Shown: positions 1 to 64,000 of the stretch, piece by piece
Layout of the letters: every line of letters starts with the position of its first letter
Numbering within the stretch: position 1 is the stretch's first letter
Source of the DNA: Dysidea avara
Lineage: Eukaryota > Porifera > Demospongiae > Dictyoceratida > Dysideidae
Length of the DNA stretch: 64,000 nucleotides
Assembly: GCF_963678975.1 (NCBI RefSeq)
Contig: NC_089281.1
Span: 11,619,277 to 11,683,276, forward strand
Direction of reading: 5' to 3'
The notes under the pieces: model-generated
Told to the model about the DNA's origin: nothing
The model's input: only the letters and a program-made list of their open reading frames with translations
Database searches by the model: none
Position numbers and translations under genes: made by a program

Positions 1-644
1 GCTCACCAAGTGGCTCTTTATTTGAGTCAAAATTTTCAGTGTCCTTGTCAAGTCATATGGATCAGTTTGTATGTGATCTCTCATCTGTTACAGCATAACA
101 TCTTTTCACAACTGAGGACCAATCTCATGTATTGGGACGGAGTACATTAACTAATAAGTATCGAGCTTAAGACACACGTTGCATACCATGCAACCCAAAT
201 AGCCAAGTGCACCACATCACAGGAACTATATACGATAATAGGTATTCCAGGTTTTATAATAAAATTCCCCCAATATAGAACCATTATCCTACGTTTTGTA
301 ACCTTTTAAGACTTGACGTAGTGTATGCAGAATTATGAAACTTTAAAAATGTAGACTACTGTCAGATGGAAGGTATTTTACTGTATGCTTACTTAATGGT
401 ACAAAGTTAGCTTACTTTATTTGGGTCCTCAATTTCATAATAAATTTTTCTAATGGTTGTGCATAATTACCAACTTAAAGGTATGTTTAATTAAATTTGG
501 CCCACAACTGAATGACAAAATTAAATTATTGTGACAGTGTAGGTACTATATGGCTTCCTGTGCTGTATGGAAGAGCCCAGAGAAAACATGTAACTTATTT
601 AGTTATAAAACAACATGATAAGCAAGCCAAAGTAGCCAAATTTC
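1..644. other. AT-rich non-coding stretch
   Basis: I see no coding exon, RNA gene or clear repeat boundary here. Open frames are short and show no recognisable protein. Confidence 0.5.
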
Positions 645-860
645 AACCATAACTAACGAGATTAGTAACTTCGTTACTTGTAGTAATAATATTACATAAT
701 ATTAGACTCGTTACAGTAACTATATTACTTAGGTAGCTAACGCGTTACAAATGTAAGTAAAGTAACTTGCGTTATACAACCCGTTTTTATAGCCTATTCG
801 TTATATTACTTAGTTACCACAAAAGTAATAATATTACGTAACGCGTTACTCCCAACACTG
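645..860 (-). mobile_element. Truncated hAT-type MITE, inverted copy of the 55596 element
   Basis: The segment is rich in GTAAC/GTTAC runs and ends with GTTACTCCCAACACTG, the complement of the CAGTGTTGGG terminus typical of hAT-derived MITEs. It matches the first ~220 bp of the complete element at 55596-56118 in reverse orientation. No left terminus is visible, so this copy is truncated. Confidence 0.75.
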
Positions 861-894
861 ACTGTCTGGATCAGTGAATCATTCAGATTGGCAG

Positions 895-1290
895 TGGGTG
901 GGGTCTGGGCACGAGACCAGGTGAAACTGTGTACAAAAAGTTTGGCGCTGCCGGAATGTTGGAGGCTCCAATCAGATCGCTCCATTTCAAATTGATTATG
1001 TAATGCGTACATTTCAAAAGATTCGCGGCTTACGGTTAATTACATCCGGTGACTCTGCCGCTTAAACTCATTGAGAAAACAGCCATACAATTCTGTTGGG
1101 TTCGTTTTAAATAAAGTAGCGCTATTAGTTTGGTGATGCTGTAAGCGGATCTGGTTGAATGGATGTTGTGACGTAAGCAGTGCACTTACGTAACAGGTAA
1201 ACGTCATCCAATAAACATTCCAGCGCTCAAACTTTTTGTACACAGTTTCACCAGACCCTGCTCTTGTTAGGGTCGGGCGCTGCGAGACTA
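895..1290. mobile_element. MITE with inverted repeats, damaged left end
   Basis: About 30 bp at 921-950 (GTGAAACTGTGTACAAAAAG and onward) recur inverted at 1222-1251. The right end closes with GGGTCGGGCGCTGCGAGACTA, resembling the TAGTCTSGCGSCGCCCG ends of the elements at 5905-6514. The left terminus is diverged or truncated. No protein is encoded. Confidence 0.65.
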
Positions 1291-2019
1291 TGTATCACCC
1301 AAACACTAAAAGTCACAATCAGTTAGTCAGGTTTTCAAAATATGGTTTGTGGACAAATTGCACATCAGTGGTTTTGGGTTAAAGAATTCAAGGCAAGGGA
1401 ACTGATATGAGAGTAACATCAGATATACATCAATTTAGAGCATTGCCAGCATTTATAGCTGCTTGTACAGTTTCCTGCCAGAAAAATCTGAAGTCCAGAA
1501 ACAAGATACTGGCTCCTTAGTGGCTGATGTACAGCAGAATCAACACAGAAAATGTTTGGCCAACTGTAATAACAGGTCATCCACCAGTGCACCACTGGTT
1601 CCCCAAGGCCAGAAATCACTATTAGAGCTTGCTACACCACCCAGAAAAGACGGCTCTTAAAACCAACCTCAATATATGTGAGACTTGTAAGGTACCCACT
1701 AGTAATTTAATTTGATTTTGCTTGAAATATTGGACCAGTTTTGTAAAATCTCATCACATATCGTGTGTTAAACTGAATTGCTTTAGGAAATAGTGTCAAG
1801 TCTTGCGGTACAGGCTTTTAGTCTTTTACGTGTCCCTAGTGAGATATTGGTTTTTGAATTTGTGACAACCTGATCTACATGTGTGCAGCTGGAGGGCATG
1901 TCCCAGGCAATTTACATTACATTTGATGGCTGGTAACTGTCAAGTCTAGAGACCAGTTTATGACTATATAAAACATGCAGTGTGTCCTCGGGTGGATATG
2001 GCATCACTATACAGCTATG
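1291..2019. other. Non-coding stretch
   Basis: No supported gene or repeat boundary seen. The two overlapping opposite-strand ORFs near 1420-1660 have no recognisable content. Confidence 0.45.
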
Positions 2020-2185
2020 TGCACTTCATGGCCTCATTAATAAGACCATGCACCCCATTATAGTTACCATGTCAAGTAGGTCTCAAAAATAGAATCGTGA
2101 CTTCATTAATAAGACCACCTGGTTTTGAATAGTCATGGATATGACCTAAGTTTAGGTCACATCTTCATGTGATTAGAGGGACAAA
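2020..2185. repeat. Interspersed repeat shared with 14025-14230
   Basis: CCTCATTAATAAGACCA units followed by a CCATGTCAAGTAGGTCTCAAA-like block match the CCTCATTTATAAAACCA block and its surroundings at 14025-14160. The unit is non-coding and of unknown class. Confidence 0.5.
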
Positions 2186-2792
2186 CTATAGTCTTATGTT
2201 CCAGACAGTTTGTGTGTGGGTGGTTTCTTTGCTAGCTGCCCCCATATAAACTGGAATTTGAGACTATGGACAAACATACGTAATCATTCCTCACCTCACG
2301 ATAGTATTAAAGCTAGAGTTAAATCTGACAGTGAGATATCTTTCCTAATGATACACCGCTCAACAATGATCCATATGCCAAACACTGAGTGATTTGTGAT
2401 TGCTGTGCCAGCTCAAACTTAAAGGGATTTTGTCTGAATACTTGGCTCGTATGTTTTCAACTTCTTTCCTATGGCTTTCTAAAGAAACAACAGTACAGGT
2501 GACCTTGTCTCATGTAGCCATATACTAGGATAAAAACCACAATGATAAGGTCACTCCAAATATATTCTCTGTTTCCCACCCTGGAATTATTAGTAGACTC
2601 TATTAGTATCAATTTTGTCAGAATGACAAAGTCGTACAGAAGGACAAGCCTGCAAACGTACTCCCCACAATTAAACATACATACAGTAAGTCAGTAACAT
2701 TAAATCTCGCATTAAATGTACACGAATACAATAACTAAGATGAGACAGATAGCTAATAACAGAGCAATACCAACAGGACAAAAAAGAGAAAG
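2186..2792. other. Non-coding stretch
   Basis: Nothing recognisable on either strand apart from short open frames. Confidence 0.4.
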
Positions 2793-3083
2793 TTATTTGA
2801 ATAGAAATCGGCAAAGGGCAGCACGGAATAGATTTGACTTCTTAATCTGTAGGATGGAATGCGGTATGGTGTTCCAAAGAAAAGGGTAGTTTACAAAAAA
2901 AGAGAAGCGATATGAATTAATAGTAGATATAATTGGTCAGATCGATAGAGGATGAGATCTATTTGTGGTTTCAGGTAATTGAAAATGATTGTGAAAAGGT
3001 AAAGAGCTTCTGTGGTGCAGACTATCATGTACATGGCAAATGGAGAAATACTTGTGGCGCTGCTTGATGGTAGACCAGTGTAA
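2793..3083 (-). pseudogene. LINE reverse-transcriptase ORF, degenerate C-terminal remnant
   Basis: Read on the minus strand, one frame gives STIKQRHKYFSICHVHDSL, then a TNRSHPLS segment with one internal stop, then NSYRFSFFVNYPFLWNTIPH, and ends after SNLFRAALCRFLFK. The motif of an aromatic run followed by W-N-x-I/L-P-H is the usual C-terminal tail of CR1/Jockey-like LINE ORF2 proteins. The internal stop and lack of upstream RT domain show a dead 3' fragment. It differs from the LINE tails at 5128 and 19072. Confidence 0.55.
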
Positions 3084-3580
3084 TGCTTGCATACAGTCAT
3101 CAGAAGATTCGAGTTACTCCAGCTGGACTCAGACATATTTGCATGCAGGTGGGTGGTCCATTTACATTTGATATTGGCAGCTTTTCAAGCCATTATTTGC
3201 CTGGCACAATCATACAAAGCTGTATAAAGCATGATTGATGTTTGTAGTTTCCTTTTCAAGTTGCAAAAATAAAAAAATAACACAAACATGATTTTGTACC
3301 GACTTGACACGCCAGCTGGAACTACTACAAGGTCGATTTTACTGAACCTGTACCGTGACAGTATGTCAAGAAATAATGGAACTGAGAAACGGAATAATGG
3401 AATATTTAGAGCAAACAGTGCAGATGCGAGCAGGTGGACAAATTATTTGGAGTGACCTAAACAGGGGATATGGGAAATGTAAGACTATAGCCGCTACCTG
3501 ACTGTTGATGAAGAATAAATTATGTCCCATCCAGTTGACTATCCATTACAGCTATTCAGCCAACTAGCTAGTAGTGCATT
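3084..3580. other. Non-coding stretch
   Basis: No gene or repeat boundary supported here. Confidence 0.4.
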
Positions 3581-3833
3581 CAGAGGAGGTTGGTCACGTG
3601 TCATAATCCTATGACGCGAAATTATGCAACCAAACATTGTTCTATGTGTTAAGGCTTGTTTAGCAGCTAGGAAAGTAGCGCATTGTACTGAGAAGGCTTG
3701 TAATATCACTGGGACGCTCTGGTATGGATATAAAATCCGTCCTTTAGAATATTAAGAGGTGTGAAGGTTGAATTAGTTCAACCCTTCCTTTGAGATCACG
3801 AGATGAATGATGACGCGTGACCAACCTCCTCTG
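3581..3833. mobile_element. MITE with 9-bp target duplication (Mutator-like)
   Basis: The element starts CAGAGGAGGTTGGTCACG and ends CGTGACCAACCTCCTCTG, an 18-bp inverted pair. The flanks TAGTGCATT (3572-3580) and TAGTGGATT (3834-3842) form a 9-bp duplication with one mismatch, the length expected of Mutator-like elements. It is 253 bp with no coding capacity. Confidence 0.8.
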
Positions 3834-4172
3834 TAGTGGATTATTATTTTAAAATTGGCAATCATGCAGTAGTGAGATTATGTAATCATGAAAAAAGCAG
3901 ATACAGGAAAATTACATGTGGACTGATGATGAACTAATAAGTAAACACCTATCATGTAAGAATGCTGCTGGTGCTTATAGGTCACTTTCTCCCCTGTGTA
4001 TGCACAACATATAGTGCGTGGTGTGATGCACTGCCTCCCCCTCCCCTTCCCCCCACGTACACACAGTGCATGGTGCCAGGTTCAGGGGTGGTCCAACAGT
4101 ACTGAGCTGAAGCTATGGCTACTGATTGAAATAGATCAGGAAAGTTGCAGTAGACAGACCATTGCAATATTA

Positions 4173-4566
4173 TGCACTTGTCAATTTCATGCCCCACCCC
4201 CCACCCCCAGGCGTTCCCACACCTCAGGTGGGGATTTGACATTACTTCTTGTCCCCACCCGTGGGGCAATTGACAGTTGTCCAATTCACCGACCGATTGT
4301 CGGTAGTTGTGGCATTTCTAAACAATAAAATCGCACTTGCTATAATTTTACTAGCTACAGGGCAGGTTTATTACTAGTCACATGCATGAAATATGCGCTT
4401 AGTCATCCTTGAGGTGTTGTCAAATCCCCTACTATGAGGGTGGGGACATAGTGGGGGATTTGACAGCCGATTTTGCCCCAGTAGTGGGGAATTTGACAAC
4501 ACGATTTGTCAAATCCCCTGTATTCCCCCACCCCCCTGGGGGTGGGGCATGAAATTGACAAGTGCA
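4173..4566. mobile_element. MITE with TTA target duplication (PIF/Harbinger-like)
   Basis: Both ends carry TGCACTTGTCAATTTCATGC followed by C-rich sequence, inverted relative to each other (4173-4201 and 4538-4566). The flanks are TTA on each side, the typical PIF/Harbinger 3-bp duplication. Internal GGGGATTTGACA blocks are also partly palindromic. It is 394 bp and non-coding. Confidence 0.75.
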
Positions 4567-5127
4567 TTACTGCTGGCTACATGCACCTAGCTAGCTGACT
4601 GCTGAATCGAGGTGCTGAATACTCTATTAGACTAAGGCCAGGCAAACTTGATTAATTGTTTCTCATCCCCGCCCCCATCCCTTCTTACCCCACTGCCTCT
4701 AATTTCATTATTGCTGTTATCAGTCATGTGCACACGTATTTTGGTCCTAAGAAGGCTGGTTATCATTTTACAGCACAGCAAATCTCAGTTGCATCTCAGA
4801 AACAGTGGTAAAACGTAAGTACTAGTCAGAGTTCTTAAAAGGCTTTAGCTAACCTTTATAGTAACAGACAGCTTAATTTGAGGTATTTTCTTTAACAATG
4901 AATAATGAAAAATGACCTCCCGCCCTCATGGAAATCCGATTTTTTGAAACAGTTAATCAAGTTTACCTGGCCTAATTTGATTCAAGAAGTGTAGGGGCTG
5001 ACAAGGGTCTTCAGCCCATCTAGCCCTAGCCTTCTTGTTTAACCTAGGTAAGTAATGGAATTTAATAATATGCATGACCAAATGACCTGGCTCCTCGGCT
5101 GGCTCACCAGCTGAGCATATGACCAAA
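4567..5127. other. Non-coding stretch
   Basis: No gene or repeat boundary supported. CCTGGCC/GGCCAGG pieces near 4633 and 4970 hint at another old insertion but are too short to call. Confidence 0.4.
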
Positions 5128-5870
5128 CTACAGAAGGCCTCATCTTACCTATTGCTCTCAGTTATGGCGACCGTACCTAATCAAGGACATTTTATGTTTT
5201 GAGCGTATTCAACGTCGAGCAACCAAACACATCTTGAATAATTATAATATCAGCTACAAATCCAGGTTATTAGAACTCCATCTTCTACCATTCATGTATA
5301 TCCTCGAGATTCAGGATGTTTTGTTTGCGATCAACTGAGTCACTTAAGTCACCCACAAGAAACTTTGACATTAATAGGTACATTACATTTACTCAGGGTC
5401 ACACCAGACCCTCTACACATAATAAACTCAAACATCGTCTCCATATTATTATTTATTATTAACACTTTACAGTGACCAGCACTGAAGGTCTACAACAACA
5501 TATTACTAACTTAAATAGAAACTCTTATTTCCATCGTCTTCCTCGTTTGTGAATGCTCTTCCTGTAATCAATACCAATTTATCAATTGCAACCATCAAGG
5601 CTAAACTAAAGAAATTTATGTGGAATCATTTTGTAACTCATTTTGACGATGTTAATCACTGTACCTACCATTATCCGCTATGTCCGTGCAGCAAATGTCA
5701 CGATCTCTCGCCACCATCTAACTTTCAAACACTATAGCTAAGTTATAATTAGTTAAAGTAATTATAACGTATGTATAACTTGTGTTTTTAGGCTGCAAGC
5801 ACCAGTTGCTTGCAGACCCTTGGCATACTTGCTATAAAGTAATAATAAACAAATAAATAAATAAATAAAG
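5128..5870 (+). pseudogene. LINE 3' end with RT C-terminus and AAAT tail
   Basis: One frame reads RPHLTYCSQLWRPYLIKDI followed by FERIQRRATKHILNNY and SRLLELHLLPFMYILEIQD, a classic C-terminal block of a CR1/L2/Jockey-like reverse transcriptase. It is interrupted at the stop near 5338. The ORF end reappears at 5549-5737 (NALPVINTNLSIATIKAKLK, ending FQTL). The 3' UTR holds a GCAAGCACCAGTTGCTTGC hairpin near 5793 and finishes in (AAAT)n at 5851-5868. A second copy of the last ~430 bp lies inverted at 19072-19505, fixing it as a repeat family. Confidence 0.85.
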
Positions 5871-5904
5871 GCCTGACCGTGAGTCCTAGCAGTGCGGGCG
5901 TTAA

Positions 5905-5950
5905 GTCTCGCGGCGCCCGACTCTAAAAAGAGGGTCGGGCGCCGCGAGAC
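5905..5950. repeat. GC-rich hairpin of the TAGTCTSGCG MITE family
   Basis: GTCTCGCGGCGCCCGACTCT pairs with AGAGGGTCGGGCGCCGCGAG across a five-base loop, an almost perfect 46-bp palindrome. The arms resemble the right terminus at 1270-1290 and the ends at 6231-6514. It may be an extreme internal-deletion product. Confidence 0.65.
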
Positions 5951-5975
5951 CATGCGGGCGTGGGAACTGTATGGC

Positions 5976-6090
5976 TAGTCTCGCGTGGCTAGACCGCTTT
6001 TTCTTCCACGGCGCCTCCCTCGAGCAGGCGCTTATAATTTCTAATAGATATGCGCCGTGGGAGAAAAAGCGGTCTGGCCACGCGAGACTA
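5976..6090. mobile_element. 115-bp foldback MITE
   Basis: TAGTCTCGCGTGGCTAGACC and the following GCTTTTTCTTCCACGGCGC are mirrored by GCGCCGTGGGAGAAAAAGC and GGTCTGGCCACGCGAGACTA, giving arms of about 39 bp around a short centre. No clear target duplication was found. Confidence 0.75.
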
Positions 6091-6230
6091 CCAGTGTGCT
6101 ACGACTATCGACCCGACGACTACAAACAATGTTGAACAATCTCCTCAACATCTTTATTCTCGTATTTAATTTTAACTATCCCTATTAGCGATCGGAATTC
6201 TGCTGGTGAAGCAGCAAAGTGACCTTATTG

Positions 6231-6514
6231 TAGTCTGGCGCCGCCCGCCCCTTCGCAAAAAGTAAGGGTCTGGAGAAATACAAATACCTCATCATTTCAA
6301 AAGGAATTCAATTAGACAGCGCACGTAATGCTTGTTACGTCAGATGATTGCACTTCAATTCGAACAAAAGCATTGTGTTGCCAAGGCGATTTCTGTATGA
6401 ACGTCATTGGCATGCACTAATTGGCTAGCGCCGAATCTGGGCGCTAGAAATGATTTAGTATCTGTATTTCACCAGACCCTTACTTTATGCGAAGGGGCGG
6501 GCGGCGCCAGACTA
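6231..6514. mobile_element. 284-bp MITE with perfect 9-bp target duplication
   Basis: The ends TAGTCTGGCGCCGCCCGCCC and GGGCGGGCGGCGCCAGACTA are perfect inverses and the inverted repeats run on for over 40 bp. ACCTTATTG flanks both sides (6222-6230 and 6515-6523). A 9-bp duplication suggests a Mutator-like mobiliser. The interior resembles 1100-1200, so 895-1290 is a relative. Confidence 0.85.
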
Positions 6515-6591
6515 ACCTTATTGGTGCTTACTGTACACAACCAGCAAGATGAAGTAGTCCAGTCGGTGGTCTCATAGACTCAATACATTAA

Positions 6592-6716
6592 CCTAGTAAT
6601 CTCAAGTACTATGAAGTTTTTTTACAGATTTGTGTTCCCAGGTGGTTCTAGAACAAATTCAGCTTGGTTGCCCAAGTGGCAACTTTGGGCAACTCTGGAA
6701 AATTGTGAAAATTTAA
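6592..6716. repeat. Left terminal inverted repeat of the PIN-CXC element
   Basis: It contains TTGGTTGCCCAAGTGGCAAC within a self-complementary TTGCCCAAGTGGCAACTTTGGGCAA block, possibly a protein-binding site. A GTGAAAATTTAAAATGGCC motif at its inner edge recurs at 6845. Confidence 0.8.
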
Positions 6717-7030
6717 AATGGCCTATATGACTATGACCGGCTCCAACAGAAAAACTTTTTTTGTGTAATATGTCTAATATAGGGTTATTGGGGGTGCAGA
6801 ATTCATTTCTGGTGTTAACTTTTGAATCTGAGGTGTAGAACATAGTGAAAATTTAAAATGGCCACCGCAGAAACAATTCACTACAAAAATTAATGCACGA
6901 TGCTTTTAGCATACGGTTAGCTATGGTTTTTGTAGATATTTTCTCATGTCATTTTTTCCACCATAGCATTATATACAAAAATTTAGAATGATTGGTTGAG
7001 ATTACTATACTATAAAACAAAGCTAAGTAG

Positions 7031-8912
7031 CTAGAGCATGTCTAATTCAAAATCCTCTTCAGCAATTATGCAGTTTTCATCATGAACATCACCAGACTCT
7101 CCTTCCTCTTCATCTTCGATCGCAGTGTCACTTTCAAAATAGTCATCATCTGCCTCATTTTCATCTTCTTCACTGCTTGTTCCAGGTCTCACAGAGTGTG
7201 GATTACAGCAGTCTTCTCCACCAGAGCAATTGCAATAGGAAGTGCATGGTACATGCTTTTTGTGACAGCTGCAAGCTTCAGAACTGCATCGCTTGCCTTG
7301 TGCCTTGCAGCTACACTTTATTAAGTCAATTAGTTCAGGTGGAGCTGGAGCACCTGGAGCAATTGCAGGAATCGGAATATCATTTTGGATAATCCATCCA
7401 AAGTGGGTAATGTCTGATGACTGGTCAGGTGGTGCCTGCTGGTCTGCTGCTTTCCATAGCATTACCTGTAGATGTGCCCGCAAAACATGCAGCAAGAGGT
7501 TGGCAGATGTTGGAGGTAAAGCCATGATTTTTGTGGCTTTCTTCTTCTTAGTAAATAGTTTGAAACGAGCATTTTCCATTGAGGTCCCGCTAGGCTGACG
7601 ATAAAGAGCACAGAAAAATTGTTGAGCCGCTTCCATCAAATCAGTGTGGGTGGCGTCTACCTCACCAAGTTCATGGGCTAAACCTGGGAAGTTTCCAGTA
7701 AGCAGGGTGTTAAGTGCACTGATTTTACCCTTGCCATATGGGTACGATACTGTGTCACATCCACTTAGGGCATGCATACCAAGGAGCTGAAAGCATTTTT
7801 CGCCCAAGTCAGCACAAGTAGCATTAATGTCCAGCACTGTCCCATCCCATCTTTCCATCTGTACCTTACATTGCAGTCCAGCTCGATGCACCCAATAGAC
7901 CAATAAAACAAAGACATCAGTGTCATCACTAAGAACACGAATCACACTCTTGCCATGGCTAGCAGCCTGTATGACATACGAAACCATTGTGACATCAGCT
8001 TCATCATGACTAAAGGCACCATCATCCCTAGTTTCCATTGTCACATTGTTATCCATGCTGAAGGTGCACAACACACTTGCCAACCGTCGCTTGTTGTTCT
8101 TGCTTTTGAGAATTGCATCTCTTTTGGGAAGGGGACTAGTGATGGAGAGCTCGTAGTCAACTACCACCTCCCCAGCACGCCGCATTCTCTCATGATCTTT
8201 GGCAGAAGTGTCATTGTATTTGTCAAATACAATGATTTTCTCAGTAGCATCTGGATAACGACTAATCTTACTTTGAATGCAAGCAATCAAATTAGACAGA
8301 TTACCACCATGTGGCCACACAGTGTGATAAAATAGCTGCGAAACATCCACTACAACAGTTTCAGGAGTTACTGGTAAGACATCAAGCACTCCAAGACGTT
8401 TAACTAGAGCAGACTTGTTGGCTTTGCGGAGACAACTGTGTTCATCTAGAAGTGATGAAGGAACTGAACATAGCTCATATGTAAAAAGGTGCTCAAGCTT
8501 TATCTTTCTCCCACCTATCAGGATGCTTAGGGTTTATAGGTTCACACACTTTAGCACAAAATAAACAGTGATTTTTGAACTGAAAATCACCTACTTGTGA
8601 TCTTCTAACCCTAGCTGTTGGAGCCTCTGTGATGTCAGCTTCCGAAGCCTTCCTCTTCCTTGACACAAGTTTCTTTATATGATCCTTTGATGTATACGAA
8701 CAATAACAGTTCTTATGGAGTTCAACTGATGCTTGTTCTCCATGAGAATTTAGAATGCTCTGCAATTTGTTATGAAGCTCCTGGTCACCACGCTCCACTG
8801 CACACTCTATCAGCTTCTTCACTGCTTTTTGTTTGAAAGTGCTAAATTGCCCAGACTTACTACAGATTGGAAGAAAGCACTTTTGATCACCCAATGTAGC
8901 CATCGGAAGCAA
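7031..8912 (-). CDS. PIN/FEN1-like domain protein with C-terminal CXC cysteine module (element-borne, interrupted)
   Basis: There are two minus-strand frames. The N-terminal frame (8912-8493, 139 aa) has cysteine/histidine clusters (CFLPIC, CYCSY, HCLFCAKVC) suggesting zinc binding. The second frame is open from about 8505 to 7031, with a 452-aa part from 8389. It carries ordered PIN/XPG-FEN1-like signatures: an early VVVDVSQL aspartate, IIVFDKYND followed by K/R-rich ERMRR, HDEADVTMV, VLSDDTDVFVL, and SGCDTVS before a GKGK turn. It ends with a CXC-type module (KCSCKAQGKRCSSEACSCHK, then CTSYCNC) and a long acidic tail. The frames are offset and meet at 8493-8505 without a convincing intron, so I infer a frameshift or internal deletion. 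The family seems widespread and multicopy in invertebrates. Nuclease activity is inference. Confidence 0.7.
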
Positions 8913-9349
8913 AAGAAATGTGAAAATTGTTGCAGAAATATGTATTGCAGGATGTCAAACACCTAAAAAACAATTTTTTTAAAGTTGAAAGTAAAGTTTA
9001 CAAAAATGAAACAGAAAAACGTACTGCATTAATTAGAAAACCAGCCAAATGCATCAAATCTACACTTACTCTACTCCTGATCCAATATCAAACCTTGTAG
9101 ATTATCATACAACCAAAACTTAAGTCTGAAAACGAGTGGTAGCTACTCTTCTGCTCCCTTTTAAAAATTAATATAGAACGTCCGTTACCATGGCAACCAA
9201 TTACGTAATTTGTTTTTTGACCTCAAATTAGTATCATCTTGTGCAGAAAAATGTGCTGAATTCAATGGTGCCAAAATTACTTTGATTGTATAAAATCCCG
9301 AAGAGTTATGAACACTAGCTCATATGTAAATTTATGACTTCCTGCATAT

Positions 9350-9473
9350 AAATTTTCGCCAATTTTCTAGAGTTGCCCAAAGTTGCCACTTGGGCAACCA
9401 AGCTGAATCTGTTCTAGAACCACCTTGGAACATAAATCAGAAAAAAAACTTCATAGTTCTTGAGATTACTAGG
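9350..9473. repeat. Right terminal inverted repeat of the PIN-CXC element
   Basis: This is the inverted counterpart of 6592-6716, ending AGATTACTAGG, and includes the same GTTGCCCAAAGTTGCC / TTGGGCAACC block. Confidence 0.8.
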
Positions 9474-9474
9474 T

Positions 9475-9915
9475 TCACAAAATTTCGACTAGACTAAAGC
9501 ATTAAGCACATGTTCATATGCGCACGCATACGTGTTCAATAGTGTTTTCCGGTCTGGTAACGCCCGCCCCTAAACTACTTATTACGCAAAGGAAATCACG
9601 TGCACCCTGCCTGGGGCGAGATTATGCTGTGAATCATTTGCATATCCCGATTCCTCCATAGATTTTAGAGGCACCTGATACACAGCAGGGTGACCTTACA
9701 GTTAGATCATAGCTTTTTCGCTGGATGACAAATGATTTCTATTCAGCACACACACAACTGGATTTGTACACAAAACAGATGACAAAAAGTAGTAAACAGT
9801 TCAGCACAGTATAAACACTCTCACAAGCATGGCAGATAATATATTACTGTACAAACAATTAAATGTCTCTTGACTTTAAAATAGGTGATGATTATACTCT
9901 GAATTAAAAATGTGA
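9475..9915. other. Non-coding, includes the LC3 3' flank
   Basis: No separate gene seen. The part nearest 9915 is expected to be the 3' UTR of the minus-strand LC3 gene. A lone GGTCTGGTAACGCCCGCCCC near 9551 resembles MITE ends at 6231 but has no partner. Confidence 0.45.
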
Positions 9916-11050
<1,135 letters not shown>

Positions 11051-11269
11051 TTTAATTTCTCTCCAGTACAAAATAATCCGAACTGTCCCAGTTAAGTCGA
11101 AACAACACAATCAATGACGAATAACTGAAATCACTTCGACTTTTAAGGAACGCAACTTCTTTGTTTATTTACGGCAAGAAACGATCAAAGAGTCCCGAGT
11201 GATGACTTGTTAGAATTACGTCACAGTGAGCTATATTTGGAGCAACCGCGTTTTCCGAACTGTCAAGTA
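11051..11269. promoter_or_regulatory. Compact bidirectional promoter between LC3 and NXF1
   Basis: Only 219 bp separate the two initiation codons of oppositely transcribed genes, so both 5' UTRs and core promoters must lie here or overlap. It includes two TGACG/CGTCA-like CRE half-site words (ATGACGAA at 11116, TTACGTCACAG at 11216). Promoter function is inferred from arrangement. Confidence 0.7.
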
Positions 11270-12828
11270 ATGAGTGGCCTATTCAGCAGGGAGGCGGGAT
11301 TTTTACTGAAGGAGGGCGGAAAGGACCACTCAGGTACACACATAACGCATTAATAGTCTCGCAATTCCTTTGCTACCAGCGCATAGTGTACACACAGACA
11401 TTTGCTGAGCATTAATAAAAGTAATTCTGCAGGTCCTAGCGGTAGAGGCGGGGCATTCAGATATAGCGGACGGGGTGGTAGGCGTGGTGGAAGGGGACGT
11501 GGTCATTTCAATTCAAGAGGTGGTCGCAATGCTAGTTCAGGTGGTGGATATCTGGACCGAGATGCTTTAGAAGAGGACGATGGACTTGGAGGAGAGACCA
11601 CCTCTAACTCGTGGTCATCTGGAAGAGAACAAAGATAGTAAGCTCTGTTTACTGTTCTGTAGAATAACAATGCCTGCAGCAACATTGATGTCTGCAGCTA
11701 CTCACTGCCAGCATCTGTGCCTTAACCTAAAACATTAAGGAAGGGTGTGTGCTGCCTGGATCTTTAATACTGTATGTAAATTTTCTAGTGCCCCGTACAA
11801 GACGTCAAACAGAAGGCCGTACAGAGGACGAGGATCGTACCAACACAATCGAGGTGGTGGTCCTGGTAATAGTGTATTCAGTAGACTGGGTGGCTTGCCA
11901 AGTGGTAACAGTAGGAATAATCAAGATGGTTATGTAGGAGCACCTGCTTCATCTTCATGGAGTAAAGTCACTGTGAGTTAGTTGTTAAAGGCTAGCAATT
12001 GTGACCTGACTTTCATGTTAACTAGCGTTGAATGGTATAAGGTGAATGTTTGGAATGTGTAAGGATGTGAAAGTCAACTGTGTTACTTTGTGTTTCCTTT
12101 GTGTGAGGGGTAGTTTCCAATATACATTAATGTAATGATGTATACTATAAGAACAATGTGTTGGGGAGAGTGAGTGAGTCATAGGTTGGACAAGACTTTA
12201 CACTATTCTATAGCTATAGGTTAGAAAAATATTCAAGTATTTTTTAGTTACTAACTATATCTTTTAATGCTAGGTAGTGCATGGTGATATTTTCAGTTCC
12301 CAATAGTTAGTGGCCTAGGGGTATATCACCAAGTGTTTAAAAATATTTTGGCCTGCTTATGCTATGGGTAAATAATGGCATCTCTTTGTTGGTAAACACT
12401 TGTATGTGTATTTATTGAAATACCTTTGTTGTGATGGAAAACAAGTTTCATATAGTGGACCAACTTTTGCAATCACACCTGATCATAGTTATAGCAATTT
12501 TACATTCAGATGTTCTTCATGTGTTCTGAATAGTTATCTAGTACATTGGCACGTGTTGTAAATTGGTAAATCACTTACGTTTCCTGAACTTCACAAATGG
12601 TATTTATTCATGTTTGATACTTGAATACACACTGTATCCTTTCATTGGTATGTTGTATTGGGAGAGGGAAATGCTTTTAAGTGATGAATAAACATTGTAA
12701 TGTGTAGTAATGTTTTACACATAGATACACAATGGAGCACAGAACAATAAGGAATGGTTGATTAAAACACTGAGCTCTAAAGTGTCTGGTCAACTAAATC
12801 CCATACAGGTATGTCATTAGGTTTTTAT

Positions 12829-12927
<99 letters not shown>

Positions 12928-12943
12928 CACACTCACACTCACA

Positions 12944-13026
<83 letters not shown>

Positions 13027-16000
13027 TTGCATTTGTTTTGCTTTAGTGGCATGTTTTGGGAGACAAAGCAATGTTCTTTGTGGAGGACCAGAGAGTGGCC
13101 ATGCAGTTGAAGCAAGTTGGGAAGCTTTCATCCTCTGGTGGAGAACTGAGTGTTGTAGTGAAGCCTTCTGCTCCACCTACAAGGGGTATGTCTTTGTGTG
13201 GTGTAGTGTGCGTGTGTGTGTGTGTGGGTGAGTGTGAGTGCATGCATGTAATGTGTGTCTACGTGCATGTAATGTGTGACACACATGTGATGTATGCGTT
13301 ACTATTGTTTGTCCTTCACACAGGAGGTGGTGGAGGAGGACAGAGGTTCACAGATAGCAGATCAGTCAGAGGTCCACCAATACAGCAACAGATGAGCATG
13401 GAAGGGATGTCTGATGGCTTGGAACAGGATAACACTGAAGTGATCCTTGTGAGTTGGGGTGTGGCTTTCCCTAGTTATATGAGGGTTTCCAAATAATATA
13501 TCTTATGCAGTGGATTAGAGTAGTGGTGGCTACAAGAAATAAAGTTGGGTCAAGAAATGTAGTGTGGGGCCTTAACTTTGTATGTCACAGGTGATTCTGT
13601 AGTGGTTGGTGAGAGGTAGTGATGGCTATTTTATTTGAGTGGTGGTCAGTACTGACCACTGTGGGCACATCCCTGCTTATGGTAGGTAAATATAATCATG
13701 ATATCATGTCACATGATGTGATGCAAAAATTTGAAAGGTTATGAGTTAGTCCTCATTAATTCCATTATAGTCCATTTGTGGTATACTTGTTTATATCTGT
13801 CATCTGTCATCATTAGCATTGCTTGTCACAAAGATATGATCCCAGTACTAAGGGGCTTGACCTGTCTGACATGTTCCATGATCAAGGTAAGTGAAGCTTG
13901 TGAACTGCTCGTACAGTTTTATATCTAGTTTGACCTGCTGCGTGCTAGTGTATGTATGCCTCTGTGACTCTTGCTGTGTTATCTGTCTATGGGACTAGTA
14001 CTTCCAAGCCTTTTTAGCGATCACCTCTTTAATAAGCCCATGTCATTATAGTGAAAATGTCATGTAGGTTTCAAATACCTCATTTATAAAACCACCTCAT
14101 TTATAAAACCACCTCATTTATAAAACCATCTCATTTATAAAACCACCTCATTATAGTGACCATCACGAGTGTAGCTCAGGTGTACTTCATTACCTCATGC
14201 ATAAGGCTATAGTACCCTTTTTCACAGCTTGGATTAGATATATACTGGGGAGTGTCCTACTCCCATATACCCCTGTAGAAGGATGTATCATAAAGTGATG
14301 GTCTGAGTTCGTCCATTTCTCTTTGTATAATTAATGGCATTAATTGATCATAGTGTTAATTGAATGTATGCCTAACAATGTCACTAGCAACTGAACCTCA
14401 GGTTTTCAGCATTTCTCACTGAACTACAAGCGTGGCTCCAGGGATTCAGACTAACGGCAAAGGCATTTCTCACTAGGCCATTCACCAATACAGCTGTTCT
14501 CTTTGAAAGTTCTGAGTTTTATGTGTGTGGCATAACACTTACAAATTCTGCATTTTTATAGCTTCTTGCTCATCACAAACCTGTCATGTCATTCATTACT
14601 TATGATATTCTACAGGGGTATATGGGAGTAGGACACTCTCCTCAGTATATGTTATAGGGCTGAAACAAATACTGCAGTACTTGTTAAAAGATTTTGGTAC
14701 TCACATAGTAAAATTGGTACTCGAGTACTTGTTATTAAGATTACATGACCCATCTCACATGATGTATTTGTCATCAGGGAGTGACATGATGAAGACTATA
14801 GAGTTTGAATGGTATAATTTCTTGTCAGGAACACTAACATCAGTACTGTACAGGGGCGGATCCAGGGGGGGGGGGGGGGGGGGGGTCTTTGGGGTCTGGA
14901 GACCCTCCCCTCAGGATATATATATTTTTTTATAGGCGCTTACTAATAAGCGCACAATGATAATTAATTAAGCATTGGCTATTACTCACGTGCGATATGG
15001 CTGCAAAGCGTTACAGGAGTAGTGACGAGGCTAGCAATGTTTGTGGACGGATTTCTGAGACATTGCTAGTGACAAAGAAAGCCAATTTGCAATGTTGTTT
15101 TACAGATACAACGTCCACGTGTATGAGGCTGACACACAGCTGCACGCCAGCTGAGCTACTGTGTGGTTTCGCCACTGATTATATTTTTAAGGCTTCTATG
15201 AATTGCTAGATAATCCACAAAACTAATTTTAACGCATCATCGCGTATCATATAGCTAATTGTAACTAGTAGTGCAATGTAGCTAGCTAGGTAATTTAAAC
15301 TTACAGTATAGTTATGTACTTTGTATTGTCACAGCACTGGTAGTGTTGATGACGGGCTCGAGGCTGATAACAGAACAATTTCTGCTGATGATGTGATTGT
15401 GTTGGATTCTGAAGAGGAATCTTCACAGCAAGATGATCAGGCCATTGTACTGAGTGAGGAGAGCAATTCAGACAGAGAGTCGGAAAATGACATAGAGGGG
15501 CATAACACTAGTAGCAATGATAACATTGCAGTTGACACCACCAGTCATCTATTATGGTCCACTCAGTCAGAGATTGCTAACTAATGACCAGGCTCAATTA
15601 GCTATTCAGGATGCAATAAGTAGTGGGAATTTTGGAAAGATTGCACAATTAAAATCTCGAATCAATCTCACAGATCAACAAAAATATTTTCTGTTGAAAA
15701 GGCATTATGTTCCTTCTATCAACTACAAATTTCCCACTCATGTGATTAACAAGATTCGTCGACATTTCCAACACAGATGGCTAGAGAAAAATCCTGGCTT
15801 AGTATATTCTGAGTCACAAAGTGGAGGATACTGTAAGTATTGTGTTCTATTTGGTAAGACCGAGCCAACTGTGGAGGAACTTGGTGTTTTTGTAACCGGG
15901 CCCTTCACTAATTTTAAAAAGCCACGGAGCTGTTGGGGAAGCATTTTCATGGCCTTGGAAATTCTAAAGGAAACAAAACTCATCAAAATGCAGTACAAGA

Positions 16001-19000
16001 TGCAAATATGTTTGTTAGAAGTATGGAAAACATTGATGCAAGAATAGATTTCCGACTAAACACCGCAAACAGCAAGACAGCAGCTGAGAACAGACTGAAG
16101 CTCCGATCAATAGCAGAGACAGTAATTTTTTTTGGAAGGCAAGGCCTTGCTTTTCGTGGTCACCGCGATGATAGACCTTCTGTTGAAGAAAACCCAAACA
16201 ACAATCATGGTAATTTTCTTGGTTTGCTCAAGTTTCGTGTACAGGCTGGTGATAAAGTTCTTTCAAATCATCTTGAATCTGCTGCTGAATCTGCTGCTGA
16301 ATCTGCTGCTGAATCTGCTGCTGGCAATGCTATACACCAGTAAAACTATTCAAAATGATCTCATTTCAATTTGTGGTGACCTAATTCGTAACAAAATTTT
16401 AGAGAAGATTCGTCACGTATGTAATTTTTCTGTCCTAGCAGATGAAGCTACAGGTGTGGCCAATGATGAGCAGCTATCAATTAGCATCCGCTATGTTGAT
16501 GAAGGATCTCCAACAAAAGTGTTTATGGGATTTCATAAATGTGTCTCAGGGGTTACTGGACAAGCAATTGCCAATGACATACTTTCACAACTAGAAAAAT
16601 GGCAATTGCAGTTGCAATTTCTTCGTGGTCAAGCATACGATGGAGCTGGAGCTATGGCTGGGAAATCTAAAGGTGCAGCTGCTTGTATAACTGCAAAACA
16701 CCCTAAAGCATTGTACACTCACTGTACTTCACACAGACTAAATCTCTGTGTGGTCAAATCTTGCACTATCAGAGAAATCAGCAATATGATGCAGTCAGCT
16801 GATAAAGTATCACGATTTTTTAGCAATTCTCCAAAAAGGCAGTTGGCTTTGGAGAAGTGGATTGACAATCTGTTTGCCAATGAAAAGCGTAGGAAGATAA
16901 AGGAGATGTGTCGTACTCGCTGGATTGAGCGACATGAGGCTTTTGAAAGTTTTATGGATTTATTTATGCCAATAGTATGCTGCTTGGAGGAAATAGCCAA
17001 CAGTTCTCCAGCAGAATGGAATGCTGAAACCAGATCAGATGCCCAGTCACTGTTTTTTACAGTGTTCAGATTTTCATTTGTCATAGCTTTGGTGGCTACA
17101 CGGAATGTGCTGTCATATATCAAAGGGCTGTCCGTGAAACTTCAAGGTCGCTATGTCAATGCAATTCGGGCTCACAGAGATATTCAGAATGTGAAATCTA
17201 CTTTGGTTAAGCAGAGGTGTGATGTGGAGAGATTTCATTCGCAAATATACAATGAAGTTACAGTATTATGTCAGAGTGTTGGAATTGAAGAATCGGTACC
17301 AAGTGTTACTAACAGACAGCAAAACAGACAAAACCTTCCATCCAATAGTCCCAGTGAGTATTATAAGCGCACAACAACAATTCCTATGCTAGATCACCTG
17401 ATCAGTGAACTAAATGTTCGGTTTACAGAGTCTTCATCTCAATTTCTCTTACAGTTTGCTCAACTTTAACCATCAGAACTAATTAAAAATCCAAGAATAT
17501 AGATTTTGATGATTTAATAAGTTTTATGAGGATGATTTACCTCTATCTAGGGGCTTTTCATGGAGAAACTACTGGTCATCAGAAACATGTAAAGCTGATG
17601 CAGAAGCCTTAAACACCCCTGAGAAGGCATTAAAACAGCTTGACAAGGATTTGTATCCTAACATTTATACGTTGTTGACATTCGCTGCCACTGTTCCAGT
17701 CACTAGTTGTGAATGTGAAAGATCCATCAGTATGCTCCGATTAATCAAAACTTCTTTAAGGAGTACTATGACACAAGAAAGACTAAATGGGCTAGCAATG
17801 ATGCAGTATCATCATCAAATTCCACTTGAGGCTGATGAAGTAGTTGAGGAGTTTACCACTCGACAGCCAAGGAAACTTCTGTTGTAATTTGCCTGCATGG
17901 GGACAATTCAAATGACAGTAGTAATCCACTAGGCTGTAGCTACCTATAATAAAATACACTGTACATAACAATAACATAATAAGACAGTCAATAGTCATTC
18001 AATCAAAGTACATTAGTATAATGTATGGATCTTTAATGTGTACTCATACCAGGCCATAAATTTGTGTCAGATTGCATCAAATTCAATCTCAGAGGGTTGA
18101 ATTTTCAAAATTTTCCTGGGGGGGGGGGGGCATGCCCCAGACCCCCCTAGAATGCTCGTGCTTTGCACTTCGCACACTGTGCAGTGACTCTTACCCTTAG
18201 ACCCCCCCTCCTAAAATCCTGGATCCGCCCCTGCTGTAATACAGTGTGTGTACCATTGTTGTTACTTGAAAAAACTGTGAAATGGGTATGACTACAAGTA
18301 GCTGGTATTTGTGAGTGCTTGATCGTTAATTCTAGAGAGTACTCGAATACTAAAAAACCATGATTGCTTCAGTCCTAATATATTATATATGAACTCTTGG
18401 CACCAGGTTGTCATTTAAAGTCTAAAAATTTGGTTGTTGTGAAGTACCGTATAACAACAAATATTGGCGAAACTAATATTTGGCAATTTGCTATAAAATT
18501 GTGGGTAGAGGTGTGCGATAACAAATTTAGACGTATCAGTAAAGATGATGTTTTTTCAGTGTACTGGTGTAATTAGGGTTGAGAGGTATTTAGGTATTAG
18601 TAGAAAGTTACCGAAACGGTATTTTAAAATACCGAAATACCAATTTTAATGTAGCAGTTAAATTTTTGGTAGCTAGTGATGGCCATACATGAAGCTAAAC
18701 TACATGCAGACACTTCGCACAGACTACCTGCATGTAATACAGGTGTGGGAATCATAATGTACCCATCCTTTAGATACTGAAGTATTTTTCTCCATACCGT
18801 ACCATTCTTCAAAGATGCAATACAGACAGTGGTACTATTCTAAAAAACATAACACATGTTCTGGCACATAACAAACCAGTGATTGATAGTCAGCAGCTTA
18901 GTCGACAAATAATAGTTCAACTACTCTAATAGAACACACACCATTGATGAATTGAGCGATTATTTTTATGTTTAAATGATCAAGTTACTTGTATAATAGA

Positions 19001-22000
19001 GCTCTAATTAACTGAGGATATACTTACTATAACAATACTGCTTATTCTTTACTCACAACTACGGTGGTATTCTTATTTTATTTATTTATTTTATTATTAC
19101 TTTATGGCAAGTATGCCAAAGGTCTGCAAGCAACTGGTGCTTGCAGCCTAAAACACAAGTTATACATACATTATAATTACTTTAACTAATTATAACTTAG
19201 CTATAGTGTTTGAAAGTTTGATGGTGGCAAGAGATCGTGACATTTGCTGCACGGACATAGATAATGGTAGGTACAGTGATTGTCATCGTCAAAATGAGTT
19301 ACAAAATGATTCCACATAAATTTCTTTAGTTTAGCCTTGATGGTTGCAATTGATAAATTGGTATTGATTACAGGAAGAGCATTCCACAAACGAGGAAGGC
19401 GATGGAAATAAGAGTTTCTATTTAAGTTTGTACTATGGAGACGATGTTTGAGTTTATTATGTGTAGAGGATCTGGTGTGACCCTGAGTAAATGTAATGTA
19501 CCTATTACTCTTGTTTGGATTTTTGAGTGCATGAGAAATGTAACCTGACTGCTATTGTATAGGTCATGTGATACTTGTAACACAGTAAGTTGATAATTAA
19601 AATGTTTCCATATTCCCTAGCTTTCAATTGAGTAGTCCAATATCCATATCCAAAATAGCATTTAATTTTCACTGAATAATTGAGAATCAAGTACAACAAT
19701 GTATGTGTAGACTGTACATGTCTACAGTATATGTGCATGTTTGGTATGTGGGTTAGCAGATGAAGTGGTTAGAGCACCAATTCAATCTGATAATCACAAT
19801 TGATAATTGAAGGGGTCAGCAGCAAAAGGGGGACAAATGCCATTTGAAAATTTAGCTGACCACATAGTGGGTATTAAACAGACTTTAGGGACATTATTGA
19901 CTTATTGTGGTATTTGCTAAAAACTAATTTGAGACTGCCATGAACTTTTAAATTCTGTTGTTTACTTAGTGACAAAATTATTCACAAGGTTAAGACAGAC
20001 CATTCTAATTTTTAGAAAATGGGAATTTTAAAATGGCACATATCCCCTTTTTCCACTGACCCCTTCAAATGGTAATGCCCAGTTGCTGTTGTTTCCTTGG
20101 GCAAGGAATGTTCAAGTCTACCCAGCTGTATAATGGTGACATGTTATCAAATGAGGCAACAAGTGCTCAACTGTCTATATCTCTCTTAGCATTATTGGGA
20201 CCAACATAGGCTATGGGTTCCAAAACAGGCTTTGCTTTTTTGTACGTGTTTGTTTGTGAGATATCCAATAGTTTACATGATATGTTTGTGCTTATATCCC
20301 ATACAGTATTACAACAACATGGAATTCAAGGTGCAATGCAGAGACCAGCTTTTGCCAATTCTGTGATGAGCATTGTTATTGACAAGTGTCCAGATGTAAG
20401 TCAAACACCACCTCACTATAGTGGTACAAGATGTGATCTCAGCTATAATATGGTGTCAGATATTGAATAAAAAGTACTTAGATAAGTGATTTTCAAGCCT
20501 GTTATTTATATACTCTAATAAAACATACACCTACACCACATCATTTTTTAAATAAACAAGGGTATGGGTAACCGAGGATCTACCATTTATTACTAATTCA
20601 TTACCATCTCATACCTGCATCAAAGTACCAGACACATTAATTGTGCAACTGAACGTGGACCCCATGCAATTATCAACAAACGAAATGCGAAGTCGCCATC
20701 CCACTTCTTTTCCAGCTATATTCAACCTGTTATATGGCATTTAAAACCAAAAGAACAATACTAGAAATGCCTCTGCAATCAATCCAGTCACAATACAGAA
20801 AATAAAGCACTGAAGCCATGCAGTGAGTTACTGTCAACCAACACTTATGTGGTAGTGGAGAAAGAAATGGGATACAAAGGAGGACAAAGGTATGCATGTA
20901 TTGCAGCTGCTACAGTTGGCAAAAAGTCATGTCTCAGGCTGAAGCAGTGTTGAACACAAGCCCATAGCCTTATCCATAATTATGTTTTGCTGGAGGCATC
21001 AGGCAGTCAATCAGTTAGCAGAAAATTCAATTAACTAGACAGGATGCTAAAAGCATTGTAGGGCAAACCTAAGACTTACTATATGTATAGCCACTAGTTA
21101 TAGGATTGGTTATGCCTAACCAATATTACCAAGCTGTTATGAAGGAAAAGTGAGGCTGGTTTTGCATTGGACAAGAAAGCCCAAACCTCATGATACAGTA
21201 CTGTATGATATCATCATAGCCTAGCCCTAGCATGATAGGATTAGTAGTAATGCTGCATACAGTACTGTATATTAGGGATCATGAAGATGTGGGCTTTTGT
21301 GTCCAAAATATCAGCCTCACAATACCTTCATGGTTCCTTGGCAGTATTGGTTAGGTATAACTGAGCCCAAAGGTGCCTTCAGTACAATCGAATACCTTCA
21401 GACATATACAAATGTAATTTGATAACTGCTAAGGCTATGGGCCTGATTTTTTCACTGTTCAACATCGCTTCAGCCTGATAGGTGCCTCTTGGCATACTGC
21501 AGTAAGTACAATATATGCATCATGGACTTACCTTTGTCCTCCTTTGTGTTCCAATTCTTTTTGCTGACAACCCAAGGCGTTGATTCGTGATAGTGGACTT
21601 TTAATCCCTAATTCAGTCACGGGTATAGACTGAATTAGAAATTAAATGTCCACTAGTATATATGTGACCTCCCTTGTTTCCCTATACTTGTGAATATTAT
21701 GTGTAAATGTTGCACTATAAATCTCACCATTCATTTATACACTTGATTTTGCTCACAAATTGGTCAAACACTGCCTCAACTGTGTTATCAAAATGCTCTA
21801 ATCAATAGTAATCTAGGATAAAAAGTAGTAAGGCTTGCTGAATGGATCATTGTGTGTGACCATGATCTATTTTTTATTTATTTTTCTGGTAGGAATAGCC
21901 TAAACTGGGCTGTTTCTTCTTGCCAAAATGCCTTTATGCCCGCGAAGCCATACAAGATTGCACTCAGAGAGGTTTTCTGGTGTGTGCTGCTTGTTGTTAA

Positions 22001-25000
22001 TAAAATCTGTTCTTATTAAACACAGTATAGCCCAGGAAGCTTAATCTGTGCTGAAGACTTTGTTGCAAGGTGGTTTTTTCGTTCTGTGATTATTGTACAT
22101 GGGCAGATTAAATTACTCTAATAGAGCAGTCACATAAATCCTCTATTAATGCAGTCAAGTGTATATCTGATCCTTCACTGAATTAGACATATTAAAGGCA
22201 CTAGTAATGTAAATTCTAGGAGACTTTGTATGCACACTGCAATTTGATCAGTTTCATGTGTGTACTGAACGTTGACAGCGTTACTATTCACAACAGTCTT
22301 CATTGTCAATAAATAATCCATTATACTGGATTAATAAAAAGTACATAAACTAGATGAATTTAAAATTTTTAAGAGGGAGAATAGGGATCGCTGAAAAAAG
22401 CCATGAAACAAGAAGGGATTGCTGGGATGGTAATGTAAACCACAAATCCCTATTTTGACTCGTTTCAAAATAACCACAAATCCCTATTTTGACTCGTTTC
22501 AAAATGACGGAGTATGTAACTAAAGATTTATGACAGAGAATCAAAATAGGGATTTGTGGTTTACATTACCACCCCAGCTATCCCTTCTTGTTTCATGGTT
22601 TTTTTTTTCAGCGATCCCTATTCTCCCTCTTAATTTTCAATTTTTTATTAATACAGTATGCCAGTGACATGGATAAAACTCTCTAATAGAATAGTCGAAC
22701 TATTCTTTGTTACTACAGTTTCACTTGAGCTCCTACAAAATTCAACACATCCCCCCTCTACAAACAATATTATTCTATAACAATCATGTAAACTACTTGT
22801 TCTGCCCAACTTCACTCCAATACTAAATGTATTGTAAAACCCTAACTAGACATATTCCAGGCTTCACATTGATACTAATGTTTTGGCCAATGACCTGTGT
22901 AACAAGAGCAGACCATACCAACAGTCAGCTTCTCTGGTGTTTCACTACTCATACTGTATTGCAGTTGGTGTCACTGGACCTTAGCTCTAATCGACTGAGA
23001 CAGTTAGACACTTTTTCTACTGCTATATCCATGAACCTGTCATTGCTACAGATACTCAACCTGTCAGATAATCAGGTAAGTGTGTGAAGTAGTATATGTA
23101 GTTGATGGAGGGGATGTGATGTGTTTTGTGTGTTGTAGTTAAATCATGTGGAGGAGTTGAATAAGGTAGCTACTTCAACAGTAACAAATCTCACTTTGGA
23201 GGGAAACTCCCTTGTAAATTCTTGTGGTGATTTTAGTAAATATTCAAGGTAATTATATTACATCTGTTTGTGTGTAGTTGTATGTACATCCATTGTTTAT
23301 ACTAGTGGCTATGGTGTTAAATAATGGTGTTTTTTTCTTTCTTTCTATAGTTTAATGAGAGCAAAATTTCCCAATTTACAAATTCTAGTAAGTTGCTAAA
23401 CATTTTTGCTAGTAGGTAGGTATGTGAAAACTAAACTATTTATATCACCATAAATGGTGAAACAGTTCATAATGGAATTTTCTTGTGGAGATTTAGTTAG
23501 TATTGTCATCATCTTCATAAGTGCTATCTTGATGAGAAGCTACTAAAAGCCATGAAGGTAGGACAAGTCCATGGGGAATGTGTAATAATATTGCACAAGT
23601 ACTGAAAATATTTTATGCGAGCTGATAGACCCTGTACAAAAACTAGAGGAAGGGACTTGACGGGGCTCAATACATATGTTAGTTCTATTTAGTTTGTTGT
23701 TTGCAGCGGTATGATAAACAATTGGAAAAATGCTGATGTTATGGAGTAATGACTTACAATGATGACAATGTGTGGCAGTCACAACTTTTACGTCAACAGT
23801 AACAGTAGTCATCAATGATTACAATACAATCGTTGTTGTATGATTTATTACTTTCAATAGTATGACTACATTTAAATAAAAATATTTTTGTTAGCGCTTA
23901 GTGCACATGGTCTTGTCCTACCAAAAAGCCAGAGTATTAATGCTATTAATTTCCTGCAATGATAACACAAAAATTCCCTTTTAATGTTTCACCATATATG
24001 GTATAATGCTTGATATACCAGGGTAGGTTAATGTGGTTCATATTGCCTGTCTTGAGAACCCCCTTACACCATATTTCATACTGGGGTAGTGACTTTACAT
24101 ATTGAGATATCAGATTGTCGTGATACACAATTATACCAATGCAATCAATTTTTGATTATGAAGGTATGAAAAAAGCCTGAGTTATTAAAATTTAATAATA
24201 TTCTGGGTTGTTTCTCAGTTTCCTAGAGACTCTTTAGTTTTTTAACAGTGCAATGGAGTTATAGCTGGTACTGCACGATGGAAATTTTATTGTCACCACA
24301 CTGTGTATCAGCTGATATACTGTTTCGCACATCACACTGTGAATGTCCCATCTGTTACTGTAGGATGGTCAAGTGTTACATAGTCCTGTCAAATTTGACC
24401 TACCAACAACAAGCTCTTCATCACTACCTGACACTAAGGTAACCTGCTAGTGTATGACAATAGTTGTGAGTGCATGAAGTATTTCATTTTGGGTCACTAT
24501 ACAACGGGACTAGTTTATATAGATAAGGTCAGGTCACAGTTGTATAATCCTTGGACATTGACCAGACAGTATTGGTTGGTACTAAGGTTATTTGTAACAT
24601 GATCTTACAGTACGATAGTACTGTATAGTAGGGACCACAAAGTTTTTAAAATTTATTAATCAGAATTTTCTATTGACTGACTGAGTAACTGACTGACTGA
24701 GTAACTGACTGACTGATGCCTTCAGACAAGCGTAACTTGAAAGCAGCTAAGGCTACAGGCTTGATTTTTTCACTGTTCGACATTGCTTCAGCCCAAGAGG
24801 TGCCTTTTGGCATACTGCAATACGTACAGTGTATTCTTCATGGACTTACCAGTGTCCTCCTTTGTGTCCCATTCATCTTTGCTGACAGATAAAAGTGTTG
24901 ATTTGGCAGTAGCACATGATGGCTTCCCATCATAATGGAAATCCTATGTATTTTTTCATAGTGGCTACTTCGTCGATTGCAGAGGTGCTTTTTGAACAGT

Positions 25001-28000
25001 TCTTGATTTGTACTACTGTGTAACAGGTTGAACATAGCCAACAATGAAGCGTAATGGATACTTCACTTTTCAGACAATAATTGATATAACTTGGGGGGGG
25101 TGGCACCATTTCTTTCTTTTGGTATACGTGGATTGCAGAGGTGCTTTTCGAACAGTTATTGATTCGAAATGCTGTGTAACGGATTGAACATAGCTGACAA
25201 CGGATACTTCACTTTTCAGATGATAATTGATATAGCTGGGGCACGCAGCGCCATTTCAGATGCTGTATGCGTGGGTTCACTAGTCATAATAATTGTTTAC
25301 AAAGAAAGTGAACGAATAAATACACACAAAAAGCTGGAATTTTCAACTAGAGTAGGGGGACCACAGCACATTGATAAAAAGTACTGAAACAAGTTGGAGT
25401 ATTGCACGATATTAAATCACAGCGAAACGATAAGAAGTGTTATATCCCTACTGTGTTCAAGATACCACTATGGAAATGCACAGTAGGGATATAACACTTC
25501 TTATTGTTTTACTGTGATTTAATATCATGCACTACTCCAGTTTGTTTCTGCACTTTTTATTGATGTGCTATGGTCCCTACTCTAGTTGAAAATTCCAATT
25601 TTTTTGTATGTGTAAGTTTTGACAATGAATACAGTTATCTTTACACTTCACAAAGTATCATACAAGAGTAAACTGCGTGCTTTTATAACATACAGGAATT
25701 CTCAATTAGTGTTCCACTGATACAGAATAATACCCACCTACCAATACCTAGCAGTAAATTTCACAGATACTGATACTGATAATTGCCAATTTAGAACGCC
25801 ATTATAATTTGACATTGTCTGCTATACCACCAATAACACTTTCACTATTATATGTACCACTTTGTTAATCCAGCTATCTTGTTAATCTGACATAATTTTT
25901 ATCCTGACCATTGTTAGATTACAAAGGTTTCAGTTTATTCTGTTTGAGAGTTTATTCTGTTGAGACTACCTCATCATTCTGTATGGCTACATGTAAATTA
26001 AAATTTTTAGTTTTAAGATTCTGTATGATATAATTGCCTATTAGAATTAAGTATCCTTTGTGTCACCTTATAAGGGCATGTGGATGCTTTGATGTGTCTC
26101 TGTGTTTTGGGGATGTTGGTAATCGAATAAAATTATTCCCCATGATATTCTGACCAGAAGATGTTTGGCTGTGTGGGGAAACAATAGCATGTGTTTCAGT
26201 CCCAGTGGCTGGTGATCCTGTAATGGGTAGTTGTGATTGTTTAGTCTCTTGTAATTGACTGTTTGGTGAGACGGTTTGTTTAATTGTTTTAGTGGTTTGA
26301 TTTATGTGGTGTGTATTGTGTGTGAGTGTGTTTGTCTGTGTATAGTGTGTATAGTATTAGTCCGTAATGGTCTCAGACCCAACCATTGCATTACTCCTTG
26401 TAGTTTTACAGGGTCTCTTGCATGTGATTTTAACCATACCACCCAATACCAAGACTGGCTATATTGTATACTGGCATAACTATTGTTGTTTTCCACTCAT
26501 GTATAGCCCAGCTACCTAATGAACGATGAAGTACAACAATTCTTAAAGACATTCTTAGAGCAGTAAGTCTCTCAGTGTAGTAGTCACCATTAACTGTATA
26601 CATGTAACATGGTAATTGTATAGCACCTTGCAAATTGTATGTTAGATAATAGGTTACTGATAGCCCACATCAATACCATGTAATTACTAATGTATAATTC
26701 ATCTCGTAGTAGCTGGTACTGGGTTTTTGAGGCTATGTATGGCTTGGTGACGTAGTCTAGTGGATGGTGTCAATTTACATGTGGTATGGATTAGTACATT
26801 TCTAGGTAATATTTCAAGGCCTTATGTTGGAGTCCTGTTAAAATTGCTAATAGACTGTGTCCTGTAGCAGGACTTGTTTGAATACTTACAAAGTTGTTTC
26901 TACATTTTTTATTAGGTACTACAATATGTACGATGACGATCACTCACGAGAGAACTTGTTAAATGCTTATTCCAGTGAAGTATGCAATCTTCTACTGTAG
27001 CCATTACCTTACAAGTTATCCTATTTATTTCAGGCAGTGTTTTCTTTATCAGTAGTGACATCAGAAAGAATGAAGTACGTAAGATTGTGTAGTTGTCTTT
27101 CTGAGATTCAGATTGATGATGTTTGCCACAGGGGACCGTATCTAGGAGATTATTTCAAATGCAGTAGAAATATAATGAAAGCTTTTGGAGGTAGGGATTT
27201 CATGAGGATGATATGTTTGCACATATACATGTTCTTATTTCTGTCTAGCAAAACGCATGTCTTTGTTGCAACGGGGAAAGCTAGATGTTGTCAAGGCATT
27301 GAACGACCTCCCCAAGACTAAACATTTGGCATCGTCATTTGTCGTGGACGTCTCCCGGGCAACGGTTTGTGTTTGACATACAATCATGACTGTGTCCAAA
27401 GTTTGTTGACACTTTCTAGCCATCCTTTGCTGTTTTCTCAGTGTGGGGTCTGTTTGCTGAAGTTGGTAGTAGTAGTAGTTCTGGCCATCAAGCCCCAGTC
27501 AGGTCTTTCTCACGTATGTTTGTTATTACATCAGCCCAGGGAAGGTAAGTGACACCATAAACTAAACACCTACGTAGCTACCGACTTACAATTTGGTAAG
27601 TCAGAGTCACTGCTAGAAATATCAATCAGCTGAGACATACAAAACAAATCAAATTCAGTCAACAGATTTTTAAGTACTTGTCCAATGCCAAATTCTGATT
27701 GTTAATTCAAGCAGTGATAAAATGATACAGCAGTGTATAAGTAGTGTATATAGCAGTATTGATACAGCAGCATACAGCATAATTGATACAGCAGTATACT
27801 ACAATATTAACAGCTAAGCTTTTGTATAGAAATGGCTGGGAGTACATTCCTATGGCTTGTAATTTTAAACTCGGCTTTTAGTTACATTGTTTATACTAAG
27901 AATGAAGCACTACTTTTCTTGTTGTCAAGGAAAGTGTTAAATTGTATTTTATTCCCATTAGGACTGTCTGATTTCTCTCTTTTCTGTTTCAATACAAAGC

Positions 28001-30542
28001 AGAACTGAATTGAATGTACTTTATCCACCATAAAACGAAGATTATATCTTTAAATGTGACAGGCATAATGTACGACTTCCTATTATTTGTTGTCTGTGAG
28101 CTTGTACGTGTATATTTAAACAAAATTACAATGTTATTTGTATCTCTGTAGCTACAGTGTTGCACTCAGACAATATTTTTTTTAATTAAAAGGCTTCTGC
28201 AGGGACATTAGTGGTTTTACCTGAATTGTAGGAGTGCCACATTCCATAACCCAGCTCCGATTACTCCATGAATATGGAATGTAATAGACTTTTATGTATA
28301 CTTTCGCGTAAATTGGTAATCGGTAGTGTCGATGGCCATTGTGTAATGTGTAATCGTAGTTAGCGAAAACAAGAAGTAAAAAAAACAACAGATGGTGTCA
28401 GGTAGCCAGTTATCATAGTATTGAATTACAGAAGTTGTGAATGTTTTCTGTTCTCGGAAATTGTTTTGGCGGAAATTTGGTACATTCTATCTGGCTTTGT
28501 ATTCTTGAATTGAAGCTCACTCTTAAAAGGAAGCACAAGCATCAATCCAAGATAGTTGCTTCCGTTTAAGAATGAAGTGGGACTTTTTTTTAATGGACAC
28601 AGTAATATTTACTGTTATTATATACAAAGTTGTTATATACATGCAGGACTATAATTTTTGCAGGTTTTTTTTCTGTTGTGTCCTTTAAAAAAGTTCCAGT
28701 GTGGTATGAGAGGTTCAAGCAGTGATCCCATCTGTTAGGCCAAAATTACATTATAATGATTTGATTATATTTCTGCTTGAACCTACACATCACTTATGAA
28801 TAATCTCATGACTAGTGGCACACAATGAGAAACCAAATAATGAATTGAAGTTGAACAATGAATAAAGAATTGATCTTTCTGACTTTGAAAAGCTGCTGAA
28901 AGAAAAGAAAATTGGAGAAAGAAGCAGCAAATGGCAAAGAGCTGCAACTGAGTCAAAGTTTTTCTATATTTGATGTCAAGATACTGACGACAGGCTTTCA
29001 GTAGGCTTCATGTGGACCCCATGTGATAAGGATTAATATAAGTAGCAAAGTTAGAAAGAAAGATCTTGTTTTGTAACTATGTAAGTACAAGAATTACAGA
29101 CGATATGGCTATGGCATGCAAGTGAAGTACAGCAGAAAGTTTGCAATATGACACGGAAAATGATAACACTTGCATAACTGGAACTATCTTTGATGACTTG
29201 TGGGAGTACAGTGAACTCTTCTAAGTTTAGAAAAATGTGATATTCAAAATAACCTGCCTATTGTTCTAAAGAAGCTGCTGAGTGTTCCATGAAATCCTTA
29301 CAAGACTTGTGCTCACCCGGACCAAAAACATCACTGAATAGTTGAGATATTTTTTAGTCTATTGAAGTAGCTTAGTTCAAGAGATACTAATGGACGTGCA
29401 ATGTGCAGGAAATGGTTAAATGTGGGTGCAAGGAATGTTAGAGGAAGAATGAAAAGTAATTGTCACTGACTATCATACCATAACACTCCCAATTGCCAGA
29501 ATACATAGCAACCATTGTGCTTAGTAACTGTGAAGTGGTGTGCACTAATAAGAATTGCAGCTTATAATTTGGTCAGTGATTTACAAAACTCAGTTTAATT
29601 TGATTAATATATTATCAATAACATTTTGAAGTGCCAAGTAACATTTTATCTTCTATCTATTCTTGTGTTTTTAGTACCTTTGTAATTGACAACACCTTTA
29701 ATTGTGCTTCATTCTTTTTTTAAAGCTTCGGATATATTGTTTGTTATCACAATTAATGTGGTATTGTTTTGATCACATATTCACTACATTTCATCATGTA
29801 GCATTTCTATTGTCAATGATCAACTGACCATACGCAATTCTACTTTAAGTCAAGCCCAGGTAAGAAGAAACAATATGGAGAGGGTACCATAGGTTTTAGT
29901 TGCAATTTGGTGTCTGAACCAATTATTTTCTAGTTAATTTTATGGTCAACCAGTTTCATCATTTTTTTGTGGTCAATTAGTGTTCTTGTTTCAGATGGTG
30001 AGGGAAGCCTTAGCTTCCCAGCTTCAGGCAACTAGTCCTATTGCTCAAGCTGTCAGCTCCTCTCTACCCAATCAAGGAGTCAGTAACACACTGTCACCTA
30101 CAACAATGTCTTTACAACAACAGCAACAGCTTACTAGTCCATCACTTGAGGTGAGTTATGTGACAGTTCAGAATTTGCCTATTTACACATGTTGTTTTGG
30201 CCACTTCAAAAGCCCTGACAGTTGACTTAGTAGTAATAGCTATAACAGCTATATATGAAGTTTTGTGTTTTAATAGCAGCAGCAATATCAAGTTAAACAG
30301 CTGGCTACTGAAACTGGAATGAATGTACAATTCTCTGAAAAGTGAGTTCTCTGCAAGATTGGTAAAAGTTTCAGTCTACCTTTCATTTCAGATGTTTATC
30401 AGAAAACTTTTGGCAGTATGATAAAGCCATCCACGCATTTCATTGTTTAAAAGTAAATTTATAAATGTGATGTATTTTAAATTTAAGCTTATACTTTTTG
30501 CAGGAAAAGAATGCATTACCTCCAGAAGCATTTGTGCATTAA
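11270..30542 (+). CDS. NXF1: NXF1/TAP nuclear mRNA export receptor
   Basis: NXF1 carries mRNPs through nuclear pores by binding RNA adaptors and FG nucleoporins, as a dimer with NXT1. My model has 23 exons: 11270-11333, 11433-11637, 11789-11972, 12725-12808, 13047-13185, 13324-13448, 13817-13886, 20307-20395, 22965-23075, 23139-23248, 23351-23387, 24364-24438, 26507-26562, 26916-26979, 27034-27074, 27132-27190, 27249-27364, 27420-27544, 29802-29859, 29995-30150, 30277-30341, 30392-30452, 30504-30542. They sum to 2133 nt (710 aa) in phase. Domain order is canonical: RGG-rich N-terminus; RNP-type RBD (NNKEWLIKTLSSKVSGQLNP, AMFFVEDQRVAMQ); LRRs (LVSLDLSSNRLRQLD, ILNLSDNQ, LTLEGNSL); NTF2-like domain (FLEQYYNMYDDD, ALNDLPKTKHLASSFVVDVS, SIVNDQLTIRNSTL); UBA-like C-terminus (ATETGMNVQFSEK, ENFWQYDKAIHAF). 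The MSGLFSREAG start is the least certain part. Confidence 0.95.
12829..13021. repeat. (CA)n microsatellite with CACTCA interruption
   Basis: About 190 bp of CA dinucleotide, interrupted near 12919-12950 by CACTCA units. It lies in the short NXF1 intron 4, ending ~25 bp before the exon 5 acceptor. The Cys-Val or His-Thr repeat ORFs over it are artefacts. Confidence 0.95.
14025..14230. repeat. Interspersed repeat with 17-bp tandem array
   Basis: CCTCATTTATAAAACCA repeats about four to five times between 14078 and 14156. The surrounding CATTATAGTG and CATGTAGGTTTCAAA words match 2020-2185. It lies in NXF1 intron 7. Confidence 0.7.
14239..14650. mobile_element. 412-bp TIR element in NXF1 intron 7
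   Basis: GGGGAGTGTCCTACTCCCAT and ATACCCCTGTAG at the left are mirrored at the right by CTACAGGGGTATATGGGAGT and AGGACACTCTCC, giving ~40-bp inverted ends. Inside, two similar CATTTCTCACT..AACT blocks resemble tRNA-like A/B boxes read in reverse, so it may contain an older SINE-like unit. No protein is encoded. Confidence 0.7.
15321..17887 (+). pseudogene. hAT transposase (ZMYM1/TTF-DUF4371-like), frame-disrupted
   Basis: Transposase remains run in order across four frames. An acidic N-terminus ends near 15584. A TTF-type zinc-finger region follows (HFQHRWLEKNPGL, YCKYCVLFGK). A segment to 16340 includes QGLAFRGHRDD, a DUF4371 hallmark. The RNase-H-like core is at 16340-17469 (FSVLADEATGVANDEQLSIS, RGQAYDGAGAMAGKSKG, ALYTHCTSHRLNLCVV, CRTRWIERHEAFE). 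The C-terminal hAT dimerisation part is at 17650-17887 (LLTFAATVPVTSCECERSIS, SSLRSTM-like LKTSLRSTMTQERLNGLAM). Frame changes near 15580, 15940 and 16340 and a stop at 17469 mean no intact product can be made from a single ORF. Catalytic acidic positions appear retained (DEAT, YDGA), so decay is moderate. Confidence 0.88.
16275..16322 (+). repeat. 12-bp in-frame tandem repeat in the hAT pseudogene
   Basis: GAATCTGCTGCT occurs four times, encoding (ESAA)4, exactly where the transposase frame shifts. Slippage here is a likely cause of the shift. Confidence 0.85.
19072..19505 (-). pseudogene. LINE 3' tail, second copy
   Basis: This is a reverse-oriented copy of 5390-5870: the (AAAT)n tail is at 19072-19100, the GCAAGCACCAGTTGCTTGC hairpin follows, and the ORF end 19389-19201 encodes the same NALPVINTNLSIATIKAKLK sequence with few differences. 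It is 5'-truncated, as usual for target-primed insertion, and lies in NXF1 intron 7. Confidence 0.85.
21376..21560. repeat. Interspersed repeat, copy A
   Basis: GGGCCTGATTTTTTCACTGT, GGTGCCTCTTGGCATACTGC and ATGGACTTACCTTTGTCCTC in order match copy B at 24720-24880. It is non-coding, in NXF1 intron 8. Confidence 0.65.
22362..22640. mobile_element. 279-bp foldback element
   Basis: Arms of about 95 bp (22362-22460 and 22542-22640) are near-perfect inverses, built around AGAGGGAGAATAGGGATCGC and CCACAAATCCCTATTTTGAC. The left arm's inner part is duplicated in tandem (CCACAAATCCCTATTTTGAC again at 22473). It lies in NXF1 intron 8, ~320 bp before exon 9. Confidence 0.8.
24677..24717. repeat. TGACTGACTGAGTAAC tandem array leading into repeat copy B
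   Basis: Imperfect 16-bp units of TGACTGACTGAGTAAC directly precede the interspersed repeat. They may be its 5' portion. Confidence 0.7.
24720..24880. repeat. Interspersed repeat, copy B
   Basis: It matches copy A at 21376-21560 through the GGCTTGATTTTTTCACTGTT, GGTGCCTTTTGGCATACTGC and ATGGACTTACCAGTGTCCTC segments. It is in NXF1 intron 12. Confidence 0.65.
25325..25610. mobile_element. 286-bp near-perfect palindrome (foldback MITE)
   Basis: The arms 25325-25455 and 25480-25610 are inverted copies over ~130 bp with scattered mismatches, centred on ACTGTG...CACAGT around a 24-nt loop. The shared sequence includes GGAATTTTCAACTAGAGTAG and AAGTGTTATATCCCTACTGT. Transcribed through NXF1 intron 12, it would form a long dsRNA stem. 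Confidence 0.85.
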
Positions 30543-30937
30543 TTGTATATTATAACTGAAAAACTCTTTTAACATATTTCACTTTGTAATTACTTTTAAC
30601 AGTGAAACATACTCATTATAATGGTAGTTAGATTAAATAGCTAGCTATGCGATCTACTTGACATGGCACTACTATGCGGTCTATTTAATGAGATGGTCAC
30701 TATAAAAAGGCTTTGTTGTATTTATAAAAATTTAATGAAATCCACCATAATACATAAATAAAATATATCTTTGTAAATATACATAAAACTATACAATGAC
30801 GAAACACTATATACAATTGCAGAAACTAAACACAAGTACAAGAACTGATAAATTAGGGCTATAGGGGTAGTATAAAAACATAATATTTGACTATACAGTT
30901 AACATATAATATTTCATTTTATTAAAAAAGCACTAAT
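30543..30937. other. Convergent 3' region of NXF1 and TET
   Basis: Both genes end towards each other here. A plus-strand AATAAA at 30758 could serve NXF1. On the minus strand AATAAA lies at 30923-30918, only ~15 bp past the TET stop, with further AT-rich options beyond. No other gene seen. Confidence 0.55.
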
Positions 30938-33900
30938 TCATGATTTAGACCAGTGACTATAATTACCTGACATGCAATCCGCAGGCTTACAAAACGAAGT
31001 TGACATTGTAAAAGTTGTACCAGTTAGTGTACTAAGAAGTGGAATAGGATAAAGTGATGGCTTAGTAGTAGTCTTTATACTCTTAAGAGGAACAAGGGTT
31101 TGTCTATCGATCTTTTCTATAGGTACATCAATGTAAAATAGGTTCTCAAAATATGACATGCGCACTGGTCTTGGCACCTCTCCGATATGGACGTCATTAT
31201 CACCTTCCAAAATACAAGAAATATCCATTGAGTCTACAAGCGTGACAGGAGAGCTTTCATCAATTCCAGAGTCAACGCTCTCACTTCTTTCAACAAGACT
31301 TAACTGTGTTTGCAATTCTACTTCTTTTTGTTTCTCTATCAAAGCTGCAGCCATTTGTTGTTCAATGATCTTCTTCTTTTCTATTTCCCTTTCCTTGGCT
31401 TTCTGTTCTTCCTCATGATAACCATGATGGAGTCTATCAAGTCTCTTATGCTGGTAAAACACTAGACTGATTCTGGATGGTTGCTGTCGACAGGTATTGG
31501 CGATGGGTGTGGTAGCATGGCGTTCTTTCTTAGCACATTCTACAAGGACTGAACCATGGCCCAGAGCCAGTGCCACACCCCCGCCAACACCCTCAAATTC
31601 TTCAGCTGATTTCGGAGGTGTTAGGTTGGCCATCGGAGATGGTGGAACAGTTGACGGTGGTGGTGGTGTGGCCTCTGTTTTAACTCCGAACATCTGTGTA
31701 GGGGTCATGGGGGTACAACTAAGCTGTGGGGACTTCACTGGGGTTGGAAATAACGAGGAGAAGGAGCCATGTATGGGAGATTGTTGGGAGAACAGTGGGG
31801 TAGTTATGCCATTGACGTGTGAAGTGTTGCGAGTACCATTCAACCCATTCATGTTAGTGTCTTTCTGTAGGAGAGCTTGAATGGAGAATCCATTGGTGTG
31901 TTTCACTGGTGTAGTTGGTGAAGGCATTGCTGGTTTAAACAAATTGGGGGTGAACCCATTATTGTTAGTGCTGTGGTTGACTGCTGTAACTGTAGGCTCC
32001 TCTTTGCTTTTTGGCTTCCTTATCTCAATACCAGGTACACTCTCGGTTGGACCATTTTTTAAAACATACAGCGGTAACACATGTAGTTGTTCATTCTCCG
32101 GCTCAAGTTCAGTACCATAAATACCAGACTTTAAAATAGTACACAACTGTAATGAAAAAGATCATCAAGTATGATTGTCATTCTGCAACAACAATTGAGA
32201 TTTACATATACACATATTTTTAGTGCAAGTGATCAGTTTAACGTAATCCATACCGGTTTGGTATGTGTGTAGGCATCCTCCTACATACGATCTGCCCAAT
32301 GATGTGCGGCCTTGAAACACAATGCACATACACAGCCTTCACTTTTAGTTATGCGTACTATGTGTATATACAGGAGCCTTATGACACTTATGAGCTCCAA
32401 CCAAGGATTGGTTACAATTCCAAAAAAAATATCAGAAACTATGCTACTTTTTCACCTTTCATAGCATTCACCAACAGAAACATAATGTCATCTATATAAG
32501 CCAGAAAACTCAAGTTCTGCAATGCGTAAATGCAAATCAAACAGCAAGCAGCTAGCCATTACCCTAAAATCAACAAAAAAACCTTTAGATTCACTAAACT
32601 TTATATTTAGCTTGTGTCTAAAAAACTTTCATTACCGTACTATGAGACTTCTAACAGTACACAAGTATACAAGTATACGTTTAATGTGTTACTATGAATC
32701 CACTAATATGAAAAAAATATTAACACTAAAAGAAGCCATGGAGTCGAAACTATTTATATAATTATCTACATAAGAATAAGCAGTTTACCTAACACAAACG
32801 CTCAAGTTTGAAGCCGTATGACCAGCACTACATTTTGTAAGTAATCCATTTAAACATTATAGCTGGCGATTATGCCTCATGTGGTATGTTCGGAATCTCT
32901 ACTGACAAGAGATTTATAAGCCTTAAATGTTTCTACAACAATTCAATACTTCAATTATTAGACTTCAGATCTTCACAAAAGGTAGACCTACTAATATCAG
33001 GCGGGTGCTAATCACAGACACGTGCCAGCCGAGTGCATGTTTGGCAACCTTGCTTCACTCTAAGGCTTCTGCTTATTATCGCTTGATTTGTAGTCTATTT
33101 ACAACAGGAAACTAAGCAGGACAACTGATTAGTCTACAAAACCTATTAGCTACTTTTAAAATGATACGCTCCAGATCACTTTTGATGCAGAAAACCCAAG
33201 TCCAAGGTGATTAAAAGGCTTTATTGCAAGAATACGCTACTAATGTCAGCTGGATATAATGTCAGTATTCCAAACATTATCAATAAATGTTATGTACTCT
33301 CTATACAACTTCACAATGCATTTACTAGATAAAAAACTTACAATAGTCGATCCGTTTGCCATGTTGTAGCGATCAAAGTGACTGTGAGCACAGAAGTCCA
33401 TACAACATGTGACACCTGAAAATGGTCTCTCTTCTCCGAGACCTAACCTACAGTGGTACCCATCACGTTCTGTTGCAATCTAACAAAACACAGGACAGTA
33501 TAGAGGTTAATAGTATAATATTTGTACACTACCTGATTCTGAAAGGCCACAGGAGCTAAAGATTTGTATAAAGGAGCCAGGTCTGTCGCCAAACTCTGTA
33601 AGTGCCTTGTTAGATTTTCCTCCTGTGAATTGAATAACAAGTATGGTTCCTCTGTTAGCATTTGTGTACACACAAACAAAGTATTGTATTCATAAGAAAG
33701 AAACCTTTTCAGCGGGGCCATTGATCTTAAACTTCCGAGGTTCCCTACTCTTGGCGAACTTGCACCCATCATAGTATACAGTCCACGAGCAGCCAAATGA
33801 ATACGAAGCCCCACAGATGTCAGGATCTTTGCCTTGGCAGGCACAAGTCTTGCTGCAAACACAGAAAAGCATGCTCAATTTGCAAACTTCAAAAATTCAA

Positions 33901-36606
33901 TCCACAACACACAGTCAAATTTACAAGCCTATGTAGTGTAGTGTTGTATCACTGTACCTATTGCTTGTACATGATTTATTACCAATACAAATTGTTATAG
34001 GACAAAGTGGTATGGCAGAAGCCTTGCCAACCGCCAGTACAATTCCCGGATGTGATGCTTACATAATATGAAGTATTTAGTTACATGGCACGTAGACAGA
34101 CAAGCAGTTACCTTTCATTTGTGGAGCATCGACGTGATGTTGGATTACCATACTTCGGCAATGTACCCGTGAGGACTTCATACAGAGAATTGGCTCTCTT
34201 TGAGGGAACCCCGTCCCAGAATACAATACTAACTACTGTACAGTTAGTATTGCATGTGTGATTCTTATGGTGGCGGAATAGCACAAGGAACAGCTCTTCC
34301 TTGCTAAGACGACGAATCACCTAAACAAACACAAAGTTGCTATGTTACCGACTGGCATACCTCACTGGAATGTGAATACATACAAGAGTGACAATGATGT
34401 CAATTCTTAAGAGATTTTCAAAATTATCAGTACCTTTAAATTACATATTTTAAAAGTAAATGGTAATGACTTAACCCACTATTAAAAGTATTTATTATTC
34501 ATATCTCACATAAAAAAGATCATTTGGTTTCAAATAATGCATCTATTATCTTAACAGTATTGAGTGATGTTATAGCCACAATGAGTAGTACATTGTAAAC
34601 TGATGGAAATACAATTACTAGTACAAACAAGATCATGCTACCCACACTACACACACGCACGCACACACTACAAAGGAAGCACTGATACTTACTGCTTCAG
34701 TTGTGGGACATCCATCAGCTGTCTGAGCTTCAATCCCAACGTAGGAGAGCTGCATGATAAAACAGAGTGTAAAAACTACCCACAGAGTAGGAGCACATAA
34801 CATCCTCTTACCTCCAACATTCTCAATTGAACTCCACTAACTTGAAACCTACAGATAAAGGAAAAGATACATTTAAATGACAAGGAACAACTTTACAAGA
34901 AAATCTATTGCACTATGGAAAACACAAATATAGTGTAATGTGTTTGTTGTTTGTACCTTTCTTCCAACACTTCTCTGAGTTCCTTCTCTGAGCCAGCAGC
35001 CCCCAAATGTATATAAAATGGACCATCATCTTCTTTCACTATACAACATGTTTACACCAGTCAAAGTTGTGACCCATTAAGGTGCAACACATTTATGAAC
35101 AAACTGGAGATGAACTAGCTGACATAAACAAACATCCCTTCAATGTCAACAAATCAGTCTATTCATGTTATATTACAAAATTATAACAAGTCTATGCAAT
35201 CACCTTATATGGCAAATAGGGGAAGTCTTAAGTACACAGAGACTTATAATTCTATGGACAAAGTTATATAAAGCTTCAATAGAAGCCCACACATCCAGTG
35301 CCTGCTAAGATAGGAAACAATTAAAGGACACTTAATTAACATTACACAACACAATATGGCACATATTTGTAGAAATAAGTGTTAATTTGTAAATTCCACA
35401 TCAAACAACAACTATTTGTACTTGGTTTGTTTGTTCTACAAGTGCACACAACATGGTTGGCATAACAATCTTGTACTGTTTACAAAACTAACCAGTGGGT
35501 GTAATATAAACAACAAACTTACCCTCACAGCCACAGGCATTTGGACCATTCTCTTTCTGTGGTGCAGACCGAAACTTCTTCCTAAGCTTCTGTGGATGTT
35601 AAAACAACTCAATTAATTCACTGACCGTTTAATTATTACTTATAGTGTACTGTATAATGATAACGAGATGACCACTTTCGCCACATGAGTGACGTAATGA
35701 ATTTTGTAACCAAAGCTTCCACAAGTAGCCTAACTCCCACGTATTTCAAACATTTTTCACCTCTACACTGCCATAATTGGAATACACGCTAATTGCTCCA
35801 ATAAGCTTATATGATTACACCTATAGCTGTTATAATCATACGGCTTTTTGATAAGGGGTTTCGGCTGGATGGATGTGTATTGGGTCGGTACAACAGCCAG
35901 TCAAGTGCATGTCTCACCTTTGCTGGTATGCCCGAGCCCTTCCCTTCAGGGGTATGGAACCCATTCAAGTGATCTTTCACCACAACTTCCTGATTGGTGC
36001 CATTCACTAGGGGATAATCCCCTACACTGTTGTTGAACAAGTGTCGACGCACTGCATTTGCAGTGAAATTTTTCTTCCTCAGAGCTGGTTCAGTCTAAAG
36101 TGCACAGAGAAACAGATAGTGGAAGTACATTATTAATATTGTATATCATAAAAACCACAAGATAAATGGGCGTTCATGTATGTATTCACACAAGTTAATG
36201 CACGTTTTAACTTGCTAATGCCAACCTTTGGGGCCCTCTTCAGTGCCTCGCAGCGTCTTTTTCTACAAATCTGGCTGTTGTTCGGGTGCATACATGCGCT
36301 GCAAATTCCACATTTATCTTCGGGTTTCCTTAAACACCCAGAACATTCGCCACAACGTTTTCTCCTGTTGCGTTTAGTTATCGAAGAAAGTTGGGACGTT
36401 AAAGGAGCAGGTAACTGTTTCTCTGTCGTCTTTACTTCAGGCGAATTTTGTTCTGTGCTCGGAACAGCGACAGAAGGCGATGTAGTCGGAGAGGGCGTTT
36501 CTTCCACTACAGGTTTAAGGTCTACAGATGGGGGTCTCATTATGAACGGCAGACCCGGAATGCCAGAGCCGTTAAAAAATCTGTAGGGATGATACATCAC
36601 TGCCAT
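30938..36606 (-). CDS. TET: TET 5-methylcytosine dioxygenase with CXXC zinc finger
   Basis: This Fe(II)/2-oxoglutarate dioxygenase oxidises 5-methylcytosine in DNA. Eleven exons: 36606-36226, 36094-35918, 35589-35523, 35038-34957, 34848-34812, 34749-34693, 34320-34112, 33852-33705, 33622-33533, 33479-33342, 32146-30938; 2595 nt, 864 aa, in phase. Exon 1 holds a complete CXXC domain ([20 protein letters not shown], then [20 protein letters not shown]). The Cys-rich region follows ([38 protein letters not shown]). The double-stranded beta-helix has the HxD iron ligands in [20 protein letters not shown], the distal His in [14 protein letters not shown], and the 2OG-binding Arg in [12 protein letters not shown] ~160-residue Pro/Ser/Thr-rich insert splits the catalytic domain, as in vertebrate TETs but shorter. 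A charged helix and unique tail follow. Key residues are intact, so activity is expected. The protein is about half vertebrate TET length. Confidence 0.95.
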
Positions 36607-38685
36607 TCTCCTTCAAATTTATCTTTTCTTCTTTTTTCAGTAAATCAATCTAATCATTTCTCTGAGGCTGTAAAGAAAATTAGACGATCACATCGCTTCT
36701 TCAAGACAAGGTCGATAATCAGAAAGTTTCGTTAAAACAGTTACTTACAAATATCACATTCAAACGAGTGAAATAAAATCTATAATTAAACTATAATACA
36801 ATCTTTACGAAAATACCACACAATTATAGTTTCCCCGCAATGCACTCTCCAACCTTCTCCTAGTGACGTAACATCCTATTTGATTGACGCAATACAAGAC
36901 TCGCAATCACGCAATAACTTCTTGCTAGAAAGCAGCTAAAGCATACGAATTAGTAATGTAGTAGTAGCAACCAAAGCTAGAATTAAAATATGGGTTACAT
37001 TTTCTTGATTTTCCTTGCTTTTATCAAGCTAGAGATGTGATATAAAGTAAAGCAACATGTACAGCCTTGTAAAGCAACAACATTACGATGACTGCAGTCA
37101 CTAACTGGGTGGAACAATTACCAAGTCAATGCCATAACCAAAAAGCTACATTTAACAAGTTAGTGAATTGAAGTCTACAAGTTGCCATGACCAGCTGCAT
37201 GAGGTAGAACACTTGTTCTCACAGCTGATGTTCTGTGAGATAGGTTACTACTGGTACATGCAGGTATTAACAAGTCTCACAGAAGGTTCTCATGTTTAGT
37301 TTAATAGGATACTTGGTACAAGATCACAATTTGTCAATTCTTCAATATCATCATCACATCAAGCGTTACAGGAAGTTGTGAGTATGTAGCACATTAACAA
37401 ATCCATTTTATAATTCTTATGGCTTTCAGGCATAATCTTACAACATATACCAGAGCCATTTAGCTAGGTAGCTATAGCAAGAGTAAAAGTACTATTGGCA
37501 AAAGTCAACACTTATATAACAAGTCAGGGATTTCTCAGGGGACTAGCGTTGTGTTAACAAGTACTGAGACTTTTGACTGTTGTATTTTGTAGGTGGTGAG
37601 TGCTGGAGGTCTGGGGGGGGGGGGGGGGGAGGAGAGAGGTAGAGGGCATATCCTGTCAAATATTTGTAGTAGATATAATTTGACACCTAAAGTTGTGGTG
37701 TGACAAGCTGTTAAAACTTATTGAATGAGAGAAAATTATGATAACTTTGGTAATGTGAAGATTCGCCCCAGCTTAGGCACAAAAAGTCATTTCATGGTGT
37801 AGCATTTGTAATTATCTGCTTAACCAATGCAGCATGGATTGTGTAAGTTAGATTATATAGTGTGAAATTGTAGACAGAGCCAAGTAAGTATAAACATTGC
37901 TAGTAAATCGTGCTCAGTTGTAACCTTGCAAGCCATCAAATCAATGTGATAGCTGAATGTGGTATCAACTAGCTTCAGTAGCTTGTTAATAAACTGGTTA
38001 AATGTGACAGCCTGGTAGCCAAGTAGCTATAATTTCCAGGTAATGTTTACCTTCGTCAATGATTTCCCACCCTAATACAAACAAAGTTACACAATCCTTG
38101 GCTAACCTACTAACAGATTTGGACTAGCTGACCCTAACACTGCACCCAGCAGGTAAATATGTCAGGCCGTTGTCATGGAGTCAATGGCTTGGTGACGAGT
38201 CATTAGTACTTCTCTACCAACAGATGTGATGACACCTACAAATAAATGACCTGACTGACCTATGTACCTGGTGAATCATGACATGTCATCATTATGACAT
38301 AAGGGTAGAAGTGACAAACAGGTATACTGTGACACATACTATATGTATATAATAGGAACAGGTTTGTATACAAACACTCAGGACATTTACCTGTGTGTAT
38401 AACACATAAGATGTCCTAGTCATCATTTATCATGAGAAATATAACCCTTGTGTCGGGCTCGCCTCGTACATACATTCCATTGGCAGGCCATAAATCAGCT
38501 TGGAAGTAGCACTGAGCTTGTTAGTACCTATATTTGGTAGGCCGAAGCTGGTGTAATTAATACAATCACTCAATACGTATGAGCTCATTATTACATGCAT
38601 GTATTAAACAGGTTTAGAGTGTTGATATACACTGATAGTCAAAGACTCACGTGATAGCTGACAATGGTGCGCTGCTAAGGGGGCT
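36607..38685. other. 2.1-kb divergent intergenic region, TET and SMG6
   Basis: This separates the divergent TET and SMG6 starts and should hold both promoters. A G-run lies at 37613-37629. No gene, RNA or clear transposon end was recognised. Short opposite ORFs near 38604-38963 are shadows of SMG6 exon 1. Confidence 0.5.
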
Positions 38686-41600
38686 ATGTCCATTTCTCGA
38701 CGTACAGATGACGCGAGTAGGAGAGTAAATGATGTAGCAAACGTCTGTGATTCTAACAGCCCGAATTCAACCCGGGAACTTTTGCGAACGGGCGTAGTGC
38801 AGCAGCTAGCTAACACCCAAAGGGAGACGGGTGAATATAGACAAAAAAAACATGGCAAGGCAAACAGTAGAAAGGTAGAAACGAGCGGCGGAGATTTGAC
38901 ATTTGTTACGAGCAGTTTGTCATCCCAAATAACGCCCACCAAAGATTTAATACATTCAAGCACGGATGAAATTGGTGCAATGAAAGAGACGCATGGCGTG
39001 TTGAGAGTACCAGAAGGCGTCAGGAAATCTCAGTCACCCAAGAGAGATGCAGTGAGTGCTTCAATTAACCATGGAAGGAAGGGGGCTGGTGAAGTCATGA
39101 GTGAGATAACAGCTCATGAAACTGATCTTAATAACTTGGTATCACGATGGTCTGGAGATGCTAGCAAGTTTCAACGCATCACAGAAATTTGGTGAGTATA
39201 CAATAGTAGAATACACACTGAAGTATATCAACTGTATACATGCACACAGATGCATGTTTCCCTCGTAATACACACACTGCACATTATCATACCATTGTGT
39301 CTGTGTCGTAACTGGTATTAAACGGCTTCATTGGGATGTTGTACATGTGCTTTGTCGCACTTCTAAGGTCTAATGACTTTATTTTCGTAAATATTTTGTA
39401 ATTGAAGTCAATTACAACTGATCATTGATTGCTTGCGATTCAGTAATCTACAAGTGTCATTTAGGCAGCGTGTTTGTAATTAAATTTTAACTTTGTAAGT
39501 GTGCCTAACCACAAATTTAAAGAGCGCAAATTACTTATGACAGCTATGCTGCAAATTTGTTTGCTGATTACATTCAGCTTCAAATATGAATACACCTGTA
39601 CATATGGGCTGTTATTTAACCCTTTGATTTAGCAAACTGTTGATTGGGTTAGTGAATTTTGCATTTTTTTGTACAGATCACAATAATGTGTAAGCCTTGA
39701 CATGTTTGTCTTAAGTATCGTGCCTCAAGATTTTTGTTAAGATTGTATATCAAATTCAGCAACAACAGTGTGCTGTTTAATTTCCGTTCACACTGGAACA
39801 TATAGCGCATACACAAAACTTTATTGGCATATATATATATACTGCAGCTGAATTGACAATTGCCTGAATTCTAATGCAATATTGTACAGTATTTGTGACC
39901 GTCTCAGTGAAAACTCGTCTAGTTCGCACAAGCATGTGTTTTGAGAAAAACGAATTTAAAAAAAAATTGGTGAAATTATGTGTTACAAAGAAAATTTTAC
40001 ACAAATTTTAATCGAGCCATTACTCAGAGAAGGAAAATCATTTAAACCTATACACCATCTTATTCGCCTACTCATGGGGAGTTCAAAATCTTTGTTTGAT
40101 TTCTGTAGTCCCAATGGTTTGCGTGTCGCGTGCGTTTGTTTACGATGCGGTAGACATAAACAAAATCGTTTCTGTTTCTTCAATAAAACCACCTTCATAC
40201 ACCTATGTGTAAGTAACTGCTGGGTGAAAACTAAACCTTGGTCGATTTGCTGATCCATGGTGAGCATTGTAAGCCGAATCCTAACTCTGTAGACTAATCC
40301 AAATGGAAGTTATGGCTGCGAATGTAAGTGCCTGTAGTTTATTTTTAGTATAGTCACTGTACAAATCGATTTCCTTGCATTTCCTACTGTCTAGTGCTGT
40401 AATTCCAAAACTACTCACTATAATTGACTGAAACTTTGGTGAACCATTCCTTGAACAATGTAGATAACGCTGAGAAATTTAAAAAAAAAATGAACTAGAC
40501 GGGTAGATGGTCACAGTGTTAGTAGCTAAGCTTACTGAATGGCATCCTACTTGATTATTTATAAAAGTGAATATTAATATCAAGAGTTGATAATAAGAGG
40601 AGAGTGTCTAACACAATACAAAGTCTCTACAAATGCTCTCCTATTATTAACTCTTGCTAATACTCTATAGCCTTCATTTACAGTAAGTTTAAATGTCATT
40701 ATTGTTGTAAGTTGATATGAACAAGGAGATATCTTTCACGTTGTTCAGTATTTGCCATTGTACATATCTAGCCCTTTGTTTGTGGTAACATAATAAGGTA
40801 CTGCATGTTAATGTGCACTCCTACAAAGTTGTGGAACTTATCACTCCAACCTTTGCTCTAACTCCAGCAATTCACTGAAGCCATGAGCCTCCAGAAAACT
40901 TTTTGCTGCTTTCAGAGGCTAACTCTATGTAAATAGCTTGTAGTAAATTTGAGGTAATTTTATAATATTTGTAGTGTACAACTGCAGCAGTTATGGAAAG
41001 ACATTATTAGGAGCAAGGTTGATCTCGGGGACTGCACTCGGATATGGCAGAATTGTCACTACGTTGTAACTGAAGGTACAAGGAGACGACTAGCAAGGAA
41101 ATCTTTCAAAGGTACTCTACCTAATGAGATTAGCTGCCCATTGTTTTTGAAATATTTGAAGCCAGTTTAGTGTCGGTTGTTAGGCAGTTGGTATGCTTGT
41201 GGCGGGAATTTCAGAACCAAACGTTGTTTTGAAACATTGCCTATTTTGTGTAGATGTTTTGTCTTAGCTAACATTTGTGAGGTGTCCAGCTGTATCTCAG
41301 CAAAGTGGGATGTTTTATATTTTGTTTCAATTGAAGAATGTTGGGTATAGCTTGTTGCAAAGGACACTCTGAAATGTGGACACCTGGCAAGACTTATCCA
41401 TCCATTTGTAAATTTTACTGTACACACCTGAAATGAGGACATTTTGATAATCAGTCCAAGCTTCATATATTCAGGCCACCCCACTACCGTTATAGTAGAA
41501 GTGTTCAAGCTGAAATATAGTGACATCAAATAGGAAATGAGTTTGTGAAGGTCGCTTTGCTGTTGCTAACCTTTCTTCCTGAAAGCAAAAGGTATAATTT

Positions 41601-44600
41601 TCCTGGAAGTATGGCAGTTTGAATTATACAGACCATTGTGGCCACTCATAATTGATAGGCCTCTATTTTTAATGTTGTTCATGAATTTGAATTTGCTGTT
41701 TCTTTTTAAGTCTTCATTTCTAGGTATGGTGGGGGTATACATGATATTGTTGTGATGTAGGTAATTTGAAGGAAGAGTTTCTCAGCTTCTTGGAATCATC
41801 AATACAATATTATACTGGTCTAATGGAGTTGCTGGAGGGAGCCAGTGAAGGTCAAAGTAAAAGAAAGGTAAATTGTGTTGTACATCTTGCTGTGTATTCT
41901 AGAGGAGACCCATTAGGACCATTTCCTATAAGGAGACCTGTTACATCTATTAATGTGTGTTATCTTTGTAGGAGAAAATCAATGTCTTGCTATGCCACCA
42001 CTTTAACATCTACATCGGAGACTTGTATCGCTATCGAGAACAACTAGTACCTAAGCCTGATTGGGGAAAGCCACGCAGGTAGGTCCTACTTTGTGATTGT
42101 GGTATTGTATTGTATTGTATTGAAGCACCTCATATTATTATCCTGGAAGAGTGCTCGCACTTTTTTTAATGATGGGATATGTGCTACAAGTAGGAAGCTA
42201 TAGAATGACTCATTTTTTGCTAGCTTGTGTTTTGTATGCAAACTTGCCAGCTAATTGAGGCACTAGCTATACCATCAAGTTGTATAAACAGTAAATAACT
42301 TGGCCACTTAAACTGACCAAAGTAAAGCCCGTTGGTCAGGCAGTGAGACATTTGTTAATTTGTTTCCTTCTTTATTGTTTCAGCTACTATTTGAGGGCAC
42401 AGCAGCTGGCTCCAAGGAATGGCAAGCCATACAACCAGCTTGCAGTGATTGCTATCCATGCAGTGAGTCAGATATATGTGTGTATGTGTGTAAGCTAGGA
42501 GCCTATTAAATGTGTGTGAAGATTTATTGAATTTGCTATAGTTAACTTTTTGTGTTAATCAGCTGTTGGATTAGACAATGTTAATTTTACACTGTGCAAA
42601 AAACAATTAGTTTTTGACAAAGGGCATTTAGAAGCTGATAAAGTAAATTATGATTTAGCTACTTACATGATGATGTATTATTCATTAAGTGTGACAGAAA
42701 GTCTAAAACACACTGGTCATACTGGTTTCGCTTTTGAAGAGGATGTCTTTGTTTGCTTTGAAGAATCCAGTGGTTTTATTACTGTTTTAGCAACAGGAAC
42801 AAAATGGATTCCTTAGAACTTGAAAAAGTGAAAAACAGGGCAACCTTATTAAATTGAAGTTACCAGGCGTGGCTTGTGTGCACACACTATTCTTTTCAGC
42901 TCAATTTCATTAGGATGTCACATGAAAAGTTTGTGTGCTCCAAAGGGTGGGAATTTATCAGCTCCTGGAGGATATTTTCATCCTGTGAAAGTTCAATGAG
43001 GAAGTTAGGGACTTGTTGAATATGTATTGATTGCCACCACATGTGTGTGTTGTGCACACACTACATGCATGTATACGTGTGCATGTACATATGCTACAAT
43101 ATAGATATGTGTTGTTACAGCATCGTCGGTTGGATGCTGTCTATTACTACATCAGAAGTCTCACAGCCAGCAATCCCTTCCTATCAGCTAAGGAGAGCCT
43201 TGCAGCTCTCTTTGATGAAACCAGCAAGAAGGTAGCTATATTATTGTACTGTCTGTGTAGCCTATATATTCTTTATAAGGCAGAAATGGAAGATGAGAAG
43301 CTGAAAATGGATGAGGAGAAAAGAAGGAAAAGGAGTGAGCGTAAGCAGAGGAGACAAGACAAACAGTCAAGTGACTTAAGGTGTGGGTGATAGTTGCCGA
43401 GTAGTATTGTAACATCTCTTTTAGTAAAGAGGTATGGGTGCTGCCATGGCAGGTGGATAAATTGGAGGATGTTCTGATATCATCGGCACGGCCTGTAAAT
43501 GACACACACTCCTCACCATCTCCCTTAAAGGTAGCTGTGTCATTAGAGCACCCAAGTTCTGAGGTGTGTACTGAGAAACAGTGTGTACAGCGTATGTAAC
43601 TTTTTCTTATGACAACTTATGTGTACACAGTTACACCACTCACACGTGTACATGCCACACACACATGCCGTATATTGCTGTATAAAAGCCTGGGTTTTTG
43701 TTTCCTTTCCAACCAGCTTTAAATGAGTAGGACATTTAGTCAAGACCAGGTGTTTATTTTGGGTAGGTATAATTATAAGTGACATTCGGCATTTAATTGA
43801 ATTTGGATGAAAATGTTGTATCGGTAAGCATGGAGGGTGTGTTATTACTGGTAAAGTCCTCAATCCCTGATGCCTGATTACTTGTAGTACCTTATGGTTC
43901 TATTGTTGATAATTTGAAGAAGCAGCAGCAGCAAGGAAAGTAGCCACTATCAGCAGACTCCATTAATATATAGCCTGGCCTATGTTTGAGACCAGGTGCT
44001 TATTTTTTCCATATGTGCTAGAAGCACCCACACCTTATAGTTGTTTATTTGAACCTGGCTTTTACACGAGAAATACGGTACATGTAGGCGGACAATTTTA
44101 AAAGTACACTTTTCATCATTCGTGATTAAGTATGAGCTCTTTGTTTGGACAGCTGAAGATGAAGTGCACTTTGTCCTCATTATATTGTTATCAGACAACC
44201 ACAAATTTATTACATTAGCATGACATTAGTGATTGAGAACTGTGATAATTGAATAATTGTGACTCTCCCTTAGCTAATGAAGAACCTGGTGGCCAGTATG
44301 CTGATTGTGCATGGAAAATTTTTTACCAAAATTGGGTATGTATTTTGTGTGAGTGAAGTACAGTGTGTATGTGTTGTTTGTGTGTGTGTGTGTGTGTATG
44401 TGTTGTGTGTGTGTGTTTGTGTGTATGTGTGTGTTAGTGGTATCTGTAGCGGCAAGATTTGTGTCGTTTTCCAGTTTAGAGAGAATCAATGATGCTGTTG
44501 AGAAGTGTCTTGCTCTTTGGAAACAAGTACTCCATTATCAATTGTCCACTCAAGACACATCACGCTTCATGAAGATATTGGTGCTTTGCTTCTTCTCAAT

Positions 44601-47600
44601 GCACAATGCAGCAGAAAGAGAACAGGGTAAATTAGTAGAACAAACATCTGTTTACAGATGTTCACATTTGACATGTCATAGTTTATGTCACTGGGTCTGG
44701 GCACTTAAGTTACTTATAAGTGTTGCTTGGTATGATAATGTTTTCTTAATTAGCGACCTGAATTAATGGAGGAAAAAACTATTTAACAATTATGTAAGTA
44801 TATGTGTATTACCTCATCTAATGAAGATGCTTAGTATGGTACCAAGCACTGCAACCCACACTTGCACACGTGCATGTGTATGCACATTTACACTCACAGA
44901 CACATACTACAGTCCCTCAGTATGCATCTACGTACTGTGTCACACATACTAGGTGTACGGTGGACATGTTTATTTGGTTCATTACTGCATTACATACAGG
45001 TGTATTTGTAATTTTATGTCTAGAAAACAGCATTGCTTCATTCCTATAATATTATTTCTTTTAGCTTCTAGGCCAGCTTGCCTATACTACTGTGGTTTAG
45101 CTGGCTCCTTTGTGCTGCAGTTTCTTCATGGAACAGTGCAAGTCTGCAATAGTGCACTGTCAGCATTTGGTCAGAAGGAAGCTGAATTAAATGCTGACAA
45201 AAAGGGAACTACACCAGGTAATGATAATGAAGACTCAGAGGAACTACAGTCTTTGCTTGATCTTCTTGCTTGTCATTTGCCACTGATTAAGATATGGTTT
45301 GACTGGCTGTGTTGCCAGCTAAGACTGTGGTATGACTGTAGTCAACAGATCAACAATGCTACGCAGTGAGTGATGAGAGTGATGTGTTTTTAGTCTTTTA
45401 TGTGTGTTTGTGTTTAAGGCAAGAGTTTTGGATGGCTAGTGAATGTTTGCTGAATCATCTGGCAGGGCTTGAGACCAGCCTGGGTTCACGGTCTACTGCG
45501 GGTAAGTCCTGAATGTGACATAGGCACACACACTTCATACTCAAAGTTTTGTGGTGCAGCGGTGGTTAGGGTAATACCCTTTCATTTCCCCTACAGCTAT
45601 GATGATAACTGTCCACCTGTGGGAGGACAAGTCCTTGGCAGGTTTCATACCACTCAAGGCTCTGGCCTACTCTTCAGAAGGTGTTAACCACAAGGTATGT
45701 TTACCCATACAGTGATGTTGTGGTGTCTTTGGCTGTCAATAGAAAACATACAAGTATTGTCATTATGATTATGGTCTGCTCTGTTGAACAACCAGTAATG
45801 ATATTCATGATGGTATAAATACTTCATGTTGCTATGCCAATAATGTGTGGTATTCTACGACAAGGCTTGGCTTCCGTGTCTGAGTTGTGTTATGTTGTAC
45901 AACCTCTTTAGTCTGGACGTTTTGGGCCTACGGACAGTAACAGACTGTTCAGATAAACGTGTGATCTCTAAATACAACACAACTTGAAGAGATAGCCTTT
46001 TATACAGTGGCATCTAAGATATTGCCTTGACTATACAGAGCATCGTACAGATTTATTATCTTGTTATGGTTAATATGTATGGATTAGTGCAGTTATGTCA
46101 TATATATGTTAAGTCAAGTGAACATTTTGCTTGTACCTGTAATTTTATTTGCAGAATGTGTTTGCTGAGGGTGTCCATCGAATTGTGACCATTTTACGCA
46201 CCTGTGAACGTCTGTTTGCTAAGCCAGATAGCAGCAGTGAGAGTGTCTGGACTCTGCCTTTGCTGTTTGATGGCGTAAAGTTCATTTATCAATCACACAT
46301 GCCAACATCGTCCTCCACCAAGACAGACAACAGTGTTGTAGCAGTAGTTACTGACCAGAGCAATACTGACAATCTTGAGGTTTGTATGCTATAATAGTAT
46401 TTCCTATTTAAAGCACACCTCAGTAGTAGTTGCTTTTGTAATAGTTTTGTCAAACTTGTCTAGAATAGGTCTGGTTGTTCTAAGTGTTACTCACTAAGTG
46501 ATGTGTTTTGGAGAACCAATATATGCACTATGTATCTTGTGGCCAGCTTTGTGACGAGTATTTTTATATTAAAATCATAGTATCTAAAAATTACTATATA
46601 TATACCCGTGGCAATGATATCTGTTAACTTCAGCTAGCATAGGCTGCATGTGAAATTTGATCCAGTTCATACTGAACTAATGTACACATTGAAATCTCGT
46701 TAATTAATAAATAGGGTTACCTATGATACAGTACCTACCTATATGGTTTCAGTATTGAAATTATGTTGATCTGTTCATGAGGTACACCTTGAGGTGGTCA
46801 GGAAGTAATAAACACAAGTAAACTGTTGCTATTTCAACTATCCACAGGAGCACAGCAGCTCGGACAGTGACAGTGTTATAGTAGAAGATGACAGCAGTGA
46901 AGATGAAGCACCACCACCACCACATCTACAGTCACCAGTATTAGGACAAGAGGCTTCACTATCAGACATAGACAGGTTGAGAATTGAGAAAGAACGTCTA
47001 ACAAGGAAGTTACAAACTCAACAACAGACCCAACAAGACATTGAGGTACTTACTGGCCACCCACACAGTGTGGGTATATCCTACTTTGTACACTTTATTA
47101 AAGTTGTTTAATAGCAATACTTTATTAGCTAGGGCTTCTTTCTTTAAACATTTGTACTTTTTCTTTTGAATGTCTTTAACTTTGATCACTAAATCATTGC
47201 AAAAAATTATATGATTTGAACATTCTGAAAACTTTTGAGTGTCTTCTATAAGGAAGCTTTGTTATTTAGTATTATTTTATTATTGTCTCTCCCCCCTCTC
47301 AGAATGTCCTTGAGGCACGGAGCAAGCAAGAAGTACACCACCAAAGAGTTGTCATACCCAAATATGTTGTCCCAGATACCAATTGCTTCATCTATGACCT
47401 TGTCTCCATCCAGCACATTGTAGCCTCAGGCCATTTCACTGTTGTCATACCGTTAACAGGTAGGTACATTGCCTTATTTTGTTATGTAACTACTATTATT
47501 AGTATGCAATACATGTGTAATTGTCACAATTGTTTATGTATTATAGCAAAACCTTCTTAGTAAATGTACTCCATGCACAGCTTCCAACTAACCTAATGTT

Positions 47601-48696
47601 CTGCTTGAAGATTTATATAATAACGTAATATTATAAATGTAATATTATAACTACATCAGTGTATCCAATAGAAGACATGCCTAGGGATGGTTGTTAAGGG
47701 GGTACTACATACTGTTGGTAACATGTGAGTGTTTTGTCTGTAGTTGTGATGGAATTAGAAGGATTGATGAAAGGTTCTTCTATTAGAACTGACACTCCTG
47801 TGGAAGGAGCACAGTAGGTTTCTTTAAATGTCAGTAAAATCCCTCCTCAAGGCATATCCTGTATTTTGACTAGTGTCTCAGTTTAGAAACTTGAGAACCA
47901 TTACCTCATCAGAAATTATCTACTTTTGGAGGGATTTAACTAAATTTGAATTCCCTAATTAATGCACATCATTGTTTAGGAAAGCTGTGGAGTACCTCAA
48001 GAAATGTTTTGATGTGAAGGAACGTTGTGTAAAGTTGTTGACTACAAAAGGAAACTTCCTTTCCACAATGTCAATCAGATCAGAGTTAACAGGCATCCAG
48101 GTAAGGCCAGTGTAACATTAAGTGTGAAATAAAAGAAATTTACAAAATGTCAGTATTGAGTCAGAAATCACATCTCAGCTTTTGTTACTTCCATTGGTAC
48201 TTTTTGAGACCTTAGAATGTTGTGTGCATTGATATGATTATTTGAAGCACTTTGTAGGGTTTTTGTGTTTGGTTCAAGGTGCAATTTCATTGTAATTGAA
48301 ACTGGTAGGAAAATGGGATACATTTTAGGGTTATTATTTGGGTTATGGGTGAACCAACTATCCTGTTAAGGTGCATGGCTTTGTTTTCAAAAGAAATTTA
48401 TCACACAGCCTTCCATAGATATCATTTTTAAAAAGCTGTGTTTCATTATCTAATACTTTATTATTCACATGGTGTTTTTGTTGTTGTAGATATCCAATGA
48501 TGACTATATTTTATTGAGCTCGGTGAACTTGCGTAGCAAGGTTGACTCCAGTCACATCAGTGGTGCAAGCAGGAAAGTTGAAAACTGTTACACAGTCATT
48601 TTGCTGACAGATGATAGGAATTTGAGGGTGAAGGCATATGCTCAAGACTTCCCGGTAAAAAGCCTGTCAGAATTTATGGCCTGGTGTAAATTGTGA
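38686..48696 (+). CDS. SMG6: SMG6/EST1A nonsense-mediated decay endonuclease
   Basis: SMG6 cuts mRNAs near premature stop codons through a C-terminal PIN domain after recruitment to UPF1. Nineteen exons: 38686-39191, 40975-41111, 41761-41867, 41972-42078, 42384-42462, 43121-43231, 43280-43380, 43425-43563 (or 43530), 44274-44335, 44457-44626, 45065-45365, 45419-45501, 45597-45694, 46155-46379, 46848-47045, 47303-47459, 47744-47813, 47980-48100, 48490-48696; 2979 nt, ~992 aa, in phase. The 14-3-3/TPR-like EST1 region is clear (LCHHFNIYIGDLYRYREQL, YYLRAQQLAPRNGKPYNQLA, RRLDAVYYYIRSLTASNPFL). An acidic linker precedes the PIN domain, which has KYVVPDTNCFIYD, ISNDDYILL and TVILLTDDRNLRVKA, so all three catalytic aspartates are present. 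The N-terminus is shorter than in vertebrates. The exon 10 acceptor, next to a TG run, is the weakest junction. Confidence 0.94.
44368..44433. repeat. (TG)n microsatellite in SMG6 intron 9
   Basis: An imperfect TG run with TATG and TTTG interruptions, ending ~20 bp before the inferred exon 10 acceptor. Length changes here could affect splicing of that exon. Confidence 0.9.
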
Positions 48697-48986
48697 AACA
48701 AATTTTGCTGCTACTGCTGACATTTTTGGATCTCTTGTAACCTACATTATTTTTTTTACATACAGGTTGTTAGACTGTTTTGTTTTGTTTCTTTTTGTAA
48801 TTACAAGCATTGTACCCACCCCTTCTGCTCCAAAGAATACATGTGAATAAACTACATAGAATAAAAAACATTATAATAATTAATGGCTGCGCTGACTCGG
48901 CATGGTCCTCTCCTCAAGCAGCAGTCAATAATTAATACAATAATAGAATCAAAAGAGATCACAACATTCAATATACAGTCAAGTCT
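48697..48986. other. Convergent 3' region of SMG6 and WASHC1
   Basis: Only 290 bp separate the two stop codons. SMG6 polyadenylation signals AATAAA lie at 48846 and again ~14 bp later. No other feature seen. Confidence 0.6.
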
Positions 48987-51900
48987 TCAAGGCATTGTGG
49001 TGGATTTGTCCCAGTCATCGTCACTGTTTCCGTCTGCCTCTGACTTGCCGCCGGCCTTTGGAGGAGGTATCATAGCAGCTATCTTATCCATCATGGTTCC
49101 ACCACCTGTAATGATCAGTATAGTTTAGTGGCTACCTCTAAAATAAGACCATTTTGAGTAGGTGCCAAACACATGCTAAGGTGTACTTTACAACCCAGTA
49201 ACATATATTTTATTGAAATGTGAATTGCAAACATGAATTCAAAATCCTCACAGTAGCCAGAATTATGATGGGTGGTCGTTATAGTGGGCCATAGCAACAT
49301 GTCAATTATGGGGTATCTCAACTGTGGGACAAAACTAACAAATGCCTTGTTAAAATCTGAATATGCATTTCATACTATCTTCATTGAACACCAAAATATT
49401 ATCTCTGAAGTGGTAATACACTCTACAAATAAGCACATTGTTTTTTCCATCAGAGCTGGCAAAATGTTTCCAAATAATTATAGATAATACAACATTTCCC
49501 TACTTAGGTGGCCGCTCCAAAGTTGGCTCCGAGCGTGGCGCTTGGCCGGAATCTGGGTGGCCTGCGGATCAAGTCACGATGGGGTTAGCTTTTTTTTTCA
49601 GCCGTTCTAGGTATTTGTCCCGTTTCACTTTAGGATATTTAGCTCAAAGATTTTCGCTTAGGCTCCTAGGCTATGTCTTCCAGGCATTCCCAGGGAAGGA
49701 TAACCTGTGCTTCATATCACTGAGAGTTCCTCTCCAGGGTGTTGGATAGCATCATCTGCAGGTGATGACAGAACAATGGTCATGCCCCCCCCTTCAAACT
49801 GTCCTCAGCCCCATGGGTATTCACCAAAACCCTCAAATCAGCCATGGAAATACTGAGACAAAAGGGGGTAAGCCTACATGGATGACATTTCTCTTGACTC
49901 TGCTTGCAGAGTCAAAAGAAAACGATCCACAATCACCTAGCAGGGGACATATCTGTTAGAAAATCTGGGGTTCATAATCAACAGAAAGAAATCTGTTATG
50001 AACCCAACTCAAACCTAGGTCTAACTGTGGACTCCATAAAAATGGCTCCCCCCCACAGAAAATGAAAAGTATATGGGCGGAGGCCCACAAAATAGCAAGG
50101 CTGGGAATTGTGACAGCCCATTCTTGGCTCACTTGTTGGGCCAGGTGAACTGATAAACTCTCCTCTGGAATATAAATTTCAGGTACTTTCTGGTACTTTC
50201 TGTATTGATGGTACATGGGTATTGTGAAGAAGGCATCCTTTAGGTCGACCTTGGCTAGCCAGTCCCCTGGCTACAGGGGGTCTTTCAAGATGTGAATCCC
50301 CTCCATCTTGAAACGTTCTTTTTGAATAAATTTGTTCAGGGCTAGTTGATGACCGGATGTTGCCCCCATCCTTCTTTGGAACCAAGAAGAGGTTTGAGTA
50401 GAACCCCTCTGATGGTTGTACCTCCTCTATAGCTTGTTTCTGTAACAGCTCTGTGATCTCCATGATCAACTGGAGCTGGTCTGCTGGGGAAGTTGGAAAT
50501 GCTTCTGTTGTGGTTTGGTCCAGAAGTCTATCCTGTAGCCCTGTACAGTGTTTATGACCCACCGGTCCTGAGTTATGGCCTGCCAATTGTGCAGGTGGTG
50601 TGTCAGTCTTCAGGCTAATGGTTTGGCTGGGATTTAGAGTGTCTGAATGCCCTGGCGAGTAATATGATGTTTCAACATACAACTTTGTATTGTAGTTGGC
50701 CTCCTTTCTGGGGGCCCTGATTCTAGTAGCCCCCCCCCCTGCTGTTGAGGGGGGGGGGGGGTTCGGAAAGGGCTCCTCTGTTCCGGGAGTGGTGGTAAGT
50801 TGCTCTACTCCAACAACAATGATGAGTTGCTTTACTCCAAGAACAAAGGTGAGTTGTTCTACTCAGAGAACGACAGTAAGTTCTTTCACTCTGAGAACGA
50901 CAGCCAGTTGCTCTACTCTGAGAATGACGATGGTGAGTTGTTCTGCTCCGAGAATGATGGTGGGTTGTTTTACTCAACAACTTCCTTTTTAGTTTATCAA
51001 ACTTCTGAGATATCTCCTGAGCTATGTTTGCCATTTTTAGAGCTGTGACACATGTTCGAGCTATGAAAAAGAAATGAGATGTTCAGTTTCATAGCTTTGG
51101 GGGTTCGATTGTGGGTTTTTACTTTGCACCGGAGGTACACAAAGCTGTGAACATAGCTGTTAGAATGAAAACTGGCCATACACCATTGATATGTGAGACT
51201 GAGCCATCTGAAATATAATACCCAAATCCTAGGTAATATCCATGCACTTTCCATATATCTTTAGTGTACATAAGAAGGCAAGAAATGGTTTGGCAAGCCA
51301 AAGTGTATGTGTGACTGTCCTGTGTGCTTTAGTTGCACTCAAGTAGTCAGCATGGGTGCTGCATGCATGTCTGTTCTTGTTGCTCACATGTTGCCATGAC
51401 ACACAAACATGTAACATGCTGGGGAAAACTCTAGTTGTAACATAAAACAAATCACAGTTCAGGTAGTATGTTATGTGAACCATATTTCTAGCAACAAAGA
51501 AATCAAAATTTTCATTGACGACTATCAAAGCCCACAGTATCCCACTTAAATGGTTACCTGTGTTGGGCATGTCATCTTTGTCTTGTCGTCCACTAATTCC
51601 TTTACGTCTTCTGGTCAGGGCAGCATGTAGGTCACCAAGAAGGTCCCCTGGTCCACTGCTAGCTGCTGGTATTGCATCTTCCTCTTCTTTCTTGGCCTTG
51701 CGTCGTTTCTTCCGTTCTTTTGCAGTCTTAAGACCAGCCTTATCTGTGCCGCCAGCCTTCCTAATAGCTTCCATTAAATTGGCACGCCCATCATCCATGC
51801 TTGGTATATCAGCAGATTTATCTAGAATTACATGACAATGTACTTCAAACATTTGTTATTTATATGGCCGCAACCAATTACAAATCCAAGAGCACAATAT

Positions 51901-53664
51901 ACTACACAAGCAAAAACTAAACAATTTTTATGCAAAGTGAGCCAAACATCTAATAGAACAGTCACCAAAATTCTTAACATCTCTGCAATGGGCAGTATTG
52001 GGACCAACAATTGTTGCTGCAATATAAAAGGAACTGGACCAGTCTTTCAGAGGTAAAAAATATGGAACCAGAGTAGTTGGAACAAACAATTTGTCTGAAC
52101 AGAAATTTCAATAGGCATCATATAGCCAACAATGCCACATTATTGTGCTCAGTTTGCAAGGCCCCTTTCAGACATTTTGGCTACATTCACAATCCAAAGA
52201 GCAAAACACTCTAACAAAGCAGTCACTAAACTTTCTTAGCCCATAATTCACTATGGTAAAATAGTATTGCTATATGGTTGTAGTCAGTTCGCTGGGTGAC
52301 ATGATTTCATTTTTTAATTTCAAACAAACATTCTAATAGCAAAACACTATTTTAATAGAGCAGCCACACTTACTGACCTGCAGGAGGCTCATCATCGTCA
52401 CTTCCTGTTGGAGGTGGTGGCGGAGGAGGAGGTGCAGCTTCTGGTGGGGGTGGAGGTGGTGGAGGCGCCGCTGCTTCCGGAGGTGGAGGAGGGGGTGGGG
52501 CTCCAGATGGACCAACTGGAAAAGAATCAATATACAACAGACATTCCCAAATATTCTGCAGTTTTTAGATTTACTCTACATACCCTCTTCTTTATGCACA
52601 ATATGGAACCCAGAATGTGTGGTTGCATATTTATAAGCAAAAAACACGGGACAAATCCTTTTACACATTTTTTTAAATGGGACAAATCCTTTTACACACT
52701 TTTTAAATTTGGTGGTCCCCTATAAATACTTACATTCTGTAATTGTAACTGGAATTGATGGGACAGTGTTCTCACTAATTTCTAGTGAAGGTAGCTCAGG
52801 TACATTAGAGCCAGCTATTGATGGTGCAATTGACTGGCCCATATCTGCCTCAAACAAAAGATCGTCAGCAACATTAGGTAAGTGAGGAAGTTGTAAAGGA
52901 ACCTCCAACTCTGGTAGATCTGGCATCTTTGGTTTATACATGACATCATCCGCAGTACCACGTAACAACTCCTCTCCTTCAGTAATGGTATAAGGAGCTT
53001 CTGAGATCTCATCTTCTTTAATAGTATCACGTGTTTTTGTCTTAACTCCCTCGAGTGGATCAAGAATTACATATTTCTTGTAAGGATTTTCAGATGTATT
53101 AAATAACAGCAGGGAGCTAACTGATGGAAGGTGCTTAGGAAGGCTGCCAAGACCTTCGCCTTCTTCTTCAACGTGGTCTTCTTCACTCCTTTCTGCAGAT
53201 TTCTGTTTCTGTGTGTGCTTCCTTACAATGGCCTTTGTTGCAAGTCTTGGCTTGAAATATTCTCTCTTTGCAAGCATCATCTCGTTCGTAACATCTGGTA
53301 GTCGGATGTCACTGCTGACTTTACTGCGTTTAATTTTCTGCAGTTGAGGATTGACACCAGCAAACAGTGTGGTATAGTCGCTAAGGAACTCAGGTGCTGG
53401 GTACTTTGGAGTGGAGAAAACTTGAGTAGCCTTACTCCTGTGATTCCGTAGTTTATCTACCTTAGCTTGGCACGTGTTGATACGATTGTTAATAGCTGTT
53501 AACTGGTCCCTGTTCTCCGCCACACGATTACTAATCCGGTTGAAGATATCGTTTGCTATCGCCTGTAAGTACTCCAATGAGTCTATGACTTGTGACAAGG
53601 ACTCTTCGCGGCGTAAATCCGGTAGTACGACCGGAACGTGGTACATCTGCACAGCTGACGACAT
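48987..53664 (-). CDS. WASHC1: WASHC1, WASH-complex actin nucleation-promoting factor
   Basis: WASH activates Arp2/3 on endosomes for retromer-dependent sorting. Four exons: 53664-52734, 52515-52378, 51821-51558, 49105-48987; 1452 nt, 483 aa, in phase, close to the usual ~465 aa. The N-terminal WAHD1 region is clear (VPVVLPDLRREESLSQVIDS, LEYLQAIANDIFNRISNRV, VFSTPKYPAPE), as are the TBR-type SVSSLLLFNTSENPYKKYV and a DVMYKPKMPDLPELEVP stretch. Exon 2 encodes the polyproline segment. Exon 3 has the WH2 motif GRANLMEAIRKAGG and a basic connector, with the C-helix-like DLLGDLHAALTRRRKG. Exon 4 supplies MMDKIAAMIPPPK and the acidic end NSDDDWDKS containing the conserved tryptophan. I start at 53664 (MSSAVQMYHVP); no in-frame ATG lies upstream in this exon. 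Intron 3 (2.4 kb) contains DIRS-like debris. Confidence 0.95.
49756..50155 (+). pseudogene. DIRS-like reverse transcriptase fragment, forward piece
   Basis: With frameshifts, the plus strand gives LSSAPWVFTKTLKSAMEILR, then AYMDDISL (the RT YxDD box), then INRKKSVMNPTQT, LGLTVDSIKM and KMKSIWAEAHKIARLGIVTA. This order of motifs matches the palm to thumb region of DIRS-type RTs. Frame changes and a C-run at 49786 show it is dead. It lies in WASHC1 intron 3, antisense to the gene. Confidence 0.75.
50160..50690 (-). pseudogene. DIRS-like reverse transcriptase fragment, reverse piece
   Basis: Minus-strand translation has ITELLQKQAIEEVQPSEGFY followed by SNLFLVPKKDGGN, then, after frame shifts, GDWLAK-type and MYHQYRKYQK segments. 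These are the RT fingers and early palm blocks that should precede the YxDD box found in the opposite piece. The two pieces meet head to head near 50157, so this is an inverted junction, either of two copies or of a split-repeat element. Confidence 0.75.
50799..50975. repeat. 27-bp tandem array
   Basis: About 6.5 units of GTTGCTCTACTCCGAGAAC followed by a variable 8 bp (one unit is 30 bp). Both strands stay open: plus gives LLYSEN-type repeats, minus gives SRTTHHRHSQSR-like repeats. The basic Ser/Arg minus reading would suit a gag-like region upstream of the minus-strand RT, which is inference. Confidence 0.85.
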
Positions 53665-53863
53665 TGTTAACTCTTTCAACTAATACCACTGTACGTCTGT
53701 TTCTTTTATCACATGACGACAGAGGTGTCTAATTCTAATAGTTTAACGCAGTAAGTTTATGCTTCTTATAATTTAATGCACATTTGTTGATTAAGCGCGC
53801 CAATTATTTCTAATTGTTATTTAGAGGTGCCTATATAAGATTTTAATCGCAGATTTTTAATGG
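53665..53863. promoter_or_regulatory. Compact bidirectional promoter between WASHC1 and WDR27
   Basis: The two start codons diverge and are 199 bp apart. The segment is AT-rich with no TATA box at a clearly informative position, and contains GACGTACAGTG/TATCACATGACGAC words near the WASHC1 side. Function is inferred from geometry. Confidence 0.7.
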
Positions 53864-62711
<8,848 letters not shown>

Positions 62712-62796
62712 CTGACAACTCATGACATTACTTTTGTAGTCAATGAATATTTAATAATATACATGAGTAAATACCACAAAATTATTGTCTAAGATT
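62712..62796. other. 85-bp gap between converging WDR27 and SLC35C1
   Basis: The stop codons are only 85 bp apart, so the mature 3' ends of the two transcripts almost certainly overlap and are complementary. Confidence 0.7.
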
Positions 62797-64000
62797 TTAA
62801 CTATCTTGTTTAGGTTGTGACGGAATTGGTTGCATCTCAACTGGACTACTGTTGGCAGCAGCAGCCAGTTTCTCTTTTTGTGATTCTTCCATTTCCTTCA
62901 TCTTCACAAAAGTGTAAGCTGTTGATCCACCTAATACCATAGCATTGCTGCCCCACCATAGAAATGACTTCACTTCTCCACTGACGATTATTGCGATAAT
63001 GGTTTGAGCACACGCCTTGGCCGTGCCGCTGACATTATGAGTCAATGGGCTTGTGACCTTAATCTGTAGTCCTGAAACATAGCCAATAGCTATACCAAAC
63101 ACACCCGCACTAACAATCATGACCCAGAAGAATGGCATAGCCCAATGTGGGAATTCTAGTAGTAACTGAACCTCACCAAACAGTACACACAGTACGGCTA
63201 ATAGCAGGGTAGCATTGAGATTATTGTAAAGTTGCAGCCTCCATAGATTACCATCCACAGCTGGGAGTACCTTCTTGGTAAATATGGCATTGAGGGATAC
63301 ACACAGACTTGCCAGAACTCCAAACACCACTCCAGCTATCGACAGATCAACTGACTTCCCTTCTTGATCAATTCCCAGCATAAACCCACCAACAATGACT
63401 GCACAACAAATGATAGTCCTGAATGAGATGTACTGTTGTAGTACAGTATAGGAGAATATCTGTGTAGTACCAAAATTACACAAAAGGTATTCAAGCCATT
63501 GAAATGTAAGAACACTTAAAAGTAATGTACCATATGACTTCACGACTTATACTTACCACATTGAAAACTGTAGTTAGTGACCGACCAACATTGTAGAATG
63601 CCACCCCAAGGTATTTGAGCGTGAGGTTGTTGAACGTTATCATACTGACAAACACCAACGACAAAGGAAACACCTGAAAGTAGAGATAAACAACAAGGAT
63701 CTTCCTTAGCTGGTCACCTTTAAATGAGGCAAAAAATTAATCCTACTAGGCAGCATAGTGTTGAGTGGCCAGACTAGTTTTCCTTACACATGCACACATA
63801 CAAAAAATAACTGTCTGGCCACCACTCTCGTAAAAGCTGAGCATATTAACAAGATAATTACTCTAAGGTGACTGGATTACATCATAGAAATGGTTGCTGT
63901 GGTAAGGTATACATTCAAACTCACTTTCATTGCCACCGAAATGTCAACACGAGCTGGTGGGAAGATGCCTGCAGCTGGTAACTTGTCCCCAATGAACCCA
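62797..64000 (-). CDS. SLC35C1: SLC35C1 GDP-fucose transporter (5' part beyond window)
   Basis: SLC35C1 is a Golgi multi-pass nucleotide-sugar transporter importing GDP-fucose for fucosylation. Three exons are visible: 64000-63925 (partial), 63673-63557, 63459-62797. Family blocks are strong: [20 protein letters not shown] followed by [40 protein letters not shown] and [38 protein letters not shown] followed by [12 protein letters not shown], then [19 protein letters not shown]. Several hydrophobic helices alternate with short loops, and the tail is soluble and ends at PSQPKQDS. The start codon lies beyond the window's right edge. An apparent start at 63543 is intronic; the acceptor CTACACAG sets the exon at 63459. 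Confidence 0.95.

Follow-up and report, generated by a model that had tools for sequence, protein, structure and literature searches.

The window (the whole stretch of 64,000 nucleotides of Dysidea avara DNA that was analysed) very probably carries a cut-and-paste DNA transposon of an AcademX-like lineage within the Academ superfamily, in the form of an internally deleted, non-autonomous copy which derives from a parental element of 5554 bp encoding a protein of 1473 amino acids (aa) and which was mobilised in trans. Membership in Academ is judged from the architecture, the length of the target-site duplications (TSDs) and one literature statement. The preliminary description had presented a minus-strand frame as the only gene of the element, coding for a PIN/FEN1-like nuclease with a CXC cysteine module. 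This claim was wrong: in the longer copies the frame belongs to the 1473-aa protein, of which it represents a truncated C-terminal piece. It is not a mobility gene in its own right, nor is it cargo.

Boundaries, copies and target sites

The element contains an inverted repeat with arms of 131 nt that are 90% complementary. A search of the same genome with the left repeat (550.8 Mb in 108 contigs, the counts being lower bounds) gave at least 26 terminal inverted repeat (TIR) matches, which paired into at least 13 elements; six are as long as the copy in the window (this copy included), and seven are about 2.6 kb longer. The copy in the window was compared with the 12 others (L009-L020). The preliminary description had placed the borders at 6588 and 9477, but the copies stay alike beyond both. 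The true left end, TAGTCCAGTCGG, is at window position 6555, up to which the outward similarity extends in the 12 copies whose left end could be read, and the true right end, CGACTAGACTA, is at 9496 in the window and is common to all 13 copies. By comparison of these copies from the same genome, the element termini read TAGTCYAGTCG. The features that define the element are as follows.

6555..9496, no strand: whole element, a 2942-bp internally deleted AcademX-type copy with boundaries common to 13 copies and TSD AAG
6552..6554, plus strand: left target-site duplication AAG
9497..9499, plus strand: right target-site duplication AAG
6555..6565, plus strand: left extreme terminus TAGTCCAGTCG, identical wherever the left end could be read (12 of 12 copies)
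9486..9496, minus strand: right extreme terminus TAGTCTAGTCG, in 13 of 13 copies
6590..6720, plus strand: left arm of the subterminal inverted repeat
9345..9475, minus strand: right arm of the subterminal inverted repeat

The copy in the window is thus flanked by AAG on both sides, not by the TTAA and TTCA that had been read at the inner borders. Because the left end of L015 was masked, TSDs could be tested in 12 of the 13 copies (both flanks readable), and 11 of the 12 showed an exact 3-bp duplication (AAG, GAA, GTG, CAT, TAA, TTA, CAA, ACA, GTT, TAA, and TAG). L013, a 5554-bp copy, was the one testable copy with no 3-bp TSD; it starts 15.7 kb from the start of copy L014, and its site is perhaps rearranged. 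The 131-nt inverted repeat, the 13 copies and the 3-bp TSDs bore out the earlier proposal of a mobile unit bounded by TIRs.

Kolobok and piggyBac are TIR-bounded DNA transposons, and it had been suggested that the nuclease gene might be passenger cargo on an element of this kind with a TTAA target, each copy of the frame then being enclosed by the same TIRs and TTAA duplications. TTAA is present at the left border first proposed; however, the element itself includes these letters, which recur in the left-readable copies, and the duplications around the copies are 3 bp long and varied in sequence. The TTAA reading failed because 11 of the 12 testable copies have an exact 3-bp TSD, which refutes assignment to Kolobok or piggyBac. 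In addition, the nuclease is fused to a transposase core in one protein, and the two are found together in divergent families too. We therefore regard cargo on a TTAA element as extremely improbable.

All six short copies measure 2942 bp and are identical. The proposal that full-length copies be recovered was borne out by the seven long copies, six of which could be read whole; these are 5554 bp long, and no two of them differ at more than one position. The seventh, L015, differs from L009 twice in the part beyond its masked start. Removal of 2612 bp from the long form gives the short form, apart from one substitution found in all six short copies. Since divergence among the copies is near zero, the alignments indicate that transposition was very recent. 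The same deletion occurs at six sites with six different 3-bp duplications; thus, the deleted form moved after it had arisen. As it has no transposase core, its spread is most simply explained by mobilisation in trans by the full-length copies. All 26 TIR matches listed fall within the 13 elements, with none left for shorter derivatives of the MITE type.

Several other features were observed in the window. Adjoining the transposon, 6231-6514 holds a pair of 68-bp inverted repeats (91%) whose ends are GC-rich, probably a separate small MITE-like element, and a similar 20-mer lies at 9552-9571. A hAT-type transposase in pieces occupies 15496-17887, where DUF4371 covers 16126-17469 and the hAT dimerisation domain covers 17513-17887; its frame at 15496-16047 had no Pfam match. 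Two long, imperfect palindromes lie at 22357-22642 and 25328-25604, with a self-complementarity of about 81% and 83%, respectively. The frame at 30938-32161 has a Tet_JBP oxygenase domain (E 4.2e-10), and the frame upstream of it, at 36133-36612 (minus), gave a CXXC zinc finger below the cut-off (E 1.7e-4); the two are likely to form a TET-type DNA dioxygenase gene. A WASH complex subunit is encoded at 52720-53679 (minus; WASH_WAHD, E 2.3e-82) and, together with the TET-like gene, points to an animal genome.

The parental protein and its deleted derivative

In the long form, two minus-strand frames are spliced via a 63-bp GT-AG intron, with boundaries GTAAGT...TTTTTTGGCAG, to give the 1473-aa protein. 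From its N terminus, this protein begins with Cys/His clusters and continues with a DDE-type core, which is related to Pfam DUF6589, then an XPG-like nuclease and finally a CXC tail. The supposition that a PIN nuclease is the sole product of the element was not supported, because the longer copies fuse the DDE-type core to the nuclease in one protein. The copy in the window retains two pieces of it.

8504..8505, no strand: deletion junction, with 2612 bp of the parental element gone and 2-bp microhomology
8493..8903, minus strand: exon 1 remnant of 136 aa with the N-terminal Cys/His clusters, start MATLGDQKC, and stop just beyond the junction
7031..8533, minus strand: frame with the parental C-terminal part (XPG-like nuclease, CXC cluster and acidic tail)

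The deletion or frameshift suspected at 8493-8505 is the junction of this deletion, which took out the whole stretch from the Cys/His clusters to the nuclease and with it all of the DDE-type core. The frame at 7031-8533 has 500 aa and carries the motifs that had been named earlier, but its first Met codon, at 8185, is residue 117 and lies inside the nuclease domain. The N-terminal minus-strand frame, at 8493-8954, has 153 aa. Neither of the two is an intact gene.

The deleted form might have a function of its own. Short derivatives of the P element repress the full-length element, and by analogy the deleted copies could be a selected regulator, with the 136-aa zinc-cluster peptide, and possibly the nuclease fragment, repressing the full-length element. 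That six identical deleted copies stand against seven full-length ones would agree with this, as would an N-terminal frame with a start of its own and an end just past the junction; however, simple trans-mobilisation of a shorter element explains these copy numbers, and we consider a selected regulator unlikely.

Conservation of the core and the nuclease

A protein search of the same genome gave 58 match rows, of which 13 were the element itself and 45 were others at 26-34% identity, some of these being pieces of one locus. The ends could be paired in six divergent elements from five families (L051, L052, L053, L054, L055, and L046, the last with L058), L054 and L055 being one family. All six have inverted termini starting with TAG and 3-bp duplications (GTA, CAA, TAC, TTA, TAA, and TGG), where a matching TSD was itself a criterion of end pairing for L051-L055 and the ends and TSD of L046/L058 were read by eye. 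For L051, three further end pairs looked like chance, and the pair that was kept has matching termini. When the 17 loci L034-L050 were examined for the terminus pattern at one end, three matched strictly, five matched only loosely, and nine did not match. In these divergent families, the nuclease occurs together with the transposase core.

Conservation was read from an alignment of 13 sequences from the same genome (L009 and 12 divergent ones, several of them partial), with gaps set aside. In the DDE-type core, conservation was seen at D437 (11/11), D614 (13/13), H643 (13/13), D808 (12/12), and E812 (11/12). The XPG motif residues D1036, D1077, E/D1151, D1153, D1177, D1179, and D1233 were each conserved in 11 of 11 sequences, and a C-terminal cysteine cluster follows downstream of them. 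The acidic residues of the nuclease are thus conserved as much as those of the DDE-type core. In the window copy, the motifs of this C-terminal part lie as follows.

7748..8356, minus strand: XPG/FEN1-like nuclease motifs VVVDV, VFDKY, DEAD, SDDTD, and GCDT
7244..7315, minus strand: CXC-type cysteine cluster, its cysteines conserved across the family

We built a profile (A1) of 17 family members, which consisted of L009 and 16 of the 23 divergent loci L034-L056; L035, L038, L040, L041, L044, L045, and L047 were omitted because their frames were broken or redundant. This profile matched exonuclease 1 (EXO1), an enzyme of the XPG/FEN1 family, at E 7.3e-5. The acidic motifs fell into register in this match, in support of the earlier reading of an XPG/FEN1-type nuclease. 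EXO1 residues D78, E150, D152, D171, D173, and D225 (numbers counted from the alignment) pair with the family motifs, and a GCDxxSxxxGxGK turn is common to both; the alignment does not reach as far as the first Asp, D1036. The smaller profile A2 matched exonuclease 1 only at E 0.022. An AlphaFold prediction from the single sequence without an alignment had a pLDDT of 37, too low for a usable model. The CXC-like module was likewise recovered as a cysteine cluster conserved in the family, despite matches to Pfam TCR (Tesmin/TSO1 CXC) at E 1.9-8.6, below the curated cut-off. Single proteins of the element had no Pfam match above the cut-off, and the one match in PHROGs (E 0.22) was not significant. 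Viral and prokaryote contigs yielded no relatives at the sensitivity of peptide patterns (six for the single protein and two for A2).

Ten pairs of sequences were used for dN/dS, of which only L048/L049 and L036/L039 were usable for both domains. Because the values for nuclease versus core were 0.118 versus 0.202 and 0.144 versus 0.164, the nuclease appears as constrained as the core in these two pairs, consistent with purifying selection on both. L042/L050 gave 0.167 for the nuclease and no core value, and L042/L046 gave 0.117 for the core and no nuclease value. A handful of changes underlie the ratios of L036/L037 (core 0.50, nuclease 0.55) and L054/L055 (core 0.10, nuclease 0.87), and in the remaining pairs synonymous changes were too few or saturated for a ratio.

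The core was linked to DUF6589, a Pfam family of unknown function. DUF6589 matched 4 of the 17 family members weakly (best E 3.6e-4, below the cut-off) and gave no match in the other 13, and it had 115 match rows in the same genome. One of these rows lies at L057 (G000:C1:8549300-8552299), in an open frame of 1745 aa; in the 999 aa analysed, DUF6589 scored above the cut-off (E 1.8e-14), with XPG-like motifs downstream. It aligned with the family profile over 529 columns across part of the core and the nuclease (probability 99.5%, E 2e-22). Judged by this profile similarity, L057 is a distant relative and represents a second lineage with core and nuclease in the same genome. Among the PMC papers searched, none mentioned DUF6589, which presumably resembles Academ cores; our results suggest that this family includes a DDE-type transposase core.

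These data also bear on the proposal of a new transposon class in which the XPG/PIN-CXC protein acts as the recombinase. The nuclease frame is the largest open frame in the window copy and its acidic residues are invariant in the aligned sequences, as that proposal would have it; however, in the full-length copies a conserved DDE-type core precedes the nuclease within one protein, the window frame has no Met until the middle of the nuclease, and both architecture and TSD length fit AcademX. We thus judge a new class of recombinase to be very unlikely.

Proposed mechanism and relation to known transposons

We proposed that the N-terminal Cys/His clusters would recognise the ends of the element, and that an RNase-H-like DDE core, with D437, D614, and E812 as candidate residues, would make cuts staggered by 3 bp and join the DNA. 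The XPG/FEN1-like nuclease fused to it, together with the CXC module, may process DNA or bind to it in the course of excision or repair, and the window copy, without a DDE core, would move by using the protein of full-length copies. It is conceivable, if rather unlikely, that Academ transposition depends on the XPG-like nuclease as a second active site (which might, for example, trim flaps or open intermediates and so set the 3-bp stagger), that the copies are active now, and that the zinc-cluster peptide of the deleted derivative tunes this activity. Near-identical full-length copies and identical transposase-less copies at separate sites are a natural case for the role of the nuclease, and the element is useful because that role in Academ transposition becomes testable.

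The AcademX lineage of Academ DNA transposons is known from Repbase and from papers by Kojima. Among the PMC papers searched, none linked Academ with XPG, a transposon with XPG and a CXC domain, or a PIN domain and FEN1 with a transposon and terminal inverted repeats. The AcademX nuclease is of the XPG type, and the element protein shares with XPG, FEN1, and EXO1 the ordered acidic residues and a GCD-containing turn, whereas its nuclease is part of a transposon protein. A passage of PMC9587614 lists Academ among the superfamilies encoding a DDD/E transposase. According to passages of PMC10045372, AcademH and AcademX both belong to Academ, and their TSD lengths are linked to the encoded helicase and nuclease: AcademH has a helicase and makes TSDs of 9 or 10 bp, whereas AcademX has an accessory nuclease and makes TSDs of 3 or 4 bp. 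A Pfam scan of two full-length frames gave no helicase family at E <= 1, and this, together with the 3-bp TSDs, spoke against AcademH. The element differs from AcademX in its CXC tail, which the literature passages on Academ do not mention, and the window copy differs in that its transposase core is deleted. The likeness lies in the XPG-like nuclease, in the 3-bp TSDs, and in the predicted DDE-type core (D437/D614/E812) upstream of the fused nuclease. Because core, nuclease, and TSD length all fit, we filed the element under AcademX, an already described lineage; it fits as an element ordinary in kind, and a reading that had seemed exotic is returned to a known superfamily.
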